Source: a virus. From it: a stretch of 64,000 nucleotides of DNA. A program made the translations under genes and the position numbers. How positions within the stretch are numbered: the first letter of the stretch is position 1; each line of letters begins with the position of its first letter. Below the pieces are notes generated by a model, which did no database searches, was not told the DNA's origin, and worked only from the letters and a program-made list of their open reading frames with translations. Shown here piece by piece: positions 1 to 64,000 of this stretch. The stretch covers positions 24,953 through 88,952 of the IMG/VR virus record IMGVR_UViG_3300032278_002257; one strand, given 5' to 3'.

Positions 1-2
1 TA

Positions 3-224
3 CATTATGTAATTTATACAGGATCGGCTGATATTAATAATCTTGCTAAACGGTTTGAAGAACTTCAAAAATATAAACGTCCGCATAATATATATCATGT
101 TACTGAAAAATTGTATTATGGTGGAAAAACGAAACATCAAAAATCAAAATTAGTAAGTTTGTTAGATGATTTTCCTAATGAAATAATATCAACATTGAGT
201 ATTAAACCACATAGTGAAATATAA
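3..224 (+). CDS. Unidentified protein, C-terminal fragment
   Basis: An open frame enters from the left edge and ends at a TAA directly abutting the ATG of the next gene, so the two are probably co-transcribed. About 73 residues are visible. They are lysine- and histidine-rich and soluble, with no membrane segment and no motif I recognise. The start lies outside the window and the function cannot be told from this tail. Confidence 0.6.
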   Translation, partial: HYVIYTGSADINNLAKRFEELQKYKRPHNIYHVTEKLYYGGKTKHQKSKLVSLLDDFPNEIISTLSIKPHSEI

Positions 225-1106
225 ATGCAAGTATTAGAATTTACAGATTTAGAATTAAAATCAGAAATACAGAAAGTATTAAAACATGGCTATACTTTTT
301 ATCACGAACAGAATTTAACTCAATCTCAATTAGTTAATTATTGTAGGCGTATAGGAAATACAGACGATGATGTGTTGGGTTACATGCCTTTTAATCCAAA
401 AGATAATCCAGATATATCGAGAGTAATGTATAAAGGTTTGTTTGGTATGGCAGATTTAGAGTGGCATGGGGATGGTACTATGATACATATAGGAGATTTT
501 AAAGAAATATTAACTGCTTTGTATTGTGTGGAAGAATGTCGTGATACTGTTTTTAGTTTATTAGATCAAAGAAGATCTTTTTTAGATTTACCTAATAATG
601 AAAAAGATTACTGGCGTACTGTTGAAATACAATTAAATAATTTTAATTATGGCGTATTCGGATCTATAGATGACGCACAAAAGGATCGGGCTGACCGGGA
701 AGCAATTGGGAACATGATGGCGCATGAAGTGAAATACACAATGGCCGGCAAGGATAATGAGATTGCTGTTGTGAAAGATTATACTATTCCGGCACATCAT
801 AAGGGAGATGAACGCATGTCAATTGTGAATGTTCATCCAATTGGTGGAGAAGAATTTTTATATTGGCAACCATCTTTAACAGAAAAGGCATGGAAAAATG
901 GAAAGTTGATAGATGTAAATATTATAAAAGATAAACTTAAAAAAATATTAGATAGGTCAATATATCAAAAACATTTTGTATTTAAAAAGGGAGATTTATT
1001 AATTATGGATCAATTGTATACTATACATAGACGTTCACATGTTGTGAATAAGTCTAGAGAATTATGGAGAGTCGCATTTGATTACACAACTATTATAAAG
1101 GAATAA
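225..1106 (+). CDS. TauD/TfdA-like Fe(II)/2-oxoglutarate dioxygenase
   Basis: Likely a 2-oxoglutarate-dependent hydroxylase of the TauD/TfdA family. The iron site is visible as H81-x-D83 (in WHGDGT) with a distal histidine at H268 in a short segment after a 'MDQLYTIH' strand; R282 fourteen residues later is placed to bind the 2-oxoglutarate carboxylate. At 293 aa it has the usual family length and no signal peptide, so it is cytosolic. The substrate is unknown; clavaminate- or taurine-type small molecules and modified amino acids are all used by relatives. It is the first complete gene of a tight plus-strand run with a methyltransferase and a second 2OG enzyme, suggesting joint modification of one substrate (inference). 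Confidence 0.75.
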   Translation: MQVLEFTDLELKSEIQKVLKHGYTFYHEQNLTQSQLVNYCRRIGNTDDDVLGYMPFNPKDNPDISRVMYKGLFGMADLEWHGDGTMIHIGDFKEILTALYCVEECRDTVFSLLDQRRSFLDLPNNEKDYWRTVEIQLNNFNYGVFGSIDDAQKDRADREAIGNMMAHEVKYTMAGKDNEIAVVKDYTIPAHHKGDERMSIVNVHPIGGEEFLYWQPSLTEKAWKNGKLIDVNIIKDKLKKILDRSIYQKHFVFKKGDLLIMDQLYTIHRRSHVVNKSRELWRVAFDYTTIIKE

Positions 1107-1109
1107 AAT

Positions 1110-1691
1110 ATGACTTGGCTTGATGAAGTTTATAGTAAAAGTGTTGAAGAATTATATAAGGATTGGGATTATCACGCTTGGACAATGAAGGTCGGTTGGA
1201 TGGAAGGTCCTATACGTTATGCATGTGATTGGGTAAAAAGGAATTTTGAATTAGGTACTGAAATAGCAGATGTTGCATGTGGTAATGGTCAGATTGGTAT
1301 TGGTTTTAATAATAATGATTATATTATAGATGGATATGATGTTAATCAAAAAATGATTGATACATTTGAGGCGACTAATTATCGTGACATAATTTTGCAT
1401 GATATGAAAGAATTTCCATTACCAAGAAAATATAAATGTATAACAATTATTGGAGGATTTAACAAATCACATCTTCAATCAGATACAGCAAAATTCTTTT
1501 CAGATTCTTTAGAAAAAAATGGAATGATGGTAGCATCAGTATCAGCTCATGGAAATGATGATCCTCTTACAGCATTTGGATGGAGAGATCAAGAATATTT
1601 GGATATTATTTCTTCGGAAAAAGTTGATTCTATACTTACTGAAGATGAAGGACAACAAAGACATTTTATGACTGTATTTAAAAAACGTTAA
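1110..1691 (+). CDS. SAM-dependent methyltransferase (class I)
   Basis: A class I Rossmann-fold methyltransferase of 193 aa. Motif I is seen as D-V-A-C-G-N-G around residues 54-60, followed by an acidic strand end (GYDVN, near residue 75) that would contact the ribose of SAM, and a motif IV-like hydrophobic strand (ITIIGG) in the centre. No DNA-methyltransferase DPPY/NPPY motif or target-recognition domain is present, so a small-molecule or protein/sugar substrate is more likely than DNA. It starts three bases after the upstream dioxygenase and is followed within 10 bases by another 2OG oxygenase, so the three probably form one operon. Confidence 0.7.
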   Translation: MTWLDEVYSKSVEELYKDWDYHAWTMKVGWMEGPIRYACDWVKRNFELGTEIADVACGNGQIGIGFNNNDYIIDGYDVNQKMIDTFEATNYRDIILHDMKEFPLPRKYKCITIIGGFNKSHLQSDTAKFFSDSLEKNGMMVASVSAHGNDDPLTAFGWRDQEYLDIISSEKVDSILTEDEGQQRHFMTVFKKR

Positions 1692-1700
1692 GAAAGAAAT

Positions 1701-2309
1701 ATGAATAATTTTGATAATATTTTATGGATGCCAGTCGACATTCCAAAATATCAATATAAAAAAGATCTTATAGATAATTTTGTTGGTGACTCACCGCCGG
1801 ATGATGGAACAGGTGCTCAAGCATTTCAATATCAAAAATTTACTACAACAAATAAAAATTATAGTAAATCATCGTGGATTGAAGAATCTTCTCTAACAAA
1901 ATATATTGATAAAAATTTACCAATTGATCATTTAGTTAATGTTAGAATTAATAATTATTTAAAAGCTACTGAAATGCATATTGATTTTTTAACACCAGAT
2001 AAAAACGCAGATTTATGGAAACATGAAAAAAGTTTACAACCATGTGGCTATCGAATGACAATACAATATGATAACAATATTAAAAATCCTTATATTCAAA
2101 AAAATAATGGAGAAACAGTTTTAGCTAAAATGCCAATAGATACTGATTGGTGTGTTATACGAAGTACAGATACAACTCATGGTGGTAATTATGATCCTGA
2201 TAGATTTATACTTTTTACTCATTTTTGGGTTAATAAACAAAAACACTATGAAATTTTAAAAAGAAGTATCAACAAATATAAGGACTACATTATATACGAA
2301 GAAGAATAG
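1701..2309 (+). CDS. Fe(II)/2OG-dependent oxygenase-like protein
   Basis: A 202-aa protein with the double-stranded beta-helix iron signature H93-x-D95 (in MHIDF), distal H160 (in DTTHGG) and R168 eight residues later. This arrangement resembles the aspartyl/prolyl-hydroxylase-like 2OG proteins common in marine T4-like phages rather than the TauD type upstream. There is no signal peptide. It is preceded by an AAGAAAG ribosome site and sits in the same tight run as the first oxygenase and the methyltransferase. The substrate is unknown. Confidence 0.62.
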   Translation: MNNFDNILWMPVDIPKYQYKKDLIDNFVGDSPPDDGTGAQAFQYQKFTTTNKNYSKSSWIEESSLTKYIDKNLPIDHLVNVRINNYLKATEMHIDFLTPDKNADLWKHEKSLQPCGYRMTIQYDNNIKNPYIQKNNGETVLAKMPIDTDWCVIRSTDTTHGGNYDPDRFILFTHFWVNKQKHYEILKRSINKYKDYIIYEEE

Positions 2310-2311
2310 AA

Positions 2312-2704
2312 ATGTCAGTAACAACCATAGTCATATTCACAAATATTACAGGAACTACTTATTCAACTGTCGTGGAAGCAAAGATGGCATTTGAGAAGGC
2401 GAATCCTCATATAGTTAATACATTCGATGCGGAGCTCTCCCAATCTAAGACTTTAGGAATTAATACGAAATTTAAAAAAGTAATAGAAGGCGCTGGAGTA
2501 AAAGAAATTAGGACGATAGCGAAAGGGGGCGACGAGATAGATGATTCCTGGAATTCTTATCTGTATGAAAAACACATACAAGAATTGACAGTCGACAAAA
2601 CTGGTTTTAAAATTACTAGAACATGGACTGATGAACGATGGGCAATTGTTCAATCAATTCCAGTTCCTGTAGTAGGAAACGGATGGAATCGAATAGAAAT
2701 TTAA
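2312..2704 (+). CDS. Small conserved-type protein, paralogue of the next gene
   Basis: A 130-aa soluble protein not assigned to a known family. Its C-terminal part carries 'TDERW' followed about 20 residues later by 'GNGWNR'. The same arrangement (SDKRW ... GIGWTR) occurs in the protein encoded at 2752, so the two look like diverged copies. The N-terminus starts with a hydrophobic beta-like strand (TTIVIFTN), as does the neighbour's (RLIITFQ). It begins two bases after the upstream oxygenase stop. No catalytic motif is apparent. Confidence 0.6.
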   Translation: MSVTTIVIFTNITGTTYSTVVEAKMAFEKANPHIVNTFDAELSQSKTLGINTKFKKVIEGAGVKEIRTIAKGGDEIDDSWNSYLYEKHIQELTVDKTGFKITRTWTDERWAIVQSIPVPVVGNGWNRIEI

Positions 2705-2710
2705 ACTTTA

Positions 2711-2738
2711 TATAAATATAAATGTAACCATATAAATA
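2711..2738 (+). promoter_or_regulatory. Two T4-type late promoter cores
   Basis: Two exact TATAAATA boxes (2711-2718 and 2731-2738) lie 20 bp apart in the only sizeable gap of this operon, 14 and 34 bp before the ATG at 2752. TATAAATA is the T4 late promoter -10 element read by gp55-RNA polymerase, and a gp55 gene is present in this window. Confidence 0.5.
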
Positions 2739-2751
2739 AAAGGAATTTAAA

Positions 2752-3186
2752 ATGTCTGCAAGACTTATTATAACTTTTCAAAAATCTTTTTCAAAATTAG
2801 ATTTTTCATCATTTGAAACTTTATCTGAGGCTTTAGCAATGTTCAGTGATGACATCGAAGCCGCCAAAGGACAGTATCTACTGGCATCTGACAATGATAT
2901 AAATGATGATCTAGAAAATGGTGATTTAGTAGTAACTGACGAGCTTACGCAAAATGGAAATGGATTTCAAAAAACATTTATATTTTCTGACAAAAGATGG
3001 GACCAAATAAAAGATGAACCTCTTGATACATTGCCTGCGGGAATTGGGTGGACTAGAACAGTAGAGAAAGCACATTATATTATAAGTGAGACAGGTATTC
3101 CTGATGCAAATGACTATGCAAAGAGAGTATGTGATAATTGTCAAATTATATTTAATAATGAAGCTAAAGAAGTATTTCCCGTATAA
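2752..3186 (+). CDS. Small conserved-type protein, paralogue of the previous gene
   Basis: A 144-aa soluble, acidic protein with no assignable family. It shares with the preceding gene product a short beta-like N-terminus and the spaced pair SDKRW ... GIGWTR. Beyond that point it has an extra 25-30 residue tail containing a C-x-x-C pair (VCDNCQ), which the shorter copy lacks. Its ATG follows an AAAAGGAA ribosome site and two late-promoter cores, so it may begin a transcription unit that includes the transporter genes downstream. Confidence 0.6.
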   Translation: MSARLIITFQKSFSKLDFSSFETLSEALAMFSDDIEAAKGQYLLASDNDINDDLENGDLVVTDELTQNGNGFQKTFIFSDKRWDQIKDEPLDTLPAGIGWTRTVEKAHYIISETGIPDANDYAKRVCDNCQIIFNNEAKEVFPV

Positions 3187-3201
3187 AGAATTATAAAAAT
3201 T

Positions 3202-4647
3202 ATGTTTGAATTGTTGATGTGGACTATATTGGGTTCACTTTATGGATTATTTATAGGCATAATTCCCGTTTCAGGGCCCACCAAAGCATTAATAATGCTG
3301 TTTAGTGTTGTAAATCATTTTTCACATATACCATATGAATTTGTCGCCTTTTCTATGGCAGCGGTTGTTGCGTGTACAATAGGAGATAGTTTTTCAGGAG
3401 TTTATATTGGAATTCCCGGATCTAATTCTTCTGCGGCGACAATGGTTGATGGATTCCCACTCACCAAAGCAGGACAAAGTTCTTACGCAATTAGTTTAGC
3501 ATTAACCACTAGTGGTATACAAGGTATTATTTGGTTTGTTCCATTTCTTATTGTTCTTCCATTATATGAATATATTTTACAATATATGAAAGTTCCTGAG
3601 ATGTGGGTTATTATATTGTTTAGTTTTTTGAGTGTAAGTTTACTATCAAGTAATAAACCATTAAAAGGTATTTTAGCAGTAATTATAGGTGTTGGTTTAG
3701 GATCAATTGGTTCTGATGTTACAGGAAATCCAAGATTTACATTTGGAATGGAATATTATCTTTATGACGGTATAGGTATTGCAGTATTGGCATCAGGATT
3801 ATTTTGTATTCCAGAATTATATACATTGTGTAAATTTGATATGAAATCTGTTAAAGAAAATAGTGACTTTAAACAAATAAAAAAAGGTATAATTGATGCA
3901 ATACGTTTATGGAAACATGGTTTTGTTGGGGGATTAATTGGGTTTTTCTATGGACTATTGCCGGGATATGGTGGTGGCGGTTCAGAATGGATTTCTTATA
4001 GTATAGCGACAAAAATGAAAAGGGTATTTTCAACTCCATTTGGTAAGGGCGCGCCAGAAGGTATAGTCGCACCAGAAGGAGTTAATAATGCCGGCAAGGC
4101 AGGAGCATTAATACCCACTATTCTCATAGGTATTCCTGGTGCAACATGGGCAATGATCGCGATGGGATTATGGGAATATATTGGATTTCCTATGGGAGAT
4201 TTATATATATTAGAGGATAAAAATTTTATAAATTCTATAATAATTGGTTATCTAGTCGGCACTATTTCAGTTACAATTTTTGGATTATTATTAGCCGGGC
4301 CGATATCTAAAATATTTCGTATCAATAAATATTTTTTCATAGCATTTGTTGCACTTGTTACATGGTGGGCAATAATAAGTTCAAATTTTTATGAATTTAT
4401 TTTAGAAGATTCAATATTTTTTATTGTGTTTTCATTTTGTGGGTTTATACTGAAGCATTTTAAAATTAGCAGGCCAGCGGTATTGTTGGGATTTATTTTG
4501 AGTGAAAGATTAGAACAATTTTCATATCAATTGATAGATTTGTATAGTTTTCAAGAAATAATTATAAGACCATTCGTTATTATAATAATGTTGTTATCAA
4601 TATTGATGGTCATTTTTAGTAAAAAAGTAAAGGTGGATTATGTTTAA
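3202..4647 (+). CDS. tctA: Tripartite tricarboxylate transporter permease, TctA family
   Basis: A large integral membrane protein of 481 aa, the normal size of TctA, the main permease of tripartite tricarboxylate transporters that import citrate-like acids with a periplasmic TctC receptor. It shows the internal-repeat hallmarks: a first-half 'GIPGSNSSAATMVDG' loop and a second-half 'LLPGYGGGGSEW' loop, followed by 'APEGVNNAGKAGALIP' and 'GIPGATWAM', all characteristic of TctA. The first-half PGxGPT loop is altered to PVSGPT. About ten hydrophobic helices are visible. The TctC-like gene overlaps it by 8 bp. No TctB (small four-helix subunit) is seen nearby, so the phage may rely on host TctB or work without it. 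Confidence 0.85.
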   Translation: MFELLMWTILGSLYGLFIGIIPVSGPTKALIMLFSVVNHFSHIPYEFVAFSMAAVVACTIGDSFSGVYIGIPGSNSSAATMVDGFPLTKAGQSSYAISLALTTSGIQGIIWFVPFLIVLPLYEYILQYMKVPEMWVIILFSFLSVSLLSSNKPLKGILAVIIGVGLGSIGSDVTGNPRFTFGMEYYLYDGIGIAVLASGLFCIPELYTLCKFDMKSVKENSDFKQIKKGIIDAIRLWKHGFVGGLIGFFYGLLPGYGGGGSEWISYSIATKMKRVFSTPFGKGAPEGIVAPEGVNNAGKAGALIPTILIGIPGATWAMIAMGLWEYIGFPMGDLYILEDKNFINSIIIGYLVGTISVTIFGLLLAGPISKIFRINKYFFIAFVALVTWWAIISSNFYEFILEDSIFFIVFSFCGFILKHFKISRPAVLLGFILSERLEQFSYQLIDLYSFQEIIIRPFVIIIMLLSILMVIFSKKVKVDYV

Positions 4648-5755
4648 ATTTATTCAATTAGTATTATGTATGTTGTTTGTTTTTGGTACAATGGTTATGG
4701 TCAGCCAGGTTAATGCTGATACAATGTACGCAGTTATTCCTAGTTCACCAAAGCCAGGAGGAACCTCGAGATGGGCATGGCTTTGGGGTAAACATATGAA
4801 TAATAATTTATCAGGTAATATTGAACAAATAGATTTTAAATATATCCCAGGAAATAGAGGAAAAAATGCTCTAAGAAAATTTGAAAGTAAATTGAAATAC
4901 GGTAATTATATGATGACTAGTCATGGTGGAAATGCTATGGCAACATTATTAGAAGATGTTGGAAATTATGATTTTAGAAAATATAAACCAATATTAATTC
5001 ATCCTGGTAATATGCTTATTCCCAAAAGGATAGATTATAATCCAAAATTCCATAAACAAAAATTCGCACTTAATCCTGGGGGTGGATCAGAACCAGACCA
5101 TTTCGCGGCGGGACTAATGGTGTGTCCAGAGACTAATGATATGGATAAATTTATGAAATGTTTTAAAGATAGAGTAATTATTGTTAAAGGTATGAAAAGT
5201 GGAGGAGCGCGGATTGTAGCATTTGTAAATGGAGAATTGAATGTAAGTAGAGACACCTTTCAGAATTATACAGGTAATGCAAAATATAAAAAAGCATTAT
5301 CTAACAATGAACTTGAAATATGGTTTCATCATTGTCAAATGAATTATAAAACAGGTCAATGGGTAGATGATCCAAATCCTGAACTTAAAGGATTATGTTT
5401 CGATTATATATTTGAACAAACTCATGGATTTAAACCCAAAGGAGAGGTTTATGATGCATATGTTTTATTGAGATTGTGGAGAGATGGTATTCAAAAAAGT
5501 TTTTTTGTGACTACGGATAGTGTATATTATCATGATATGGTAACAATTGCAACAAAAACGTGGTTCGATGAGGAATTTCAAAAAGAAAGATTAAAAAAAT
5601 TAGGAAATTATGGGGTATTTATTGGACAAGACTCTGAGTTTATTATAAAAAGAATGTATGAAGCGGTAAATGAATCAACATTAAAAAATGCAGTAAGATT
5701 TGTTAATGAAGGATTAGGTTATAAAGCAGTAGTTAAACACATTCATTCTCCTTAA
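4640..5755 (+). CDS. TctC-like periplasmic solute-binding protein
   Basis: A 371-aa protein with a signal peptide: Met-Phe-Lys, a hydrophobic core to about residue 20, then a VNADT cleavage region. The mature N-terminus has a 'PGGTSRWAW' segment placed like the PGGGTD loop of the TctC/Bug receptor family, followed by an 'IPGNRGKNAL' segment resembling the PGAGG region, and it is longer and divergent after that. It overlaps the TctA gene by 8 bp, which strongly supports the role of substrate receptor for that permease. Probable substrate class is a carboxylic acid, but the ligand cannot be told. The 3' end converges with and overlaps a minus-strand gene by 23 bp. Confidence 0.6.
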   Translation: MFKFIQLVLCMLFVFGTMVMVSQVNADTMYAVIPSSPKPGGTSRWAWLWGKHMNNNLSGNIEQIDFKYIPGNRGKNALRKFESKLKYGNYMMTSHGGNAMATLLEDVGNYDFRKYKPILIHPGNMLIPKRIDYNPKFHKQKFALNPGGGSEPDHFAAGLMVCPETNDMDKFMKCFKDRVIIVKGMKSGGARIVAFVNGELNVSRDTFQNYTGNAKYKKALSNNELEIWFHHCQMNYKTGQWVDDPNPELKGLCFDYIFEQTHGFKPKGEVYDAYVLLRLWRDGIQKSFFVTTDSVYYHDMVTIATKTWFDEEFQKERLKKLGNYGVFIGQDSEFIIKRMYEAVNESTLKNAVRFVNEGLGYKAVVKHIHSP

Positions 5756-6254
5756 TCCATTCTGAATAAATTCTAGCGTCGTCCCATAACATTCCCATAA
5801 CTGTGCATCCATATTTTTTTGCCCATTTATAATTCAGATCAAATGTCCAAGGAAAAAATGTAATATTTTCTTGATTTTTCCAACGATGATCATTTAGTCC
5901 TGGATTTTGTCTCCAATATAATCTTCCACCAACTTTGGTTAATTTTACAGCTTTTTGTACTTGTGGTTCAACATCTTCTATAGATCCAAAATTTAAACTA
6001 CCGAGACATAAAACCACATCCCATTGTTTACCGTCAGCATCGAATTTTTCAATAGATATTACTTCATCTGCACTGTCATTGGCGGGATCAATACCATATA
6101 ATTTATCACCATAACGTCCTTTAAAGAGATTATAACCACAACCTATATCAAGTATGGTTTCATTATTTGATATTTTGTTTAGAAGTTCCCAACCGCTATA
6201 AGAATATTTGCTCCAATTAGGTTTCCAATCATTTTTAAAGTAGTCAATTACCAT
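5733..6254 (-). CDS. SAM-dependent methyltransferase
   Basis: A 173-aa class I methyltransferase on the minus strand. Motif I is L-D-I-G-C-G at about residues 35-40, followed by 'YGIDPAN' as the acidic strand end, and 'DVVLCLGSLNFG' as motif IV. The family resembles the small ubiE/Methyltransf-11-type enzymes acting on sugars or small molecules. Its ATG overlaps the stop of the epimerase upstream (ATGGTAA, 7 bp), so the two are translationally coupled and likely act in one pathway, such as modification of a nucleotide sugar or surface glycan (inference). It is one of only three convincing minus-strand genes in the window. Confidence 0.7.
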   Translation of the reverse strand: MVIDYFKNDWKPNWSKYSYSGWELLNKISNNETILDIGCGYNLFKGRYGDKLYGIDPANDSADEVISIEKFDADGKQWDVVLCLGSLNFGSIEDVEPQVQKAVKLTKVGGRLYWRQNPGLNDHRWKNQENITFFPWTFDLNYKWAKKYGCTVMGMLWDDARIYSEWIKENECV

Positions 6255-6919
6255 CCCAATTCTTTCATTTTAGTTGGATCTGCACAAGTTATATTAGATT
6301 CACCTTCAACTTTCCTAAACGGTAACACCTTATTATACCCTATCTTTTTCAAAAAGTCAAGGGGGGATATTGGTTTTCCGTGACCAATTTCATAAAGTTC
6401 TCCACCAACTCCTTTATCTATTAGTATTTTAATGGCTCTACAAACTTCATATACATGAGTAAAATCTCTTTTATGTTCAGTAATATAGTCTAATTTACCT
6501 TCTATGGCTAGTCCATATAACATATTTTTTCTATAATTATAATCTCCCCAAACAGTAAAAAACCTCATAATAACAACGTTTTTGGGAGCAATAAGTTCAC
6601 ATGCATATTTTGATATTGCATATGGACTTTGTAATTCTTTTACAGAAGAGGTGGATGCAAATAGAATTTTTGTATCTTTATAATGATCAAATATTCTTTT
6701 AGTTATTTTTATATTATTATCTAAATATTTTTTAGGATTTTTGTGACTTTCTCTGACGCCTGTTGATCCCGCCAAATGTATTACACAATCAACTTTAGGT
6801 AACTCAGTATTTAATATGTCATTTGGGTAGTCAATTCCATAAATATTATGATATGAATTAAGATAATTGTAGAGATTAGAACCAATGAAACCATTGTGTC
6901 CAGTAATCAAAATTTCCAT
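6248..6919 (-). CDS. NAD-dependent sugar epimerase/dehydratase (short SDR)
   Basis: An extended-type short-chain dehydrogenase of 223 aa. The NAD-binding GxxGxxG motif is at residues 7-13 (GHNGFIG), the catalytic pair is Y100-x-x-x-K104 with S90-S92 before it, and 'RFFTVWGD' matches the substrate-loop region of nucleotide-sugar epimerases. It is shorter than the usual 300-330 aa, with a reduced C-terminal substrate domain, so either the substrate is small or the enzyme is minimal. Coupled to the downstream methyltransferase by a 7-bp overlap. Likely acts on an activated sugar in the cytosol. Confidence 0.75.
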   Translation of the reverse strand: MEILITGHNGFIGSNLYNYLNSYHNIYGIDYPNDILNTELPKVDCVIHLAGSTGVRESHKNPKKYLDNNIKITKRIFDHYKDTKILFASTSSVKELQSPYAISKYACELIAPKNVVIMRFFTVWGDYNYRKNMLYGLAIEGKLDYITEHKRDFTHVYEVCRAIKILIDKGVGGELYEIGHGKPISPLDFLKKIGYNKVLPFRKVEGESNITCADPTKMKELGW

Positions 6920-6930
6920 AAACTTACCTT

Positions 6931-6938
6931 ACTAAATA
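6931..6938 (+). promoter_or_regulatory. Late promoter core before gene 13
   Basis: ACTAAATA lies 38 bp before the gene 13 ATG, in the 57-bp gap between the divergent epimerase and neck genes. It matches the xTAAATA late core seen before other virion genes here. Confidence 0.4.
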
Positions 6939-6959
6939 GTTAATATAACATATATTAAC
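6939..6959. repeat. Perfect inverted repeat in a divergent intergenic region
   Basis: GTTAATAT, a five-base spacer, then ATATTAAC: a perfect 8-bp inverted repeat directly after the late promoter core. It could be an operator for a dimeric regulator or a weak AT hairpin separating the two transcription directions. There is no U-tract, so it is not a standard terminator. Confidence 0.4.
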
Positions 6960-6976
6960 GCCGTTATAGGAACATT

Positions 6977-7723
6977 ATGTCAGCTACACAACCAGCGTCA
7001 AGAACAGAATTAAGAGAATATTGTTTAAGGGCATTAGGGAAACCAGTTATTCAGATCAATGTTGAAGAGGATCAACTGGAAGATAGATTGGAAGAAGGTC
7101 TTCAAATGTATCAAGAATTTCATGGAGATGCCACAATTAAAACATTTTTAAAACACGAAATAACACAAGATGATATTGATAACTCATACGTTACATTATT
7201 AGAGGCAACTATTGGTGTTATAGCCGTTTTTCCCTTGGATAGTGGATCAACAAAGAACATGTTTGATGTTAGATATCAATTATATTTAAATGATATTTAT
7301 GATTTAACCAAAACTTCAATAGTATCATACTATCAAGTACAACAACATTTAGGAGTACTTCAAGAAGTATTTAGTGGGAAACCAGGAATGAGATTTTCTA
7401 GGCATCAGGATAGATTATATGTTGATGTTGATTGGTCTAAGGAATTTAATGTGGGGGATTATCTCGTTGCTGAATGTGTACAAATCGTTGATCCAACTAC
7501 ACATACGGATGTTTTTAATGATATGTGGTTAAAACAATACACTACAGAATTGTTTAGAAAACAATGGGGAAACAATTTAATTAAATATCAAGGTACACAA
7601 TTACCTGGAGGAACCACTTTAGATGGTGGTAGAATTTTAGATGAAGCTAAATCAAATATAGAAATATTGTTACAAGATTTAGAAGGAAAATATCAATTCC
7701 CAGTCGACTTTGCAGTAGGATAA
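6977..7723 (+). CDS. 13: Neck protein gp13
   Basis: Corresponds to T4 gp13, which with gp14 closes the packaged head and forms the neck collar joining head to tail. The 248-aa protein matches the marine T4-like form in its N-terminal helix (TELREYCLRALGKP), the 'QLEDRLEEGLQMYQEFH' segment and the central 'DRLYVDVDW' strand. It is shorter than T4's 309 aa, as is usual for marine relatives. It starts the cluster 13-14-15-16, and its ATG follows a TATAGGAAC ribosome site. Structural, virion component. Confidence 0.88.
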   Translation: MSATQPASRTELREYCLRALGKPVIQINVEEDQLEDRLEEGLQMYQEFHGDATIKTFLKHEITQDDIDNSYVTLLEATIGVIAVFPLDSGSTKNMFDVRYQLYLNDIYDLTKTSIVSYYQVQQHLGVLQEVFSGKPGMRFSRHQDRLYVDVDWSKEFNVGDYLVAECVQIVDPTTHTDVFNDMWLKQYTTELFRKQWGNNLIKYQGTQLPGGTTLDGGRILDEAKSNIEILLQDLEGKYQFPVDFAVG

Positions 7724-7726
7724 TAA

Positions 7727-8572
7727 ATGCCAGTATCTACATATTTTCAAAATGTTGATTTTCAACCAGAACAAAATTTACTAAACGATTTGGTAGAAGA
7801 ATCGATTAAAATACATGGAATAGATATAAGTTATCTGCCTAGAACATCAGTTGCAGTAGATAATTTGTATAGTGAAGATGTCGCTTCTAAATTTTCAGCT
7901 GCACATATAATAGAAATGTATATTGATTCAACTGATGGATTTAGTGGTGAAGGTGATATGGTAGGACAATTTGGGCTTGAAATACGAGATCAAGTAATTT
8001 TAGATGTTTCTCAAAGACGGTGGAAAGATGAAGAAATACCAGGAAGACTTGATAGACCATATGAAGGAGATTTAATATATTTTCCATTAAATGATAAATT
8101 ATTTGAAGTTAGATTTGTTGAACATGAAAAAGTATTTTATCAGTTGGGGAATCTTCCAATATATACTCTCACTTGTGAAACGTTTGAGTACAGTCATGAG
8201 GATATGGATACTGGTATTGCGGCAATCGACGATATTGAAACAGATTATGGATACTCGATGGACTTGGTATTTACTTCAGGAGAAGGAACTTTTACGATAG
8301 GAGAAGATTGTAGCAATGGAGACGCTACGATGAAAGTTCTTTCTTGGGCTCCTACTACAAAGACTTTGAGAGTTGGAAATATTGTTGGTACTATTACTAC
8401 AGCATATGATGTTGTGGGTGTAGCAAGTACCGCATCTTGGTCTATGACAGCAGTGCCAGATGATCTGGTAATTCTAACAGATCCACTGGCGAATAATTTA
8501 GGTATTCAAACTGAAAGTGATTCAATATTTGATTTCACTGATAGAGATCCATTTTCTGAAGGTAACATATAA
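7727..8572 (+). CDS. 14: Neck protein gp14
   Basis: T4 gp14 homologue, the second neck/head-completion protein. Typical features are the start 'MPVSTYFQNVDFQPEQNLLNDLV', a 'LPRTSVAVDNLYSED' loop and a beta-rich centre. At 281 aa it is close to T4's 256. It follows gp13 with a 3-bp gap, and its stop (TAATG) overlaps the start of gp15. Its role is assembly of the head-tail junction after DNA packaging. Confidence 0.88.
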   Translation: MPVSTYFQNVDFQPEQNLLNDLVEESIKIHGIDISYLPRTSVAVDNLYSEDVASKFSAAHIIEMYIDSTDGFSGEGDMVGQFGLEIRDQVILDVSQRRWKDEEIPGRLDRPYEGDLIYFPLNDKLFEVRFVEHEKVFYQLGNLPIYTLTCETFEYSHEDMDTGIAAIDDIETDYGYSMDLVFTSGEGTFTIGEDCSNGDATMKVLSWAPTTKTLRVGNIVGTITTAYDVVGVASTASWSMTAVPDDLVILTDPLANNLGIQTESDSIFDFTDRDPFSEGNI

Positions 8573-9477
8573 TGTTTGGAACATCGACATATCATCAAAC
8601 AATCAGAAAAATGGTTGTTGCTTTTGGTTCATTATTTAATGATATTTCAGTTAAAAGGGTAAATTCATCCGGAGTTGTAGTAGAAACTTTAAAAATTCCT
8701 GTTGCTTATGGACCAAAACAAAAATTTATGGTTAGAATTGCAAATCCCGCTCTTGCAGGAACTCCAGCAATAATTTTACCTAGAATTGGGTTTATGATGA
8801 GTCAGATAATGTATGATGGAACAAGAAAATTGAATACTGTTGGTAAGAATGCTTCTTCTATATCTGGAACAATGAGAACACAATATAATCCTGTTCCTTA
8901 TAATTTTATTTTTGATTTGGCTATTTTAGCAAAAAATGCAGAAGATGCCGCACAAATTGTTGAACAGATTTTACCAAATTTTACACCAGAATTTACAGTA
9001 ACTATTAAAACTGTACCTTTAATGGATATTGCGGTCGATTGTCCTATTATATTAAATTCTGTTAACTATACAGATGCATATGATGGAGATTTTGAAACTA
9101 GAAGATCTTTATCATGGGATATGCAATTTACAATGAAAACGTTTCTGTATCCAGAATTATCGACTAGTGGAAAACCAATTAAGGACATAACTCTTCAGAT
9201 AATAGTTCCTGAGAATGTATCTGGAAACGCGGATGCGGATATTGGTACTTTAGATAGATTTCTTTTGGAAAGTAGTACAGCATTTACAATTAATAGCGTA
9301 ATAACTGAAGATTCTGAATCACTTTATTTAGAATCTGCAGACGTAAATTTATTAGGAAATACATCAACACAAACAACCGCAACTCTTGGAATAAAACCCA
9401 AACCAGAAGATGCGGCAGCGGATGATGATTTTGGGTTTAGTTTAACACTTGATGGAGACGATGTATCATGGACATAA
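8572..9477 (+). CDS. 15: Tail sheath stabilizer and completion protein gp15
   Basis: Matches T4 gp15, the terminator ring at the head-proximal end of the tail that locks the sheath and binds the neck. It has the characteristic opening 'MFGTSTYHQTIRKMVVAFGSLFNDI', followed by 'VPVAYGPKQK'-like and 'RIGFMMSQIMYDGTRK' segments typical of the family. The C-terminal ~80 residues are acidic and extend beyond T4's 272 aa. Position between genes 14 and 16 is as in relatives. The start overlaps gp14's stop by one base, and the end overlaps gp16 by 10 bp. Confidence 0.88.
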   Translation: MFGTSTYHQTIRKMVVAFGSLFNDISVKRVNSSGVVVETLKIPVAYGPKQKFMVRIANPALAGTPAIILPRIGFMMSQIMYDGTRKLNTVGKNASSISGTMRTQYNPVPYNFIFDLAILAKNAEDAAQIVEQILPNFTPEFTVTIKTVPLMDIAVDCPIILNSVNYTDAYDGDFETRRSLSWDMQFTMKTFLYPELSTSGKPIKDITLQIIVPENVSGNADADIGTLDRFLLESSTAFTINSVITEDSESLYLESADVNLLGNTSTQTTATLGIKPKPEDAAADDDFGFSLTLDGDDVSWT

Positions 9478-9872
9478 AAGATTTAGTTCAAGAAGTTTTG
9501 GTTGAAGACCCAATAACAACTCTTCCAGAAAAGACAGAAAAAAGATTAACAGTAGATTCAGATGATGAGGATTTTAAAACTGATTATAGATATTCAAGAG
9601 AAAATTATTATAATTTAATGGAAAAGGGACATGACGCATTAGATGAATTATTAGAAATAGCAAAATCGACAGAGCATGCAAGACATTTTGAAGTTGCTTC
9701 ACAACTGATTAAAAATCTTGGAGAAACTAATGAAAAATTGGTAAATCTTCAAAAAGTTAAAAAAGAATTAACAAACAAAGCACCAACAGGACCAGCATCA
9801 GTTAATAATAATTTGTATGTTGGATCAACTACAGATTTATTAAAGTTGATAAAGGATAAGAAGAATAAATGA
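9468..9872 (+). CDS. 16: Terminase small subunit gp16
   Basis: Small terminase that recognises concatemeric DNA and stimulates gp17. The 134-aa protein has an acidic N-terminus, a 'YRYSRENYYNLMEKGHDALDELLEIAKSTEHARHFEV' helical hairpin (quoted here only as its position, roughly residues 40-75, with key YNL, ALDEL and EHARHFEV) and a C-terminal basic stretch, all as in marine gp16 proteins. The large subunit lies about 8 kb downstream, an unusual separation filled by accessory genes. Confidence 0.82.
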   Translation: MDIKDLVQEVLVEDPITTLPEKTEKRLTVDSDDEDFKTDYRYSRENYYNLMEKGHDALDELLEIAKSTEHARHFEVASQLIKNLGETNEKLVNLQKVKKELTNKAPTGPASVNNNLYVGSTTDLLKLIKDKKNK

Positions 9873-10129
9873 TAAATTTTAAAGAATATCTCAAAGAAAC
9901 GCGTTTAGACAGAAAACTTGACAAGTATGTTAGTGATGAAATCAAGAAACGCAAACTCGCAAGACATCCAGTTAATGCAACTGATGATATTGGTATGAGG
10001 AAGGGTAAACCAACCTTTAAATTTCCATCACCAACGAGCAGTATGGTAATTTATGTTTGGCTTAGACCAATGGCAAAACCAGCATCAAAGGATACAAAAG
10101 CATTTAATTATCAATTGGAAGATAAATGA
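9869..10129 (+). CDS. Small basic protein with internal-head-protein-like N-terminus
   Basis: An 86-aa lysine/arginine-rich protein of unknown function. Its first eleven residues, MINFKEYLKET, fit the recurrent motif M-x-x-F-K-x-[YF]-[LI]-x-E found in several genes of this window. That is in register with the capsid-targeting N-terminus of T4 internal proteins, and L8-K9-E10 would be a gp21-type cleavage site. It overlaps gp16 by 4 bp (ATGA). It may be a packaged head protein (inference). Confidence 0.6.
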   Translation: MINFKEYLKETRLDRKLDKYVSDEIKKRKLARHPVNATDDIGMRKGKPTFKFPSPTSSMVIYVWLRPMAKPASKDTKAFNYQLEDK

Positions 10130-10296
10130 AAGAAGAAGAATTAATATCTAAACTTGTGTTAATATCATTCACATGTTTATGGTTTATAGTTCTATTCACA
10201 TTTGGATTACTTATATATCAATCGCTGTCACATACAGATCAGATTGAACAACTTATAAAATCTATAGAATTTTTTAATAGAATTGAAGGAAAATAA
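10126..10296 (+). CDS. Small single-pass membrane protein
   Basis: A 56-aa ORF, ATG at 10126 overlapping the previous stop (ATGA). It has a short charged N-terminus (KEEELISK), one long hydrophobic segment at about residues 10-31, then a polar amphipathic tail. No family recognised. Position at the head of the membrane-protein island suggests a role in the envelope, for example a lysis accessory or a partner of the following membrane proteins. The next ATG is 12 bp downstream of its stop. Confidence 0.6.
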   Translation: MKEEELISKLVLISFTCLWFIVLFTFGLLIYQSLSHTDQIEQLIKSIEFFNRIEGK

Positions 10297-10308
10297 AGGT
10301 AACATAAT

Positions 10309-10653
10309 ATGATTGATTTATTTAACACTTCTGAAATGATGATGCTTGGATTGGTATTATTTTCATCATTTTGGATATTTCTGTTTAATTACAGACAGGA
10401 TAATAAGGATAAGTATAACGGTCATGGATGGTTGATTTTACTTGATTTAGTTATCAATATGGGAATGTCAGCAACTGGATATTTGTTGATTTCTATTGTA
10501 TTTACAAATGTTCCACAACTTGCGGCCTATGAAAGTTATCGTTATCCCATCGGTTATCTTTTTGGATTGACATCTAATGTGAGCATACCGATTGTTCTCA
10601 AATGGTTTCAACAGCAAATCACCAAGAAGTTAAACGAAGCAGGAAAGAAGTGA
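10309..10653 (+). CDS. Membrane protein, three-helix holin-like
   Basis: A 114-aa protein with hydrophobic segments at roughly residues 9-28, 42-66 and 79-98, a short polar N-terminus and a basic C-terminal tail (KKLNEAGKK). This size and topology fit a holin, but no family signature is recognised, and the next gene encodes a membrane-anchored cytochrome, so an electron-transfer or transport role is also possible. An AAGGTAAC site precedes the ATG. Cell location would be the inner membrane. Confidence 0.6.
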   Translation: MIDLFNTSEMMMLGLVLFSSFWIFLFNYRQDNKDKYNGHGWLILLDLVINMGMSATGYLLISIVFTNVPQLAAYESYRYPIGYLFGLTSNVSIPIVLKWFQQQITKKLNEAGKK

Positions 10654-10660
10654 GGTAATT

Positions 10661-11131
10661 ATGGCTGAAAAAGAAAAAATTGTTGCAAATGGAAAAGATC
10701 AAAAAATACTACAACATGATATTGAAGAAATAGATAAAAAAGTAGATGAAGTTCAACAAATGGAACTTTCTGCTAAAGACCAAATAGTTGCGAGTAAATC
10801 ATTTATCTATGTTATTATTGCACTTCTTATATACTTAACCTTTTTGGTTATTCCAGATATAGAAGAAAAAGTTACATGGATGGAAAAGGATCTCAACTCT
10901 GTATTAGTTCAATCTGAACGATTCAAGAAATCAACCAGAGTATTTGCAAAGGATAATCAATGTGCATCGTGCCACTTGAGTCCAGATTATCTTCTTCATA
11001 ATCTCTTAATGAAATATCCAAGTTTTTCTGACATTAAAGCATTCATGTCGGTTGGCCACCAGAGATATTATACTATGACCGCCCCGATCGCAGATGAAGA
11101 ATTGTTAGAAGTATATCGGGCATTGCAATGA
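10661..11131 (+). CDS. Membrane-anchored c-type cytochrome-like protein
   Basis: A 156-aa protein with a charged cytosolic N-terminus (1-45), a single transmembrane helix (about 47-65), and an outside domain bearing a haem-c attachment motif C101-x-x-C104-H105 (CASCH). In small class I cytochromes the haem segment is followed by a Met ligand and a terminal helix. Here M139 lies in 'YYTMTAPIADEELLEVY', which fits that pattern. The periplasmic domain is short (about 90 residues) but plausible for a mono-haem cytochrome. It would need host haem maturation. Its stop overlaps the start of AapJ (ATGATAATG). Electron-transfer partner unknown. Confidence 0.7.
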   Translation: MAEKEKIVANGKDQKILQHDIEEIDKKVDEVQQMELSAKDQIVASKSFIYVIIALLIYLTFLVIPDIEEKVTWMEKDLNSVLVQSERFKKSTRVFAKDNQCASCHLSPDYLLHNLLMKYPSFSDIKAFMSVGHQRYYTMTAPIADEELLEVYRALQ

Positions 11132-12243
11132 TAATGGTAGGTAAACTTGTTGTATCTTTAATTTGGGTATTTTGGATGATGGCATTGTCTCCTGCTGAGG
11201 GCCAAGATCCAATGAAAGAAAAACTTGGAGTTGGTGCACCAAAATCAGAATATGTTCCAACGTATAATTCAACATTTGAACGAGTGAAGAAAAGAGGATA
11301 TGTCATTTGTGGAACCAATGATGAGTTTCCCGGCTTCTCTCAGGAAATATGGAATAATGAAGATGGTGATAGGTGGGAAGGTTTTGATGTTGATATATGT
11401 CGTGCAGTTGCAGCTGCAATATTCGGTGATGCAGATGCAATCGAATTTACTATAGTCAATGGTAAGACCCGATTTGAATTCTTAATAGATGGTTCTATAG
11501 ATATTCTTTCTGCTGCAACCACATTTACTTATACAAGGAATGTTGCAAAGAAACTAGAATTCCTACCTACAACCTATTACGATGGTCAAGGATTCATTGT
11601 AAGAAAAACTCTTGGAGTATCTTCTGCAAAACAGATGGAAGGTGCAAGGATATGTTTTAGTGGTAGTGGAACAGCTGCAAAGAACATTGCAGACTTTTTT
11701 GAGTTACATGGAATAAACTATATCCCTGTCGCAGTACCCCCTAACGAAAAAACAAAGAACGTATACAAAAGGGGTGACTGTGATATGTATGGTACGGATA
11801 GGTCTGGTCTTGCATCGAATAGATTAAGTTTTGATGACCCTGCCCGTCACATGATACTTCCAGAGATTATCTCAAAGGAACCATTGGGGCCAGTTGTCAA
11901 GTATGGAGATCAGAAATGGACAGACATAGTTCGATGGACAGTATATGTTTTGTTTATTGCAGAAGAGATGGGCATTAATTCAAAGAACATTGACTTGTTC
12001 AAGAATCACATAGACCCAAACATTCAAAGATTTATGGGTGAAAAAAATGGAAAAGATCATCCCCATCTTGGAGCTAAACTTGGACTAGAGGCATCTTGGT
12101 CATATAACGTTATTAAATTGATTGGAAATTACAAAGAAATATATGAACGTAATGTGGGGCCGGATACACCTATAGGATTAGAACGTGGTCTGAATAAATT
12201 ATACAATCATGGAGGATTATTATATGCCCCACCATTGAAATAG
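11128..12243 (+). CDS. aapJ: General L-amino-acid ABC transporter substrate-binding protein
   Basis: Periplasmic binding protein of the AapJ/YhdW type, which feeds L-amino acids to the Aap ABC importer of alphaproteobacteria. Diagnostic segments are 'RGYVICGTNDEFPGFS', 'WEGFDVDICRAVAAAIFGD' and 'GSGTAAKNIADFF'. A hydrophobic signal sequence occupies about residues 5-20, with cleavage likely near AEGQ. At 371 aa it is slightly longer than the usual ~340. No permease or ATPase genes accompany it, so it would have to dock to the host importer. It overlaps the cytochrome gene by 4 bp and is followed by the Pycsar-effector-like gene. Probably acquired from a host. Confidence 0.87.
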   Translation: MIMVGKLVVSLIWVFWMMALSPAEGQDPMKEKLGVGAPKSEYVPTYNSTFERVKKRGYVICGTNDEFPGFSQEIWNNEDGDRWEGFDVDICRAVAAAIFGDADAIEFTIVNGKTRFEFLIDGSIDILSAATTFTYTRNVAKKLEFLPTTYYDGQGFIVRKTLGVSSAKQMEGARICFSGSGTAAKNIADFFELHGINYIPVAVPPNEKTKNVYKRGDCDMYGTDRSGLASNRLSFDDPARHMILPEIISKEPLGPVVKYGDQKWTDIVRWTVYVLFIAEEMGINSKNIDLFKNHIDPNIQRFMGEKNGKDHPHLGAKLGLEASWSYNVIKLIGNYKEIYERNVGPDTPIGLERGLNKLYNHGGLLYAPPLK

Positions 12244-12252
12244 GGGCATGAT

Positions 12253-12933
12253 GTGGAAAAAGAAGAAATTAATCAATTTTCAAAAGTACCTGAAGATCGT
12301 ACTGCAGTAGATAATATTCTCCGCCTCAATCACGGTAATCAAATGAGATTGGGGTTGATGGCAGATGCAAAAGCTAATATAATGATTACTGTTGCATCTA
12401 TTGTATTTTCTATAACGATAGCAAACCTGGACAATGAGGTGATGAAATGGCCTCTACTAACATTTGCAACGGGCAGTTTCTTCTCATTATTGTTTGCGAT
12501 ATTTGCTATTATACCAAAGACGGATTATCCAAAAGACAGACATGGAGATATAGACAGATCATCTCCGCATTTTAATCCTTTATTTTTTGGTCATTTTGCT
12601 CATATAGATATTGAAGAATATAAAGAAGATTACGCAGAAAAATTGATGACAGATGATATCGTATATGATGCACTTGCGGGAGACATATACGGACAAGGAA
12701 AAGTTCTTGCTCTCAGTAAATACAAATTTCTCAAGTGGTCATACATGAGTTTCCTTTGGGGAATGGTGGGAGCAGTTTTAGTATTCTTATTACGAGGGCC
12801 GGTTGGAGAATTTATCTATCCGTACCTAATAAGAGGGCTTGATGCATTTATTGATGAAATGCTGTTCTTGTTGGAAGGAATGAAACATTTGGCGTGTCAA
12901 GGAACAATACAATGTAGGAATGGTGGGAATTAA
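12253..12933 (+). CDS. Pycsar TM effector-like membrane protein (DUF5706 type)
   Basis: A 226-aa membrane protein resembling the transmembrane effector of Pycsar antiphage systems. The N-terminal signature A37-D-A-K-A-N is followed directly by TM1 (42-59). TM2 (67-87) follows, then a soluble loop with an FFGHF segment, 'EEYKEDYAEKLM', and 'YDALAGDIYGQGKVLALSKYKFL', then TM3 (163-181). The order and spacing of these elements are as in that family. A further hydrophobic C-terminal segment with two cysteines is extra. The start is GTG: the frame is closed by the upstream TAG and offers no ATG, and AGGGG precedes it. No pyrimidine cyclase is seen nearby. Confidence 0.68.
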   Translation: MEKEEINQFSKVPEDRTAVDNILRLNHGNQMRLGLMADAKANIMITVASIVFSITIANLDNEVMKWPLLTFATGSFFSLLFAIFAIIPKTDYPKDRHGDIDRSSPHFNPLFFGHFAHIDIEEYKEDYAEKLMTDDIVYDALAGDIYGQGKVLALSKYKFLKWSYMSFLWGMVGAVLVFLLRGPVGEFIYPYLIRGLDAFIDEMLFLLEGMKHLACQGTIQCRNGGN

Positions 12934-12947
12934 TAAATATTTAAAAC

Positions 12948-12977
12948 TTGACAATTTTCCTAGTTTCGTGGTATGAT
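12948..12977 (+). promoter_or_regulatory. Sigma70-type promoter, with a late core just upstream
   Basis: TTGACA (12948-12953), 18-bp spacer, TATGAT (12972-12977), about 38 bp before the ATG at 13015. A late-type AATAAATA lies at 12932-12939, so this unit may be read both early and late. The island of membrane genes ends here. Confidence 0.65.
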
Positions 12978-13014
12978 ATATGTAACTGAAATAAAATTTA
13001 ATAAGGATATATAA

Positions 13015-13623
13015 ATGAAAACATTTAAGAATCATTTAGTAGAATCTAGTTTATCGAGAGTTATGCATCATGTGAATAAAACTCCTAAGTTTGGTTTAAT
13101 ATCACCACATAGGCAGGAACATTCACCTGAAGAGAATGAAAAACGCTTTTCTGATTTAAAAAATCATGTTCGAAAACTTGGACATGGATATATTGAAATG
13201 AGAGGTGGTTATAAAGAAGAGGGAGGATTTGTTAAAGAAAAATCTCTTCTTATTCCTAATATTGAAAGAAAACACATGATGGGTTTAGGAAAAAAATATG
13301 ATCAACATTCAGTAATCCACAAAGAGAAAGATGATTTTTCACTTTTAGGAACAAATACTTCTCCAGGAAATTCTCATGGTAAAGTTCATGCAAATTTTAA
13401 TCATGGGGGCAAAAGTATTTCTGTTGATAATAGAGGAAACCAATTTCAAGATTTATTCTCAAAATTACATAAAGGCTCACACAGAGATAAAAAGTTTCTA
13501 TTAAAAATGAAAGAGGAATCTTTTGTTATGGAAGAAAAATTAGAAACAAGCATGTATTATAATAAATTACATGGTGAACAATGGCTTACAATCTTTGAAG
13601 GAAAGCCGAATGAAGCAATTTAA
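13015..13623 (+). CDS. Hypothetical protein with internal-head-protein-like N-terminus
   Basis: A 202-aa, basic, histidine- and glycine-rich soluble protein. It begins MKTFKNHLVES, the closest copy in this window to the T4 internal-protein leader (MKTYQEFIAEA), with L8-V9-E10 at the exact position of the T4 cleavage site. The body (for example 'SFLLGTNTSPGNSHGKVHANFNHGGKS'-like region at about 105-135, key NTSPGNSHGK) shows no family I can name. It is the first gene after a sigma70-type promoter and overlaps the kinase gene by 14 bp. Possible packaged, injected protein (inference). Confidence 0.62.
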   Translation: MKTFKNHLVESSLSRVMHHVNKTPKFGLISPHRQEHSPEENEKRFSDLKNHVRKLGHGYIEMRGGYKEEGGFVKEKSLLIPNIERKHMMGLGKKYDQHSVIHKEKDDFSLLGTNTSPGNSHGKVHANFNHGGKSISVDNRGNQFQDLFSKLHKGSHRDKKFLLKMKEESFVMEEKLETSMYYNKLHGEQWLTIFEGKPNEAI

Positions 13624-14806
13624 TGAATTCTTAATTGAAGGAATGTATGATCCTTCAATTTTTAAAGCAGTTTTCATGGCAGGAGGTCCTGGTTCTGGAA
13701 AGTCGTGGGTTGCCGGTCATTCAACAGCTGGACTAGGAATGAAGATTGTGAATTCAGATGAAATATATGAATTAAAATTAACATCTTCTGGATTGGGAAC
13801 AGACTTCACGAAATATACAGAAAAGGATTTCGAGAAATCTCAAGTGATTAGAGATAAGGCAAAATCCCTTACAAAAATGAGAATGAAACAATGGATGGAC
13901 GGAAGATTAGGTTTAATTGTAGATGGCACAGGCCATAAATTTGACAGACTTCAATCAGCATCAGAAGGATTGCGGGGGTTGGGTTATGATACAATGATGA
14001 TATTTGTTAATACATCATTAGATGTCGCTTTAAAAAGAAATAGTCGAAGACCTAGAAAATTAAGAGATGACATAGTAAAAAAGAGTTGGGAAAATGTTCA
14101 GTCAAATATAGGAAAATTTCAAGAATATTTTGGTGCTGATAAATTTATAATTGTTGATAATAATACTGAAACTGAAGCACGTGATCCATTTAGAAGTGTT
14201 TATAAAATATTAAAAAAAATAATACAGAAACCTGTAGAAAATTATAAAGCTAAAAAATGGATTGAAAGGGAAAAGAAATTAAAAAAATCTCAAACTTTTA
14301 AAGAATATTTTGAATTAGATGAATTTGATAATCCTCAAATTTATTGTGATATGGATGGAGTTGTAGCGGATTTTGATGCGGGAGTTAAGGAAATGATTGG
14401 TGGAAAGTTTAAAGATGAGCGTTGGGAGGAATTACCAGACGATTTTTTCTATAAATTACCACCAATGAAAGATGCGAAACGACTTTGGAATTTTATTGGT
14501 AAACTCAATCCCTTTATGCTTACAGCAATACCAACACATAAAAGGGGAAAAATCGCTGATAGGGCGGGAGCTGATAAGACAAAATGGATGCTAAAACATT
14601 TTAATGTTGAAAAAAATAGTATGAGAGCAGTTTCAAGACGTGATAAAAAACAATTTGCTAAAGATGGTAGAGATAGAAGACCCAATATTCTGATTGATGA
14701 TCATGAACAAAATATTGCAGAATTTAGAAAAGCGGGAGGAATAGGAATACATCATACCAGTGCAGCAAATACAATTAAACAACTTAAAGCGATAGGATTC
14801 AAATAA
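13610..14806 (+). CDS. P-loop kinase - HAD phosphatase fusion (Pnkp-like)
   Basis: A 398-aa two-domain enzyme, start chosen at ATG 13610 because a GAAGGAAAG site precedes it and the product then begins MKQFNEFLIEG, the window's capsid-targeting-like motif. The N-terminal domain is a kinase with Walker A G25-G-P-G-S-G-K-S32, 'NSDE' (48-51) and 'VDGTGHKFD' (104-112), as in polynucleotide kinase/zeta-type enzymes. The C-terminal domain is a HAD phosphatase with D247-M-D-G250 and 'LIDDHEQNI' near the end. The order kinase then phosphatase is that of T4 Pnkp, which repairs cut tRNA ends. The domain linker (227-238) holds a second TFKEYFELDE motif. Alternative role: deoxynucleotide kinase/5'-nucleotidase. 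Confidence 0.75.
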   Translation: MKQFNEFLIEGMYDPSIFKAVFMAGGPGSGKSWVAGHSTAGLGMKIVNSDEIYELKLTSSGLGTDFTKYTEKDFEKSQVIRDKAKSLTKMRMKQWMDGRLGLIVDGTGHKFDRLQSASEGLRGLGYDTMMIFVNTSLDVALKRNSRRPRKLRDDIVKKSWENVQSNIGKFQEYFGADKFIIVDNNTETEARDPFRSVYKILKKIIQKPVENYKAKKWIEREKKLKKSQTFKEYFELDEFDNPQIYCDMDGVVADFDAGVKEMIGGKFKDERWEELPDDFFYKLPPMKDAKRLWNFIGKLNPFMLTAIPTHKRGKIADRAGADKTKWMLKHFNVEKNSMRAVSRRDKKQFAKDGRDRRPNILIDDHEQNIAEFRKAGGIGIHHTSAANTIKQLKAIGFK

Positions 14807-15354
14807 TGGCAGAAGAAGAAGTATGGGATGATGATTTTGATTTTGGATTTAGTTTTAGTGGAGCAGAAGAGGTTGAAGGAACTCAAGCTTCCGCTGAAGA
14901 AAGAACAAAAGAAATTTCTACTCAGGCTGCAACCGCGGTTAGTAAAGATTTAACAGATGATGTAAAATCTATTATTAAAAAAATAGATGCATTGGGATCA
15001 CTAGTAGATAAAGATAGTGGTGGCGATGATTGGAATTTAAATTCAGATCAATGGGATCGAGTTGAAGAAAAAGTAGACAAGATTCTCACAATGCAATCAC
15101 AAGAATTAGTATCTGCAGTTACGGAACAAGGTTCTAGTATTCGAGCAGTTATAGATGAAGTAGAAGAGAGAAAAGTAGAAATTGATAGACAATTAAAAGA
15201 TAGGATGGAAAAAATGGAAAAAATGATTATTCCACTTTTGAAAAATCTTATGAAAAACCCAAGCAAAGAGTATATATATTGGCCTAATAGGACGGGTAAA
15301 TTACAGGCACAAATTGATAGGATTCTTGAAGTTACAAGGGCTGAAGCCGTTTAG
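14806..15354 (+). CDS. Acidic coiled-coil protein
   Basis: A 182-aa acidic protein. The N-terminus is Asp/Phe-rich (WDDDFDFGFSF). Residues ~45-150 are heptad-like helices, and the C-terminus carries 'KEYIYWPNRTGKLQAQIDRIL', a phrase I associate with a conserved small protein of marine T4-like phages. No enzymatic motif. The start overlaps the kinase stop (TAATG). A structural or assembly role is possible but not shown. Confidence 0.6.
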   Translation: MAEEEVWDDDFDFGFSFSGAEEVEGTQASAEERTKEISTQAATAVSKDLTDDVKSIIKKIDALGSLVDKDSGGDDWNLNSDQWDRVEEKVDKILTMQSQELVSAVTEQGSSIRAVIDEVEERKVEIDRQLKDRMEKMEKMIIPLLKNLMKNPSKEYIYWPNRTGKLQAQIDRILEVTRAEAV

Positions 15355-15497
15355 TGTACCTAAATAATACTACACTCTTTAAGAAAGGTTTTAAAATTGC
15401 CTATCATGAATACATACCAAATGAAGCCATGCGCTTCGCAAAAATCCAATTAAATTTTATTAACGGTGGGCACCCTATAACCCAATACATGAGGTAA
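15354..15497 (+). CDS. Possible small 47-aa protein, GTG start
   Basis: An ORF of 47 codons fills the gap between two genes exactly: GTG overlaps the upstream TAG by one base, and its TAA ends one base before the next ATG. The product is mixed polar/aromatic with a natural look (central 'GFKIAYHEYIPNEAMRF', ending 'GGHPITQYMR'). The GTG lacks a good ribosome site, and an internal ATG at 15429 would leave only 22 residues. A late-type core (CCTAAATA, 15359-15366) overlaps it. Not recognised. Confidence 0.45.
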   Translation: MYLNNTTLFKKGFKIAYHEYIPNEAMRFAKIQLNFINGGHPITQYMR

Positions 15498-15498
15498 C

Positions 15499-16101
15499 AT
15501 GCTACGAATACTTATATTTTTTACTATATTAATATTTTTACCATTTAGTATAGGAGGAAATTCTCTTAATCAATATTGGAATCCAGAAGCATTTTCCATT
15601 AAACGCGCTCATACAGACGCAATGCCTCCAATGTTGATGATATCAAAGGAAAATTTTCAACTAAATGTGGACCAAGTAGATCCTATAGAATTGGAATGTA
15701 TGTCTAAAAATATATATTTTGAAGCTTCAACAGAATCCACCGCAGGCAAAATCGCCGTCGGACAAGTGGTACTAAATAGAAAAGATAGTATAAGTTTTCC
15801 AAATACAGTATGTGATGTAATATATGAAGGAAAACATTATAAAAGTGGATTTCCAGTTAGAGATAGATGCCAATTCAGTTGGTATTGTGATGGTAAACAT
15901 GACAGACCGTTTCGAGGAAAACTTTGGGAAAATTCTGTAGAATTGGCAAAATTTTTATTAGAAACAGATGATTTGGTTGATATAACTGACGGAGCTACAT
16001 TTTATCATGCAGATTATATTAGTGCTCCGAGATGGACTACTACAAAAATAAAAACTGTAACAATAGATAGACATATTTTTTATTCTTCAAGGCGAATGTA
16101 A
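15499..16101 (+). CDS. SleB/CwlJ-type cell wall hydrolase
   Basis: A peptidoglycan hydrolase of the SleB (Hydrolase_2) family, 200 aa. Residues 1-20 form a hydrophobic signal or anchor. The catalytic domain has the glutamate in N-I-Y-F-E75-A, followed by 'GKIAVGQVVLNRKDS', 'FPNTVCDVIYE' and 'CQFSWYCDGKHD', the full family signature. It is a candidate endolysin or a lysis helper exported by the signal-arrest route. An M15 peptidase at 52.3 kb is the other candidate. It lies directly upstream of a tail protein gene and overlaps it by one base. Confidence 0.85.
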   Translation: MLRILIFFTILIFLPFSIGGNSLNQYWNPEAFSIKRAHTDAMPPMLMISKENFQLNVDQVDPIELECMSKNIYFEASTESTAGKIAVGQVVLNRKDSISFPNTVCDVIYEGKHYKSGFPVRDRCQFSWYCDGKHDRPFRGKLWENSVELAKFLLETDDLVDITDGATFYHADYISAPRWTTTKIKTVTIDRHIFYSSRRM

Positions 16102-17504
16102 TGGCAAATAGACCAATAAGTGAACTGACAGAAATGAATCCGGATGATATATCTACCGCAGATTCAGTACTTGTTTATGATACATCAGATGATACAGAAA
16201 GAGTTAAAAGAGCAACGGTAGGAAATTTAATATCAATAGCGGATGGAACATTTGCATCTTTTACCGTTGCTGCGGATGGTGGATCGCCAGAAACCATTGG
16301 TCAAGCCGCCACAATGACTGTTAAGGGGGCGGATACTTCCATATTCTGTGAAGCCCAAGCAACAGATACAATAGCAATAAAAGCGAATACTTCCACAATG
16401 GCAACTGTAGCACATGTTGCTTCAGTTAATCTTAGTTCCATAGCAGACGTAACTTCCCCATCAGCCACTCAAGGCGATATTATATATTACAATACCGGCA
16501 ATTGGACAAGTGCTGCACCTGGAACTGCAGGATTGTCACCAGAGGTGGGATCAACTAATCTTATAACTTTGGGTGCTATAGTCGCTGGAACCTGGCAATC
16601 TACACCAGTTGGTACAATGTTTGGTGGAACCGGAAAAGATTTTAGTTCTTCTTCCGCAGCCAATACAGGTGTAGTAGTTATTAATAATGGAGTTGCAACC
16701 CTAGCGAGACCAGGACTTGGTTCAATAGACTCATGTTTAGATGAGGATGATTTAACAAGTAATTCTGCGACCGCATTGGTAACACAACAATCAGTTAAAG
16801 CATATGTAGATAATAATATCACATCACAAATTGTAGTAACTGTCGCAGATGATGGAAGTTCATCTCAAAATGTTTTTGAGTTGGATGGACAAAAAATGAA
16901 AACGTCCACACACATTAGACCCACTATTCGTTTACAAAAAGGAATGGTATATCGTTTTGATGTAAGTGCTGGTTCAAATTCAGGTCATATATTAAATTTT
17001 TCAGCATCTCCAGATGGAACACACACAGGCGGAACAGCATTATCAACAGGAGTTGAACATGTTGGAACACCAGGAAGTGCTAATGCAAAAGTAAATATTA
17101 CCACAGGTTGGGATACTCCCGATATTATTTACATTTATTGTGCCAACCATGCAGGTATGGGTGGTGCTGTTGGTCCTGGAGCAGATGATCAAAGAACACC
17201 AGTTTATACAAGTGATATTGGTATTTGGATGGAAATAGATGGTGCTAGAACTGCAAGTGCGGGAGATTGGTTATTGTGTGATGTTTCCACTTCACCTTTG
17301 ATAGTAACTTTACCACAAACAGGAGTAATGGGAGATCATATAAGAATTGTTGATGCATCTCAAAATGCTGCATCAAATAATATTACCATCAATAGAAATA
17401 ATCATAAAATTGATGGAGCAACGAGTAATTTTGTCATGAGTACAAATGGACAGGCCAAAGAGCTAGTATATTATAATGTGGCACGAGGTTGGATAACTGT
17501 ATAA
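16101..17504 (+). CDS. Tail fibre-like virion protein with cupredoxin-like domain
   Basis: A 467-aa beta-rich, Ser/Thr/Ala-rich protein with typical marine T4-like fibre phrases ('MANRPISELTEM', 'DITSPSATQGDIIYYNTGNW'-like, 'FGGTGKD', 'LVTQQSVKAYVDNNI'). Residues ~245-360 look like a cupredoxin domain: H296 (SGHILNF), then C347-x-x-H350-x-x-M353 (YCANHAGMGG), the ligand set of a type 1 copper site. The C-terminal ~90 residues form a separate beta domain. It is probably exposed on the particle. The copper site may bind metal or simply stabilise the fold (inference). It overlaps the hydrolase gene by one base. Confidence 0.7.
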   Translation: MANRPISELTEMNPDDISTADSVLVYDTSDDTERVKRATVGNLISIADGTFASFTVAADGGSPETIGQAATMTVKGADTSIFCEAQATDTIAIKANTSTMATVAHVASVNLSSIADVTSPSATQGDIIYYNTGNWTSAAPGTAGLSPEVGSTNLITLGAIVAGTWQSTPVGTMFGGTGKDFSSSSAANTGVVVINNGVATLARPGLGSIDSCLDEDDLTSNSATALVTQQSVKAYVDNNITSQIVVTVADDGSSSQNVFELDGQKMKTSTHIRPTIRLQKGMVYRFDVSAGSNSGHILNFSASPDGTHTGGTALSTGVEHVGTPGSANAKVNITTGWDTPDIIYIYCANHAGMGGAVGPGADDQRTPVYTSDIGIWMEIDGARTASAGDWLLCDVSTSPLIVTLPQTGVMGDHIRIVDASQNAASNNITINRNNHKIDGATSNFVMSTNGQAKELVYYNVARGWITV

Positions 17505-17512
17505 TATAAATA
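17505..17512 (+). promoter_or_regulatory. Late promoter core
   Basis: Exact TATAAATA immediately after the fibre gene stop, 36 bp before the ATG at 17549; AAAGGAAA gives the ribosome site. Confidence 0.5.
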
Positions 17513-17548
17513 TATGTAAGTGAAAAATGAAATTAATTTAAAGGAAAT

Positions 17549-17842
17549 ATGGAAGCGATAAGTGTAAAAGGTGTAAAATCTGATGGAACAGTATCAGCGA
17601 CCACTATGGGTACTGCTACTCTGGTATGGTGCGCGAACTCTCACGCAACCACCGCAGTAGTTTTAACTTTAGATGGATCTGTAACTAATGGTTCTGGAAA
17701 TAGCGGAACACTATCTGTACCACCACATTTTGCGTTGTTAGTGAGAAAAGCTCCACTGGATACAATCGCTTCGGCGGGCGGAACAGCATCATTAACAGCA
17801 GTTGCATACAATGCGGCTCCTGGAATCTCAAGAGATAGTTAA
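17549..17842 (+). CDS. Small beta-rich virion-like protein
   Basis: A 97-aa, Ala/Thr/Ser-rich protein with alternating hydrophobic residues, predicted to be all-beta and without membrane helix or signal peptide. The composition resembles small fibre or tail-decoration proteins, and it lies between a fibre-like gene and the large terminase behind a late promoter. No specific family recognised. Confidence 0.6.
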   Translation: MEAISVKGVKSDGTVSATTMGTATLVWCANSHATTAVVLTLDGSVTNGSGNSGTLSVPPHFALLVRKAPLDTIASAGGTASLTAVAYNAAPGISRDS

Positions 17843-17844
17843 TA

Positions 17845-18069
17845 ATGTTTAATCATTGGCCAAAAGTTGAAGCGGCGTTTCTGTCCTCGATATTAGCGTT
17901 GGTCATATGGATGACATCAGGAATAATTTCTCATGAGACATCTATCGCTGTATTAACAGAACGAGTAAAAACAATACAAGTGGATATAAAAGATATGAAA
18001 AATGATATTCATAGTTTGATCGCTCTAAAAGAAAAAGAACTTAATTATGAATCCTATGCAAAAGACTAA
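17845..18069 (+). CDS. Membrane-anchored coiled-coil protein (possible spanin/holin)
   Basis: A 74-aa protein with one N-terminal transmembrane segment (about residues 10-28) and a C-terminal heptad-rich helix (TERVKTIQVDIKDMKNDI). This layout is seen in inner-membrane spanins and small holin accessory proteins. There is no partner lipoprotein gene in another frame that I could find. It is two bases after the previous gene and overlaps gp17 by one base (TAATG). Confidence 0.6.
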   Translation: MFNHWPKVEAAFLSSILALVIWMTSGIISHETSIAVLTERVKTIQVDIKDMKNDIHSLIALKEKELNYESYAKD

Positions 18070-19703
18070 TGGGCGCACAGCATTATCTTGGTAACCCAAA
18101 TTTAAAAAACTCAAACGTACAATTAGAATTTTCTCCTGATCAAGTAAAGGAACTTGTTAAATGTGCCACTGACCCAAAACATTTCATAGAAAATTATGTT
18201 CAGATTGTTCATGTTGATCATGGTTTAGTTCCTTTTAAATTATACGATTATCAAGAAGAGATGGTCGAAATTTTTCATAATAATAGATTTGTAATTTCAA
18301 AACTACCTAGACAATCTGGTAAATCAACAACAATTGTATCTTATCTTTTACATTATATTCTTTTTAATGAGAATGTTGCAGTTGCTATTCTCGCTAATAA
18401 AGGTAATACTGCGAGAGAACTTTTGAGCAGAATGCAGATGTCTTTTGAACATTTACCGAGATGGCTACAACAAGGAGTTACTGTTTGGAATAAAGGTAAT
18501 GTTGAATTAGAAAATGGTAGTAAAATTCTCGCTGCAGCAACATCCTCTTCAGCGGTTAGGGGTTCATCTTTTAATATCATTTTCCTTGATGAGTTTGCTC
18601 ATGTAGATCCACCATCTTTAGCGGATGAATTTTTTAACTCTGTTTATCCTACAATTTCTTCTGGAAATACTACAAAAGTTTTCATTGTATCAACACCATA
18701 TGGAATGAATAAATTTTATAAAATGTGGATTGATGCAGAAGAGGGGAGAAATACTTATGTTCCATTTTCTGTAAATTGGAGTGATGTTCCAGGTAGAGAT
18801 GATGCTTGGAAACAAGAAACTATTCGAAATACAAGTGAAAGACAATGGAGACAAGAATTTGAGTGTGAATTTTTAGGATCTACAAATACTTTGATTGAAC
18901 CTGCCAAATTAAGAAATATGCCTTATAAGCCACCAATTAGAAAACAACAAGAATTGGATGTTTATGTTGAACCACAAAAAGGTCATGCTTATTGTACTCT
19001 TGTAGACACAGCGTCAGGCGTTGGTCAAGATTATTCCACATTTACAATAATTGATGTTACAGAAATACCATATAAAGTTGTTGCAAAATATAGAAACAAT
19101 GAAATATCTCCAATTATTTTTCCAAATATAATTGAACAAATATCTACACAATATAATAAGTCTTGGTGTTTAGTCGAAACTAATGGAAATGGTATGCAGG
19201 TAGGAGATATATTGTATTATGATTTAGAATATGAGAACACTATTCTCACTTCTCCAAATAAAGGTGGTCAAGAAGTTAGTGGTGGATTTAAGAAAAATTC
19301 TAGAATTGGTTTAATTACATCAAAACATGTTAAAAGAACCGGTTGTACAACTATAAAAGAATTAATTGAGAAGGATCATTTAATAATTGAGGATTTTGAT
19401 ATCATTTCAGAGTTGATGACTTTTGCTGAAAAAGGACCCAGTTTTCAGGCTGAGGAAGGATATCATGATGATTTGGTCATGACTTTAGTTTTATTTGGAT
19501 GGTTAGTGAATCAAAGATATTTTAAAGAAATTACTGATTCTGATATTAGAAAAAAATTATTAGAACAACAAGAAAGAATGAATGATGAAGATTCATTACC
19601 ATTGGGCTTTTTTAATGATGGCAAATCTGAGGTAGTGGCTGAAGATGATTATCATGTTTGGAAAGAATATAAATCAGGACTCTATTGGAATTCCGAAATT
19701 TAA
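18069..19703 (+). CDS. 17: Terminase large subunit gp17
   Basis: DNA-packaging motor and headful nuclease, 544 aa. The N-terminal ATPase has Walker A P80-R-Q-S-G-K-S-T87 and Walker B IIFLDE (170-175) with catalytic E175, and a coupling motif 'VSTPYG' near residue 216. The C-terminal RNase H-fold nuclease shows D313 in 'LVDTASGVGQD', 'CLVETNGNGMQ' and a late 'YHDDLVM' acidic pair. The size is normal for marine T4-like gp17. It is followed by a short gap with late promoters and the sheath gene. Confidence 0.95.
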   Translation: MGAQHYLGNPNLKNSNVQLEFSPDQVKELVKCATDPKHFIENYVQIVHVDHGLVPFKLYDYQEEMVEIFHNNRFVISKLPRQSGKSTTIVSYLLHYILFNENVAVAILANKGNTARELLSRMQMSFEHLPRWLQQGVTVWNKGNVELENGSKILAAATSSSAVRGSSFNIIFLDEFAHVDPPSLADEFFNSVYPTISSGNTTKVFIVSTPYGMNKFYKMWIDAEEGRNTYVPFSVNWSDVPGRDDAWKQETIRNTSERQWRQEFECEFLGSTNTLIEPAKLRNMPYKPPIRKQQELDVYVEPQKGHAYCTLVDTASGVGQDYSTFTIIDVTEIPYKVVAKYRNNEISPIIFPNIIEQISTQYNKSWCLVETNGNGMQVGDILYYDLEYENTILTSPNKGGQEVSGGFKKNSRIGLITSKHVKRTGCTTIKELIEKDHLIIEDFDIISELMTFAEKGPSFQAEEGYHDDLVMTLVLFGWLVNQRYFKEITDSDIRKKLLEQQERMNDEDSLPLGFFNDGKSEVVAEDDYHVWKEYKSGLYWNSEI

Positions 19704-19769
19704 TAAATATAGTTAATTAGAGGTGAGTTTCAAGTAGGTTAGACGTAAGAGCTAACACGCTAGAAGTCA

Positions 19770-19786
19770 ACTAAATATAATAAATA
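19770..19786 (+). promoter_or_regulatory. Late promoter cores before gene 18
   Basis: ACTAAATA (19770-19777) and AATAAATA (19779-19786) stand 14-23 bp before the sheath ATG, and another AATAAATA follows the gp17 stop (19703-19710). The 96-bp gap holds no ORF; AGGAGAA is the ribosome site. Confidence 0.5.
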
Positions 19787-19799
19787 TAGGAGAATAAAA

Positions 19800-22055
19800 A
19801 TGCCCTTCACAGTTAGTCCTGGTGTTCTGACTAGAGAAATCGATTTAACAACCATAGTACCAACCCTCGCCACAAATATAGGGGGATTTTCAGGACTCTT
19901 TAGATGGGGACCTATTGAAGATCCAGAAAATGGACGAGTCGCTTCAGACGCCGATTTAAAAGCTAAATTTTTCGTACCAAACGAAGATAATTATATTTCA
20001 TGGATGTGCGCATCAAATTTTATGAACTATGGTGGAGTTCTTGAAATTTCACGAACAGCGAACTCAGAAGCAAAAAACGCTTCATCTGCTAACACAACTT
20101 ATGCGGCGACACAAGAGGGAGCGACAGTTTTAATTAAAAATAAGAAAGCATTCGAAACCACATATGATCCATCCACAGGAGGATCTTCTACGGGAACTTA
20201 TGGACCGTGGGTTGCGACATATGCGGGAGAAAGAGGAAATAGTTTAAAGGTTTCAGTATGTGGACCTGATAAAGCAACAAAAACCCTCACAGGAACAGTT
20301 GCGGTCAATGCGACAACTGGATTAGTAGCATCAACGTCTAATTCACTTTGGTTTGAAGAAGTTAGAAATGGTGATGTTTTAGAAATTGGTGGAGAAAATT
20401 ACTTAGTTAATAATGTAATGAATACTCAAGGAACTGATACAGCGTATGTTGTACAAACTCCAGGTTCCGCTACTGTCACAGTACAATCTGCTGGAAGTGC
20501 AGTATCCTGTTTGGTTAGATCAGCATTTGAAGAAAAATCAACACAAATTTTCGGCACAATTGTAAATACTGGTGGAACAAAAACAGTAACCGGAACTGGT
20601 ACATTTTTTAGTACACAATTGAGAGTGGGAGATATGATAGTATCCACTTGTGATACTCTAGCACCATTCAGACATAAAGTTGCTTCAATCACAAGTAATA
20701 CTGAATTGCAATTGGTTACAGCATCAGACACAGACAAAGGAATTACATCTACATTAGCTTTTGGTAGAGAATGGGAATATGCATGTAATCCAGGAGAATC
20801 TAGTGTCAATGGAGATGCACCCGGAACTTCAGTTTGGGCTGAAGCAAGAGGAGCTTCTCAAGACGAAATTCATATTGTTGTTGTAGACGAAGATGGAAAT
20901 TGGGGAACATCCACAACAGCATCGACGGGCGATACATTAATAGAAAGATGGAATGGAGTTTCAGTCGCTTCAAATTCTCCAGACTATTATAAATCTAAAG
21001 TTAATAACACAGACGAATTTCCAGTATGGGCAATGTCACATCCAGCAACAGGTGGTATAGTAAATGGTGATGACACTACTGATTCTGCATGGGGAACAGC
21101 CGCGGTAAGTGGTACTAAATTTAATGCATTTGGATGGTCACAGTCATGGTCACTTAATGGTGGATTAGATGGACAGACATTATCACTTGGTGATCGAAAA
21201 ACGGGATACGATGTATTTAAAGAACCAGTAGATTCAGCCGCTTCATTAATTTTTATGGGAGACGCAGAAGCGGCATTATCTTCTTATGTAATGTCCACTA
21301 TCGCGGAAGCAAGAAAAGATTTGGTCGTATTTTGTTCACCGGAAAGAGCAGATGTTTTGGGTACAACTACTCAAGCATCAAATGTTTTAGATTATAGAAA
21401 TGGTTTACCAAGTACATCTTATGGATTTATGGATTCAGGATGGAAACGACAATGGGACACGACCAATGATGTTTATAGATACATTCCATTAAATCCGGAT
21501 TGTGCAGGGCTTGCAGTTGCTACAGAAAATACTTTGGGTTCATTTTACTCTCCAGCAGGTTATACTAGAGGTCAAATTAAGAATATTAGAGATTTGGCAT
21601 GGAATCCTGCGGAAGCTGATAGAGATGTTCTTTATAATAAAGGTATCAATTCTGTTGTGAATTTTCCAGGCGAAGGAAGAATGTTGTTTGGAGATAAAAC
21701 ACTATTAGCAAAACCAAATGCATTTGATAGAATTAATGTAAGAAGATTGTTTATTACATTAGAAAAATCAATTTCTCAAGCGGCAAAACAATCATTGTTT
21801 GAATTCAATGATGATTTTACAAGATCTCAATTTGTTTCCATTGTAGAACCTTTCTTGCGAGATATTCAAGCAAGGGGAGGAATTACTGATTTTATGGTTG
21901 TATGTGATGGATCTAATAATACACCAACAGTTATAGATGCAAATCAATTTGTAGGTGCTATATATGTTAAGCCGGCAAGATCAATTAACTTTATTGAATT
22001 AAGTTTTGTATCTGTAAGAACTGGTGTATCATTTAGTGAAGTAGTTCAAAGATAA
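19800..22055 (+). CDS. 18: Tail sheath protein gp18
   Basis: Contractile sheath subunit, 751 aa, somewhat longer than T4's 659. It shows the family start 'FTVSPGVLTREIDLT', the 'GGFSGLFRWGP' segment, and the conserved C-terminal domain with 'GKINSVVNFPGEGRMLFGDKT'-like region (about 615-635; key NFPGEG and LFGDKT) and 'INVRRLFITLEKSI', which builds the sheath core. The middle (about 100-430) is a variable beta-rich insertion exposed on the outside. A ribosome site AGGAGAATAAAA precedes the ATG. Confidence 0.95.
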   Translation: MPFTVSPGVLTREIDLTTIVPTLATNIGGFSGLFRWGPIEDPENGRVASDADLKAKFFVPNEDNYISWMCASNFMNYGGVLEISRTANSEAKNASSANTTYAATQEGATVLIKNKKAFETTYDPSTGGSSTGTYGPWVATYAGERGNSLKVSVCGPDKATKTLTGTVAVNATTGLVASTSNSLWFEEVRNGDVLEIGGENYLVNNVMNTQGTDTAYVVQTPGSATVTVQSAGSAVSCLVRSAFEEKSTQIFGTIVNTGGTKTVTGTGTFFSTQLRVGDMIVSTCDTLAPFRHKVASITSNTELQLVTASDTDKGITSTLAFGREWEYACNPGESSVNGDAPGTSVWAEARGASQDEIHIVVVDEDGNWGTSTTASTGDTLIERWNGVSVASNSPDYYKSKVNNTDEFPVWAMSHPATGGIVNGDDTTDSAWGTAAVSGTKFNAFGWSQSWSLNGGLDGQTLSLGDRKTGYDVFKEPVDSAASLIFMGDAEAALSSYVMSTIAEARKDLVVFCSPERADVLGTTTQASNVLDYRNGLPSTSYGFMDSGWKRQWDTTNDVYRYIPLNPDCAGLAVATENTLGSFYSPAGYTRGQIKNIRDLAWNPAEADRDVLYNKGINSVVNFPGEGRMLFGDKTLLAKPNAFDRINVRRLFITLEKSISQAAKQSLFEFNDDFTRSQFVSIVEPFLRDIQARGGITDFMVVCDGSNNTPTVIDANQFVGAIYVKPARSINFIELSFVSVRTGVSFSEVVQR

Positions 22056-22069
22056 AGGAGAGATAACAC

Positions 22070-22705
22070 ATGGCGGATGAAGCAGTAAATAATTTTAGTA
22101 TTAATACTTTTATTAGTTCAATTAAAGCCTCAGGGGCGAGATCTAATTTATTTTCATGTACAATGACATTACCAGCAACCGCAGTGGATGCCGCAGGAAT
22201 GGCAAAGCAGACCGGTGCAACGGACAAATTAGATTTTCTAGTAAATGCAACGGTTATGCCAGGATATATTAATGGAGAAATTCCTGTTTCTTATTACGGG
22301 AGGCAGGTTTTCTTTGCAGGAGATACCACATTTGGCGATTGGACATGTACAGTATTAAATGATGAAGATATGAAAGTTAGAACAAATATTGAAAGATGGA
22401 TTGAAGCTATGAATAGTGCAGAGGGAAATGTAAGAGCATGGAAGATTCCTCATTCTAGTATGTTAGGTACAATATTAGTTAAATCTTATTCTTTAGCTGG
22501 TGATACGACAAAGACAATTGATAGTATGAAATTACATGGTGCATGGCCAAATAATATATCACCAATTGAATTAAGTCATGATTCAGTAAATACTATAGAA
22601 ACATTTACTATAACTTGGCAATATTCTTATTCTGGACCAACATTATCTACAGCAACTAATGCGGTCAAAACAATAGATACAGTAGCCGGCGGCGGAGTCG
22701 CATAA
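22070..22705 (+). CDS. 19: Tail tube protein gp19 (copy 1)
   Basis: A 211-aa tail tube-fold protein, first of three tandem paralogues. Shared landmarks are S-G-A-R-x-N-L-F near residue 25, Y-Y-G-R before a 'FFAGDTTFGDW' strand, N-D-E-D (about residue 100), and a C-terminal 'ETFTITWQYSY'. Position directly after the sheath gene, as in T4, makes this the likely main tube protein. A GGAGAG ribosome site precedes the ATG. Confidence 0.85.
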   Translation: MADEAVNNFSINTFISSIKASGARSNLFSCTMTLPATAVDAAGMAKQTGATDKLDFLVNATVMPGYINGEIPVSYYGRQVFFAGDTTFGDWTCTVLNDEDMKVRTNIERWIEAMNSAEGNVRAWKIPHSSMLGTILVKSYSLAGDTTKTIDSMKLHGAWPNNISPIELSHDSVNTIETFTITWQYSYSGPTLSTATNAVKTIDTVAGGGVA

Positions 22706-22717
22706 TAAGGAGAAATA

Positions 22718-23287
22718 ATGGCAGCAACGGGATTTAACGTTAATGATATTAAAACCGCTTTAGCGGATGGTGGAGCGAGACCTACGCTATTTGAGATTAG
22801 TGGAAGTTTCGAAGGAACAAGTTTTATGTTACATTGTCGAGCGGCATCATTACCAGGAACAAATATTAATGTAATTCCTGTAAATTATCGCGGAAGAGCA
22901 ATTAAACTCCCAGGAGTTAGAACTTATGATGTATGGAATACGACATTTTTAAATGATGATGGTGAAATAAGACAGAAGTTAATAACATGGATGAGACAAA
23001 TGGCGGGGGGAATTGATGGATCAAGAACTGCTGTATATGGACCATTTAATAAAACTACTTCTGATTATAGAGATTTGTCCGTTACTCAATTAAAAAAAGA
23101 TGGCACAAAAACAATAACTTATAAATTAATACAGGCTTGGCCAGTAAATATAAGTGATATTGCATTAGATTGGGGCACAGAAGGATTTCAAGAATTTACT
23201 GTAACTTGGAGATATGATTATTTTCTAGAAAAATCTGAGGCTGGCAACTCCGCAAAGGTGGGTGATATTATTGCAGCCGCTGCGTGA
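22718..23287 (+). CDS. Tail tube protein gp19 paralogue (copy 2)
   Basis: A 189-aa paralogue of the preceding gene. The landmarks G-G-A-R-P-T-L-F-E, Y-R-G-R, L-N-D-D and 'EFTVTWRYDY' align one-to-one. It lacks the inserted loop around residues 35-50 of copy 1. It could be an alternative tube subunit or a baseplate-proximal tube ring such as a gp54/gp48-type initiator, which share this fold. The gap to copy 1 is 12 bp with AAGGAGAAA. Confidence 0.8.
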   Translation: MAATGFNVNDIKTALADGGARPTLFEISGSFEGTSFMLHCRAASLPGTNINVIPVNYRGRAIKLPGVRTYDVWNTTFLNDDGEIRQKLITWMRQMAGGIDGSRTAVYGPFNKTTSDYRDLSVTQLKKDGTKTITYKLIQAWPVNISDIALDWGTEGFQEFTVTWRYDYFLEKSEAGNSAKVGDIIAAAA

Positions 23288-23311
23288 TAAATAGTTATAA
23301 TCAGATAAATA
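23286..23311 (+). promoter_or_regulatory. Tandem late promoter cores
   Basis: GATAAATAGTTA occurs twice (from 23286 and from 23304), 18 bp apart, 37-55 bp before the third tube gene. The same extended form ATAAATAGTTA recurs at 60.3 kb. This is the only promoter-like sequence inside the tail-tube cluster. Confidence 0.5.
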
Positions 23312-23347
23312 GTTAATAATTTTAAACACTTTACAGGTTGATAACTC

Positions 23348-24025
23348 GTGGCATTCAATGTAGATGAATTTAGATCAAAAGCGCTAAAATATGGTGGTGC
23401 GGCACCTAATCTATTTGAAGTGGATATTGTCTGGCCTTGGACATCTTCTACTAGAACAAATTATAACATTAAAACAACATTTCTTCCAGCATCTATATCA
23501 ACTTCCACAACAGTAAATTATCTTGGTAGAGTTTTTAAATTTGCAGGGGAAAGAACATATCCACAATGGACATGTACTTTTCTTAATGATGAAGATTTTA
23601 AATTGAGAAATGCATTAGAAAGATGGTCTGATTATATTTCTGGACACGTGAAACTTGGAAGAACAAGAGTACAATCTACTGCAGGAAGAGAGGATGCACC
23701 ACTCGATTATCAATCTTCAGCTATATTGACTCAATTTTCAAAAAATGGAAATCCTTTAAAAAAATATACATTTAATGGGCTATATCCATTAACATTAACA
23801 GATATTCCTGTTTCTTGGGATACGACAAATGCAATTGAAGAATTTACAGCAACATTTGAATATCAATATTATACAACCAATTATATAAGTTCTAATCCTG
23901 AGAGTCGCGACATCAGCCCTGATAATTGGATTGGAAGAGGTAGCACAGTTCCGCGCGATCAAGGTGTAGCAGAAATGAATGCAACGTTGGATGATTTTGA
24001 TTTAACAATGGACGATGATTATTAG
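23348..24025 (+). CDS. Tail tube protein gp19 paralogue (copy 3)
   Basis: A 225-aa third tube-fold paralogue: G-G-A-A-P-N-L-F-E, Y-L-G-R, 'FLNDEDFKLRN' and 'EEFTATFEYQYY' align with copies 1 and 2. It has an extra acidic C-terminal tail of about 40 residues ending DDFDLTMDDDY. The start is GTG at 23348, since no in-frame ATG exists near the conserved N-terminus. It has its own late promoters, suggesting a different dose from copies 1 and 2. Possibly the tube-terminal or baseplate-proximal form. Confidence 0.78.
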   Translation: MAFNVDEFRSKALKYGGAAPNLFEVDIVWPWTSSTRTNYNIKTTFLPASISTSTTVNYLGRVFKFAGERTYPQWTCTFLNDEDFKLRNALERWSDYISGHVKLGRTRVQSTAGREDAPLDYQSSAILTQFSKNGNPLKKYTFNGLYPLTLTDIPVSWDTTNAIEEFTATFEYQYYTTNYISSNPESRDISPDNWIGRGSTVPRDQGVAEMNATLDDFDLTMDDDY

Positions 24026-24066
24026 AGAAATATATATGAAAAATAAAACAATCAATAGGATATATT

Positions 24067-25647
24067 ATGGCACAATTTAGTTTATTTGGATTTAAGATCG
24101 GAAAAAAGGATGAAGAAAAGGAACTATTAGCTTTTGCTAAACCTGATGATCTTGAAGGAACCTTTGATATAGCATCATCGTATGGAATGTCTGCAGGTGG
24201 TGCTTATGGTACTTATATTGATATGGAAGGTACTGCCAAAAATGAGGCAGACCTCATTAGCAGATATAGAACGATGGTTTTACAACCAGAGGTCGATATG
24301 GCTATAGATGATATTGTAAATGAGGCTATAGTTACTGGAAGAGATGTTCCAGCAATTTCAATTGCGTTACATAATTTAAATGTTACAGATAAAATCAAAG
24401 CCAAAATTTCAGATGAATTTGCAGAAATTATGAGACTTTTAGATTTTAATAATAATGGTTATGATATTTTTAGAAAATGGTATGTTGATGGTAGAATTTA
24501 TTATCAATGTGTTATTGATCCAGCTGACGCTTCTGCAGGATTACAAGAATTAAGATTTGTTGATCCCCTTAAAATAAGAAAAGTTAGAGAAAGAAAAAAA
24601 CCAGAACAAAATGTTCCACGAGAAGCTACATTAAAGAAAGACATGTCTGGTGAATATTATGAATATTATTTGTATCAGGATAAACCAATGTCTAATCAAC
24701 CTAATAAAATGGGCGTTGGAGATTATTCTAAAAAGCAACTGAAGATCGCTCCTGATATGATTGCATATGCTGGTTCTGGTGTTACTAATGCTGGTAGAAA
24801 AATGGTCATTTCTCATTTACATAAAGCGATCAAATCATTAAATCAGTTAAGAATGATTGAGGATTCTTTAGTTATTTACAGAATATCGAGAGCACCAGAA
24901 AGAAGAATATTTTACATTGATGTTGGTAATTTACCTAAAATGAAAGCGGAACAGTATCTTAGAGATATTATGCAGCGTTATAAGAATAAATTAATTTATG
25001 ATGCGGATACTGGAGAAGTTAGAGATGATAGAAAAATAATGACAATGTTGGAAGATTACTGGTTGCCTCGTAGAGAAGGTGGTAGAGGTACAGAAATTAC
25101 AACATTGCCGGGAGGACAAAATCTTGGAGAAATTGATGATATACAATATTTTCAAAGAAAATTATATAAATCATTAAATGTTCCTGTTTCAAGATTAGAA
25201 ACGGATGCCAGTTTTACTTTAGGTAGAGCGACAGAGATAACTAGAGACGAGTTAAAGTTTACCAGGTTTGTAGAAAGATTAAGAAAGAAATTTACTATTT
25301 TATTTGATGCTTTACTTGAAAAGCAACTAAGAATGAAAAATATAGTTGCCAAAGAGGATTGGGCTAAAATGAAAGAAAGGATTCATTATAGTTTTGAATC
25401 TGACTCTCATTTTTCTGAATTAAAAGAGGCTGAAATGTTAACCAATAGAGCTACACTTCTTAGAGATTTAGATGATTATGCAGGAAAATATTTCTCTGCA
25501 GAATTTGTAAGAAGACACATTTTGAGACAAAGTGAAGAAGAGATGGCAGAATTGGATCAACAGATGGCTCAAGAAAAGAACGATCCTAAATATAACAATA
25601 ACGACGACGACCAAGGCGGCGGTTTTGGTGGCGGCAGAGGATACTAA
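24067..25647 (+). CDS. 20: Portal protein gp20
   Basis: Head portal vertex protein, 526 aa, almost the same length as T4's 524. Familiar segments are 'MVLQPEVDMAIDDIVNEAI', 'RRIFYIDVGNLPKMKAEQYL', 'MTMLEDYWLPRREGGRGTEI' and 'LNVPVSRLETD', the last two being the classic conserved primer regions of marine g20. The C-terminus is acidic and Gly-rich. It forms the dodecameric ring for DNA entry and nucleates prohead assembly. It begins after a 41-bp gap with an AGGATAT ribosome site. Confidence 0.96.
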   Translation: MAQFSLFGFKIGKKDEEKELLAFAKPDDLEGTFDIASSYGMSAGGAYGTYIDMEGTAKNEADLISRYRTMVLQPEVDMAIDDIVNEAIVTGRDVPAISIALHNLNVTDKIKAKISDEFAEIMRLLDFNNNGYDIFRKWYVDGRIYYQCVIDPADASAGLQELRFVDPLKIRKVRERKKPEQNVPREATLKKDMSGEYYEYYLYQDKPMSNQPNKMGVGDYSKKQLKIAPDMIAYAGSGVTNAGRKMVISHLHKAIKSLNQLRMIEDSLVIYRISRAPERRIFYIDVGNLPKMKAEQYLRDIMQRYKNKLIYDADTGEVRDDRKIMTMLEDYWLPRREGGRGTEITTLPGGQNLGEIDDIQYFQRKLYKSLNVPVSRLETDASFTLGRATEITRDELKFTRFVERLRKKFTILFDALLEKQLRMKNIVAKEDWAKMKERIHYSFESDSHFSELKEAEMLTNRATLLRDLDDYAGKYFSAEFVRRHILRQSEEEMAELDQQMAQEKNDPKYNNNDDDQGGGFGGGRGY

Positions 25648-25656
25648 AAGGAAAAT

Positions 25657-25995
25657 ATGGATAATGTTTACTCAACTGCTGATATAGTTTCAGCAATTAT
25701 GACGGGCGACAATAGTCGTGCAAAAGAAGGTACTTTGAGTGTTTTAAGTCAAAAATCTATGGACGAATTGGAAGTAAGAAAAGCAGAAATTGCACAAAAT
25801 CTTTTTAAAGATGCTCCTACAGAAGAGGTTTCTGATGTTCAAGAACCGGAAGAAACTAGTTCTGTAGAAGAACCAGAAACTAATTCGAAAATGGAAGTAT
25901 CAGATCCTGCAACTGGAGGTGATATACAAGTAGTTGATCCATTTGATGGACAACCAAAAGAAACATTAACTGAACCAAATTCTGAGATTGGATAA
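25657..25995 (+). CDS. 67: Prohead core protein gp67-like
   Basis: A 112-aa acidic protein between portal and gp68, where T4 has the prohead core gene 67. The N-terminal helix 'ADIVSAIMTGDNSRAKEGTL' followed by 'ELEVRKAEIAQNLF' parallels the start of gp67. The rest is Glu/Pro-rich and disordered. T4 gp67 is 80 aa, so this is longer. Such core proteins are degraded by gp21 during maturation. Assignment rests on position and N-terminal resemblance. Confidence 0.7.
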   Translation: MDNVYSTADIVSAIMTGDNSRAKEGTLSVLSQKSMDELEVRKAEIAQNLFKDAPTEEVSDVQEPEETSSVEEPETNSKMEVSDPATGGDIQVVDPFDGQPKETLTEPNSEIG

Positions 25996-25998
25996 TGA

Positions 25999-26421
25999 AT
26001 GAAGGCGTTTAAACAATTTAAAAAAGAATTAGATGAAGTATTGACGCCGACGCAAAGGTTTAAAAAAAGAATACATTTTGCCAGGTCAAAACCAAAAAGA
26101 ATGGCAGGATTACGTAGAAATAAAATGAGAGCAATTCCAACAGGAGGTAGAGAAGCTCTTCGTAAACAAGCTAGAAGAAAGTTTACTACATTTTTAAAAC
26201 AGAGAGTTAGAAAAGATTTATCAGCTTCTCAATTACAAAAACAATCTCCTGGTCAAAAGGCCAACATTGAAAGAATGGTGGCGAGATTAAAAAAATCTCC
26301 AGCTCAAAAAGCCAAGATGACTTCATGGACAAGGGCGGGAGGAAAAATGTATAGAGAACTTATAACCAAACGGAAGAATCGAATTAAATCTATGAGAGCT
26401 TCCAAAAGGAAGAAAAAATAA
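25999..26421 (+). CDS. 68: Prohead core protein gp68-like
   Basis: A 140-aa, extremely basic protein (Lys/Arg rich to the last residue), same length as T4 gp68 (141 aa) and in the same position between 67 and 21. It starts MKAFKQFKKELDE, carrying the window's F4-K-x-F motif with L11-D-E13 as a possible gp21 cleavage site. The basic body could bind DNA or the acidic core proteins gp67 and gp22. ATG at 25999 sits 4 bp after the gp67 stop. Confidence 0.75.
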   Translation: MKAFKQFKKELDEVLTPTQRFKKRIHFARSKPKRMAGLRRNKMRAIPTGGREALRKQARRKFTTFLKQRVRKDLSASQLQKQSPGQKANIERMVARLKKSPAQKAKMTSWTRAGGKMYRELITKRKNRIKSMRASKRKKK

Positions 26422-26433
26422 GGGGATAAAAAT

Positions 26434-27081
26434 ATGAAATTAATTACAGAAGTTTCTGAAGCATTAGAGTATGTTGCTGAAGAAGGAAAAGATGGAACAA
26501 CGAATTATAAAATTCGTGGAATCTTTATGCAAGCAGAACAGATGAATAGAAATAAAAGAACATATCCTCTTTCTGTTCTCGAAAGTGAAGTTAAGAGATA
26601 CAATAAAGAATATGTTAATAAAAATAGAGCATTTGGTGAATTAGGTCATCCTGACGGCCCTACTGTTAATTTAGATAGGGTTTCTCATATGATCACAAAG
26701 TTGGATCAAGAAAAAAATGATTTTGTTGGCGAAGCTAAAATTTTAAATACACCAAATGGTAAAATTGTCAGAGAACTTATTTCAGCGGGTGCTACACTTG
26801 GAGTATCTTCTAGAGGAATGGGATCTTTGACCCCTACACGGAATGGAAGCGTTGTAGGAAATGATTATTATCTGTCAACAGCAGGTGATATTGTCGCAGA
26901 CCCTTCTGCCCCCAATGCCTTCGTTGAAGGAATTATGGAAGGAAAAGAATGGGTTTGGGATAACGGCATAATTAAAGAAACAGAAATAGATAAATATAAG
27001 CAGAGTATTTTATCAGCTACAAGCGTTACTTTAGAAGAAGCTAAGCTAAATGCGTTTGCTGATTTTATTTCTAAGTTATAA
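26434..27081 (+). CDS. 21: Prohead core scaffold protease gp21
   Basis: Serine protease that matures the prohead, 215 aa (T4: 212). Catalytic elements are H72 in 'FGELGHPDGPTVNLDRVSH' and S125/S126 in 'LGVSSRGMGS', in the herpesvirus-assemblin-like order His...Ser. It would cleave after [LI]-x-E. Its own N-terminus, MKLITE, contains such a site, consistent with self-processing. Substrates would include gp22, gp23, gp67/68 and any packaged internal proteins bearing the motif. Confidence 0.95.
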   Translation: MKLITEVSEALEYVAEEGKDGTTNYKIRGIFMQAEQMNRNKRTYPLSVLESEVKRYNKEYVNKNRAFGELGHPDGPTVNLDRVSHMITKLDQEKNDFVGEAKILNTPNGKIVRELISAGATLGVSSRGMGSLTPTRNGSVVGNDYYLSTAGDIVADPSAPNAFVEGIMEGKEWVWDNGIIKETEIDKYKQSILSATSVTLEEAKLNAFADFISKL

Positions 27082-27086
27082 AGTAT

Positions 27087-27094
27087 TATAAATA
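27087..27094 (+). promoter_or_regulatory. Late promoter core before gene 22
   Basis: Exact TATAAATA right after the gp21 stop and 62 bp before the gp22 ATG. It would give separate high-level late transcription of scaffold and major capsid genes. AGGAGCAAT is the ribosome site. Confidence 0.55.
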
Positions 27095-27156
27095 CTTAAA
27101 CAATTATAGACAAATATATTCCATTAATATTTGAAACTCAGTTAGGAGCAATAAAA

Positions 27157-28410
27157 ATGGTAAAAGAAGAAACAACGGAAGCAGAAGTTCTCGAAGAAGG
27201 ACAGGCTGAAGCTGAAAATGAAGCTCCCGTAGAAGAGCTAGACGAAGCTCCTGCAGGGGTTCAAGATTTAGGTGGCGATGATCCAAATACGGGAAAAGCG
27301 AATAAACCCGATGCAGGAACGTCTCAATCACCATCCAGAAAAGCGGATAAAAGAAATCCAGAAAAAAAGCAACCAACTCAAGGAAATTCAGTAAAACCCG
27401 CACATGAAGAAAAGGAAGTGAAATCAAATACTAAAAATGGTATGATTGCACAAGTTTATGAAATGTTGAAGGGTATGAATAAGGATGAAATTTCCGAAAA
27501 ATTTGGATTAATTCAAGATTTAGTAGATTTAGATATTCAAGAATTAAATTCAACTGCTGATGCAGAAGCGGCAGAAGAAGATGTTGTTGCTGAAGCACAA
27601 GAAAAAATTCTTTATTCTCGAAAAGATCTTACCGCAGATGATATTGAACTCGATTCCAATGAGGATATTGAGGCAATGTCTGGTAAAGAAGAACTTTCAG
27701 ATGAATTTAAAGCGAAAGCTAAAGATATCTATGAAACAGCTGTAAAAGCTAAAGTAGTAGATGAAGTAAATAAGAGAGTTGAAAAAATCGAAGAAGAATA
27801 TCTCAACGAAATTGAAGATTCAACAAAGAAATTCCAAGGTGAAATGGTTGAAAAGGTAGACAACTATCTCAACTATGTCGTTACAGAATGGATGGAAGAC
27901 AATAACCTTGCGGTTGAGCGAGGGATTAAATCTGAATTAACAGACGATTTTATGACAGGTTTAAGAAATCTCTTTAAAGAACATTACATAGATGTTCCAG
28001 AAGAGAAAGTAGACATTGTGGATGACCTGTTTGATAAGGTCGAAGAACTTGAAAGTAAATTGAACGAAGAAATTGATAAAAACGTTTCTTTGAAAAAAGA
28101 CCTCGCAGAAGCTACAAAAGAAGGAATCTTGAGTGATGTTTGTGAAGATTTGGCAGACACACAAAAAGAAAAAATTTCCAGTTTAGCGGAAGGTGTAGAG
28201 TTTGAAAATGAAGACCAATTTAAAGCTAAATTAGCAATGCTAAAAGAATCATATTTTCCTCAAAAAGAAGTAGTTAAAAGTGAAGACGATGTCACTGAAA
28301 CAACTTTATCGACCGAGGAACTGAGTGAAGAAATTGAAGGTGTTCAAGCGGAAAAAAGAGATGCTCAAATGCAAGCATATCTTAATATGTTAGACACTAA
28401 AACTAAGTAA
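27157..28410 (+). CDS. 22: Prohead scaffold protein gp22
   Basis: Major scaffolding core protein, 417 aa, between protease and major capsid as in T4 but longer (T4: 269). It is highly acidic. The first ~110 residues are low-complexity Glu/Ala/Pro and then Lys-rich. The rest is long helix ('VKAKVVDEVNKRVEKIEEEYLNEI' region at about 190-215, key EVNKRVEKIEEEY) with the conserved 'VEKVDNYLNYVVTEWMEDN'-type segment near residue 235. Many [LI]-x-E sites allow complete digestion by gp21. Confidence 0.9.
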   Translation: MVKEETTEAEVLEEGQAEAENEAPVEELDEAPAGVQDLGGDDPNTGKANKPDAGTSQSPSRKADKRNPEKKQPTQGNSVKPAHEEKEVKSNTKNGMIAQVYEMLKGMNKDEISEKFGLIQDLVDLDIQELNSTADAEAAEEDVVAEAQEKILYSRKDLTADDIELDSNEDIEAMSGKEELSDEFKAKAKDIYETAVKAKVVDEVNKRVEKIEEEYLNEIEDSTKKFQGEMVEKVDNYLNYVVTEWMEDNNLAVERGIKSELTDDFMTGLRNLFKEHYIDVPEEKVDIVDDLFDKVEELESKLNEEIDKNVSLKKDLAEATKEGILSDVCEDLADTQKEKISSLAEGVEFENEDQFKAKLAMLKESYFPQKEVVKSEDDVTETTLSTEELSEEIEGVQAEKRDAQMQAYLNMLDTKTK

Positions 28411-28447
28411 TTTAACTTATAACCACTTATACATTAAAGGAGAATAA

Positions 28448-29785
28448 ATGTATATTGCTGAAGAAATTCAAAAAAAGTGGGCACCTGTGATCAATCATCC
28501 TGATTTGGATGAGATTAAAGATCCTTATAAAAGACAGGTGACCGCTGTAATTTTAGAAAACCAAGAACGTATGATGCGCGAATCGCGTGGTGGTATGGGG
28601 CTCTTAGCGGAGTCAGGTCCTACTAATGTCATGGGTGCTTCCAGCTCTACAGCTGGAGATGGATCAGTAGATATCTACGATCCAGTACTTATTTCGTTGG
28701 TAAGACGTGCGATGCCTAACCTAGTTGCGTATGACGTTTGTGGTGTACAACCGATGACAGGACCTACCGGTCTTATTTTTGCGATGAGAGCAAGATATGC
28801 TACACAAGGTGGCGATGAGGCTCTCTTTAATGAAGCTAATACTTCATTTGGTTCAGCGAATACCAACGCAGCGAACACGCAAACCGGTGATAATCCTGCA
28901 GATTCTGGATATATGGCATATACCGGTATGTCAACAGCTAATGCAGAGACAAGAGGCGCAAATGATCCTCAAGTTGATGGTGACGCTATTCCAGAAATGG
29001 CTTTCTCAATCGAGAAGGTAACCGTAACCGCAGTAAGTAGAGCACTGAAAGGTGCATACTCAATGGAATTGGCACAAGACTTGAAAGCAATTCATGGTCT
29101 TGACGCTGAAACTGAATTGGCTAATATTCTTTCCGCTGAAATTTTGGCTGAAATTAATAGAGAAGTCATTCGTTCCATTGGCTCGTCAGCGAAACCTGGT
29201 GCAGCATATGGTACTGCAACCGCAGGTACTTTCGACTTAGACGTTGACTCTAACGGTAGATGGTCAGTTGAAAAATTTAAAGGTCTGATGTTCCAAATCG
29301 AACGTGAAGCTAATGCGATAGCAAAAGACACACGTAGAGGAAAAGGGAACATGATCATTTGTGCATCTGATGTTGCTTCGGCACTTCAAATGGCAGGTGT
29401 TCTAGACTACACTCCAGCGATGCAAACTGGAATTAACGTTGATGATACTGGTAATACTTTTGCTGGTGTTCTCAATGGTCGATTCAAAGTTTACATTGAT
29501 CCATTTGCGGCTAACCAAGCAACCAACTATATGATTGTTGGTTACAAAGGTTCTAGTCCTTATGATGCTGGACTTTTCTATTGTCCATATGTTCCACTGC
29601 AAATGGTAAGAGCAATTGGTGAAGATAACTTCCAGCCACGTATCGGGTTTAAAACTCGTTATGGTATGGTAGCTAATCCTTTCGCTACATCCGCCGCAGC
29701 TGGTGCAGTTGACATCGACGGTACACTCGGTGCGACTAACCAAAATGTGTATTACAGATTGGTCAAAGTTGCTAACTTGATGTAA
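28448..29785 (+). CDS. 23: Major capsid protein gp23
   Basis: HK97-fold major head protein, 445 aa, the usual size in marine T4-like phages (T4: 521). Landmarks are 'LLAESGPTNVMG' close to the expected gp21 cleavage region, 'GVQPMTGPTGLIFAMRARY', 'EMAFSIEKVTVTAVSRALK', 'VIRSIGSSAKPG' and 'PRIGFKTRYGMVANPF'. The gene uses visibly more G/C-ending codons than its neighbours, as expected for a very highly expressed gene. It is followed by the strongest terminator in the window. Confidence 0.97.
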   Translation: MYIAEEIQKKWAPVINHPDLDEIKDPYKRQVTAVILENQERMMRESRGGMGLLAESGPTNVMGASSSTAGDGSVDIYDPVLISLVRRAMPNLVAYDVCGVQPMTGPTGLIFAMRARYATQGGDEALFNEANTSFGSANTNAANTQTGDNPADSGYMAYTGMSTANAETRGANDPQVDGDAIPEMAFSIEKVTVTAVSRALKGAYSMELAQDLKAIHGLDAETELANILSAEILAEINREVIRSIGSSAKPGAAYGTATAGTFDLDVDSNGRWSVEKFKGLMFQIEREANAIAKDTRRGKGNMIICASDVASALQMAGVLDYTPAMQTGINVDDTGNTFAGVLNGRFKVYIDPFAANQATNYMIVGYKGSSPYDAGLFYCPYVPLQMVRAIGEDNFQPRIGFKTRYGMVANPFATSAAAGAVDIDGTLGATNQNVYYRLVKVANLM

Positions 29786-29792
29786 TCTAACC

Positions 29793-29831
29793 AAAAAGGG
29801 GGAGTTAGTCTTTGACGTCTCCCCTTTTTTT
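29793..29831 (+). terminator. Intrinsic terminator after gene 23
   Basis: An AAAAAGGGGGAG arm pairs with CTCCCCTTTTTT (12 bp, one G-U pair) around a 14-base loop and runs into seven Ts, 8 bp after the gp23 stop. It would end the head-gene transcript. Confidence 0.9.
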
Positions 29832-29835
29832 ACGC

Positions 29836-29843
29836 CCTAAATA
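29836..29843 (+). promoter_or_regulatory. Late promoter core after the terminator
   Basis: CCTAAATA lies just downstream of the terminator, 6 bp before the gp3-like ATG. At this spacing the transcript would start at or inside the coding start, so leaderless translation or a slightly different start is possible. Confidence 0.35.
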
Positions 29844-29848
29844 CTATT

Positions 29849-30385
29849 ATGGCAACAATAGCAGGCAGACCTGAAAATTTAAGTTATCTTTCTCCAGTTG
29901 GGTTTAAGTTTTTATTAAACAAATTACCCAACGTTGAGTATTTCTGCCAAGGAATTACTCTTCCTGGAATTTCCCTTATGTCAGTTCCCCTAGAAACCCC
30001 ATTTACAAGAATACCTTATCCAGGAGATAGAGTAGAATTTCAGGATTTTATTGTTAGATTTATTATTGATGAAGATATGTTAAATTTTACTGAAATATTT
30101 AAGTGGATGCAAGGTTTGGGATTTCCGGACAGTTTTGATCAATATAAGGCACTTAAAGATTCTGATCCAGCAGCACCAGGGGCGAACGCGGGAATTACAT
30201 CTGACGCGACTCTAATAGTATTGACAGGAGCATCTACTCCAAAAATTAGAGTATCTTTTAAAGATTGTTTTCCAATGATGTTATCAGCTGTAAATTTTGA
30301 TACAGCAAATGAAGATATTCAATATATTCAAGCTGATGCCACTTTTTCTTATAGATCATTTGATATAGAAAACATACGAAAATAA
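29849..30385 (+). CDS. 3: Tail completion/tube terminator protein gp3-like
   Basis: A 178-aa tube-fold protein; T4 gp3, the tail-tube terminator, has 176 aa. Phrases 'SPVGFKFLLNKLPNVEYF', 'ITLPGIS', 'YPGDRVEFQDFIVRFIIDEDMLNFTEI' (about 55-80; key DRVEF, FIIDEDM) and 'FKWMQGLGFPDSFDQY' place it in the gp3/gp19/gp54 superfamily, and marine T4-like phages carry gp3 between 23 and the recombination genes. It could alternatively be a baseplate-tube protein such as gp54. Confidence 0.65.
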   Translation: MATIAGRPENLSYLSPVGFKFLLNKLPNVEYFCQGITLPGISLMSVPLETPFTRIPYPGDRVEFQDFIVRFIIDEDMLNFTEIFKWMQGLGFPDSFDQYKALKDSDPAAPGANAGITSDATLIVLTGASTPKIRVSFKDCFPMMLSAVNFDTANEDIQYIQADATFSYRSFDIENIRK

Positions 30386-30397
30386 TAGGATTATATT

Positions 30398-30835
30398 ATG
30401 AAAATTGAAGAAATTGAAAGTCTGTGGGAAACAGACAGTAAAATAGATTCTGCCGATTTATCAGGAGAATCCCTCAAATCCCCCCAGTTACATAACAAAT
30501 ATTTCAAAATTTTAAATCAGGAAATATTAGCTAGTAAATACATAGAATCTCAAAAACATATTCTCAGAAAGAAAAAATGGTCATATTTTAATGGTATAAG
30601 TATAGATGAGAATAATGATGAAGTTTTTCCAGTTAAAAGAGGACATAAACTTACAAAGGATGATGTTAATGCATTGATCGAAGGTGAACAAGAATTTATA
30701 GATACACGATTGAAATTGGAGTTACAAAATCAAAAAATAACATATCTCGAATCTATAATAAAAGAAATATCTCAAAGAACATGGAATATTAAGAATGCAA
30801 TCGAGTGGCACAAGTTCACAAATCCAGAACATTGA
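30398..30835 (+). CDS. uvsY: Recombination mediator UvsY
   Basis: A 145-aa helical, charged protein matching UvsY (T4: 137 aa), which loads UvsX onto gp32-covered ssDNA. It begins with an acidic helix (KIEEIESLWETDSKIDS), has the central 'KKKWSYFNGISIDEN' turn and ends with a helix 'NIKNAIEWHKFTNPEH' typical of marine UvsY. It is placed directly before uvsW, whose start overlaps it by 41 bp. Cytosolic, replication/recombination. Confidence 0.82.
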   Translation: MKIEEIESLWETDSKIDSADLSGESLKSPQLHNKYFKILNQEILASKYIESQKHILRKKKWSYFNGISIDENNDEVFPVKRGHKLTKDDVNALIEGEQEFIDTRLKLELQNQKITYLESIIKEISQRTWNIKNAIEWHKFTNPEH

Positions 30836-32309
30836 TACTTTATTTGTATCAAAAATAAATGAATCATACATTAAAGTAAAGACAAATCCATCAGTTGCAC
30901 AAGAATTGTGTGATTATTTTACATTTAGTGTTCCAGGATTTCAATTCATGCCCGCATTTAGAGAAAAATTGTGGGATGGAAAAATTAGATTATATAGTGT
31001 ACATGACCAAAGACTTTATTTTGGTTTATTATCTTATGTGCAGAAGTTTGCTCAAGGTAGAAAGTATCCATGTATTTGTCAAGAAAATGTTAATAATATC
31101 CATAACATAACGGATGGTGATTTATTTGATTATATTGTAAGTTTAAAATTACCATTTGATCCACATGATTATCAATTTGATGCTATACGAGCGGGTATAA
31201 TTTATAAAAGAATGTTATTAGTATCTCCGACGGCTTCTGGAAAATCATTTATAATATATTTGTTAATAAGATATTTACAGGATCATTTAAATAAAAAGAA
31301 GATACTTTTAATAGTACCCACAACGTCACTCACATCACAAATGTATAATGATTTTGGAGATTATTCAATAAATAATGGATGGTCTAATAGAGATAATTGT
31401 CATGTTGTTTTTGCTGGACAAGATAAGGTTTCAGAAAAACCTATTATCATTTCTACATGGCAGAGTATATATAAATTAAAAGAGGAATATTTTTCTCAAT
31501 ATGATGCAATATTTGGAGATGAGGCTCATGGATTTAAATCAAAATCATTAACAAATATAATGACTAAAGCCATAAATGCGGACTATAGAATAGGCTCTAC
31601 AGGGACTCTAGATGGCACTCAGACACATAAACTAGTTTTAGAAGGGTTATTTGGTCGAGTTTTTAAATCGACTACTACAAAGGATCTTATTGATAAAAAT
31701 ATACTATCACCATTTAAAATAGAATCTTTAGTATTACAGTATAGTGATGATATATGTGAGGCTGCAAAAAAATTAAAATATAGAGAAGAACTTGAATATT
31801 TAATAACTAATAAAAATAGAATAACTTTCATTAAAAATCTAGCATTGACGCTAAATGGGAATACATTAATATTGTTTTCTCTAATCAAACATGGAAAGTC
31901 TTTATTTGAAGCAATAAAGGAAGGATCAAATGATAAGCGAAGAATATTTTTTATATATGGCGGAACCGACGCCGAACGAAGAGAACAATTCAGAGGAATT
32001 ACAGAAAAATCAAAAAACGCGATTATTATTGCCAGTTATGGCGTATACAGTACCGGCGTCAACATTAGGAATCTTCACAACATTATTTTCGCTAGTCCTT
32101 CTAAATCTCGTATTAGGAACCTTCAATCGATAGGTAGAGGATTGCGTAAAAGTGAAACAAAAGAAATGGCGACCCTTTATGATATTAGTGATGATCTATC
32201 TTGGAAAAGTAAATCAAATTATACATTGAATCATTTTAAAATAAGAATTCAAATGTATAATGAAGAAAGTTTTCCATATAAAATTAGAAATTTAAAGTTT
32301 AAAGGATAG
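30795..32309 (+). CDS. uvsW: RNA-DNA/DNA helicase UvsW
   Basis: SF2 helicase of T4 UvsW type, 504 aa, which removes R-loops and processes branched DNA, shifting replication to the recombination-dependent mode. The N-terminal domain 'CDYFTFSVPGFQFMPAFR...WDGKIRLY' is diagnostic. Walker A is S-P-T-A-S-G-K-S (near residue 145), the DEAH box is G-D-E-A-H, then 'GSTGTL', and the helicase C-domain ends with 'IGRGLRKSE'. The ATG at 30795 gives 13 residues more than T4's start but is the only ATG before the conserved region. Confidence 0.93.
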   Translation: MQSSGTSSQIQNIDTLFVSKINESYIKVKTNPSVAQELCDYFTFSVPGFQFMPAFREKLWDGKIRLYSVHDQRLYFGLLSYVQKFAQGRKYPCICQENVNNIHNITDGDLFDYIVSLKLPFDPHDYQFDAIRAGIIYKRMLLVSPTASGKSFIIYLLIRYLQDHLNKKKILLIVPTTSLTSQMYNDFGDYSINNGWSNRDNCHVVFAGQDKVSEKPIIISTWQSIYKLKEEYFSQYDAIFGDEAHGFKSKSLTNIMTKAINADYRIGSTGTLDGTQTHKLVLEGLFGRVFKSTTTKDLIDKNILSPFKIESLVLQYSDDICEAAKKLKYREELEYLITNKNRITFIKNLALTLNGNTLILFSLIKHGKSLFEAIKEGSNDKRRIFFIYGGTDAERREQFRGITEKSKNAIIIASYGVYSTGVNIRNLHNIIFASPSKSRIRNLQSIGRGLRKSETKEMATLYDISDDLSWKSKSNYTLNHFKIRIQMYNEESFPYKIRNLKFKG

Positions 32310-32323
32310 TAAAAAGATTTATA

Positions 32324-32352
32324 TTGACTCTTGCCCTTTCCTATGATATAAT
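32324..32352 (+). promoter_or_regulatory. Sigma70-type promoter for gene 55
   Basis: TTGACT (32324-32329), 17-bp spacer, TATAAT (32347-32352), 33 bp before the gp55 ATG. The late sigma gene is thus readable by host polymerase, as expected for a gene that must precede late transcription. Confidence 0.65.
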
Positions 32353-32385
32353 TAGTTATATTTAAAAATTTATAAGGAGTTAATT

Positions 32386-32952
32386 ATGGCATCAAAGCAT
32401 TATGTAAATAATGCAAAATTCTTAGAAGAAATCCAAGAATATAGAAATAAGTATTTAATTACAAAAGATAAAGGAGAAGAATCGCCTTTACTTCCAGATT
32501 ATATTGGAGAATGTTTTATGTTGATAGCAGAGAGGCTTTCTCATAGACCAAATTTTATGAATTATGCATTTAGAGAAGATATGATATCTGATGGTATAGA
32601 AAATTGTTTGCAGTATGTTAATAATTTTGATCCTGAAAAATCATCAAATCCATTCGCATATTTCACACAAATTATATATTATGCATTTTTAAGAAGAATA
32701 CAAAAAGAAAAAAAACAGTTATATATTAAATATAAAACGATTGATAAAAATAGATTTTTGGAAGACAATGCTGATTATATTGCATCTGAAAAATCTACAG
32801 GTGCAACAGATCAAGTATCTATGGAAAAATTTTCAGAAATTTATGATTTTATAGATAATTTTGAAAGATATAAAAGAAAAAAATCCAAAAAAGCCAAACC
32901 CACACCACCATTATATAAAGAAGAAAAAGATGAAGCTAGCGCTGATAACTGA
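32386..32952 (+). CDS. 55: Late-transcription sigma factor gp55
   Basis: Phage sigma factor, 188 aa (T4: 185). The region-2-like core 'FREDMISDGIENCLQYVNNFDPEKSSNPFAYFTQIIYYAFLRRIQKEKKQ' (about 65-115; key DMISDGI, FDPEKS, NPFAYFTQI, RRIQKEKKQ) is diagnostic. It binds host core polymerase and, with the sliding clamp gp45, fires TATAAATA promoters, of which many copies are seen here. The C-terminus is Lys/Pro-rich and overlaps the gp47 start by 23 bp. Confidence 0.93.
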   Translation: MASKHYVNNAKFLEEIQEYRNKYLITKDKGEESPLLPDYIGECFMLIAERLSHRPNFMNYAFREDMISDGIENCLQYVNNFDPEKSSNPFAYFTQIIYYAFLRRIQKEKKQLYIKYKTIDKNRFLEDNADYIASEKSTGATDQVSMEKFSEIYDFIDNFERYKRKKSKKAKPTPPLYKEEKDEASADN

Positions 32953-33994
32953 TACCCATGCGGGTGCAAGAAATGATTCTGCTATTTTTAATAATTTTTT
33001 TATGGATTTTTATGAAAATCAATTTTTTCCTACAATAAAGGAAAGAGGAGTAGAAGCCATAATTCATCTTGGAGATTTATTTGATAGAAGAAAGTATATT
33101 AATTTCAATACACTATCTTCTTGGAGAGAAAAATTTTTCAAGCCATGTCAAGAATATCCATGTCATTTTATTTTAGGTAATCATGATGTTTATTATAAAA
33201 ATACAAATGATGTAGCAAGTACAGATTTATTGTTGCGAGAATATGATTTTGAAATTTATAATGTTCCCAAAGAAGTAAAATTTGGAACTTTGGATATTTT
33301 GTTCATGCCCTGGATTAATGATGAAAATTATGAAGAATGTATTAGTGCGATAAAAGAAACAAAATCTCAAGTAATGTTTGGTCATTTTCAAGTAGATGGA
33401 TTTGAAATGCATAGTGGCGTATATTCACAAGAGGGAATGAAGAAAAATATATTTGAGAAATTTGATGTTGTATTAAGTGGACATTTTCATCATAAATCTG
33501 ATAATGGAACTTTATTTTATTTGGGCAATCCATATGAAATGACTTGGCAAGACTATGCAGATCAAAAGGGGTTTCATATTTTTGATACAGAATCAAGAGA
33601 GTTAGAATTTATACCAAATGAAAAGGTAATTTTTAAAAAAATATATTATGATGATACAGATAAAGATTTTACTGATATAGTAAATGCTGATTATTCTGAA
33701 TATAAGAATTGTTATGTTAAAGTAGTTGTCCAAAAGAAATCTGACTCTTACTTGATGGAACAATTAATACAAAGAATAGAGCAAAATGATCCATCTAGTG
33801 TGGTGGTAGTAGACACACATATTGATAGTATGATATCTGATCAACTTATAGAAGATATTGAGTCTGAAGACACAATGTCAATTGTATCAAGATATATAGA
33901 AGCATTAGAAACTAATGTGAATAAAGGAGAACTTGATATTTTAATGAGAGATTTACATACTGAAGCACTTCAAACTGAATTTATTACTTCATAA
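32930..33994 (+). CDS. 47: Recombination nuclease subunit gp47 (Mre11-like)
   Basis: Calcineurin-like phosphoesterase/nuclease that works with gp46 on DNA ends, 354 aa. The start is ATG 32930, preceded by AAAGAAG; a longer in-frame ATG upstream would add 23 non-homologous residues inside gene 55. Metal motifs are D8-T-H10, 'HLGDLFDRR', 'LGNHDVYY', 'GHF' and 'SGHFHH' in the Mre11 order. T4 gp47 has 339 aa. It is followed by a small RHH-type gene and then gp46. Confidence 0.94.
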   Translation: MKLALITDTHAGARNDSAIFNNFFMDFYENQFFPTIKERGVEAIIHLGDLFDRRKYINFNTLSSWREKFFKPCQEYPCHFILGNHDVYYKNTNDVASTDLLLREYDFEIYNVPKEVKFGTLDILFMPWINDENYEECISAIKETKSQVMFGHFQVDGFEMHSGVYSQEGMKKNIFEKFDVVLSGHFHHKSDNGTLFYLGNPYEMTWQDYADQKGFHIFDTESRELEFIPNEKVIFKKIYYDDTDKDFTDIVNADYSEYKNCYVKVVVQKKSDSYLMEQLIQRIEQNDPSSVVVVDTHIDSMISDQLIEDIESEDTMSIVSRYIEALETNVNKGELDILMRDLHTEALQTEFITS

Positions 33995-34002
33995 AGGAAA
34001 CC

Positions 34003-34305
34003 ATGAGCAATTATGATATGGATGAGATAGAAAGACAAAGACGAAAAACACAGGAAGAATCAATTAAAGGCACGAAACCAAAGAGAAAGCCGACCGCATG
34101 CGGGCCTGGCAATCCAATGATAGAAACAAAATCAAATATACCCATTTCATTACCTAATAAAGACGCAATCAAGCTCGCTATTTTAGCACATGAAAATAAT
34201 GTAACGCTCAATGCATATTGTATAGATATTTTAAGACAAGGAATTGAAAGTGGAGAGCATCGATTTGAACACGATTCTCGTCCCCAACTTTTAAATGAAT
34301 CTTAA
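34003..34305 (+). CDS. Putative ribbon-helix-helix DNA-binding protein
   Basis: A 100-aa protein: a basic, disordered N-terminal half (KPKRKPTACGPG) and a C-terminal half with the pattern of an Arc/MetJ-type fold, namely a beta strand (SNIPISLP), a helix (KDAIKLAILAHENN), a short turn, and a second helix starting 'LNAYCIDILRQGIE'. Proteins of this kind are dimeric repressors. It sits between the two subunits of the gp46/47 nuclease, overlapping gp46's ATG by one base, so it is co-expressed with recombination genes. Target unknown; autoregulation is a possibility. Confidence 0.6.
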   Translation: MSNYDMDEIERQRRKTQEESIKGTKPKRKPTACGPGNPMIETKSNIPISLPNKDAIKLAILAHENNVTLNAYCIDILRQGIESGEHRFEHDSRPQLLNES

Positions 34306-36038
34306 TGATAATATTTAAGAAGGTCCGTTGGACTAATTTCTTGTCAACAGGAAATAATCCCGTCGAAATCCTTTTAGACAAATCCACAACATCATTGATT
34401 ATTGGAGAGAATGGTTCTGGAAAATCAACCATTCTTGATGCACTATGCTTTGCGCTGTATGGAAAACCATTCAGAAATATTAATAAACCACAATTGGTAA
34501 ATTCTACAAATGAAAGAGGAACATTAGTAGAATTGGAATTTTCAATTGGAAATAATTTTTATCAAGTGTCTAGGGGAATAAAACCTAATATATTTGAAAT
34601 AAAATGTAATCAAAAATTAATAAATCAAGACTCTCATTCTAGAGATTATCAAGAATATCTTGAGAAAACAATTTTACAATTTAATTATAAATCATTTACA
34701 CAAGTTGTAATTCTTGGATCTGCATCCTTTACTCCATTCATGCAATTAAAATTGACGGATAGGAGAAATATTATTGAATCTCTTTTAGATATTCAAATTT
34801 TTTCATTAATGAACAATCTTTTGAAGGAGCGTGTTTCTGAAAATAAAAATGAATTAGATGATTTGGCAATACAAAAAGATAAAATAAATCATCAAATTAA
34901 TGTACAAAATGATTATATAACATCTCTTGAAAAAGACAATCAAAAATTGATTGAAGAAAATCAAAAGAAAATAGATGATTCGAATATTCAAATAGATTCG
35001 TATAATAAGGATAATGAAATAATCCAACAATCTACCAATTCTTTGATAGAGTCTGTTAAAGATTCTAATAAAATCAATACTCGAAAGAAAAAACTTGACA
35101 TTTTGAAAGAAAAGGTTCAGGATAGTATACAGTCAAAAGAACATGAAATACATTTTTATGAAGAAAATACAGATTGTCCAACATGTAAACAATCAATAGA
35201 TGAGATATTCAGATCTGAACAAATTAAAACTAAGAAAAATAAAGTTGGTGAACAGCAGAGTGGATTGAAAGAACTGATAACTGAATTAGAAACCACTCAA
35301 ACAAAAATAGATGAAATTTCTATACAACTTGAACAGATATCAGATTTTCAATCAAAAATTTCAAAAAATACAAATTCTATTTTAGGAATACAAAAATATA
35401 TTGAAAAGATTAAAGATGAATTATCTAAACTTTCTCTGACAGGAAATATTAAAGAACAAAGAAAAAAATTAGCAGATTATCAGAACAATTTAAATAAATA
35501 TGAAGAAGAGGTTAAAGGCTTATTTACAGTTAAAGAGATACATGAGGTTGCCACATCTCTATTAAAAGATGGGGGAATTAAATCTCGTATTATAAAAACT
35601 TATTTACCAATAATAAATACGTATATTCAGAGGAATCTTACAGCATTAGATTTTTATGTTTCATTTAATCTAGATGAAAATTTTAATGAAACAATAAAAT
35701 CTAGGTTTAGAGATGACTTTACATATTCATCATTTTCGGAAGGTGAGAAGATGAGAATTGATTTGGCATTATTATTTGCTTGGAGACAAGTCGCTAAAAT
35801 CAAAAATAGTATGAACACTAATCTATTAATACTTGATGAAGTATTTGACAGTTCCTTAGATGCAGCAGGAACAGATGAATTTTTGAAATTGATAAATGGT
35901 TTAGATAAAAATATTAATACTTTTGTTATCTCTCATAAGGGAGAATCTCTTTATGAAAAATTTAAACACATGATTAAATTTGAAAAGAAAAATTATTTTA
36001 GTAGAATAGTAGATTATGAGAATCCTACCATTAGTTGA
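34305..36038 (+). CDS. 46: Recombination nuclease subunit gp46 (Rad50-like)
   Basis: SMC-like ATPase of 577 aa (T4: 560) that pairs with gp47 to resect DNA ends and degrade host DNA. Walker A G34-E-N-G-S-G-K-S-T42, long coiled coils with a zinc hook C291-P-T-C294 at the apex, the ABC signature 'FSEGEKMRIDLALLFAW' and Walker B 'LLILDEVFDSS' followed by a 'VISH' switch histidine are all visible. It overlaps the deformylase gene by 23 bp. Confidence 0.96.
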   Translation: MIIFKKVRWTNFLSTGNNPVEILLDKSTTSLIIGENGSGKSTILDALCFALYGKPFRNINKPQLVNSTNERGTLVELEFSIGNNFYQVSRGIKPNIFEIKCNQKLINQDSHSRDYQEYLEKTILQFNYKSFTQVVILGSASFTPFMQLKLTDRRNIIESLLDIQIFSLMNNLLKERVSENKNELDDLAIQKDKINHQINVQNDYITSLEKDNQKLIEENQKKIDDSNIQIDSYNKDNEIIQQSTNSLIESVKDSNKINTRKKKLDILKEKVQDSIQSKEHEIHFYEENTDCPTCKQSIDEIFRSEQIKTKKNKVGEQQSGLKELITELETTQTKIDEISIQLEQISDFQSKISKNTNSILGIQKYIEKIKDELSKLSLTGNIKEQRKKLADYQNNLNKYEEEVKGLFTVKEIHEVATSLLKDGGIKSRIIKTYLPIINTYIQRNLTALDFYVSFNLDENFNETIKSRFRDDFTYSSFSEGEKMRIDLALLFAWRQVAKIKNSMNTNLLILDEVFDSSLDAAGTDEFLKLINGLDKNINTFVISHKGESLYEKFKHMIKFEKKNYFSRIVDYENPTIS

Positions 36039-36528
36039 AGAAACAGCAGATATTCTTTGTGAACCGTTAGTTCCCTTTGATTGGAATAATCCACAACAAG
36101 ATCCTGAAGAATTATCAAATATATTAATAGAAAATATGAGAGAGCACGAAGGGATTGGATTAACTAGTAATCAAATAGGACTCAATTTATCTGCATTTGC
36201 CATGATTTGGGATAGTAAACCAATTGTTGTTTTTAATCCTGAAATTATAGAATACAGTGAAGAAACTACGTATTTTAGAGAATTATGTCTTTCATATCCT
36301 GGGTTGGAGATAGCAATAAGAAGATCAGAATCTATAAAGGCACAATTTGAAGTTTCAGATGGATCTACAAAGGGGGCGGTTTTTAATGGTCTTTCTTCTA
36401 GAATATTTCAACATGAAATGGAACATGTGAGGGGCAGAGAATATTTTTGGGAAGTTTCTAATTTTATTTTAAAACAAGCAATGAAAAAGCGTAAACATAA
36501 TTTAAAAAAAATGAGGAGAGATGTCTAA
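36016..36528 (+). CDS. def: Peptide deformylase
   Basis: Removes the formyl group from nascent peptides. All three family motifs are present: G46-I-G-L-T-S-N-Q53 (motif 1, usual GxGLAAxQ), R88-E-L-C91-L-S (motif 2, usually EGCLS), and Q132-H133-E134-M-E-H137 (motif 3), giving metal ligands C91, H133, H137 and catalytic E134. At 170 aa it is full length, with a strongly basic C-terminal tail (KKRKHNLKKMRR). Phage deformylases are known in marine myophages. It overlaps both neighbours. Confidence 0.9.
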   Translation: MRILPLVEETADILCEPLVPFDWNNPQQDPEELSNILIENMREHEGIGLTSNQIGLNLSAFAMIWDSKPIVVFNPEIIEYSEETTYFRELCLSYPGLEIAIRRSESIKAQFEVSDGSTKGAVFNGLSSRIFQHEMEHVRGREYFWEVSNFILKQAMKKRKHNLKKMRRDV

Positions 36529-36721
36529 ATCAAAAATTGACAAAAGGCAATTTCACAAAAAACAAAGAATGAATAATGTATTGCGTCACTTACCTTTTTT
36601 TAACAGAGAAGAAGATGAGGATTGGGAAGACGCAATATCAGATATATATGAAGAAAACTCAAACAATTACACAACAATGAGGTCAAATGGAGAATCTACA
36701 GGAAGAGAACAAGATTATTGA
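36521..36721 (+). CDS. Small hypothetical protein
   Basis: A 66-aa protein with a basic N-terminal third (KSKIDKRQFHKKQR) and an acidic remainder (NREEDEDWEDAISDIYEE). No recognised domain. It overlaps the deformylase by 8 bp and the following small ORF by 35 bp. Probably real because of the coupled overlap and lack of any competing frame. Confidence 0.5.
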   Translation: MSKSKIDKRQFHKKQRMNNVLRHLPFFNREEDEDWEDAISDIYEENSNNYTTMRSNGESTGREQDY

Positions 36722-36911
36722 ATTAAAATTCTCTTTAGAAAATAACTGGAAATGGATGGCTAAAGATGAAGACGGGTCTGTTACAGTTTTTAATAAAAAA
36801 CCAAATTTAATAGATGGGGTTTGGGATAGTTTAGGAGAGTTTAAAGTTCTCACTCATCCCAATTCAGGATCACTGTTAGCTAATTGGGAAGATTCACTCA
36901 TACCAATTTAG
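36687..36911 (+). CDS. Small hypothetical protein
   Basis: A 74-aa soluble protein with several tryptophans (ENNWKWMAKDEDG, IDGVWDSLGEF, LANWEDS), suggesting a small beta domain. The ATG follows ATGAGGTCAA. The TAG stop shares its final G with the first base of the tRNA-Ala. Function unknown. Confidence 0.5.
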   Translation: MENLQEENKIIELKFSLENNWKWMAKDEDGSVTVFNKKPNLIDGVWDSLGEFKVLTHPNSGSLLANWEDSLIPI

Positions 36912-36986
36912 GGGCTGTAGCTCAACTGGGAGAGCGCATCCCTTGCACGGATGAGGTAGCAGGTTCGATCCCTGTCAGCTCCACCA
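36911..36986 (+). tRNA. tRNA-Ala (UGC)
   Basis: A full cloverleaf: acceptor GGGGCTG pairs with CAGCTCC (one G-U), D arm GCTC...GAGC, anticodon stem CATCC/GGATG around loop CTTGCAC (anticodon TGC), T arm GCAGG-TTCGATC-CCTGT, discriminator A and encoded CCA (36984-36986). The first G is also the last base of the upstream stop codon. It is the only tRNA found in the window. It reads GCA/GCG-family alanine codons, useful where phage virion genes are Ala-rich compared with an AT-rich host. Confidence 0.95.
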
Positions 36987-36992
36987 TATATT

Positions 36993-37778
36993 ATGTTATT
37001 AAAACAATTACACAAAATAACTGCATCTGAATTTGTCGCAGATAGACATTATTCTGCAGTAATGCCAAGACTTACAAAATATTTTCTTGGATGTTTTGTT
37101 GAAGAAGAATTAGTAGGTGTGATCACATTTGGTTGGGGCACAAGACCAAAACATACAATTCAAGCATTATTTCCAGAATTGAACACAAAAGATTATTATG
37201 AAATTGGTAAAATGTGTATGGATGATTCTATGCCTAAAAATAGTGAATCACAAATGTTGTCAATGGCAGTTAAGTGGTTAAGAGAAAATACAGATATCAA
37301 ATATCTTTTTACATGGGCAGATGGAATCGTAGGTAAGCCAGGATATGTGTATCAGGCTGCAAACTTTCTGTATGGTGGATTTTCTATAACAGATACCTAT
37401 GTTACTGAAACTGGCGAGAAAGTACATCCAAGAACTCTACAAGGAATTCTACCAAATAAAGAAGGTTTGAAGTATGGTCATAGACCCAATTTTGAACAAT
37501 TGAGGGATTTGAAATTGAGTAGAGTTAAAGGAAAGCAATTCAGATACATTTATCCTATGACTAAGAAAGATAGAAAATATTTGAAAAAATCAACAGTTGT
37601 GTGGGGATTGAATCATCCTAAACATACAGATTTGGAATGGACAGTAAAACTTCCTGGTGAAACAAAATATGCAAAGACTCAAACAATGCCATTTGATTTA
37701 ACAAAAGAATTAGAATATAATAAGAAAAATATAGCTAAATATAGAAGCGAATCAAATTTAAATAAATTTTTTAAATGA
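36993..37778 (+). CDS. Mom-like DNA-modification/acyltransferase-fold protein (copy 1)
   Basis: A 261-aa protein resembling phage Mu Mom and its relatives, a GNAT-fold family that adds a methylcarbamoyl group to adenine in DNA. Key elements in order are a 'DRHYS' start of the core, 'FLGCFVEEELVGVITFGWG', 'YEIGKMCMDDSMPKNSESQML' (quoted by its parts YEIGKM, PKNSES) and 'YLFTWADG...GYVYQAANF', matching Mom's EL-R, GNGES and SYADP...GTIYQA elements. The C-terminal ~100 residues are basic and add 'GLNHPKHTDLEW'. It starts 7 bp after the tRNA. A paralogue lies at 51.6 kb. DNA modification is inference. Confidence 0.65.
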   Translation: MLLKQLHKITASEFVADRHYSAVMPRLTKYFLGCFVEEELVGVITFGWGTRPKHTIQALFPELNTKDYYEIGKMCMDDSMPKNSESQMLSMAVKWLRENTDIKYLFTWADGIVGKPGYVYQAANFLYGGFSITDTYVTETGEKVHPRTLQGILPNKEGLKYGHRPNFEQLRDLKLSRVKGKQFRYIYPMTKKDRKYLKKSTVVWGLNHPKHTDLEWTVKLPGETKYAKTQTMPFDLTKELEYNKKNIAKYRSESNLNKFFK

Positions 37779-38251
37779 TGCATGATGTAAAAGAATATAT
37801 CTTAAAGTGGATAGAAGAATTTGTTAGCGTTAATAATAGTGGATTAAATAACTGGCCACCTTGTCCATATGCTAGACAGGCTGTGATTGATAATAAAATT
37901 GTATGGTGTGAATTTGATACGAATTTGTTGGACAATTTGTGTTCATTAGAATGGGATAATAATTATGATTTGTGTATTATACATACACCAAATGTTACTA
38001 GTGATTATTTGAGTGAACAAGTTAAGCTTGCAAATTCTTTTTTAATGCCGAAAGACATTGTTTGTCTGGAAGACCATCCTGATGATATTGAAGAAATAAA
38101 TGGGGTTGTAATGAACAATGGCAAATACCCTTTAGTTTTTAAGCAAAAATTAAGTAACATACAAATGTTTAGTGAGAGTTTAAAACGTAAAGGATATTAT
38201 GATGTTTGGAGTGAACAAAATCTAGAAGATGTAGTTAATTGGCGTCAATAG
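37775..38251 (+). CDS. Hypothetical protein with a CPYA motif
   Basis: A 158-aa soluble, acidic protein. An N-terminal 'NNWPPCPYARQAV' segment is the most distinctive feature and recalls small proteins where C-P-x-A precedes a helix (DUF1415-like), but I cannot assign it. A later 'VCLEDHPDDIEEI' is strongly acidic. It overlaps the Mom-like gene by 4 bp and converges with a minus-strand gene (17-bp overlap). Possibly linked to the amino-acid or DNA modification genes around it. Confidence 0.55.
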   Translation: MMHDVKEYILKWIEEFVSVNNSGLNNWPPCPYARQAVIDNKIVWCEFDTNLLDNLCSLEWDNNYDLCIIHTPNVTSDYLSEQVKLANSFLMPKDIVCLEDHPDDIEEINGVVMNNGKYPLVFKQKLSNIQMFSESLKRKGYYDVWSEQNLEDVVNWRQ

Positions 38252-38693
38252 GACCTAATGCTTCAAATCCATCTATTCGATGTTTGTATGTATCATCTTC
38301 GCCCAAGTAAAGATATTCATATCCTTTTGATTTATAAAATGCACATTCATGTTTGAGACTTTTAATACCTAAACTTAATTTTGGATTTTCATAGTTCCAT
38401 GCAAATTGATTACATTCAACATTTTTATTATTAAGCATGTATAGATATGAAAAGGCAACCAAATTGGTATTATCAAAGTATCCTATTATTTGTACATGAT
38501 CATGTAACAATTCTTCCGCAAAAAGGGGCATGACACTTTTAAAGTTTTTATATTTACAGTAGGTATTGTATATCTCTAAGATTTGATTTGTTGGAACGGG
38601 ATTTAAGATTTGTGCGGATTCATATAATGAATAATTAGTTTTACTTAAATTAATCCTACAAAAATAATAATCGATTTTTTGACGAAAGTACAT
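38235..38693 (-). CDS. GNAT/aminoacyl-transferase-like protein
   Basis: A 152-aa minus-strand protein resembling GNAT-fold aminoacyl-tRNA transferases: 'VQIIGYFDNTNLVAFSYLYML' gives a central strand pair, then 'NQFAWNYENPKLSLGIKSLKHECAFYKSKGYEYLYLGE' (about 95-130; key QFAW, NPKLSLG, GYEYLYLG) parallels the substrate half of leucyl/arginyl transferases. No other domain is present. It converges with the upstream gene and diverges from the DUF6614-like gene. Target (protein N-terminus or small molecule) unknown. Confidence 0.55.
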   Translation of the reverse strand: MYFRQKIDYYFCRINLSKTNYSLYESAQILNPVPTNQILEIYNTYCKYKNFKSVMPLFAEELLHDHVQIIGYFDNTNLVAFSYLYMLNNKNVECNQFAWNYENPKLSLGIKSLKHECAFYKSKGYEYLYLGEDDTYKHRIDGFEALGPIDAN

Positions 38694-38713
38694 AATAAAA
38701 TAATATATAATAT

Positions 38714-39037
38714 ATGGATGTTTACACTATTTATGCTGATCATATCGAAGACATTGATGCAAAGTCTTTTGTTTCGAAAATGAAAGTGTTTCTTGACACA
38801 TTAGTAAAACAAGAAAAGTTAGTTACATATAGAATTACGAGAATGAAGTTGGGGTTTCGTAGTATGGACTTACCTGAATTTCGTATTGATATGGAATTTA
38901 ATAACCTACAACAATTAGATGATGCAATGACAAATATATTAAATGATGTTGATAACATTGAGCACAGTCATGTAGGATTTAATAAGTATGTAGATGTAGA
39001 AACTATACAACATTTTTTATATAGGGATTATCCATGA
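38714..39037 (+). CDS. Small ferredoxin-like-fold protein (DUF6614-like)
   Basis: A 107-aa protein with the pattern of a dimeric alpha-beta barrel: 'VYTIYADH' strand, a helix, then 'VTYRITRMKLGFRSMDLPEFRIDMEF' (about 38-63; key YRITRMKLG, LPEFRI) and 'NLQQLDDAM'. This matches small alphaproteobacterial proteins I associate with DUF6614. Function unknown. Its stop overlaps the ATG of the amidinotransferase (ATGA), pointing to a shared pathway. Confidence 0.55.
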   Translation: MDVYTIYADHIEDIDAKSFVSKMKVFLDTLVKQEKLVTYRITRMKLGFRSMDLPEFRIDMEFNNLQQLDDAMTNILNDVDNIEHSHVGFNKYVDVETIQHFLYRDYP

Positions 39038-40374
39038 ATAAAGTTAATAGCTGGTCTGAATTTCAGCCGCTTGAAGAGATTGTTATTGGTAGTGCGTTTC
39101 CACCAGAGTTTTATAATGACGTTAAGAATACTCAGATAAGAGATTGCTTACAACGTATTGCTATTGAGACTGAAGAAGATTTACAAAATTTAAAATCTAC
39201 TTTAGAAAGTATGGGAGTTGTTTGTCAAAAACCTTCAACTGTAGAATTAGGTTTTAAGAATAATATTTTAGATTATTGTAGTGAATTAGGTGAAGCAGGT
39301 TTTTTTGCTGGAGCCACACCCAATCCATATAATGAGAAGGAAGAAGGCGTCCATCTATATGAAAAAGGTAGAAATTTATTACCTGTACCACCACTGAATC
39401 CAAGAGATGATATTGTTACTGTAGGCAATGATATTTTGTTTACTAGTAATGAATGGAATTTTAGACCTTGGATGGCATGGTTTAAAAAAGTTTATGGTGA
39501 TCAAGTTAATTTAGATATAGTTGAAAATTATTGTGAATATTTTGAAACAACATATTTTGAGAAATGCTTATCATTACAAAAGCATGCTTATATTCCTGAC
39601 AATATTGATGATAGGCCCATAAGAGAAATAAATCAATATATTGAAAAATGGTTTCAAGATAATCCTGATATTGTTAATTCTGAAAAATTTAAAGCGGACG
39701 GGATGGGTTTTTGGAAGGTTGGTGGGTTTTGTGCTCCCCAATTAACAAGAATTGGTAAAGACTGTATAGTTGACGTTAGTGAAAGAGTAAACATAATCGA
39801 TTGGATGGAAGAAAAATATCCAAACTTTAATTATATTTCTTCTGATATTGGAGGACATAATGATTCTTGTTTTGCGATGTTAAAACCAGGAGTGTGTTTG
39901 TCATCTTTCCATGTTACATATTATGATGAAATTATACCTAAATCTTGGACAGAAATTAGAGCATGTGATACTGTTGAGGATTTAGCTACACCTGAGGAGT
40001 TCCAAAAAATAAAATATCAAAATCAAGGTAAATGGTGGTTGCCAGGAGAAGAAAAAAATAAACATTTTCAAGAATTTGTTGATACCTATTTAAATCATTG
40101 GGTAGGTGAGATGATAGAAACTGTCTTTGATGTAAATGTTTTAATGGTCAACGAAGGAATGATGATATGTAATAATTATAATAAAGAATTATTTAAACAG
40201 TTTAAAGCGGTTGGAATTGAACCAGTAGTAGTACCTAACAGGCATAGATTTTTTTGGGACGCCGGTTGGCATTGTGTTACATTAGATGTGAGGCGGTCAG
40301 GTTCTCAAGAAGATTATGGATTAGGTAAGGCTTTATCTAAGAATAAAAAAAGACAACAACAACCTTTATGGTAA
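39034..40374 (+). CDS. Glycine amidinotransferase-like enzyme
   Basis: A 446-aa member of the arginine:glycine amidinotransferase/arginine deiminase superfamily, which moves the amidino group of arginine to an amine. The N-terminal 'WSEFQPLEEIVIGSAF' strand, the catalytic G-G-H275-N-D277 region, and the catalytic cysteine C414 in 'DAGWHCVTLDVRR' are as in GATM-type enzymes. Length is near that of GATM. The acceptor could be glycine, an aminosugar or another amine; this cannot be told. It is coupled to the small gene upstream by a 4-bp overlap and followed by a sigma70 promoter for the next unit. Confidence 0.82.
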   Translation: MNKVNSWSEFQPLEEIVIGSAFPPEFYNDVKNTQIRDCLQRIAIETEEDLQNLKSTLESMGVVCQKPSTVELGFKNNILDYCSELGEAGFFAGATPNPYNEKEEGVHLYEKGRNLLPVPPLNPRDDIVTVGNDILFTSNEWNFRPWMAWFKKVYGDQVNLDIVENYCEYFETTYFEKCLSLQKHAYIPDNIDDRPIREINQYIEKWFQDNPDIVNSEKFKADGMGFWKVGGFCAPQLTRIGKDCIVDVSERVNIIDWMEEKYPNFNYISSDIGGHNDSCFAMLKPGVCLSSFHVTYYDEIIPKSWTEIRACDTVEDLATPEEFQKIKYQNQGKWWLPGEEKNKHFQEFVDTYLNHWVGEMIETVFDVNVLMVNEGMMICNNYNKELFKQFKAVGIEPVVVPNRHRFFWDAGWHCVTLDVRRSGSQEDYGLGKALSKNKKRQQQPLW

Positions 40375-40394
40375 ATAATATTCGATTAAAAAAC

Positions 40395-40423
40395 TTGACA
40401 TTGTGCCTGAAACCTGATATAAT
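40395..40423 (+). promoter_or_regulatory. Sigma70-type promoter (twin copy A)
   Basis: TTGACA (40395-40400), 17-bp spacer, TATAAT (40418-40423), 47 bp before the VWA gene. The segment 40391-40427 is repeated with one difference at 42842-42878. Confidence 0.8.
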
Positions 40424-40470
40424 ATAACTAGATAATGAGAAATGAGAGATAACCCTAAAAGATATAAATT

Positions 40471-42840
40471 ATGTCAGATTTAAGAGAAACAAAATCAATG
40501 GTTGCCAAATTGATGGCAGAAGAGAACTTAGATGTTCAACATGGTAATTATCAAACCGCCATGTTTGATCTGAAAAATAGAACTCTTCTTCTTCCAGTAT
40601 ATAAATGGATGGATGGTCCTGTATATGACTTGATGTGTTCACATGAAGTTGGTCATGCGAGATATACCCCTGAAGATGGATGGCACCAAGCTCCTTGTGA
40701 TAGAGGTAAGGGATATAGGTCTTTTATCAATATTGTAGAAGATGCCCGTATTGAAAAGAAGATTAAGAGAAAATTTCCTGGAGCAGGAAAACAAATGATT
40801 CAAGGATATGGGAAACTCCTTCAAGAAAATTTTTTTGGTATTCATGGGTATGATATTGATACATTGCCTTTGATTGATAAAATTAATCTTCATACCAAAC
40901 TTGGTTCCGCATTGAATATACAATTTTCAGAAGAAGAACGTGAATATGTTAGAATGGTAGAAGAAACCGAAACATTTGAAGAAGTTTTGGAAGCTGTTGA
41001 GGCTCTTTGGAATTATGCGAAATCCAATGAATCTGAAACTGATAAGCATCAAGAATATAGTCAAATGTCAGAAGAAATGGAATCTAATGAAGAACCATTA
41101 ATGACTCCACCCGAAGATGATGGCGGAGAAGAAAATGATGAATCAAATAGTGAAGAATCAGATTGTGATTCTCCTGTAGATAATTGTGAAAATTCTGAAA
41201 AAGAAGATGAAGAAAAAGAAGAAAATGGATCAAGTGATTCCGATTCTGAATCAGAAGAAGAAAAAGAAAAATCAAAAGAAACTAAAATGTCTTCTGGATT
41301 AGAAGGTGGAACTGGTCATCCTGGAGATGAATTTGAACCTTCTTCTTTTACTGATAATGAATGGCAGAAGCGTCAAGATGATTTGTTAGAAAATACTGAA
41401 GACAATGAAAAAACATCTTATCTTTATTTGGAAGCAGCAAAAGCTAATTTAGATCATTTTGTTGTTGATTACAAAAGAGTTTTTAAAGACATCGAAGAAG
41501 TAACTGCGAAGAGTGGCGGTTCTTGGGGATATGGAGAAGAATATGATGAGTATGAAAGAAGTGGTGGTTCGAAAGCCGGACTTGGTTGGGGAGTAACTTC
41601 CGGCCCTACTTTTGATATTTTTAATGACCTTTGGTCTGAATTTAGAAAAAAACATCAGAAAGTTATTAATTATTTGGCAAAAGAATTTGAAATGAAGAAA
41701 GCGGCAACTCAGCATTCCCGCTCTCTTACAGCGAAGACGGGAGTTATTGATTCTGGAACTTTGTTTAAGTATCGCTATAGTGAAGATATTTTTAAGAAGA
41801 TGACAGTAGTTCCTGATGGAAAAAGTCATGGACTACTTCTTTTCATTGATTGGTCTGGTTCTATGCATCAGAACATTTTTGAAACTGTTGAACAATGTTT
41901 AGTTCTTGCGGCATTTTGTGAAAAGGTTCAGATTTCTTTTGAAGTTTATGCATTTACTGATAGTTCTTCTATGGCTTTTAATAAAAATTTAAAAGATGAA
42001 AGATGGGAAGATAAAATTCGTAATGCTGGAGAAAATGTACAATCTATTGGAAATTTTAGACTTTTAAATCTTCTTTCAAGTCGAATGAATAAGAGAGAAT
42101 TTCAAAAAGGTGCAAAATATTTTCTTGGTCTCGGTCATTCGATTGTATATCGTTATTCATATTCAAGAGAAAAAAAGTGGTTGCAAACTCCTGAAGGTTA
42201 TCATCTTGGAGGAACACCATTAGACGAAGCAATTTTGACTTCATTAACAATTGTTCCAGAATTTAAAAAGCGTACGGGAGCGGAGATTGTCAATACTGTA
42301 TATTTGACTGATGGAGAATCTCGTAGATGTAATAGTCGTCTTATTCGAGAAGAAAAAGATATGTCCCTCGTGTCTGTGAATTTTTATCCATTAAAACCAA
42401 AGGAAAAGCATTATGGTAGTGGAGCAAGAGTTTTTATAAAATGTGCGAATGGAAAACAAGTAGATATTGGTTCAGGAAGAACTTCTGATTATTTGAATCT
42501 TCTTCGAGAAGCAACTGGAGTTAATGTAATTGGATTCTTTTTGGCAGACCGTAAGTGGTTTAAGCAGCGTGGAAGATATCAATTTGAATGGGATGCGATG
42601 CAGAACATGGAAAAAGAATGGAAAAAGAATGGAAGTATCGCGATGAAAAATGATTCAGGATATGATGAAAGATATTACATCAATACTAATAAGATGTCAG
42701 ATGTTGAAGATGCAAATCTGGATAATTTAACCGCAGAATCTTCTAAAGGACAAATTAGAACTGCGTTTAAGAAGATGGTTGGTGGGAAGCTGACCAATCG
42801 AGTCATTTTAAATAAAATGATTGATATGATTGCGGCATAA
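40471..42840 (+). CDS. VWA-domain protein with HExxH motif (CobT-like)
   Basis: A 789-aa cytosolic protein of the CobT/BatA-like VWA class that usually works with a MoxR/CobS AAA+ ATPase. The N-terminus carries a zinc-protease-like H58-E59-x-x-H62 with a further acidic E90-D91, as in gluzincin/aspzincin-type sites. Residues ~190-290 are a Glu/Asp/Ser-rich linker, and the C-terminal VWA domain has MIDAS D460-x-S-x-S464, a later T in 'GGTPLDEA' and D in 'LTDGES'. The AAA+ gene follows behind a near-identical promoter. Cobalt insertion is unlikely in a phage; a protein-remodelling or proteolysis role is more plausible. Confidence 0.8.
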   Translation: MSDLRETKSMVAKLMAEENLDVQHGNYQTAMFDLKNRTLLLPVYKWMDGPVYDLMCSHEVGHARYTPEDGWHQAPCDRGKGYRSFINIVEDARIEKKIKRKFPGAGKQMIQGYGKLLQENFFGIHGYDIDTLPLIDKINLHTKLGSALNIQFSEEEREYVRMVEETETFEEVLEAVEALWNYAKSNESETDKHQEYSQMSEEMESNEEPLMTPPEDDGGEENDESNSEESDCDSPVDNCENSEKEDEEKEENGSSDSDSESEEEKEKSKETKMSSGLEGGTGHPGDEFEPSSFTDNEWQKRQDDLLENTEDNEKTSYLYLEAAKANLDHFVVDYKRVFKDIEEVTAKSGGSWGYGEEYDEYERSGGSKAGLGWGVTSGPTFDIFNDLWSEFRKKHQKVINYLAKEFEMKKAATQHSRSLTAKTGVIDSGTLFKYRYSEDIFKKMTVVPDGKSHGLLLFIDWSGSMHQNIFETVEQCLVLAAFCEKVQISFEVYAFTDSSSMAFNKNLKDERWEDKIRNAGENVQSIGNFRLLNLLSSRMNKREFQKGAKYFLGLGHSIVYRYSYSREKKWLQTPEGYHLGGTPLDEAILTSLTIVPEFKKRTGAEIVNTVYLTDGESRRCNSRLIREEKDMSLVSVNFYPLKPKEKHYGSGARVFIKCANGKQVDIGSGRTSDYLNLLREATGVNVIGFFLADRKWFKQRGRYQFEWDAMQNMEKEWKKNGSIAMKNDSGYDERYYINTNKMSDVEDANLDNLTAESSKGQIRTAFKKMVGGKLTNRVILNKMIDMIAA

Positions 42841-42845
42841 AAAAC

Positions 42846-42874
42846 TTGACATTGTGCCTGAAACCTGGTATAAT
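42846..42874 (+). promoter_or_regulatory. Sigma70-type promoter (twin copy B)
   Basis: TTGACA (42846-42851), 17-bp spacer, TATAAT (42869-42874), 53 bp before the AAA+ gene. It begins within a few bases of the VWA gene stop and is the near-perfect duplicate of the promoter at 40395. Confidence 0.8.
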
Positions 42875-42926
42875 ATAAGTGTAATTGAGATTGAGTAGAG
42901 AAAGTTAACCAATATATAATGAGGAT

Positions 42927-44114
42927 ATGATGAATACATATAAAGACCACCAAATAGAATTTTTTAAGAAGGCTCAAGAAAAATATGGAAGGAATGTACT
43001 TTCCAAAGTTGAGGCTCTTGAACTTTCAAAAGAGATGGGTCGAAAAACAGCAACATGGTTTGTAAATCCAAACTATCGAGTTGCTAGGAACCAGTTTCAG
43101 GTTCCAAATTTTGATGGGCCGAGTTTGGCTCAAGTTGTTCCAATAACCCCCGAGGTAACATTGGAACCTGTACCAGTTAATGTTGAGAAAAAAGTTGTGA
43201 TTGATAACACTCCAATTTATGTTCCTGAAAAAGATCCAAATTATGTAAAATTTGGATTTTATAAGCAACTTGCGAGAATTGTCAAATCTGGAAAATTTTA
43301 TCCGGTTTGGGTTCAAGGACTTTCTGGAAATGGTAAAACCTTAATGGTTGAGCAAGTTTCAGCAGAATTGAAAAGAGAACTTTTCAGAATTAATATCACT
43401 TCTGAAACTGATGAAGATGATTTACTTGGGCATTATACTTTAGTGAATGGTGAAACTGTTTGGGAAGATGGTCCTGTAGTAAAAGCAATGGAACGTGGTG
43501 CGGTATTACTTTTGGATGAGATTGATTATGCGACTATGAAGATTGCATGTATTCAACCTGTACTTGAGGGTAAAGGCGTTTATTTGAAAAAAGTAAATCG
43601 CTGGGTAAAACCTTCACACGGATTTACTGTTGTAGCAACTGCCAATACTAAAGGTAAGGGAAGTGAAGATGGAAGATTCATTGGAACCAACATTATGAAT
43701 GAGGCGTTTCTTGAGCGTTTTCCAATCACAGTTGAACAGGAATATCCTTCAATCGCTATTGAGAAAAATATTGTCAATAAACTTTTGAGTTCACTTGGAT
43801 GTCCTGATCAAGATTTTGCGAACAAACTTGTAAATTGGTCTGATATTATTCGTAAGACCTTTTATGATGGTGGATGTGATGAAATTATCGCAACACGACG
43901 TCTGGCACATATTTGTCAAGCGTATTCGATTTTTGGTGACCGGTTACAGTCTATTGATCTTTGTATTAATAGATTTGATGATGAAACAAAAATATCATTT
44001 AGAGATCTTTATACTAAAGTCGATGCTGATGTATCAGCGGAACCCGAAAGAGATCTTTCTGAATCTGACCATGATAATATTTCAGCAGAAGATGATAATC
44101 TGAAAGCATGGTAA
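42927..44114 (+). CDS. MoxR/CobS-type AAA+ ATPase
   Basis: A 395-aa AAA+ ATPase of the type annotated 'CobS' in cyanophages. Walker A is G131-L-S-G-N-G-K-T138, Walker B 'VLLLDEID', then sensor 1 'VVATANT' and an arginine-finger region 'NEAFLERFP'. It partners with the VWA/HExxH protein encoded upstream, as MoxR-VWA and CobS-CobT pairs do. Helix-rich N-terminal ~90 residues may bind substrate or partner. The C-terminus is Asp/Glu-rich. A terminator follows. Confidence 0.85.
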   Translation: MMNTYKDHQIEFFKKAQEKYGRNVLSKVEALELSKEMGRKTATWFVNPNYRVARNQFQVPNFDGPSLAQVVPITPEVTLEPVPVNVEKKVVIDNTPIYVPEKDPNYVKFGFYKQLARIVKSGKFYPVWVQGLSGNGKTLMVEQVSAELKRELFRINITSETDEDDLLGHYTLVNGETVWEDGPVVKAMERGAVLLLDEIDYATMKIACIQPVLEGKGVYLKKVNRWVKPSHGFTVVATANTKGKGSEDGRFIGTNIMNEAFLERFPITVEQEYPSIAIEKNIVNKLLSSLGCPDQDFANKLVNWSDIIRKTFYDGGCDEIIATRRLAHICQAYSIFGDRLQSIDLCINRFDDETKISFRDLYTKVDADVSAEPERDLSESDHDNISAEDDNLKAW

Positions 44115-44119
44115 TAAAT

Positions 44120-44149
44120 AAAGAGTGATAAGTTAAATTGTCACTCTTT
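44120..44149 (+). terminator. Intrinsic terminator after the AAA+ gene
   Basis: AAAGAGTGA pairs perfectly (9 bp) with TCACTCTTT around a 12-base loop, continuing into a T-run, 5 bp after the stop. It ends the VWA/AAA+ transcript before the glycosyltransferase gene. Confidence 0.85.
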
Positions 44150-44173
44150 TTAATGCTCAAGTGAAAGTGGCCT

Positions 44174-45127
44174 ATGGAAATAAAAATACAAGTTGAAGAG
44201 TTAAGAAAAAAGCGCGTCTTTGTAGCAACTCCTATGTATGGTGGAATGTGTTCAGGAATGTACACAAGATCTGCTATAGATACTGTTACGCTTGCTACAA
44301 AATATGGTATGGATTTAAAGTTTTTTTATTTGTTTAATGAATCTTTAGTTACCAGAGCAAGAAATTATCTAGTTGATGAATTTTTGAGAGCTGAACAATA
44401 TACACATTTAATGTTTATTGATTCTGATATCGCTTTTAATCCTGAAGATTTAATTTCTCTTGCAGTTTTATGTGATGGAAAAGAAAAATCAATTGTTGGC
44501 GGGCCATATCCTAAAAAAACAATTGCTTGGGAGAAAGTTCGTAACGCAGTTGATAGAGGTTTGGGTGATGCGACCCCAATGGACTTAGAAAAATATACAG
44601 GAGATTTCGTATTTAATCCTGCAGGAACTACCAAAGATGGAAAGATAAAATTAGATGAACCATTAGAAGTTTTGGAAGTTGGAACAGGATTTATGATGAT
44701 ACATCGTTCTGTATTTGAAAAATATAGAAAGGCTTATCCAGAACTTAGTTATAAACCAGATCATAATAGAACAGAACATTTTTCAGGAGATAGATATATT
44801 CATGCATATTTTGATACTATCATAGATAATGATCAATGGATGCCTGGAGGTAGTTCAAATAAAACAGATCGCTATCTTTCAGAAGATTATATGTTTTGTC
44901 AAATGGTTAGAAAGATTGGTATATCAACTTGGTTATGCCCTTGGATGGAAATACAGCATGTTGGACATTATGTTTTTCATGGTACAATGAAAGATCTTGG
45001 AAAATTACAATATGCGTCTCATGGAATGGATTTAGAAACCAGACCATTTCATGAAGAAAGAAAAGAGAAACTTGGTAAACTGTCAAATAAAAATAGAAAA
45101 AAATCTCCCAAAAGGAGAATAAAATAA
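44174..45127 (+). CDS. GT-A family glycosyltransferase
   Basis: A 317-aa glycosyltransferase with the GT-A order: N-terminal 'VFVATPMYGGMC', then the metal-binding D83-S-D85 in 'MFIDSDIAFNP', and 'VEVGTGFMMIHRSVFEKY' plus 'YLSEDYMFCQMVRKIG' (SED acidic motif). The C-terminus has a His-rich 'MEIQHVGHYVFHG'. No membrane segment, so it is cytosolic. The acceptor may be phage DNA, a virion protein or host glycan. It lies just after a terminator and lacks an evident promoter of its own, so it may depend on read-through. Confidence 0.78.
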   Translation: MEIKIQVEELRKKRVFVATPMYGGMCSGMYTRSAIDTVTLATKYGMDLKFFYLFNESLVTRARNYLVDEFLRAEQYTHLMFIDSDIAFNPEDLISLAVLCDGKEKSIVGGPYPKKTIAWEKVRNAVDRGLGDATPMDLEKYTGDFVFNPAGTTKDGKIKLDEPLEVLEVGTGFMMIHRSVFEKYRKAYPELSYKPDHNRTEHFSGDRYIHAYFDTIIDNDQWMPGGSSNKTDRYLSEDYMFCQMVRKIGISTWLCPWMEIQHVGHYVFHGTMKDLGKLQYASHGMDLETRPFHEERKEKLGKLSNKNRKKSPKRRIK

Positions 45128-45135
45128 ATTATAAC

Positions 45136-45164
45136 TTGACATATTAGAAATCTAATGATAGAAT
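45136..45164 (+). promoter_or_regulatory. Sigma70-type promoter for gene 45
   Basis: TTGACA (45136-45141), 17-bp spacer, TAGAAT (45159-45164), 36 bp before the clamp gene ATG. Confidence 0.7.
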
Positions 45165-45200
45165 ATAAGTTTAAACAATAATTTAATAGGATGAAATATT

Positions 45201-45863
45201 ATGGAATTATCTACCGAAACACAAAATATATTAAAGAATTTTTCTGAGATTAATCAATCTCTTGCATTTAAACAAGGAAAAATTCTCAAAACAGTCTCCC
45301 CTCAAAAAAATATTCTCGCACAAGCAGAAGTTACTGAAGAATTTCCTAAAGATTTCGCTGTTTATGAATTGAATAAGTTTCTTGGAACTTTAGCAATGTT
45401 CAATAAAGCGACTTTTGATTTTAATTCTGATCATGTTAAAATAATTGAGGGTAACAAGAGAGTGAAGTACGTATATGCTGATCCATCAATGTTTGTAGCC
45501 CCACCTGAAAAACAGATTGAATTTCCGGAAGCTGAAATCAAATTTACCTTAACTCAAGTTGATTTAGATTCTCTTATGAGAGCGTCTGCAGTTTTACATC
45601 TTCCTGAAGTTGGTGTGATTGGAAATGGTTCTAAAATGGAACTTACTGTAATGGATGTTAACAATTCTTCAACGGATGAGTTGGGAATTGAAGTTGGTAC
45701 GACAGATAAAACTTTTCAAGTTGTTTTCAAACATGAAAACATAAAATTAATGAGAGATGATTATGATGTTCAAATCTCTTCAAGAGGTATTGCACATTTT
45801 AAAGCAAAGGGAGTAAATATTCAGTATTGGATTGCTACTGAATCTTCTTCAAAATTTAATTAG
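45201..45863 (+). CDS. 45: Sliding clamp gp45
   Basis: Trimeric processivity clamp for gp43 and co-activator of late transcription, 220 aa (T4: 228). Recognised by 'LSTETQNILKNFSEINQSL', 'FPKDFAVYELNKFLGTLAMF', 'YVYADPSMFVAPP' and 'SSRGIAHFKA'. It starts the 45-44-62-regA block in the T4 order behind a host-type promoter. A small gene is inserted between 45 and 44. Confidence 0.95.
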   Translation: MELSTETQNILKNFSEINQSLAFKQGKILKTVSPQKNILAQAEVTEEFPKDFAVYELNKFLGTLAMFNKATFDFNSDHVKIIEGNKRVKYVYADPSMFVAPPEKQIEFPEAEIKFTLTQVDLDSLMRASAVLHLPEVGVIGNGSKMELTVMDVNNSSTDELGIEVGTTDKTFQVVFKHENIKLMRDDYDVQISSRGIAHFKAKGVNIQYWIATESSSKFN

Positions 45864-45871
45864 GAGGCATC

Positions 45872-46066
45872 GTGGCTGCAAAGAAAAAGAAAAAGACACA
45901 AAAACAAACCAAACTTTTTAATATAGTTTTTAGAAGAGTTGGAACAAAAATGACGTTAACTAGAGTATTTAAAACAAAAAAAGAAGCTACTGCTGAAGCT
46001 GAAATTGTGAAAGAAAATAAAACGTTAGAATTTATAGAAATTACTGAAACAAAAGTTGGTAAATGA
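45872..46066 (+). CDS. Small basic protein between clamp and clamp loader
   Basis: A 64-aa lysine-rich protein, GTG start at 45872 with a strong AGGAGG ribosome site. After a poly-Lys N-terminus (AAKKKKKTQ), the body 'LFNIVFRRVGTKMTLTRVFKTKKEA' looks like a small beta hairpin domain. No family recognised. Its stop overlaps gp44's ATG (ATGA). It may bind nucleic acid or polymerase; unproven. Confidence 0.6.
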   Translation: MAAKKKKKTQKQTKLFNIVFRRVGTKMTLTRVFKTKKEATAEAEIVKENKTLEFIEITETKVGK

Positions 46067-47001
46067 ATAAAGATATTCTTTGGGTAGAAAAATACCGTCC
46101 TCAGAAAATACAAGACTGTATTCTCCCCAATGGCATTAAAACTTCTTTACAAGAATTTGTGGATAATAATCATGTGCCAAATCTTTTGCTTTCTGGTGGA
46201 GCAGGAGTTGGTAAAACAACTTCCGCAATTGCATTATGTAGAGAAACCGAATCTGATTATATTATTATTAATGGTTCTGAAGAATCTGGAATTGATCTTT
46301 TAAGGTCTAAATTAGACCAATATTGTTCTTCTGTTTCTATGACGGGAGGAAGAAAAGTTGTTATAATTGATGAGGCGGATTATCTTAATCCCGCATCAAC
46401 TCAACCTGCTATGAGAGGATTTATAGAAAGATTTTCTTCTAATTGTTCTTTCATTTTTACTTGCAACTTTAAAAATAGAATTATTGAACCAATACATTCA
46501 AGATGTGCGGTTATTGATTATAAAATTAGTAAAAAGGATTCTCCAACCATTGCATCAGATTTTTTTAAAAGAATTGTTTCTATTTTACAAAAAGAAAATA
46601 TTGAATTTGAAGAGAAGGTTGTTGCTGAATTAATTAATAAATTTTTTCCAGATTTCCGCAGAGTTTTGAATGAACTTCAGCGGTATGGTTCTTCTGGTAA
46701 AATTGATGTTGGAATTCTTTCATCAATTTCTGATCAGTCAATAGATAATTTATTAGGAATGTTGAAACAGAAAAAGTTTAATGATATGAGAAGGTGGGTT
46801 ACTGAAAATTTAGATAATGATTCTACAAAGATTTTTAAAAAATTATATGACGCATTGAGTCTTACAGCAGTTGAAACTTCATTACCTTCAATTATACTAT
46901 CACTTGCTGATTATCAATATAAGGCGGCTTTTGTCGCAGACCAAGAATTAAATATGGTAGCATGTTTAACGGAAGTAATGTCTGATGTTGAATTTAAATA
47001 A
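46063..47001 (+). CDS. 44: Clamp loader large subunit gp44
   Basis: AAA+ clamp-loader ATPase, 312 aa (T4: 319). 'WVEKYRPQKIQDCILP' opens the protein; Walker A is G45-G-A-G-V-G-K-T-T53, Walker B 'VVIIDEADYL', sensor 1 'FIFTCN' and the S-R-C motif 'IHSRCAVI' complete the set. With gp62 it opens gp45. It overlaps both neighbours. Confidence 0.96.
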   Translation: MNKDILWVEKYRPQKIQDCILPNGIKTSLQEFVDNNHVPNLLLSGGAGVGKTTSAIALCRETESDYIIINGSEESGIDLLRSKLDQYCSSVSMTGGRKVVIIDEADYLNPASTQPAMRGFIERFSSNCSFIFTCNFKNRIIEPIHSRCAVIDYKISKKDSPTIASDFFKRIVSILQKENIEFEEKVVAELINKFFPDFRRVLNELQRYGSSGKIDVGILSSISDQSIDNLLGMLKQKKFNDMRRWVTENLDNDSTKIFKKLYDALSLTAVETSLPSIILSLADYQYKAAFVADQELNMVACLTEVMSDVEFK

Positions 47002-48148
47002 AGAAGAAACTTTAAATATTTACGAAGATTATATTGGATTTTATGATGAATTTGCTGATATAGAAACATATTATCGATATAAAAAGCGAAAGAGGTTAGA
47101 AGGGCTACCAAGCTCTCTTTCGCTATTTGGGCTTGGTCCTGAGGATGATCTCTTTAATTCTCCGGAACTTGCCCCTGAAGATATGGAATTTGAAATTGTC
47201 CATACTTCAGATAAACCTGCCGAGGGGAAATTATTAACAAAAGACTACACCACTTTGTTAGAATTGACAGCGAGTTTTAATGCTGACAATTCCCCTGGCA
47301 GGTCTTCTCGTTTTGGTATTAGAGAAAAAACTACTGGAAAATTTGTAGGATTTATTAAATTAGGTTCACCAGTTATTAATATAAAACCGAGAAATGTATA
47401 TTTTCAATGTAAACAAACCCCACTAAAAATTGCTAATAAACATTTTGTTAATGGATTTAATATTGTGCCATCACAACCATTTGGATTTAATTGTCTTGGC
47501 GGAAAGTTAATTGCATTAATTTGTGTTTGTCATGAATTGAGAGAATTTGTAAATAACAAATATGATGAAATGGAGGCATTGTTTTTTGAAACAACATCAT
47601 TATATGGTTCAATTAAAAATATGAGTCAGTATGATGGATTGAAACCTTATATTAGACATAAAGGTAATACAGAAAGTAAATTACTTTTAAATCTTTCTGA
47701 TGAAGTGTATAAGAAAACAAGAGTATTTCTTGAAGAGAAGAATGATGGAAAGCCATTGGTTCAAGATGATCAAGCGATTCCAACAAGTAGAAAGTTCCGC
47801 ACACAAGGAAAAATACTTTCTATTCTTAAAGAACATTTAAAAAAATATGATACAGAAAAATATAATAATCTTTTGAAAATTGTTAAAGAGAAAATGGCAA
47901 TTACTACTCAAAAAAGATATTATATTTCTGATTATGGGTATGAAAATACTAAAGATTATATTTTTGGTAATACTGGTGAGTTGATCAAAAAACCAAATTT
48001 TGATAATTTTTATTTTGATAATATTGTAAATTGGTGGAAAAAGAAGGCTCAGAAAAGATGGGAAAATATAAAGGCAGATGGTAGGTTGAGAAAAGATTTA
48101 GAATTTTGGACATTAGATAATATTGATAAAATTGATATAATAAGATGA
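46985..48148 (+). CDS. DUF4338/DruA-like protein
   Basis: A 387-aa protein inserted in the replication block. The middle shows a pattern seen in the DUF4338 family, which includes DruA of Druantia defence: 'GKFVGFIKLGSPV', later 'FVNGFNIVPSQPFGFNCLGGKLIALICVCHEL' (about 160-190; key NIVPSQ, GGKLIAL) and 'ALFFETTSLYGSIKNMSQYDGLKPY'. That family shares a GNAT-like core with Mom proteins. The C-terminal third is Lys-rich and helical. It overlaps gp44 and the next gene. No other defence genes are near, so a phage-specific role, for example in DNA modification, is more likely (inference). Confidence 0.6.
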   Translation: MLNLNKEETLNIYEDYIGFYDEFADIETYYRYKKRKRLEGLPSSLSLFGLGPEDDLFNSPELAPEDMEFEIVHTSDKPAEGKLLTKDYTTLLELTASFNADNSPGRSSRFGIREKTTGKFVGFIKLGSPVINIKPRNVYFQCKQTPLKIANKHFVNGFNIVPSQPFGFNCLGGKLIALICVCHELREFVNNKYDEMEALFFETTSLYGSIKNMSQYDGLKPYIRHKGNTESKLLLNLSDEVYKKTRVFLEEKNDGKPLVQDDQAIPTSRKFRTQGKILSILKEHLKKYDTEKYNNLLKIVKEKMAITTQKRYYISDYGYENTKDYIFGNTGELIKKPNFDNFYFDNIVNWWKKKAQKRWENIKADGRLRKDLEFWTLDNIDKIDIIR

Positions 48149-49530
48149 GTTTATTTGATGACATTGAAATAAAAAGAGACTGTTATCAAGTTTTAGTTGT
48201 ACCAAATATAACATACCAAAAAGATATTGATAAAGATTCTTTTGTTAAGTTTTTTTCAGATTTGGTTAGAGAACTTAATAAAATCAGAGATGATTTGATT
48301 TGGCATGTTCCACTTACTGCATATTCTCGTCTTTTGAATATTCCTAATGTGGTACAATATACCAATCTTAGATTACCAACTTATCCAAATTCAATGCGGG
48401 GATACTTTGATCATAATGCGTGGTTGAAGATTGTTGATTGGAAACATAAAGATTTTGATTTTGTATTTTCACAATTGCCAGAGTGGACTGTTAATATATC
48501 AAATTTTTTATCTAATGCTACCCATTTTGGAAGACTCCCAATTATTGGATATTGTCACTGGACTGAAACTAAAGAGTTCGCAAAATATGCTAGAACGTAT
48601 TTGTCATATAATTTACAAGGAACATTGGAGATGTTGGAGTGTGGATTAAATACTCAAACACAAATAAGAAATATTATTAATAATGAAGCATCTCAGTGGT
48701 TTAATTCTGAAACTATAAAGAAATTATCTTCTATTATGAAACCACATTATATTGGTGTAAATGATGAAGATATTGCGAAAGATATATGTAAAGAGCCAAA
48801 TAAAACAATTGTATTTAATCATCGTTTAAATAATTATAGAAATTATCCATTTTTTCTAGAAGCGATTCGCGAGTTAAGAAAATTGAGACAAGATTTTACT
48901 GTCTGGTGTTCTTTAGCAGATAAAAAGGATGAGGAATATTTTGACATAGAGGGGGTATCATTAAAGGAACCTTATTTAGCAAAATTAAATAAAAGTTATC
49001 TTGGAATTTTATGTGGAAACCGCTGGGCTATATCCGCTCAAGATGGAATGGCACAAGGATTACCATATCTGTATGAAGAGAGTGAAGAAAATGCAGAATT
49101 GTTTGGTGGATTAGATTCACCACTGAATATGTCAGGAAAATTTAAAACAAAAGATGACTTGGTTAGTTTAATGAATCATTATTTAAATGATCTGGATGAT
49201 AGAAATATGTTTGCAACAGCTACTTTAAATTATTCAAAAGATGTGATGGCGTGGTCAAATAGAATCAAATCATATAATGATATGATTAATAAGGCGACTA
49301 CTGGTTTGACTCCTGTAACAGAAAAGAGTGAAGCAATTAAAAAAATCTTGACATTTATTGATAGACATGGTAAAGTAAGTAAGAATGAAATTATGAAACA
49401 TATTGGGTGGGGAGTTGGTATTACATTTTCACCATATAGACAATATTTAAGAAATCATCCTACAATAGAATTAGAGTGGGATGGACAAACTGAATATTAT
49501 TGTTATAAGGATAATGATGAATCCATTTGA
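48145..49530 (+). CDS. GT-B glycosyltransferase with C-terminal winged-helix domain
   Basis: A 461-aa protein. Residues 1-385 look like a GT-B glycosyltransferase: 'QVLVVPNITYQ' strand, 'IGYCHWTE' in the first Rossmann half, and in the second 'TIVFNHRLNNYRNYPFFLEAIREL', 'GILCGNRWAISAQDGMAQGLPYLYEE' (about 290-315), the region that binds the nucleotide sugar. Residues ~395-455 (ILTFIDRHGKVSKNEIMKHI ...) read as a winged helix, suggesting nucleic-acid contact. A DNA glycosyltransferase is therefore attractive. It lies between gp44/DUF4338 and gp62. Confidence 0.65.
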   Translation: MSLFDDIEIKRDCYQVLVVPNITYQKDIDKDSFVKFFSDLVRELNKIRDDLIWHVPLTAYSRLLNIPNVVQYTNLRLPTYPNSMRGYFDHNAWLKIVDWKHKDFDFVFSQLPEWTVNISNFLSNATHFGRLPIIGYCHWTETKEFAKYARTYLSYNLQGTLEMLECGLNTQTQIRNIINNEASQWFNSETIKKLSSIMKPHYIGVNDEDIAKDICKEPNKTIVFNHRLNNYRNYPFFLEAIRELRKLRQDFTVWCSLADKKDEEYFDIEGVSLKEPYLAKLNKSYLGILCGNRWAISAQDGMAQGLPYLYEESEENAELFGGLDSPLNMSGKFKTKDDLVSLMNHYLNDLDDRNMFATATLNYSKDVMAWSNRIKSYNDMINKATTGLTPVTEKSEAIKKILTFIDRHGKVSKNEIMKHIGWGVGITFSPYRQYLRNHPTIELEWDGQTEYYCYKDNDESI

Positions 49531-49912
49531 ATTTATAAATGATATAAATTTTGGAAAAAAGAATCTTTTTAAAGATGATGATAAGAATATCATTGAAAAG
49601 GATTATAATTCTTTTATTATCAATAGAGGATTAAGTTATTTTGTTGATACTGTTCTTTATGCAAATGAGATGAATCTTAGACATGAATCGAGCAAAAGGA
49701 TGCAGAATGATTATTTATTATATTCTATTAGAAAAAAGAAAAGATTTTCAAAATGGGCTAAATCAGAAAAATTAGAAAGAATAGAAACAATAAAACAATA
49801 TTTTAATTATTCTAATCAGAAGGCAAAGGACGCATCTGATATAATATCTGATAATCAATACAATGAAATAAAACAAGCATTTGAACAGGGTGGAACTACC
49901 AAAAGTAAGTAA
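49517..49912 (+). CDS. 62: Clamp loader small subunit gp62
   Basis: Clamp-loader subunit that joins gp44. Start taken at ATG 49517 (MNPFEFINDINFGKKNL), with AAGG at suitable distance; ATG 49514 is one codon upstream. This gives 131 aa, shorter than T4's 187, as in marine relatives. Landmarks are 'INRGLSYFVDTVLYANEMN' and 'LLYSIRKKKRFSKWAK', which are conserved in marine gp62. Followed by a late core and regA as in T4 order. Confidence 0.88.
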   Translation: MNPFEFINDINFGKKNLFKDDDKNIIEKDYNSFIINRGLSYFVDTVLYANEMNLRHESSKRMQNDYLLYSIRKKKRFSKWAKSEKLERIETIKQYFNYSNQKAKDASDIISDNQYNEIKQAFEQGGTTKSK

Positions 49913-49914
49913 AT

Positions 49915-49922
49915 TATAAATA
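49915..49922 (+). promoter_or_regulatory. Late promoter core before regA
   Basis: Exact TATAAATA, directly after the gp62 stop and 35 bp before the regA ATG. It is unusual for a replication-block gene and could keep RegA made late. Confidence 0.45.
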
Positions 49923-49956
49923 ATTTCATATAATTACTATACTATTGGGAGTCATT

Positions 49957-50391
49957 ATGTTTAATACTGTCGAGGATTTAATTGAGATTGAATTGGCGAA
50001 TCCAGACGATTTCTTAAAAGTTAAAGAGACGTTAACCAGAATAGGTATAGCGTCGAAAAAAGAGAAAATCCTCTATCAATCTTGTCACATCCTCCATAAA
50101 CAAGGAAAGTACTACATTGTCCATTTTAAGGAATTATTTTCTTTAGATGGTAAACCTTCGAATTTTTCCGAAAATGATAAAGCGAGAAGAAATACTATCG
50201 CTTGTTTATTAGAAGAATGGGAATTATTAGAAATTGTTGATGTAGATAAAATAAAAGATGATAAAGTATCATTGAATCAATTAAGAATAATTTCTTATAA
50301 GGAAAAGGATCAATGGTCATTGATGCCAAAATATAATATTGGAAATAAGCGAAGGAGTGAAGATGGCAATACCGAGTCTGAAATACTATAA
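49957..50391 (+). CDS. regA: Translational repressor RegA
   Basis: RNA-binding repressor of early mRNAs, 144 aa (T4: 122). Identity to T4 RegA is obvious in 'DDFLKVKETLTRIGIA', 'ILYQSCHILHKQGKYYIVHFKELF' (about 35-57) and 'MPKYNIGN'. The start is ATG 49957 with a GGGAG site at 49947; the upstream TTG in frame overlaps that site and is unlikely. An extra C-terminal tail of about 12 residues overlaps the dUTPase gene. Expected targets are AU-rich starts such as those of 45, 44 and others here. Confidence 0.96.
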   Translation: MFNTVEDLIEIELANPDDFLKVKETLTRIGIASKKEKILYQSCHILHKQGKYYIVHFKELFSLDGKPSNFSENDKARRNTIACLLEEWELLEIVDVDKIKDDKVSLNQLRIISYKEKDQWSLMPKYNIGNKRRSEDGNTESEIL

Positions 50392-50938
50392 AGAGTCTGA
50401 AAATATTTTAAGTCCAGAATTTGGAACTACTGGTTCTGCGTGCTTTGACATATATTCACATTTTGATGATGGACACATATCTTTATGGTTAGATGATAAA
50501 GAAGCAAAACAAGCAAGACAAACTAAAAGAGATTCACAAGGCAATATATATGTACTAATATACCCACAAGAGCGTATGTTAGTTCCTACAGGGCTGACTT
50601 TTGATATTCCAAAAGATCATTCTGTGAGAATTCATATAAGATCTAGTGTTGCATTAAGAGATGGATTATTGTTAGGAAATGGAGAAGGAGTAGTCGATAG
50701 TGATTATGTAGATCCATGTTATTTAATATTGTATAATGCAAATAACACCGCCAGACAAATTTTTAATAATACTAGATATGCTCAAGGAGAATTAATTAAA
50801 AATTATAAATATTCTCTCACGGAAGTAAAAGAAGCACCAGGACAAAAAACTGAAAGAGAAGGTGGGTTTGGTTCAACAGATGTAAAATCTGAACCTTCTA
50901 AGGGCCCTTCTACTGGAATTTCTGGACTTGCGATATAA
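50363..50938 (+). CDS. dut: dUTP diphosphatase
   Basis: Trimeric dUTPase, 191 aa, start at ATG 50363 behind GAAGGAG. Motif 1 'GSACFDIYSH', motif 2 'IHIRSSVALRDG', motif 3 'GEGVVDSDY' and motif 5 'REGGFGST' are all visible. The N-terminal half has an insertion of about 30 residues after motif 1 (Asp/Lys rich), and the C-terminus extends ~20 residues beyond motif 5. It lowers dUTP and supplies dUMP. It overlaps regA by 29 bp. Confidence 0.9.
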   Translation: MAIPSLKYYKESENILSPEFGTTGSACFDIYSHFDDGHISLWLDDKEAKQARQTKRDSQGNIYVLIYPQERMLVPTGLTFDIPKDHSVRIHIRSSVALRDGLLLGNGEGVVDSDYVDPCYLILYNANNTARQIFNNTRYAQGELIKNYKYSLTEVKEAPGQKTEREGGFGSTDVKSEPSKGPSTGISGLAI

Positions 50939-50941
50939 ATA
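50934..50941 (+). promoter_or_regulatory. Late promoter core overlapping the dUTPase stop
   Basis: Exact TATAAATA spanning the dut stop, 4 bp before the ATG of a 43-aa ORF. It could also drive hsp20 further downstream through the structured leader. Confidence 0.4.
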
Positions 50942-50945
50942 GATT

Positions 50946-51077
50946 ATGAAAAAAGAATTTAAACTAACCGTTAAAGGATCTGGCACTTATGTTGCGGATT
51001 CATTTATAGAATTAATCTGGATAGTTTTTAAACATCGCTGCGAACATCTCTTAAAAGGAGAAGGTTGGCGCGACTGA
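50946..51077 (+). CDS. Small 43-aa protein
   Basis: An ORF of 43 codons between dUTPase and hsp20, product with a basic N-terminus (KKEFKLTVKGSGTY) and a hydrophobic/aromatic centre 'SFIELIWIVFKHR'. Not recognised. It is short, but the spacing to dut (7 bp) and its balanced composition support it. Its TGA lies in the first arm of the hairpin at 51075. Confidence 0.5.
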   Translation: MKKEFKLTVKGSGTYVADSFIELIWIVFKHRCEHLLKGEGWRD

Positions 51078-51136
51078 GGTTGTTCATAGTGAAAACCTCA
51101 TAACTCAAACCCACTGCCATGTGCTATGGAGTGGGT
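51075..51136 (+). promoter_or_regulatory. Two hairpins in the hsp20 leader
   Basis: TGAGGTT/AACCTCA (51075-51081 with 51094-51100, 12-base loop) is followed by ACCCACT-G-CCAT/ATGG-AGTGGGT (51109-51136, 5-base loop). The second is GC-rich for this genome and followed by TAATTTATT. They may act as a terminator/attenuator or a thermosensor-like leader for the heat-shock gene 33 bp downstream. Confidence 0.6.
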
Positions 51137-51168
51137 AATTTATTAACCTCGCTTTATAAGGAGGATAT

Positions 51169-51660
51169 ATGGTAACAACTAGCGCACTCGCGAATTTTCC
51201 ATTCGCACGACCCCAAGATATAGAAAGAGCATTAAATGTTTCTGTCGGATTTGATGGAATATTTAATCGTTTATTTGATGATCTTGGTACAGTTCATCAT
51301 TCAATCAATAGTGGTGGATTTCCCCCATACAATCTCAAAAAAGATGGATATAAGTATCTAATTGAAATGGCTGTAGCAGGCTTTTCAAAAGATGATATTT
51401 CTGTTCATGTTGAGAATGGTGTATTAACCGTTTCTTCTAATGAGAAACAAACTGTAAATGAATCCCATGAATTTGTACATCAAGGAATTGCAACAAGAAC
51501 ATTTAAACGTTCTTGGACAATTGCTGATGATGTTGAAATAAAAGATGCGGATCTTGTTGATGGTATGTTAACAATACATTTGGAGCAAATCATCCCTGAT
51601 TACAAGAAACCACGTGAGATCCCAATCGGCGGAAAAGCAAGAAAAGCTATCAAAGGCTGA
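51169..51660 (+). CDS. hsp20: Small heat shock protein Hsp20
   Basis: Alpha-crystallin family chaperone, 163 aa, similar to the Hsp20 found in most marine T4-like phages. N-terminal 'FDGIFNRLFDDL', then the crystallin domain with 'YLIEMAVAGFSKDDISVHVENGVLTVSS' (about 62-88) and 'TFKRSWTIADDVEIKDADLVDGMLTIHL' (about 108-135; key FKRSW, DGML). A perfect AGGAGG-type site precedes the ATG. Its end overlaps a GTG-start gene by 47 bp. Proposed roles are in virion assembly or host proteostasis. Confidence 0.94.
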   Translation: MVTTSALANFPFARPQDIERALNVSVGFDGIFNRLFDDLGTVHHSINSGGFPPYNLKKDGYKYLIEMAVAGFSKDDISVHVENGVLTVSSNEKQTVNESHEFVHQGIATRTFKRSWTIADDVEIKDADLVDGMLTIHLEQIIPDYKKPREIPIGGKARKAIKG

Positions 51661-52333
51661 TTATACAGTCGAGCCCATAGAAACAAGAGCAGCATTGGAT
51701 ATAGTGATAAAAAATCATTATCTTCATCGTGTTGCCCCATGTTCTAAGGCTTATGGCATTTTTGAAAAAGGTGGGTTCTTTGGAGGAACATTAAAGGGTG
51801 TCGTTTGCTACGGAGTTCCCGCCTATAATCCAATCCTCAAATCCCTTTGTGGTGCGGATGAAATGAATAATATCTATGAGTTGACAAGACTCTGGATAGA
51901 CGATGCTGTACCTAAAAATGGAGAAAGTTTTCTTATCTCAAATTCAATTAAAAAATTGGATAAAGAGATTATAATATCTTATGCCGATTCATCAATGAAC
52001 CATTTGGGCACAGTTTATCAATCATCGAATTGGCATTACATAGGAATGAATAAAAGACATACTTCAGATCTTGCAATAAAAGGTTTGGATTTACATCCTG
52101 CAAGTATTACTGATAAATTTAGAGGACAAAAGAACAGAGTAGAAAAGCTCATAGAGATGTTTGGAGAAGAAAATATATATAGAAGAGAGAGATCTTTAAA
52201 GTTTAGATATGTTGTCTTTAATGCAAATAAAAGACGTAAAAGGGAACTAATAAAGAAATTAACTTATACTATTTTGCCATATCCAAAGGAAATCGAAAAA
52301 GGAGACAATGATGGAAAACTTACGACTAAGTAA
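51614..52333 (+). CDS. Mom-like DNA-modification protein (copy 2)
   Basis: A 239-aa protein, GTG start inside hsp20's end, as no ATG precedes the conserved core. It aligns better than copy 1 with Mu Mom: 'IKNHYLHRVAPCSKAYGIFEKG' (about 32-53; key NHYLHR), 'YELTRLWIDDAVPKNGESFLIS' (key ELTRL, PKNGES) and 'ISYADSSMNHLGTVYQSSNW' (SYAD, GTVYQ). Mom creates N6-methylcarbamoyl-adenine and blocks restriction. The C-terminus is basic. It is followed by a 26-bp overlap with an M15 peptidase. DNA modification is inferred from family, not shown here. Confidence 0.7.
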   Translation: MRSQSAEKQEKLSKADYTVEPIETRAALDIVIKNHYLHRVAPCSKAYGIFEKGGFFGGTLKGVVCYGVPAYNPILKSLCGADEMNNIYELTRLWIDDAVPKNGESFLISNSIKKLDKEIIISYADSSMNHLGTVYQSSNWHYIGMNKRHTSDLAIKGLDLHPASITDKFRGQKNRVEKLIEMFGEENIYRRERSLKFRYVVFNANKRRKRELIKKLTYTILPYPKEIEKGDNDGKLTTK

Positions 52334-52790
52334 GAATTTTCACTTAAATGAATTCATAAAAAGTGCTACAGCAGAAAGATTGGGAATTGATAATGCTCCG
52401 GCAACTACTGAACATTTAATTAATTTATCAGTACTTGCTCATGCAGTATTGCAACCAATAAGAGAAGTTCACGGAGTTATTACTTTAAATTCTGGATATC
52501 GTTCTCCTACACTCAATTCAAAAGTGGGTGGGTCTAAAACGAGTCAGCATTGCAATGGAGAAGCTGCTGATTTTGAAAGTTATCAAATTTCTAATCCAAA
52601 ACTTGCTAAATGGATAGCAGATAATCTAGAATTTGATCAATTAATTCTTGAATTTTATAATGGTGTAGATCCTAATTCAGGATGGATACATTGTTCTTAT
52701 AAAAGAGATGGATCAAATCGAGGGAATTGTTTAACAGCCTTAAAGCAAAAAGGAAAAGTAAAATATGTCAAAGGCCTTATGGGAATCTAA
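52308..52790 (+). CDS. Peptidase M15 (endolysin candidate)
   Basis: D-Ala-D-Ala carboxypeptidase-type M15 enzyme, 160 aa. Zinc ligands H81 and D88 lie in 'TSQHCNGEAADF', the third in 'GWIHCSY' (H128), with the upstream 'LNSGYRSPTLNSKVGGS' as in the family. No signal peptide, so it needs a holin for release. It is a candidate endolysin along with the SleB-type hydrolase at 15.5 kb. ATG ATG occurs at the start; the second codon (52311) is better spaced from AGGAG. Confidence 0.88.
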   Translation: MMENLRLSKNFHLNEFIKSATAERLGIDNAPATTEHLINLSVLAHAVLQPIREVHGVITLNSGYRSPTLNSKVGGSKTSQHCNGEAADFESYQISNPKLAKWIADNLEFDQLILEFYNGVDPNSGWIHCSYKRDGSNRGNCLTALKQKGKVKYVKGLMGI

Positions 52791-52805
52791 AAAGATTTTA
52801 TTGTC

Positions 52806-52834
52806 TTGACAAAGAGTCTTCTATTTGATATAAT
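52806..52834 (+). promoter_or_regulatory. Sigma70-type promoter for gene 43
   Basis: TTGACA (52806-52811), 17-bp spacer, perfect TATAAT (52829-52834), 37 bp before the DNA polymerase ATG. One of the best promoter matches in the window. Confidence 0.8.
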
Positions 52835-52871
52835 ATATTATGTACACTAGAAATACACATAAAAAACATAA

Positions 52872-55385
52872 ATGAAATTTTATACAAATGTTTCACAGTA
52901 TGGAAACTTTGTTCTTGAGCGTGGTATTGAGAATGGAGAACCATTTAAAAATAAGATAGAATACGCCCCAACACTTTTTATCCCCTCAAAAGAAAAATCA
53001 AAATATAAAACTCTTAGTGGGAAATCAGTATCCAAAATGAAATTTGGAAACATTGCTGATGCCAAAGAGTTTATGAATAAGTATGATACTGTAGAAAATT
53101 TTGAAATCTACGGATATACTAGTTGGATGTATTGTCATCTTTCTGATGAATATCCTAAAACAATTGCATATGATTTTAATCAAATTAAATTAATGTATAT
53201 TGATATTGAGGTTGCTTCTGAACATGGATTCCCAAAACCGGAAGAGGCAAAAGAAGAGATCACCGCAATATCAATGAAATGTGGAAAAGATTTTGTTGTA
53301 ATTGGTTGTGGAGATTATAATAATACAAGAGAAGATATTGAGTATGTTAAATGTGAATCAGAGAAAGAATTAATTTATGCATTTGTAGAACATTGGAAAA
53401 GAATATCTCCTGATATTATAACTGGATGGAATATTAAGTTTTTTGATATTCCATATATTGTGAATAGACTTGTAAATTTGTTTGGTGAAAAATATATAAA
53501 ACAATTATCGCCCTGGAACTTTGTTAGAGAATCAAAAGTTATGGGTCTTGGAGGAAAATATAACCAGACATATAATCTAACTGGCATTTCAGTACTTGAT
53601 TATTTGGATTTATACAAAAAATTTACCTTAGTCAATCAAGAATCTTATAGACTTGATCATATTGCTAATGTTGAATTGGGAGAGGCTAAATTAGATTATT
53701 CAGAATATGATACATTACATCAACTTTATAAACTTGATCATCAAAAGTTTATTGATTATAATATTAAAGATGTAGAATTGATTGAACAGATTGAGGAAAA
53801 AAAGAAATTAGTTGAACAGGCTGTCGTTCTTGCTTATGATGGAAAAACAAATTATGATGATGTGTTTAAACAAGTAAGAATGTGGGATATTCTCACCTTT
53901 AATTATTTAAGACAAAATGACATTGTTATTCCACAAAAAGAAAGAAAATTTAAAGATCATGCATATGCGGGAGCATATGTAAAAGATCCACAAATTGGAA
54001 GACATGATTGGGTTGTTTCTTTTGATTTAAATAGTTTGTATCCGCATCTTATTATGCAATATAATATTTCGCCAGAAACTTTAATAACTGGTGAATTACC
54101 AGCAGATATTCAAAAATTAAAGAATGAAATAACTGTTGATAATTTATTAAATCGTAAAATAGATTCTTCTATTTTGAAGAAATATAATTTGTGTATGGCA
54201 GCGAATGGACACTTTTTTAGAAGAGATATTCATGGGTTTCTTCCAAAAATGATGCAGAATATGTATGATGATCGTGTTCAGTATAAGAAGCAAATGATAG
54301 ATGCTTTAATAGAATATGAGAAAAATAAAACTAAAGCAATTTCTAATAGAGTAGATAAATTTAAAAATTTACAAATGGCGAAAAAGGTTTCACTTAATTC
54401 TGCATATGGAGCGTTGGGTAATCAATATTTTCGTTTTTATGATACTAGACAGGCGGAGGCGGTCACTAAATCTGGACAATTAACTATTCAATGGATTGAG
54501 AGAGATGTTAATAATTTCTTAAATAAGTTATTAAAAACTGACAATGAGGATTATGTTATTGCTAGTGATACAGATTCAATTTATGTGGTTCTTGATAAAT
54601 TGGTTAATAGCGTATTTAAAGATGAAATTGACAAAGAAAAGGTTATTAATTTTCTTGATAAAGTATGTGAGGGTAAGATTCAGGAAGTGATTAATGAGTC
54701 ATTTCAGAATTTATTTGAATATATGAATGCTTATGAACAGAAAATGTTTATGAAGCGCGAAGGACTTTCAGATAAAGGCATTTGGACATCTAAAAAAAGA
54801 TATATGTTGAATGTTTATGATAATGAGGGTGTTCGCTACAAAGAACCTAAAATTAAAATGATGGGCATTGAGGCAGTTAAATCATCAACTCCTTCTGCGT
54901 GTCGTGATAAATTGAGAGATGCAATTAGCATTATTATGAATAAGGATGAATCAACGTTATTGGATTTCATTGAAGAGTTTAAAGGGAATTTTAAAAATCT
55001 TCCAATAGAAGAAATTTCTTTTCCAAGGTCAGTTCAAGGAGTTAATAAATATTATGATTCTAATCAACTTTATAAAAAAGGAACTCCACTTCATATTCGT
55101 GGAGCAATCATATATAATGATATGATTCACAAAAATAGTTTGGGAAGAAAATATCAAGCTATTCAAGAAGGTGAAAAAATTAAATATACTTATCTTAAAG
55201 TTCCAAATCCTACAACAGCTAATGTCATTGCTATGTTAAATACATTTCCTAAAGAATTTAAATTGGAAAAGTATATAGATTATGATTTACAATTTACTAA
55301 ATCGTTTCTTGATCCACTTAAAATCATTCTTGATACTATTGGATGGGAAACTGAAAGAAAATCAACATTAGAAAATTTTTTTTGA
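52872..55385 (+). CDS. 43: DNA polymerase gp43 (family B)
   Basis: Replicative polymerase, 837 aa (T4: 898), in one uninterrupted frame. The 3'-5' exonuclease has D111-x-E113 (YIDIEVA) and 'GWNIKFFDIPYI'; polymerase motif A is D385-L-N-S-L-Y-P391, motif B 'KVSLNSAYGALGNQYFRFYD', motif C S565-D566-T-D568-S. The C-terminal 'LENFF' is the clamp-binding tail typical of T4-like polymerases. No ribosome site is clear before the ATG, so translational control by RegA is plausible. Confidence 0.97.
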   Translation: MKFYTNVSQYGNFVLERGIENGEPFKNKIEYAPTLFIPSKEKSKYKTLSGKSVSKMKFGNIADAKEFMNKYDTVENFEIYGYTSWMYCHLSDEYPKTIAYDFNQIKLMYIDIEVASEHGFPKPEEAKEEITAISMKCGKDFVVIGCGDYNNTREDIEYVKCESEKELIYAFVEHWKRISPDIITGWNIKFFDIPYIVNRLVNLFGEKYIKQLSPWNFVRESKVMGLGGKYNQTYNLTGISVLDYLDLYKKFTLVNQESYRLDHIANVELGEAKLDYSEYDTLHQLYKLDHQKFIDYNIKDVELIEQIEEKKKLVEQAVVLAYDGKTNYDDVFKQVRMWDILTFNYLRQNDIVIPQKERKFKDHAYAGAYVKDPQIGRHDWVVSFDLNSLYPHLIMQYNISPETLITGELPADIQKLKNEITVDNLLNRKIDSSILKKYNLCMAANGHFFRRDIHGFLPKMMQNMYDDRVQYKKQMIDALIEYEKNKTKAISNRVDKFKNLQMAKKVSLNSAYGALGNQYFRFYDTRQAEAVTKSGQLTIQWIERDVNNFLNKLLKTDNEDYVIASDTDSIYVVLDKLVNSVFKDEIDKEKVINFLDKVCEGKIQEVINESFQNLFEYMNAYEQKMFMKREGLSDKGIWTSKKRYMLNVYDNEGVRYKEPKIKMMGIEAVKSSTPSACRDKLRDAISIIMNKDESTLLDFIEEFKGNFKNLPIEEISFPRSVQGVNKYYDSNQLYKKGTPLHIRGAIIYNDMIHKNSLGRKYQAIQEGEKIKYTYLKVPNPTTANVIAMLNTFPKEFKLEKYIDYDLQFTKSFLDPLKIILDTIGWETERKSTLENFF

Positions 55386-55397
55386 TGAAAGGAAAAA

Positions 55398-55643
55398 ATG
55401 AATATATTAAATAAAATGAAAGCTTGGTTTATTGGAAGTGGCTATGCTGAATCCACAAAAAAACCAAAAATACCTATAAATCATGAACCAATAGAAATTG
55501 AACCAGCTGAAGTAAATATTGAATCCATGACTAAAAAACAACTTGAAGCATTTGCTCGTGATGAGTTTAATGTAGAATTGGATAGAAGGCACAATAAAAA
55601 ACGTCTTTTTAATCAAGTACGAAAATTAATTAAGGAAAAATAA
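55398..55643 (+). CDS. Small protein with SAP/LEM-like C-terminus
   Basis: An 81-aa protein. The N-terminus is a short amphipathic stretch ([12 protein letters not shown]), the middle is Pro/Glu-rich, and the C-terminus '[31 protein letters not shown]' (about 44-74; key [21 protein letters not shown]) looks like a small two-helix SAP/LEM-type DNA-binding motif common in marine T4-like phages. It lies between gp43 and uvsX with tight spacing. Function unknown. Confidence 0.62.
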
Positions 55644-55645
55644 TT

Positions 55646-56677
55646 ATGACATTTTTGAGTAGAGCAAAAACTATTGCGGACAATCCATATGCTTCGATTG
55701 CGGTTGAAGGAATAGATACTGCAGACATAGATGAATATGTGGATACAGGATGTTACACTTTAAATGCACTTTTATCAGGAGATATAAAGGGTGGGTTACC
55801 ATCTAATAAGATTACCGCTATTGCGGGAGAAAGTTCAACAGGTAAAACCTTTTTCACACTTGGTATATGTAAACATTTTCTTGATAATAATATAGAAGGC
55901 AGTGTTATATATTTTGAAAGTGAATCTGCAGTAACAAAAGCGATGTTGGATGCCAGAGAAGTTCCTACTGATAGATTTTTAGTTATTCCTGTAACTACAG
56001 TTCAAGAATTTGCAAATCAATGTTCAAAAATCATAGCAGAATATGAAAAGGAATCAGAAAAAACGCCATTGTTAATGTGTCTAGACTCTTTGGGTAATTT
56101 GTCAACTACTAAAGAGATGGAAGACACTACTAGTGGTTCTGATAAAAGAGATATGACAAGAGCCCCCGCTTTAAAAGGAGCTTTTAGAGTTTTAACTTTG
56201 AGACTTGCAAGAGCGGGAATTCCTATGATTGTAACAAATCATACTTATGATCAAATAGGGTCGATGTTTCCTACTAAAGAAATGGGTGGAGGATCTGGTT
56301 TAAAATATGCAGCATCAACTATATTATTTTTGTCAAAGAAAAAGGAAAAAGTTGGTAACGTAGTAGTTGGTAATATCATACATTGTAAAACACATAAATC
56401 TAGATTAACAAAAGAGAATAGAATAGTGGATGTTCTTTTAACATATGATAAAGGATTAGATAGATATTATGGCCTACTTGACATTGCAGAAAAGTATGGT
56501 ATAATAAAGAAGGTATCAAATAGATATGAATTTCCAGATGGAGGAAAACATTATGGAAAGGCGGTTTATGCAGATCCAGAAAAGTTTTTTACAGATGATA
56601 TTATGGATGGTATAAATGCAGCTTGCAAAAAAGAATTTTTATATGGTCAGGTGGGAGTAGAAGAATTAGATGGATAG
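55646..56677 (+). CDS. uvsX: RecA-like recombinase UvsX
   Basis: Strand-exchange protein, 343 aa (T4: about 390). Walker A G61-E-S-S-T-G-K-T68, '[13 protein letters not shown]' containing the catalytic glutamate, Walker B '[11 protein letters not shown]', then a '[12 protein letters not shown]' loop 2 and '[11 protein letters not shown]'. It cooperates with UvsY, which is 25 kb upstream. It overlaps gp41 by 8 bp. Confidence 0.95.
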
Positions 56678-58094
56678 AGTTGAACATTTAATATTAAAAA
56701 ATCTATTATATAATGAAACGTATACTCGCAAAGTTATACCTTATCTTAAAGGTGTATTTTTTGAAGATAAAGGAGAAAAGGCACTTTTTGAAGAATTACA
56801 TTCATTTATTTCGACTTATAATAATCTCCCAACAAAAGAGGCAGTTGTAATCAATTTGAGTGAAAGGACAGATCTTCATGAAGATGATTATAATAGTTGT
56901 GTTAAACTTGTTGGATTTTTAGAAGAAAATAAAGAAGAAATATCTGATGAGGAGTGGTTACTTAATACTACAGAATCATTTTGTCAAGATAAATCCATTT
57001 ATAATGCTATTATGGAGAGTGTTCAAATCATTAGTCCTAATAGTAAAACTAAAGATGATAAGGGGAAGATACCAGAAATTCTCACAGATGCTTTAGGAGT
57101 AACATTTGATCCTCATATTGGACATGATTATATAGATGATAGTGACGATCGTTATAATTTTTATCATAAAGTTGAGGAAAAGATTCCTTTTGATTTAGAA
57201 TATTTTAATAAAATTACAAAGGGTGGATTACCAAGAAAGACATTAAATATCGCATTGGCAGGAACAGGTGTAGGTAAATCATTGTTTATGTGTCATGTTG
57301 CGGCTAATTGTTTAAATGAAAGTAGAAATGTATTGTATATTACATTAGAAATGGCAGAAGAAAAGATTGCAATGAGAATTGATGCGAATCTTTTAAATAT
57401 TTCTATGGATGATATTACTGATTTACCAAAGGCTATTTTTGATCAGAAAGTTGCAAAGCTGAAAAGTAAGGCTAAAGGAAAATTAATTATAAAAGAATAT
57501 CCAACTGCCGCAGCAGGAGCCCAACATTTTAGAAGTCTTCTGAATGAATTGGCATTAAAAAGAGATTTTAAACCAGATATTATTTTTATTGATTATTTAA
57601 ATATATGTACTTCATCTAGAATCAAAGCAGGAGCATATGTAAATTCTTATTCATATATTAAATCTATTGCGGAGGAATTGAGAGGTCTCGCAGTAGAATA
57701 TAATGTTCCCATCGTTTCCGCTACACAAACTACAAGAAGTGGATTTACTTCTACAGATATTGGATTAGAAGATACGTCTGAATCTTTTGGTTTGCCCGCC
57801 ACGGCTGATTTCATGTTTGCCATAATATCCACTGAAGAGCTTGAAGAATTGGGTCAATTTTTAGTTAAACAGTTAAAAAATAGATACAGTGACCCAATAT
57901 ATAATAAAAGATTTATGATTGGAGTGGATAGAAAGAAAATGAGACTATTTGATCTTGAAGAATCTGCTCAAACGGGCATTAATGATGTTGTTGATAATAG
58001 CAAAAAAGTTAAAAAGACAGATGAATATGATGATGTTCCTTCCACAGAGAATACTGAAAAAAAGAAAGACTTTGACAAGTTTAATTTTAACTAA
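56670..58094 (+). CDS. 41: Replicative DNA helicase gp41
   Basis: DnaB-like hexameric helicase, 474 aa (T4: 475). The N-terminal domain '[21 protein letters not shown]' is the gp41 form; the RecA core has '[21 protein letters not shown]' (Walker A about 197-204), '[21 protein letters not shown]' and Walker B '[11 protein letters not shown]', followed by '[10 protein letters not shown]'. C-terminal residues are Lys/Asp rich. Primase gp61 is not in the window. Confidence 0.95.
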
Positions 58095-58097
58095 ATA
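58090..58097 (+). promoter_or_regulatory. Late promoter core after gene 41
   Basis: ACTAAATA overlapping the gp41 stop, 33 bp before the ATG at 58131, marking the switch from replication genes to the head-protein-like genes. Confidence 0.4.
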
Positions 58098-58130
58098 TAG
58101 CAAATACCTATTACTATTACGGAGACTATT

Positions 58131-58649
58131 ATGTGGTTTACTGAGAAATCAAAATTTGAAAATTTAAATAAAGCCGTTTTGCAGGTAGTTAATCCTTCCG
58201 CAAATCCACCCGACGCCCCCGAAGAAGAAGTTCAATCAGAAGTGACACCAGAAGAACAAAGAATTCCTGATGAAAATTCAGAAGTTTTACAAGAAACTGT
58301 AGATGAGGGCCTAGAATTACAAGTAAAGATGGCATTGTCTGATATTAATGTAGAAGGCAAATGGAAAAAAGGAAAACTTCATGTTCCAGCGAAACATGTA
58401 GATAAAGTTGATAAGCATTTAAGAAGTCAAGGAGTTAAAGATACTTTTCATATCATGGGTGAAGAGGAAAATAAATCAAACTTTGCTGATGCAATAGCGA
58501 AATTTAAGAAGAGGGGCGGGAAAGTGAATAAAATGCCAGATTCCCCCAATTATGGAAATTATGGACATGGAATGTCTAAAAAAGATAAAGAAGATGCAAA
58601 AAATATTATAAAGTATCGAGATGAAAAAGGATATGCACTAAAGAAATGA
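58131..58649 (+). CDS. Acidic/basic hypothetical protein
   Basis: A 172-aa soluble protein with an acidic, Pro-rich first half (PPDAPEEEVQSEV) and a Lys-rich second half. The centre 'VEGKWKKGKLHVPAKHVDKVDKHL' (about 80-103; key KWKKGKLHV) resembles a segment of the next protein (KFKWKDDTLHVEKG), suggesting a shared small domain. It overlaps the next gene by 4 bp and is behind a late core. No enzymatic motif. Possibly a virion protein. Confidence 0.58.
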   Translation: MWFTEKSKFENLNKAVLQVVNPSANPPDAPEEEVQSEVTPEEQRIPDENSEVLQETVDEGLELQVKMALSDINVEGKWKKGKLHVPAKHVDKVDKHLRSQGVKDTFHIMGEEENKSNFADAIAKFKKRGGKVNKMPDSPNYGNYGHGMSKKDKEDAKNIIKYRDEKGYALKK

Positions 58650-60313
58650 AAACGTTTAAATCTTATCAGGAAACAGAACTTGTAGAAGGATCATCAGATA
58701 CAGCAGATATGTATGCATTGATGGTGAAGGGGTTGAAATCTATGCCTGGTTCACCAAAACAAAAAGAGATCATCAAGCAGATAAATGTCATACGAAAAAG
58801 AATGGGTATGAAATTGATGAAAGAAGATTTCAATTTTGATGAAGCATCAAAATTACCACCTCATCTCGCAAAGTTCTTTGACAAAAAAGGTAATCCAAAA
58901 CCAGAAGTTGCAGCACGTATGAGAAAGGGTGCGAGACTACGAGGTGTAGAAATAACAGATGTAACGCCTAAGGGATATGGTCCTAAAGAAGAATTGGAAC
59001 TTGGTGAAGTTGATGATCGAAGGCAACGAAGTGAAAGAGAAGCAGTAAACAAAATTTCAAAAAAAGAATCTGAATGGGCGAAATCGAAACGTCTCGATAA
59101 AGAGATGGAAAACAAGTATGAAAAAATACATCAAGAACGAGATAACCGCTATAAAGAACAACGGAAAAAACAAGCAAGCGGAAAGGTAGAGGAAAGCATA
59201 GAGTTACTAAAAAGTTTAAAAAGACCGCAGTATACTATTAAAAATACAAAAACTGGTCAACATTATAGTACAAGTAGATATCAGGATGATGGAAAATTAA
59301 ATAAGATTCGTAAAGGGGGAGGTGACCATAAACATGCCGCCCATTACAAAGATGGAAAAGTGTTAGAAGAATTTGTAACTCCTAATAGAGCATACAAAGA
59401 AAAAATTAATAAACATTTAAAGAATCATTCAGGAAAATTTAAATGGAAAGATGATACATTACATGTTGAAAAGGGAATAGAAAGTGGTGTTAAGAGTACC
59501 CTTTCTAAAGCTAAAGTGAATCATCCAACGATTAAGATTTCTGACAATCCAATGAGAGAAAATAAAAATTATAAACAATTTGAGAAAAATAAAAGTAATG
59601 TTTCAAAAAAAGATTCTATGAAAGAGGTTGAAAAATCCAATAAAGCCCAAGCAGGAATTGAAGAAGCACGAAAACCATATGACATATATCATCCAACTTT
59701 TTCCGCAGCAGTTCAACATGCAAAAGATCACACCAAAAAAGCTCATGGTTTTGATGTAGATCAAGATTCATGGGACAGAGAAGTTACATTTGGGCAAAGA
59801 AAACCATCACCCGGCAAAACCGCTATCAAAAAAGTCAATTTAACAAAGGATGGTAAATCTGTTAAAAAAAGATTACACATGCAGATTTATGGAATGGATA
59901 GTGGTAAATATGAATTAAACAAGTATGTTGAAGATTATGACGGCCCAATTGAAAATATCGCAAAACAAATATTAACAGAAGGTAATGGTCTTACTAAAGC
60001 AGATATTGGAGCGATGGCTAAAAAATTACGAGTACCACTTGTTGATATTATAAGTTGGGATCATGGTCCTGGTGCAGGAGGAAAAGAATGGCTCATTACA
60101 TTAAGGGGTGGTGAACATTTAGAATATATGGAAAAAAGTGGAATAGTAAAAATCCCCAAAGCAGCAAATCCCAATATGAAGGCAATGAAGGATTATTTAA
60201 AAAATATGAAAAGCATTCGGGGAGAACCAGCTGGAAAAATCGCAGATGTAAAATTAGGGAAAAATTATCTCATCGGCGGATTAGAAAATGCCTTCAAACT
60301 CCTTTCAAGATAA
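58646..60313 (+). CDS. Large basic protein with internal-head-protein-like N-terminus
   Basis: A 555-aa, Lys-rich, mostly soluble protein. It starts MKTFKSYQETELVEG, the recurrent head-targeting-like motif, with L12-V-E14 as a gp21-type site; others are possible at 'GIEEA' (about 338) and 'ILTEG' (about 445). It looks modular: an N-terminal 'LPPHLAKFFDKKGNPKPEVAAR' unit (about 70-92), a coiled charged region, a 'KWKDDTLHVEKG' unit, a 'YDIYHPTFSAAVQHAKDHTKK' unit, and a C-terminal 'KADIGAMAKKLRVPLVDIISWDHG' unit. It may be a fused set of virion-packaged proteins. Confidence 0.62.
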   Translation: MKTFKSYQETELVEGSSDTADMYALMVKGLKSMPGSPKQKEIIKQINVIRKRMGMKLMKEDFNFDEASKLPPHLAKFFDKKGNPKPEVAARMRKGARLRGVEITDVTPKGYGPKEELELGEVDDRRQRSEREAVNKISKKESEWAKSKRLDKEMENKYEKIHQERDNRYKEQRKKQASGKVEESIELLKSLKRPQYTIKNTKTGQHYSTSRYQDDGKLNKIRKGGGDHKHAAHYKDGKVLEEFVTPNRAYKEKINKHLKNHSGKFKWKDDTLHVEKGIESGVKSTLSKAKVNHPTIKISDNPMRENKNYKQFEKNKSNVSKKDSMKEVEKSNKAQAGIEEARKPYDIYHPTFSAAVQHAKDHTKKAHGFDVDQDSWDREVTFGQRKPSPGKTAIKKVNLTKDGKSVKKRLHMQIYGMDSGKYELNKYVEDYDGPIENIAKQILTEGNGLTKADIGAMAKKLRVPLVDIISWDHGPGAGGKEWLITLRGGEHLEYMEKSGIVKIPKAANPNMKAMKDYLKNMKSIRGEPAGKIADVKLGKNYLIGGLENAFKLLSR

Positions 60314-60335
60314 CTCAAGAGACAATTTTTATAAA

Positions 60336-60343
60336 CATAAATA
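60336..60343 (+). promoter_or_regulatory. Late promoter core
   Basis: CATAAATA followed by GTTATAAT, the same extension as the tandem cores before the third tail-tube gene, 35 bp before the ATG at 60378. TATAAT/ATTATA (60346-60351 with 60357-60362) forms a small inverted repeat behind it. Confidence 0.4.
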
Positions 60344-60377
60344 GTTATAATCTTTAATTATAGCAGGATATTGAGTT

Positions 60378-62393
60378 ATGCCACAATCATTTAATCAATT
60401 TATAAGGGAAGAGTCAGGCCCTTATATAGATAAAGACTCCAAATCAAAAGACCCACACGCATATCATGTAGATCAACATGCCCATCACACAAAGCAGCAA
60501 AAAGATAAGAAACATCAAGGATTTAAACAATTAAGAAGAGGTGTAATATATAAAAGTAATAGTGGTTCTTGGGTTGGTGTTAAAAATGGTGAAAATAAAA
60601 GAGAATATTTTAATGATGCAATCCATGCTACAGCTTGGGTTAATGGAACTCATCCGACAGGTGGTGAAGAAATTCAAAAATTAGATAGAAAAACCCAACA
60701 GAAAGATGATAAAGCTGAGAAACATGGTTATAGTAAAGATGAAGTCCCACACGATTTTCGACATCCCTCTGAATCAAAAAAGAAAAGAGTAAAATCTGAC
60801 ACTCAAAATGCAAAATCTGTAGTTACAAAATCAGAGAAAAAACCAACAGTAAAAGAAAAAACATCCGATCAAAAAAATAAACATAGACAAACTGAAACAG
60901 TAAGTATTGAAGATGCACAAAATAGTGATAGAGTGAATGAACCAATTGGTAAAGGAAAAGACTTAGAAGAATTTTTAGGTAATGTTAAATTTGCCACTCA
61001 GGGCCCTCCACCAGATAGATTTAAAATTCCAGATAATTTGCGTGGAAAAAAAGTGTCTCCTAGAGTTTTTGATCTTATTGAAAGAATGGCAAATTGTGAA
61101 GCCTCTGGTGCGGCGTCAGGAAAATATCAGAATTATTCAGATGTTAAGGGCGGTGCTGGTAAAATCTTTGCTCAAGCGGGAGAATTGATGACAATGGCTA
61201 TGACAACAATGGATGATAAAGATGCTGATCAATTTAGAGATGTTTTAAAAAAATATAATAAAGATTTAGAAGACACATACCCTGATTATAAAAAAGATAA
61301 GAAGGGGAAGATAAAAAGGAAAAAAGTAATTGATGATTCTTGGGTTGATGCGGCACACGGAAATAGAAAAGCAATATTTAATTATTTGAAAAAAGAACAT
61401 GGAGAAGGTTCTGAAATAGAGTTTGGTTGTTGGGATACAAAAGAAGATGTTGAGGCTATGTGGGGTGAAGGTTATGATGAAAATAAAGGGTATTCAACAG
61501 ATGTTTTTTTCAGAGTTAAAGGAAAGGGCGGCAGTTTTCTTCATGAAGTTTCATTAAAAAAATCTACACTTGTAAACTTTTTAAATTCTGGTACAGGAAA
61601 ATTTGAAGCTTGGGATGACCAGTTACCAGACCCCATTAAAGCATCTTTATTTGGGGAAAATCAAAGAAATAGATTAGTAGAGGCGGTAACTAAACATTTT
61701 GATAAAATTAATCCCAATGAACCACCTTTATCAGACTTAATGAAGTCAAAAAAAGTTAGTGATTTAAAAGAACTGATAACAAACAAGAAAGAGGGCGGAA
61801 AGTGGGATTTAACTAGAGATAAATCAAAAGTATTGTTGACAGCATTAAATCAAGTAGCGAAGGCTGGTGATGGAGAAGCTAAACAATTTCTTAAAGAACA
61901 TAGACAAGTTAGCCAAGATTATCAAGATGCGGCAATAACGGCTATACTAGAAAATCCTAAATTAACAGAAGGAATGATGACTGATATCAAAGGTAATTTT
62001 CCATTGAAGGGCGTTTCTGAAAGAGAAGAAGTTATGGCAATTGGGGATCTTTCTTTAGATCCACATACAATGAAACATATATTTGGTACAGATGATTATA
62101 GTAAAATAAGTGAACGTTTTGAACCATTGAAAGATGAAAAAGGAAACCCTTATATTGGATATAATGTTGAAGGTTCAAAAGAAGTTATTCCTGTTGCAGG
62201 TATTGGAATTAGAGAAGATGGGAATGGATATGGTGGACAATTTAAATTTGAAATGGTATTACACAAAGGTTTTGCTGAACATCTAAAGAATGCTAATGAC
62301 GCAATTTATGGAAATAAAAAACAAGATGAACAGGTTAAATATAAATCTATAGCACACGGTATTCATGAAATCCTTCAAACAAATAATACATGA
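60378..62393 (+). CDS. Large His/Lys-rich protein with nuclease-like core
   Basis: A 671-aa protein. The N-terminus MPQSFNQFIREES is a variant of the head-targeting-like motif, with I9-R-E11. Residues ~10-200 are low-complexity, His/Lys/Gln-rich. The C-terminal two thirds are a folded region with 'VDAAHGNRKAIFNYLKKEHGEG', a D375 in 'STDVFF' and 'HEVSLKKS' (E390, K394), spaced like the D...E-x-K core of PD-(D/E)XK nucleases, though the motif is imperfect. It overlaps the CCA-enzyme gene by 29 bp. Likely packaged in or attached to the virion (inference). Confidence 0.6.
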   Translation: MPQSFNQFIREESGPYIDKDSKSKDPHAYHVDQHAHHTKQQKDKKHQGFKQLRRGVIYKSNSGSWVGVKNGENKREYFNDAIHATAWVNGTHPTGGEEIQKLDRKTQQKDDKAEKHGYSKDEVPHDFRHPSESKKKRVKSDTQNAKSVVTKSEKKPTVKEKTSDQKNKHRQTETVSIEDAQNSDRVNEPIGKGKDLEEFLGNVKFATQGPPPDRFKIPDNLRGKKVSPRVFDLIERMANCEASGAASGKYQNYSDVKGGAGKIFAQAGELMTMAMTTMDDKDADQFRDVLKKYNKDLEDTYPDYKKDKKGKIKRKKVIDDSWVDAAHGNRKAIFNYLKKEHGEGSEIEFGCWDTKEDVEAMWGEGYDENKGYSTDVFFRVKGKGGSFLHEVSLKKSTLVNFLNSGTGKFEAWDDQLPDPIKASLFGENQRNRLVEAVTKHFDKINPNEPPLSDLMKSKKVSDLKELITNKKEGGKWDLTRDKSKVLLTALNQVAKAGDGEAKQFLKEHRQVSQDYQDAAITAILENPKLTEGMMTDIKGNFPLKGVSEREEVMAIGDLSLDPHTMKHIFGTDDYSKISERFEPLKDEKGNPYIGYNVEGSKEVIPVAGIGIREDGNGYGGQFKFEMVLHKGFAEHLKNANDAIYGNKKQDEQVKYKSIAHGIHEILQTNNT

Positions 62394-63996
62394 AAATGAT
62401 CTTGCGGCAACACTTTCTACTGATGTAAGAAATGCGGTCAAACGAGGTGGCGGTAAGATATATCAAATTGGTGGTGCGGTAAGAGATGAAATTTTAGGAA
62501 AAGTATCAAAAGATTTAGATCTTTTAGTGGTTGGAATAGAATTAGAGACTTTGGGTAAAATCTTGCAACCATTTGGAAAGGTAAATCTAGTTGGAAAATC
62601 TTTTGGTATTATTAAGTATACTCCAGAAGGTGGTTCTGGAGAGATTGATATTTCAATTCCTAGAATAGATTCAAAGAGTACGGGAAAAGGACATAAGGAT
62701 TTTGAAGTCAAATTAGGAAAGGGAATTACACTTCAACAAGATCAATTAAGAAGAGATTTTTGGATTAATGCTCTTGCAAAAGATTTAGACACAGGAAAAG
62801 TAATTGATATAGGTCGAAAAGGTATGACGGATTTGAAGAAAAAGGAAATCCGTATGATTAGTCCAGTTGCATTTGAAGAAGATCCATTGAGAATGTTGCG
62901 TGCGGTACAGTTTGCGGCAAGATTTGAATTTAAGATTGAATCAAAAACATTTGAAGAAATAAAGAAAAATGCAAAGTCCATATCAACAGTTTCAGCAGAG
63001 AGATTTCAAGAAGAGTTTCGTAAGATGTTTACTAAAGCAGAGAAACCTAGTATTGGAATTAAATTATTATTTGATACAGGATTAATTGATCATATTTTAC
63101 CACAATCAAATTTAAGAAAAATTGATCTTGCATCAATTGATAAACTTGATAAAAAAGCATTTCCCGCATTTATGGGAATGTTAATGAATGGATATGGTTC
63201 AAATGCAGGAAAAGAGGTTATAAGTAAAATGAGATTATCAAATAATGATGCTGAAGCAGTTCAAAGTGTAGTCACATATACAGATAACTCTCCATTTTTA
63301 GAAAAAAATGATTTTAAACTTGTCCAATTTATAAAAAATGTTGATAATAAAGGTATCGCAAATATAGATGAATATTTAAAGGTAAAGAATAGACCTACTC
63401 TTTCTAGTAGACTTAGAAGAATGACGGTGACATCAATTAAAGATCTTTCAATTGGAGGAAGAGATTTAATGGGAATAGGACTGAAAGGGATACAAGTAGG
63501 AGATGCTCTCAACCACGCTCTTGAATTTGCAGTTAAAACTGGTAAAAATAATAAATTAGAATTATTGAGAGCAATCAAAAACAAATATAACATTAGAGAA
63601 GAGGTCAAGGTTGAAAGTGTTTTGAAGTATATGTTATCTTCAAAAGATATGGGAGCATTATCAAAAATGAGAGATAGTGTTGTGACGAAAAATTCAGATA
63701 TGAAACCAATAAAAGATTTACATATAACTCTTGCATCTGGGCCTGAATGGAAAAAATTGAGAAAGAGATTATTTCATAATTCTTTACCAGACCCAAATTT
63801 TAAATTAGAGTTTGAAAAACCAAAGAAAGTGAAGTTTGGTGGAAGAGTATCGTGGTATACGAAAGTAAAACAGCAAAAACAACTCAAGGATTATGTTACT
63901 GATTTAATACAAGCAAATCCAGATCCTAAGAGAATTTTTCATGTATCACTTGCAAATAAAACAGGTAATTCAGGAGATTCAGTTGCGAACATTTAA
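62365..63996 (+). CDS. CCA tRNA nucleotidyltransferase with 2H-like C-terminal domain
   Basis: A 543-aa enzyme of the CCA-adding/poly(A) polymerase family. After an N-terminal MKSFKQIIHEN (head-targeting-like motif, I8-H-E10), the nucleotidyltransferase core has G36-G-A-V-R-D41, D50-L-D52 metal ligands, 'FWINALAKDL', 'EDPLRMLRAVQFAARF' and 'SAERFQEEF', so it should repair tRNA 3' ends. The ~95-residue C-terminus has H453-x-T-x and H526-x-S-x, 73 residues apart, the catalytic pair of 2H phosphoesterases, which open or remove 2',3'-cyclic phosphates. The start lies within the previous gene. Confidence 0.8.
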   Translation: MKSFKQIIHENDLAATLSTDVRNAVKRGGGKIYQIGGAVRDEILGKVSKDLDLLVVGIELETLGKILQPFGKVNLVGKSFGIIKYTPEGGSGEIDISIPRIDSKSTGKGHKDFEVKLGKGITLQQDQLRRDFWINALAKDLDTGKVIDIGRKGMTDLKKKEIRMISPVAFEEDPLRMLRAVQFAARFEFKIESKTFEEIKKNAKSISTVSAERFQEEFRKMFTKAEKPSIGIKLLFDTGLIDHILPQSNLRKIDLASIDKLDKKAFPAFMGMLMNGYGSNAGKEVISKMRLSNNDAEAVQSVVTYTDNSPFLEKNDFKLVQFIKNVDNKGIANIDEYLKVKNRPTLSSRLRRMTVTSIKDLSIGGRDLMGIGLKGIQVGDALNHALEFAVKTGKNNKLELLRAIKNKYNIREEVKVESVLKYMLSSKDMGALSKMRDSVVTKNSDMKPIKDLHITLASGPEWKKLRKRLFHNSLPDPNFKLEFEKPKKVKFGGRVSWYTKVKQQKQLKDYVTDLIQANPDPKRIFHVSLANKTGNSGDSVANI

Positions 63997-64000
63997 ACAA
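63983..64000 (+). CDS. Start of another head-targeting-motif gene (truncated by window edge)
   Basis: TTG at 63983 with a CAGGAG ribosome site 7 bases upstream begins a frame reading M-R-T-F-K-Q up to the last base, overlapping the CCA-enzyme stop by 14 bp. The residues match the recurrent MKTFK motif, so another member of this protein group probably starts here. Confidence 0.5.

Follow-up and report, generated by a model that had tools for sequence, protein, structure and literature searches.

A conserved gene cassette around a putative membrane-anchored c-type cytochrome in T4-like marine phages

We examined a window of 64,000 nucleotides (bases 24,953–88,952 of the 88,952-bp virus record IMGVR_UViG_3300032278_002257; positions below are those of the window) and identified a conserved gene cassette around an ORF of 156 aa with an ATG start (10,661–11,131), here referred to as CYT, which probably encodes a c-type cytochrome. 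The cassette is the main new result and was not part of the initial annotation of this DNA. It comprises the gene of a three-transmembrane protein, TM114 (10,309–10,653), CYT, the gene of an AapJ-type amino-acid ABC transporter periplasmic binding protein (11,128–12,243) and, usually, that of a PycTM-like membrane protein (12,253–12,933). These genes and the two terminase genes described below all lie on the plus strand. Neither the CYT gene nor the cassette was found described in the literature searched. Redox genes have been described in phages before, mainly in cyanophages, and cytochrome c motifs occur in at least one known phage protein; it is the CYT cassette that is new in that literature.

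We see an even chance that CYT is a tethered c-type haem protein that works at the inner membrane together with TM114 and the binding protein. This reading is favoured because the CxxCH motif is invariant though the N-terminus diverges, because the motif is rare by chance and because the cassette is tightly linked; it is also favoured by the predicted N-in/C-out topology and by the strong constraint on the predicted periplasmic domain. Further support comes from the gp16–gp17 interval, which the cassette shares with the PTOX and pcyA genes of P-RSM4. On the other hand, the reading is weakened because no cytochrome family was matched above its cut-off, the AlphaFold confidence is low and the methionine M139 is absent in 29% of the relatives.

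Genomic position and linkage of the cassette

The cassette lies between the genes of the terminase small subunit (gp16; 9,468–9,872; phrog_445, E 5e-38) and large subunit (gp17; 18,069–19,703; PF03237, E 4e-24), which form the left and right borders of a gene island. Together with a tail sheath gene, these were the T4-type genes identified in the window, and more than 200 phage contigs carry CYT, so the phage origin proposed at first is well supported. The relatives are presumably from sea water, as read from the IMG/VR project numbers. The phage has a GC content of 32%. It had also been taken for a pelagimyophage, and it is indeed closer to HTVC008M (57.8% identity in the large terminase and 62.4% in the major head protein), but the cyanophage P-RSM4 is nearly as close (56.2% and 56.9%, respectively). 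The window phage is related to both, and pelagimyophage is plausible as a guess.

The gp16–gp17 interval carries PTOX and the ferredoxin oxidoreductase gene pcyA in P-RSM4, a 2OG oxygenase and a tryptophan halogenase in HTVC008M, and the CYT cassette in the window; since its contents differ in this way, the interval is a variable accessory-gene island of T4-like marine phages. Of the 105 distinct loci, 75 have the cassette no more than 3 kb downstream of gp15/gp16. Further along the island, the window encodes a DUF3293 protein (13,015–13,623), a possible anti-restriction enzyme with an S-adenosylmethionine lyase Pfam score of 28.2 against a cut-off of 28 bits, and a fusion of Zeta-toxin/AAA kinase-like and 5′-3′ deoxyribonucleotidase-like domains (13,571–14,806), relatives of which recur near the cassette in other loci.

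No CYT was found in the 50,697 phage records searched or among 72,556 plasmids. The search of genome contigs returned only three loci, in MAG contigs labelled as Saprospiraceae (L100), Acidimicrobiaceae (L101) and Chloroflexi (L102); as the gene orders of L101 and L102 are phage-like, these two are probably misbinned phage contigs and not hosts.

TM114 was followed by CYT in all 220 loci with room for both, mostly at a spacing of 3–8 bp, and the binding protein gene was the next gene downstream of CYT in 131 of 132. The stop codon of CYT and the ATG of the binding protein gene overlap by 4 bp in 155 of 167 loci, which suggests that the two are translationally coupled. These counts include contigs that are nearly identical to one another and should not be read as independent events. 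In six loci (L276–L279, L353 and L367), 1–1.6 kb of other genes separate CYT from the binding protein gene, with both retained where the contig is long enough. L097 and L302 each carry the binding protein gene as two overlapping frames, the result of either a frameshift or a sequencing error. PycTM is a usual, not an obligatory, fourth gene and the loosest member of the cassette: other genes are inserted ahead of it in L282–L290, and one 99-kb record has PycTM with neither CYT nor the binding protein. The core of the cassette is thus formed by the genes of TM114, CYT and the binding protein. The possibility of a T4-type late promoter immediately before the TM114 gene was rejected, since ATAAATA was present in only 6 of 94 upstream stretches.

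Topology, motif and axial ligand candidates of CYT

CYT has a single hydrophobic stretch at about residues 47–65, with a family mean Kyte-Doolittle value of 2.57 over 19 residues. The net charge of the 15 residues on each side of this helix is about 0 before it and about −2.4 after it, and the more positive flank is the N side in 97% of 115 proteins. On account of this more positive N flank the protein is predicted to be N-in/C-out, with CxxCH on the periplasmic side, and hydropathy and charge fit the single transmembrane helix and outward C-terminal domain that the initial annotation had described. Residues 1–46 (10,661–10,798) would form a cytosolic N-terminal region, which evolves fast (dN/dS 0.37) and appears exchangeable, the N-termini of L074 and L075 being different. 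Hydropathy and charge place the signal-anchor helix at residues 47–65 (10,799–10,855), inside a continuous helix of residues 13–98 in the AlphaFold model, and residues 66–98 (10,856–10,954) are predicted from the AlphaFold secondary structure to be a periplasmic helical stalk with a conserved MEKDL..VL.QSER pattern. The helix and stalk together have a dN/dS of 0.14 and the C-terminal domain one of 0.09; the constrained part of CYT is thus its predicted periplasmic domain.

The putative haem c attachment motif is C101-A-S-C104-H105 (10,961–10,975); by chance, CxxCH is expected 0.0006 times per protein of this length. Over the 278 ORFs of two phage records 0.32 occurrences were expected, and the two found were both CYT orthologues. 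Three scans of viral contigs returned 181, 185 and 148 relatives in overlapping sets. CxxCH was present in 115 of 115 distinct full-length relatives, down to 50% pairwise identity, and in 132 of 132 once the loci from further scans, seeded with the neighbouring genes, had been added; six fragments with no CxxCH stop at a contig edge upstream of the motif. Synonymous codon changes were identified at C104 and H105. CxxCH is therefore not a chance motif, in agreement with the initial annotation, and homologues lacking it, which had been named as what would speak against a cytochrome, did not occur among the 132.

The position of a distal haem ligand is less clear-cut. On a class I reading, which is a judgement by pattern, this ligand would be M139 (11,075–11,077), and if M139 is the methionine after the motif that the initial annotation had taken as typical of a cytochrome, that part of the claim was not supported: M139 is found in only 82 of 115 proteins, being missing in 29% and replaced by A in 17, L in 12, N in 2, T in 1 and S in 1, and it changed at least 6 times on a quick tree (11 times by parsimony). 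The conserved distal methionine that a class I cytochrome c is expected to have a short way ahead of its C-terminal helix was thus not found at this position, and of the C/C/H/M pattern sought in homologues, C/C/H was kept throughout and M139 was not. In contrast, M129 and H133, which delimit an M-S-V-G-H stretch (11,045–11,059), are invariant in the 115 proteins, and H113 is present in 114 of them. These invariant residues are better axial-ligand candidates than the variable M139: a bound haem would more likely have His-His or His-Met coordination by way of H133 or M129.

Cytochrome family and fold searches

None of the matches of the window CYT to Pfam cytochrome families reached its gathering score. 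The best-represented sub-threshold model was SoxA-TsdA_cyt-c (PF21342), which matched all 90 CYT domain sequences over about 30 residues around CxxCH, with a best E of 0.00025 and with 13–17 bits in the CYT sequences shown against a gathering score of 27 bits. When CYT domains were shuffled with CASCH kept in place, 2 of 7 matched another cytochrome family, one of them at E 0.0026, so the motif alone can yield such weak matches; in two copies of the domain with a mutated motif the cytochrome match was lost. On the basis of the shuffle controls, the PF21342 matches were discarded as evidence of homology to SoxA/TsdA: they recur in every domain sequence, but they are short and below threshold and have comparable cytochrome matches among the shuffles. 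Profile comparison with hhalign aligned CYT to cytochrome c551 over only 17 columns around CxxCH, and in a PDB profile search a diheme cytochrome was aligned over 25 residues with an E of 0.11.

The AlphaFold model of CYT has the long helix (residues 13–98) followed by three or four short helices after CxxCH, and the pLDDT of the full protein and of the domain is low, about 59–61. The structure prediction that had been suggested as a check thus gave a helix order compatible with cytochrome c, but at a pLDDT of about 59 and with no Foldseek match in PDB below E = 1 for this low-confidence model; the models were set aside as too uncertain to serve as fold evidence.

This lack of fold or profile support outside the motif would also fit a reading in which CxxCH is a disulfide or a metal site, the latter completed by H113 and H133, and CYT a structural or adaptor membrane protein; the conservation of these two histidines and the variability of M139 would fit as well. 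However, H105 is as invariant as C101 and C104, a histidine for which a bare disulfide has no need, and the domain is predicted to be periplasmic, where CxxCH is a substrate signal for the Ccm machinery. We regard this non-haem explanation as decidedly unlikely. It is probable that CYT is a c-type cytochrome, given that its motif is invariant, its domain is predicted to lie in the right compartment and His and Met candidates for axial ligands are conserved. The membrane-anchored c-type cytochrome of a myovirus first proposed for this ORF is well supported as regards motif, predicted topology and phage origin, and not supported as regards M139 as a ligand.

Among the closest known systems is cytochrome c-y/CycM (c552) of alphaproteobacteria, a membrane-anchored monohaem protein with an uncleaved N-terminal anchor and one CxxCH. 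CYT resembles it in its predicted anchor, single CxxCH and predicted periplasmic domain, and differs from it in a shorter domain, a variable M139, a long helical stalk, a place in a phage cassette and no detectable class I profile similarity beyond CxxCH. By analogy, CYT could be a free-standing carrier of the respiratory chain, from bc1 to the oxidase, to which its neighbours are incidental, in keeping with the place in the host respiratory chain that the initial annotation had proposed. An N-terminal anchor with a small putative haem domain would suit this role, as would the gene island common to CYT and cyanophage PTOX; yet an independent carrier would not be expected to be linked so nearly absolutely to the genes of TM114 and the binding protein, the similarity to a class I carrier extends over the 17 columns around CxxCH only, and M139 is not conserved. 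Such a carrier is unlikely, and a role of CYT of some kind in the host respiratory chain is possible.

As with the PTOX, plastocyanin and ferredoxin genes of cyanophages, CYT is a putative redox protein of a T4-like marine phage, and the PTOX of P-RSM4 lies in the same gp16–gp17 interval; unlike those electron-transport genes, CYT encodes another type of protein with another putative cofactor, no bacterial homologue was found for it, and it is coupled to a three-transmembrane protein and a binding protein. Cytochrome c motifs have been seen in a phage gene before: the phage-encoded SoxD can be recognised as a sulfur-oxidation protein of the host, and the outlying phage copies discussed with it have no such motifs (PMC8190135). 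The reverse holds for CYT, whose motif is invariant and whose family is not recognisable.

Neighbouring proteins and proposed function

The binding protein (PF00497, E 1e-11) aligns over 323 residues (48–370) to PDB 4z9n, a solved AapJ-type protein, at E 2e-83 and shares about 46% identity with copies on rhizobial plasmids. With its signal-peptide-like start and this alignment, it is expected in the periplasm, the compartment that the CYT domain needs. It differs from AapJ, a general L-amino-acid-binding protein, in having no adjacent permease or ATPase genes and in being coupled to CYT. The PstS of cyanophages probably captures phosphate for the host, and the phage binding protein would likewise be expected to feed a host transporter, with amino acids instead of phosphate and with linkage to a putative cytochrome.

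TM114 showed no convincing family in Pfam or PHROG, and its reading as a piece of complex I was rejected, the only match being a weak one to 6u8y_H (E 0.006) across membrane segments. The PycTM-like protein scores 71.3 bits against the cut-off of 27.2 for PF18967 and matches the PADLOC PycTM model at E 3e-16, which places it with the Pycsar effector PycTM; it matches both Pycsar and CBASS 2TM effectors, and it is conserved in many marine phages. The cassette could alternatively form a module that acts on the envelope or on the timing of lysis, with a holin-like TM114, a PycTM that permeabilises the membrane, and CYT and the binding protein as sensors of redox or nutrient state. Besides the PycTM matches to membrane effectors, this would fit TM114, which is small and has three transmembrane segments and a basic C-terminus, and the cell wall hydrolase gene found 2.6 kb further downstream. 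Nevertheless, TM114 matched no holin family in Pfam, and its best PHROG holin hit, seen in one of the 11 members, was at E 0.18; the linkage of PycTM is not strict, as it is found without CYT and the binding protein, and no homologue of the HTVC008M cyclase, the only cyclase compared, was found in the fetched CYT loci. We therefore consider a lysis-timing module very unlikely. No homologues of the HTVC008M ferrochelatase were found in the CYT loci either.

If CYT is a tethered haem protein, it would be a monohaem c-type cytochrome that is exported and held by its N-terminal signal anchor and helical stalk on the outer side of the inner membrane of the host. The cytochrome c maturation system of the host would attach haem to C101 and C104; H105 would be the near ligand, and the far one would be H133 or M129 in preference to M139. 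CYT would be co-produced with TM114 and the AapJ-type binding protein and would most likely act with them on the periplasmic side of the membrane. The binding protein may capture amino acids for a host Aap-type permease, in the way of cyanophage PstS for phosphate, while the tethered haem may take electrons from or pass them to other components at the membrane, we infer, and so could help to sustain electron flow and energy supply during infection. The wider possibility, which we put forward as tentative and rather improbable, is a phage-specific envelope complex in which TM114, a tethered c-type haem protein and the binding protein link the capture of nutrients to the transfer of electrons in infected bacteria, and which would be widespread in uncultured T4-like marine phages and have no bacterial counterpart.

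The presence of CYT with the binding protein suggests that a large group of uncultured ocean phages changes how electrons flow and how nutrients are taken up at the infected cell's surface. If true, a c-type cytochrome in uncultured, probably heterotroph-infecting ocean phages would extend phage action to the respiratory electron flow of the envelope, and its link to the binding protein would be a new way to tie nutrient uptake to energy during infection.

Some other features of the record were observed. A tricarboxylate transporter gene, tctA (Pfam E 2e-79), and an overlapping gene for a secreted-looking 371-aa protein, which may be a divergent TctC, occupy positions 3,202–5,755; phage tctA has been reported for SUP05 viruses (PMC4164917). 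Upstream of the window, record bases 1–26,000 (L181 and L182) contain a series of large ORFs whose cysteine motifs are radical-SAM/SPASM-like and, judged by eye, ORFs resembling ATP-pyrophosphatase and acyl-AMP ligase; together they have the look of a biosynthetic cluster carried by the phage. The window has a single tRNA, a tRNA-Ala (TGC) at 36,911–36,986. Three tandem ORFs (22,070–22,705, 22,718–23,287 and 23,348–24,025) are each 29–38% identical to the single tail tube protein of HTVC008M, and the tail tube gene looks triplicated there.

Follow-up and report, generated by a model that had tools for sequence, protein, structure and literature searches.

Glycosylation of phage DNA is known from T4-like phages. 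According to the accessible text of PMC13216743, the alpha- and beta-GT of T4 have the GT-B fold, and TAGT (beta-glucosyl-HMC-alpha-glucosyltransferase, PF20691) of T2 and T6, which is a GT-A enzyme, adds a second glucosyl group onto alpha-glucosylated cytosine. Mom of phage Mu represents another kind of DNA modification, momylation, which is of the GNAT type. Mom-REase fusions are described in jumbo phages in the available part of PMC7824862. DUF4338, the domain found in the DruA family, is termed a GNAT domain in a paper on phosphorothioation systems (PMC10853773, partial text).

The window analyzed here is a stretch of 64,000 nucleotides, positions 24,953 to 88,952 of the virus record IMGVR_UViG_3300032278_002257 (88,952 bases). 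It includes a glycosyltransferase gene, called GTB here, which an earlier note had taken for a candidate DNA glucosyltransferase. DNA glycosyltransferase is still the best reading of GTB. The T4-type route implied by that note is unlikely, and GTB is found linked to a gene of the DruA family instead. It is proposed, with a probability of roughly 0.55, that GTB belongs to a new family of phage DNA glycosyltransferases and performs the second step of a two-enzyme DruA-GTB DNA hypermodification. The features concerned, all on the + strand, are as follows.

36993..37778, +, second Mom-like protein (phrog_1384 9.1e-42)
44174..45127, +, phrog_1574 protein, GT-A-like, beside gp45 (weak Pfam matches)
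46063..47001, +, gp44, clamp loader large subunit (PF21328/phrog_168)
46985..48148, +, DruA/DUF4338-family protein, predicted partner enzyme (PF14236 3.7e-10; phrog_19197 4.8e-113)
48145..48148, +, ATGA overlap of the DruA stop and the GTB start (sequence)
48145..49530, +, GTB, GT-B/GT4-like glycosyltransferase with a winged-helix-like tail (ORF, AlphaFold2 model, fold matches)
48178..49308, +, GT-B catalytic body of GTB, aa 12-388 (range of VIA-align matches)
49327..49509, +, winged-helix-like tail of GTB, about aa 395-455 (secondary structure, conservation, charge, tail-pattern scan)
49481..49912, +, gp62, clamp loader small subunit (PF16790/phrog_225)
51614..52333, +, Mom-family DNA-modification protein (PF25680 2.1e-42; phrog_1384 8.6e-53)

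The GTB ORF starts with ATG and encodes 461 aa. Searched alone, the window protein had no match to a sequence family in Pfam, PHROG, NCBIfam or the PDB. Among 54 aligned relatives, PF00534 is matched by 14 (best 9e-8) and PF13524 by 17, so that the GT4-type Pfam match exists at the level of the family and not for the window protein itself. An AlphaFold2 model based on the 54-sequence alignment has pLDDT 88.4 and pTM 0.87. This larger alignment was needed, as the fold obtained from a 3-sequence alignment was useless (pLDDT 41). Residues 11-388 of the model match the GT-B/GT4 structure 7qsg_A (Z 27.9, 342 residues aligned, rmsd 3.0), and BshA, MshA and PimB' are matched with Z 24-25. The two Rossmann-like domains align end to end with GT4 structures. 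By its predicted structure, GTB is a GT-B fold, GT4-like glycosyltransferase (GT4 matches at Z 24-28), and the GT-B assignment of the earlier note is supported.

Residues invariant in 54/54 GTBs include H138-W139, N225-H226-R227, Y231, W294, D300, G305, P307, and E318, and such conservation is what an active enzyme would be expected to show. An EX7E-type motif with two acidic residues is a GT4-type feature. By eye, the invariant D300 and W294 lie at the expected place of the second acidic residue of this motif, and the residue at -8 in the same comparison is N292 in the window GTB.

The C-terminal tail lies outside the GT4-aligned range. In the model it consists of helices at 396-408, 413-420, and 429-437 and strands at 410-412, 441-445, and 450-454. 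This H-E-H-H-E-E order is that of a winged helix, which agrees with the domain type proposed before for the tail. The tail motif GWGxxIxFxPYRxxL is invariant in 54/54 GTBs. Of the 19 cluster representatives, 18 have a basic tail (the window GTB has a net tail charge of -1), whereas the GTB body is acidic in 17 of the 19 clusters. A tail profile found no convincing relative among PDB sequences (best E 0.33). Pfam gave six weak matches, two of them to winged-helix families: TP6A_N (5.8e-4, in one of 11 members) and TFIIE_beta (0.058, likewise in one of 11). Because the PDB search found no convincing relative and the Pfam matches are weak, the tail is treated here as a putative DNA-binding domain.

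GTB is a large marine-phage family without a name and with a uniform architecture. Searches by tblastn with three members, the window protein and two others, against 50,697 GenBank phage records gave no significant match (there was one chance match at E 9), and no relatives were found in GTDB genome contigs. Viral contigs contain near-identical and 72%-identical copies of the window GTB. A scan of viral contigs with the tail motif written as a degenerate DNA pattern gave at least 119 stretches. Every listed frame that begins inside its contig is an ORF of 444-466 aa with the motif near its C-terminus, indicating that the tail is part of the enzyme family and not a local fusion. Among the matches listed, there are at least 65 distinct full-length proteins in at least 19 clusters at 85% identity, and the representatives of the other clusters are 31-72% identical to the window GTB. 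The contigs are mostly fragments, and many of the relatives are close to one another. No paper recognized in the open-access literature deals with the GTB family, with pairs of DruA and a glycosyltransferase in phages, or with phage HY126.

The earlier note did not mention that a DruA-type gene precedes GTB with a stop-start overlap. The product of this gene matches PF14236 with 39.9 bits (cut-off 27), and so do all 17 of the aligned DruA homologs. The name DruA comes from the Druantia defence system. Judged from the ATGA overlap, translation of the two genes is probably coupled. The linkage was counted over 48 distinct GTB proteins with 1 kb or more of DNA upstream: the 122 loci (8 duplicate-contig loci first removed) gave 113 GTBs, of which 54 with <1 kb upstream and 11 identical proteins were dropped. 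Among these listed matches, DruA is found immediately upstream in 36/48, with a zero-gap stop-start overlap in 36/36, and two to four genes upstream in another 8/48. The other four have no DruA in the DNA examined. In L131, DruA is located a few genes upstream of that stretch, and the 5-kb contig L091 includes little DNA upstream of GTB. No DruA exists across the 49-kb record of L092, whose close kin L047 has DruA about 7.5 kb upstream of GTB. In L027, GTB adjoins a PurA gene, and no DruA is found across the 38-kb record. PurZ was considered for this PurA gene and rejected; the protein passes the NCBIfam cut-off for adenylosuccinate synthase and is far below that for PurZ.

Divergence matrices of DruA and GTB from 27 representatives are correlated (r 0.73), and 0 of 2000 permutations gave a value as high. 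Note that many of the linked proteins are related, so that the 36 pairs are not 36 independent events. The pair occupies the gp44-gp62 gap in some genomes, follows gp43 in others, and is also found next to hsp20 and among structural genes, as well as in contigs in which no T4 replication genes were detected. GTB had been described as encoded between clamp-loader genes. The location is correct (gp44, DruA, then GTB and gp62); as evidence for function it does not stand, since the gp44-gp62 gap is one site of several and the clamp-loader position is incidental.

DruA is far more common than GTB. A scan of viral contigs gave at least 600 matches. In GenBank, DruA is present in 31 phage records, which come almost entirely from cyanophages and pelagiphages. 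The isolate Synechococcus phage S-SSM7 has it between gp44 and gp62, and the cultured Pelagibacter phage HTVC008M has DruA with a homolog of F330, a 330-aa family found downstream of DruA and unrelated to GTB. Downstream genes were counted for the best 80 of the at least 600 DruA matches, and the 19 of the 80 with <1.5 kb downstream were left out. Within four genes of the remaining 61 DruA genes, which as best-scoring matches describe near relatives only, GTB is found in 24, F330 in 15, both in 0, and no looked-for family in 22. Five contigs of this set (L143, L144, L145, L154, and L155) are also in the GTB set, and without them GTB follows DruA in 19/56 instead of 24/61. DruA is often without GTB and GTB is rarely without DruA. 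From this nested pattern, DruA would seem to act by itself or as the first enzyme. F330 matched nothing in Pfam, PHROG, NCBIfam or PDB. Comparisons by hhalign with GTB, TAGT, and the window GT-A protein gave no similarity (probabilities <1%), and F330 is therefore not claimed as a glycosyltransferase.

Other genes for DNA modification are found around GTB both in the window and in its relatives. As the earlier note had pointed out, the window has two Mom-like proteins and a GT-A-like protein next to gene 45. Mom at 51614-52333 matches PF25680 with 145.5 bits (curated cut-off 27.1), and homologs of the other Mom-like protein flank DruA-GTB-Mom in two loci (L139 and L140). The assignment of the phrog_1574 protein to GT-A is based on a weak match to PF13506 (4e-4), which is below the cut-off, and this gene upstream of gp45 is conserved also in phages such as phiM12. 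TAGT was not found in the window's 89-kb record, and neither the window GT-A protein nor GTB has profile similarity to TAGT (hhalign probabilities <1%). In relatives the DNA-modification neighbourhood is wider than had been claimed. Mom is located directly 3' of GTB in five loci (L109 and L138-L141). In the fetched loci, 11 of 11 TAGT genes are downstream of GTB (6) or F330 (5), for example in L042 and L156; since the loci were fetched for GTB or DruA, this shows an arrangement and not a genome-wide association. Between DruA and GTB, some relatives have EcoRI-like (PF02963 5e-11), D12 methyltransferase, or cytidylyltransferase-like genes, or GmrSD_N and weak HNH proteins (GmrSD_N above the cut-off in L180 and below it in L181). 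Several more intervening genes resemble GIY-YIG, ParB-like or PD-(D/E)XK nucleases by eye, without a family match. For some of these nuclease-like genes, homing endonucleases are an ordinary alternative explanation. In L217, GTB is preceded by genes for RmlA-, RmlB-, and RmlD-like proteins and for a C-methyltransferase (for the C-methyltransferase and the epimerase, the near-identical L092 was used in the scan). Such sugar-nucleotide genes beside GTB equally fit surface-glycan synthesis.

The coupling to DruA together with Mom, TAGT, and restriction-modification-type genes beside GTB supports the DNA-modification reading. In the proposed pathway, the DruA-type GNAT enzyme, made from a translationally coupled mRNA, would act first on a DNA base and, by analogy with Mom, might acylate an exocyclic amine or add a similar group to it. 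GTB would then use its C-terminal winged helix to bind the DNA and move a sugar from a nucleotide-sugar donor onto the DruA-modified base, with retention of configuration as would be expected from a GT4-like fold. In some relatives a further sugar would follow, added by TAGT. So modified, the phage DNA would be protected from host nucleases. DruA would thus make the acceptor for GTB. A comparison of the DruA and Mom profiles (hhalign probability 12%, E 0.0023, one 23-column stretch) faintly backs such a role. The weak similarity of DruA and Mom is also counted against the DNA-hypermodification reading, along with the absence of a convincing PDB match for the tail profile, the net charge of -1 of the window tail, and the two GTB loci (L027 and L092) without DruA.

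The acceptor base had rightly been left in doubt by the earlier note, which saw no cytosine hydroxymethylase in the window. The thymidylate synthase/dCMP-hydroxymethylase family, PF00303, was not found beyond the window either, across the 89-kb record, in which the absence of a gene means little, as the record is smaller than the 147-233 kb genomes of the related isolates fetched. The records of 15 of 16 GTB relatives, which are fragments and include one of 164,845 bases, also lack PF00303, and the exception is one record (G004) with a PF00303 protein. These absences make a T4-type acceptor unlikely. Tet_JBP had no match in the records of the 16 relatives or the window's own, in a search where the controls were equally silent. 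GTB could, in a T4-like route, act on hydroxymethylated or hydroxylated pyrimidines, with the enzyme for these located in an unsampled part of the genome or in the host and DruA being an unrelated neighbour. The shared GT-B fold of T4 alpha- and beta-GT, the TAGT partners of some relatives, the PF00303 protein in G004, and the fragmentary 89-kb record would agree with this. It is nevertheless improbable in view of the 15 records without PF00303, and it leaves the linkage to DruA unexplained. Furthermore, the 54 GTB members matched 20 Pfam families at E up to 0.1, and AGT is none of these. The analogy with T4 AGT/BGT drawn before is therefore weak in detail, and GTB is probably dependent on DruA rather than acting on hydroxymethylcytosine. 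T4 AGT and BGT do not appear among the 50 fold-search matches shown for the GTB model, which is not counted against a structural relationship.

Another explanation is that GTB alters LPS of the host or a virion protein and that its tail is a protein-interaction domain. In the accessible portion of PMC7029224, glycosyltransferases of pelagimyophages are interpreted as O-chain (LPS) enzymes, one reason being that, of more than 100 SAR11 genomes, a single one encodes a restriction-modification system. The RmlA/B/D-like and cytidylyltransferase genes that adjoin some GTBs point in the same direction, and so do the closest folds, which are GT4 enzymes for small molecules, lipids, and glycans. A surface or virion glycan, however, would explain neither the stop-start coupling to DruA and the invariant winged-helix-like tail nor the Mom, TAGT, and restriction-modification genes alongside and the sites in the replication module, and this explanation is considered unlikely. 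A counter-defence role of the DruA-GTB pair, in which RNA (e.g., tRNA) or nucleotide pools would be modified instead of genomic DNA, is very doubtful: GNAT and GT enzymes act on RNA too, DNA and RNA targets are not told apart by sequence, and DruA takes its name from a defence system, yet the DNA methyltransferase, EcoRI-like, GmrSD_N, Mom, and TAGT neighbours favour DNA.

If GTB is indeed a DNA glycosyltransferase paired with DruA, abundant ocean phages would glycosylate their DNA without the hydroxymethylcytosine route, by a family without named relatives. DruA, the namesake gene of a defence system, would gain a testable chemistry. The LPS reading of SAR11 myophage glycosyltransferases would have to be revised for the GTB family, which is a candidate exception. 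More tentatively, and with the odds against it, DruA-family GNATs in general may be DNA base modifiers. DruA and GTB would then form a new class of hypermodification, in which the sugar is placed on a GNAT-installed group rather than on a hydroxyl or hydroxymethyl group. This class would be widespread in marine T4-like and other phages, with an exchangeable second enzyme (GTB or F330), extendable by TAGT, and sometimes combined with nucleases as a restriction-modification-like cassette. DruA of Druantia would, in that case, gain a function as well.

In comparison with known enzymes, MshA, BshA, PimB', and the 7qsg mannosyltransferase share their fold with aa 11-388 of GTB (Z 24-28); they have only 9-14% identity to GTB, and their substrates are small molecules, lipids, and glycans. 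Glycosyltransferases of the Arthrobacter phages Kitkat and BeatusComedenti (BFVD) match about the whole of GTB with a Foldseek TM-score of 0.78 at 13-14% identity. The proposed role of DruA resembles momylation by Mu Mom as a GNAT-type DNA modification, and Mom genes adjoin GTB in the window's kin. The accessible literature text names no glycosyltransferase partner of Mom, whose sequence similarity to DruA is weak. The jumbo-phage Mom-REase fusions are reminiscent of the nuclease genes that separate DruA from GTB in some relatives. TAGT of T2 and T6 differs from GTB in being a GT-A enzyme, and its homologs are the ones located downstream of GTB or F330. T4 alpha- and beta-GT, which are likewise phage enzymes of T4-like genomes, share the GT-B fold and the proposed action on phage DNA. 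Unlike them, GTB is without AGT sequence membership and, in 15 of 16 records, without a detected member of the dCMP-hydroxymethylase family, and it has the extra winged-helix-like tail and the coupling to DruA.

Between DruA (the DUF4338-family gene proposed as partner) and GTB (the candidate DNA glycosyltransferase), some viral loci carry additional genes:

L180:4988-6427, GmrSD_N (DUF262) + HNH-like protein
L181:5359-6816, GmrSD_N (DUF262) + HNH-like protein
L216:3342-6781, 514-aa protein, EcoRI-family endonuclease and D12 adenine methyltransferase

The genes in L180 and L181 are type-IV-restriction-like genes within a modification gene pair, and those in L216 look like an R-M system embedded in the module. 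Other loci have further genes beside GTB:

L109:5331-11229, two Mom (DNA-modification) genes clustered with DruA, GTB and another GT-B-like gene, the cluster adjoining a DNA polymerase gene
L217:3307-7196 (record G004), RmlA-, RmlB- and RmlD-like genes together with a C-methyltransferase gene, immediately preceding GTB; DruA lies ~7.5 kb farther upstream
L027:7225-8388, PurA-like adenylosuccinate synthetase adjoining GTB

The Rml-like and C-methyltransferase genes possibly allow the phage to make a dTDP-deoxysugar donor. DruA was not found in the 38-kb record of L027. By eye, a neighbouring gene there is bacterial-looking.

Another family, F330 (~330 aa), is strongly conserved and sited downstream of DruA. 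HTVC008M, a cultured Pelagibacter phage with DruA, has an F330 homolog as well as two 2OG-Fe(II) oxygenase genes:

L146:2561-3550, F330
L158:4612-5604, F330
HTVC008M (KC465899) 84548-85546, F330 homolog
L020:923-1474 (HTVC008M), 2OG-Fe(II) oxygenase, upstream of gp45
L020:3917-4474 (HTVC008M), 2OG-Fe(II) oxygenase, between gp44 and gp62

Besides the L146 and L158 copies, F330 has 17 more matches. It matched nothing in Pfam, PHROG, NCBIfam or PDB, and none of the fetched loci has F330 and GTB together. Its C-terminus appears GT-B-like by eye.

The fold matches of GTB include a solved "phage HY126 glycosyltransferase" (PDB 9iqz and 9ir0), for which no paper was found in the open-access PMC library searched. 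The window has another glycosyltransferase-like gene:

44174-45127, phrog_1574 GT-A-like gene, adjoining gp45

This gene is also kept in Sinorhizobium phiM12-type phages, Caulobacter Cr30 and Stenotrophomonas DLP6.

Follow-up and report, generated by a model that had tools for sequence, protein, structure and literature searches.

On balance, we consider it probable, with modest confidence, that the protein described here, a CCA-adding enzyme fused to a 2H phosphoesterase domain, is a head-packaged, injected tRNA 3′-end healing enzyme of a T4-like marine phage; the packaging and the substrate are both what we infer. Its gene is complete inside the window (the whole 64,000-nucleotide stretch of DNA that was analysed) and lies at the end of the 88,952-base IMG/VR record. 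A 100% identical record, L001 (G001), continues for ~35–36 kb downstream of the window. The features on which the argument draws are listed in Table 1.

Table 1. Features of the CCA–2H gene, its neighbours and the head genes (window positions)
Feature	Position	Strand	Details
CCA-adding enzyme + 2H phosphoesterase domain fusion	62365..63996	+	543 aa, ATG to TAA
Capsid-targeting-like N-terminus MKSFKQIIHE, residues 1–10 (F4, I7, I8, E10)	62365..62394	+	predicted prohead-protease cut after E10
Class II nucleotidyltransferase head domain (GGAVRD, KDLD, RRDFW)	62461..62853	+	Pfam PF01743, E 1.1e-18
PolyA_pol_RNAbd domain	62929..63105	+	Pfam PF12627, E 4.4e-16
I410-R411-E412/E413, possible internal prohead-protease site	63592..63603	+	[I/M]-x-E/[E/Q] in fused relatives
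2H phosphoesterase domain, residues 413–543	63601..63993	+	AF2 pLDDT 89; Foldseek
HITL, first H-x-T motif (H453, T455)	63721..63732	+	H, T invariant in 19 homologues
HVSL, second H-x-S motif (H526, S528)	63940..63951	+	H, S invariant in 19 homologues
Upstream gene, capsid-targeting-like MPQSFNQFIRE	60378..62393	+	671 aa
Next overlapping gene, TTG start, runs off window	63983..64000	+	LRTFKQHLKE in L001, capsid-targeting-like
gp21-type prohead core protease (would cut tags)	26434..27081	+	Pfam Peptidase_S77, 1.8e-35
gp22-type scaffolding core protein (would bind tags)	27157..28410	+	Pfam T4_CASP, 1.9e-69
gp23-type major capsid protein	28448..29785	+	PHROG major head protein, 4.5e-159
MKQFNEFLIE + P-loop kinase + HAD 5′-nucleotidase, Pnkp-like layout, capsid-targeting-like	13610..14806	+

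The CCA-adding enzyme part

Residues 31–406 form a CCA-adding enzyme, with Pfam matches to PolyA_pol (1e-18) and PolyA_pol_RNAbd (4e-16), and residues 23–406 matched the NCBIfam CCA tRNA nucleotidyltransferase at 6.5e-41, below the equivalog cut-off. Specificity for CCA is predicted from the NCBIfam scores for this part, although the margin over the PcnB model (2.6e-32) is not decisive. The head-domain motifs GGAVRD, KDLD and RRDFW were invariant or nearly so in 11 homologues, and the residues expected of a class II CCA head domain (GG-V-RD, D50/D52, RRD and D173/R176) were invariant in all of them. The CCA enzyme part retains its catalytic motifs.

The tail adopts a predicted 2H phosphoesterase fold

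The original prediction, made from the sequence alone, had noticed HITL and HVSL 73 residues apart in the C-terminal domain and had proposed a 2H phosphoesterase fused to a CCA enzyme. Both motifs are present at that spacing, at residues 453 (63721) and 526 (63940). Their histidines proved to be conserved: H453, T455, H526 and S528 were invariant in 19 diverged homologues, with identity down to ~30%. In shuffled tails, two H-h-[TS]-h motifs at a spacing of 50–110 residues arose in 0.03% of cases, and we regard the pair as beyond chance because the His and Thr/Ser residues are invariant across homologues this diverged.

The fold was likewise borne out by structure prediction. The AF2 model of the domain had a pLDDT of 89 and a pTM of 0.82, and the top 14 Foldseek matches in the PDB were all 2H enzymes, 12 of them with a probability of 0.66–1.00. 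These included Usb1 (1.00), the MHV phosphodiesterase ns2 (1.00), Acb1 (0.97) and LigT (0.96), and no non-2H fold exceeded a probability of 0.11 in this search. The best PDB match had an E-value of 7e-3, with TM scores of about 0.45–0.54; such modest values are as expected, since the 2H matches are distant relatives. In BFVD, the best match was a ‘Swiss Army Knife 2H phosphoesterase’ (E 7e-5). The tail gave no confident Pfam or PHROG match. Some of its relatives weakly matched the 2_5_RNA_ligase2, HVSL and LigT profiles (best E 0.006–0.02), in agreement with the 2H assignment, and the window's own domain matched none of these named 2H families. On the strength of the model, the tail folds as a 2H phosphoesterase and retains the whole H-x-T/H-x-S tetrad, and its activity is predicted. 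Together with the CCA matches, this fold supports the proposed fusion.

The 2H domain is recurrently coupled to CCA-adding enzymes

Relatives of the tail were found at 38 loci in IMG/VR. No relative was found in 50,697 cultured-phage records at E<=0.01, and in cellular genomes the domain appeared on two MAG contigs only. Among the 38 contigs, the 2H domain was fused to the CCA enzyme in 11, lay directly after it as a separate ORF in nine, and was within 4 kb of it in one. The other 17 had no CCA gene nearby; several of these contigs end early. In L010–L013, the C-terminus of the CCA enzyme is a different domain with its own H-x-T pair (HVTV, HITI), which matched PF08302, the fungal tRNA-ligase CPDase, at 1.3e-4 (22 bits; the Pfam cut-off is 23). 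A single-sequence comparison gave no detectable homology between this domain and that of the window, and no further relatives of the L010-type domain were found in IMG/VR. Both the window protein and the fungal CPDase would represent 2H-type RNA-end healing, with the L010–L013 domain just under the PF08302 cut-off, whereas the window's own 2H domain is not matched by that model.

Bacterial CCA enzymes with an HD domain clear 2′,3′-cyclic phosphates off tRNA 3′ ends (PMC10673834). By analogy, the 2H domain appears to be an alternative fold for the step done by the HD domain of the E. coli CCA enzyme. As in E. coli Cca and M. tuberculosis Rv3907c (PMC10673834), CCA addition and, by prediction here, 2′,3′-cyclic-phosphate clearing would be combined in one polypeptide; the window protein differs in having a C-terminal 2H domain in place of HD, as well as a capsid-targeting-like leader.

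The original prediction had offered two functions, tRNA 3′-end healing or degradation of cyclic-nucleotide alarm signals in the manner of Acb1. Coupling to the CCA enzyme makes the first the better of the two. In the second, the domain would degrade a host alarm nucleotide, as Acb1 does with CBASS signals, and the CCA fusion would be incidental. Acb1 is indeed among the fold matches, at a probability of 0.97, and the spacing of 73 residues is near the 69 that separate H44 and H113 in Acb1. However, Usb1 and ns2 rank above it, and the Pfam Acb1 model (PF23474), which found T4 57B (Acb1) at 2.7e-60 as a positive control, gave no match to any of the 19 members of the 2H family at E<=1. An hhalign comparison of the family with T4 Acb1 gave a probability of 1%, and on these two results we rejected the domain as an Acb1 member. 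The repeated coupling to CCA enzymes, including that of the second 2H-type domain, points to RNA ends instead. We therefore judge an alarm-nucleotide substrate very improbable. The domain has the Acb1 fold in common but, by profile comparison, belongs to another family: the two are phage-encoded and have similar motif spacing, and the window domain differs in escaping the Acb1 model, in the Ser of its second motif and in its fusion to a CCA enzyme. The Pycsar-like effector that, for the original prediction, made this alternative notable was not recovered, none appearing among the ten window ORFs tested against PADLOC.

A different substrate altogether could also be imagined, either through Usb1-like RNA 3′ trimming or as ADP-ribose 1″,2″-cyclic phosphate within a network of NAD/ADP-ribose metabolism. 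The PDB match ranked first is Usb1, the cluster contains a cytidylyltransferase/NMNAT-like gene (a HIGH-type nucleotidyltransferase), and RNase roles were proposed by Iyer et al. for the 2H domains of injected polyvalent proteins on the ground that they never observed these domains alongside RNA ligases (PMC5512222). Against this, fusion to the CCA enzyme and direct adjacency to it are most simply explained by tRNA 3′-end healing, and we consider these other substrates improbable.

A capsid-targeting-like leader on the CCA–2H protein

Three features escaped the original prediction: an N-terminus resembling a capsid-targeting sequence, a surrounding cluster of cargo-like genes and, between the two domains, a possible protease site. 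The N-terminal MKSFKQIIHE matches MKTYQEFIAE of T4 IPII/IPIII in register. In T4 IPIII, capsid targeting is driven by residues 4 and 7 and gp21 processing by residues 8 and 10 (PMC9026906). Nine relatives with a fused or adjacent 2H domain were compared, the L010 type being counted as 2H-like; in all nine, F4 and E10 were invariant and position 8 was I, L or V, with variable flanks. The CCA-only relatives L017–L021 have no leader, and 2H proteins encoded as separate ORFs often have none of their own (MIKVESILKW).

Across the window, the 25 kb upstream and 36 kb of the identical record downstream, the leader pattern occurred at 10 of 142 gene starts and at 1 of 1263 internal start codons (Fisher p 8e-10), a contrast that is indicative rather than exact because gene starts were called mechanically: a start codon anywhere within the first 60 residues was accepted, which gave each gene more opportunities to match than a control counted codon by codon. 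Applied to T4 as a positive control, the pattern found ipII and ipIII, and it occurred in 1 of 82 ORFs in another T4 stretch. On these results, the CCA–2H protein bears an N-terminal leader of the T4 type, with a predicted role in targeting. The likeness to T4 IPI–IPIII and Alt lies in the aromatic residue at position 4, hydrophobic residues at 7 and 8 and Glu at 10 (IPII, IPIII), and in the T4-type gp21, gp22 and gp23 encoded in the same window. T4 head cargoes are restriction inhibitors and an ADP-ribosyltransferase, whereas the candidate cargo here is an RNA-repair enzyme.

The leader gene is one of a run that extends from 60378 through L001, with the 671-aa protein and the CCA–2H protein followed by genes beginning LRTFKQHLKE, MITFSQYLEE, MKTFKTYLKE, MKTFKNHLIE and MKTYKNLIKE, the last being the cytidylyltransferase. 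A DUF6267 protein (MKSFINILLGE; L001 10180–11412) lies within the same run. The leader motif sits on proteins of unrelated fold within one cluster. The cytidyltransferase of cyanophage S-SM1 (SSM1_190, T4-GC190) starts with MKKFSAFLNE and is encoded a few genes after gp41. T4-GC190 was found in purified S-SM1 virions (PMC3037559). This virion support comes by homology, from one homologue of a neighbour and not from the CCA–2H protein itself.

The same healing enzyme might instead be made in the infected cell and stay unpackaged, its N-terminal motif being either an ordinary helix or a leader that these proteins share for some other purpose. The cluster lies after the replication genes uvsX/gp41 and has no clear T4-type late promoter within the window; moreover, in jumbo phages CCA enzymes are encoded by ordinary genes, and that of CBB, at 371 aa, lacks this N-terminal extension. 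Yet the motif retains exactly the T4 targeting and cleavage residues, it recurs on unrelated folds in one cluster, and a motif-bearing relative of one neighbour is a detected virion protein. We consider an unpackaged enzyme unlikely.

A possible protease site between the two domains

Fused relatives keep a Glu at the border between the CCA and 2H parts (slash), where the sequences are I-R-E/E, I-K-E/E, M-T-E/Q, I-T-E/E, I-N-E/E and M-N-E/E, to which L008 adds a further I-K-E/E, read by eye. To our knowledge, Met at P3 is not typical of T4. Stand-alone 2H proteins can have a leader of their own that ends in E/Q, as in MKSFKKYIAE/QVEAESILKYY (L043) and GFKNFLKE/QVEVES (L036–L041). The gp21 of T4 processes Alt both at ITE-6 and, close to the C-terminal end, at LTE-619 (PMC5694885). 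Since the junction Glu is kept as in the stand-alone leaders, and in view of the double cut of Alt by gp21, the CCA–2H fusion may be a polyprotein that is separated in the prohead. We offer this tentatively, given the untypical Met at P3 and the relatedness of the sequences.

In two other loci (L009 4162–4935 and L016 7202–7969), the 2H domain is followed by VEEFITE or VEEYITE and then by a second, unrelated domain, possibly another protease-cut fusion. The linker SQTFKEYFELDE, ahead of the HAD part of the kinase–phosphatase protein at 13610–14806, resembles a buried leader, like the CCA/2H junction.

Proposed pathway and relation to known systems

For a packaged healing enzyme, we propose that residues 1–10 would bind the scaffolding core as a capsid-targeting sequence and that the gp21-type protease would trim the leader after E10 during head maturation; it may also cut between E412 and E413, separating the two enzymes. 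The product would then enter the host with the phage DNA. There, the 2H domain would open 2′,3′-cyclic phosphate (or related) ends of tRNAs that host defence RNases have damaged, the CCA enzyme would rebuild the 3′ CCA on ends fit for extension, and translation would thereby be kept going from the first minutes after infection. On its own, a 2H enzyme leaves a 2′-phosphate, so a phosphatase step or ligation must come next, the former perhaps being provided by the HAD domain of the kinase–phosphatase cargo. Relatives of this kinase lie near CCA/2H genes in other phages, and near the 2H gene in 14 of the 38 contigs. T4-type RNA ligase families were not found in the related records, which are fragments only, and one control also gave no match. 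We count against a packaged healing enzyme the 17 of 38 2H contigs with no CCA gene nearby, the leaderless CCA-only relatives, the frequent lack of a leader on separately encoded 2H proteins, the want of a clear late promoter and the negative search for RNA-ligase families.

More tentatively, the heads of T4-like marine phages may carry an RNA-repair kit comprising the CCA enzyme, the 2H domain, the Pnkp-like kinase–phosphatase and the ligase-like DUF6267 protein, all capsid-targeted, some fused head to tail and protease-cut, and injected to pre-empt tRNA-cleaving immunity before phage gene expression. We hold this broader proposal to be somewhat unlikely.

Earlier work describes phage CCA enzymes as well as 2H enzymes in RNA repair (PMC7824862), and also injected multi-domain proteins with 2H domains (PMC5512222). 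Neither a CCA–2H fusion nor a T4-type leader on an RNA-repair enzyme was found in the open-licence PMC literature searched. Phage and plasmid polyvalent proteins (Iyer et al. 2017, PMC5512222) are likewise multi-domain, predicted to be injected and with 2H among their parts; unlike them, the window protein has two domains only, a T4-type leader and a CCA partner.

If the CCA–2H protein is indeed delivered from the head, it would act before host tRNA-cleaving effectors win, as a pre-emptive counter-defence at the protein level. Phage tRNA repair as it is known from T4, through Pnkp and RNA ligase, comes into play once infection has begun. The internal proteins of marine T4-like phages, an abundant group, for the most part lack annotation, and the leader would also serve as an easy sequence criterion by which their head cargoes could be catalogued. 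It yields a prediction open to testing, namely that reporters with these ten residues should enter T4-type heads.

Other genes of the region

DUF6267 proteins share an invariant KWDG-[AS]-P together with further ligase-like motifs, and most of 81 relatives begin like MKFTEFLTE. No paper naming DUF6267 was found in the open-licence PMC literature searched. Despite KWDGAP, LQGDMMF, EGFVAVD and AVKLVDR, an assignment as RNA ligase was rejected, and the protein is no more than a lead: AF2 modelled it poorly (pLDDT 65), Foldseek was uninformative, and there was neither a PDB profile match nor an hhalign signal with T4 RnlB.

The gene at 13015–13623 has an MKTFKNHLVE leader and matches DUF3293 (7.8e-10) and S-AdoMet lyase (2e-6, 28.2 bits; cut-off 28). 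Its product is possibly a head-packaged, SAM-depleting anti-restriction protein. At L001 8092–9953 are two paralogues with FHV...SISAF segments, one of them leader-bearing, with relatives near the 2H gene in 16 of the 38 contigs; they had no database match and are possibly ADP-ribosyltransferase-like. Upstream of the window (L030–L031, record positions 1–25500), several consecutive ORFs carry radical-SAM-like cysteine clusters. The only tRNA gene found in the window is a tRNA-Ala (tgc) at 36911–36986.
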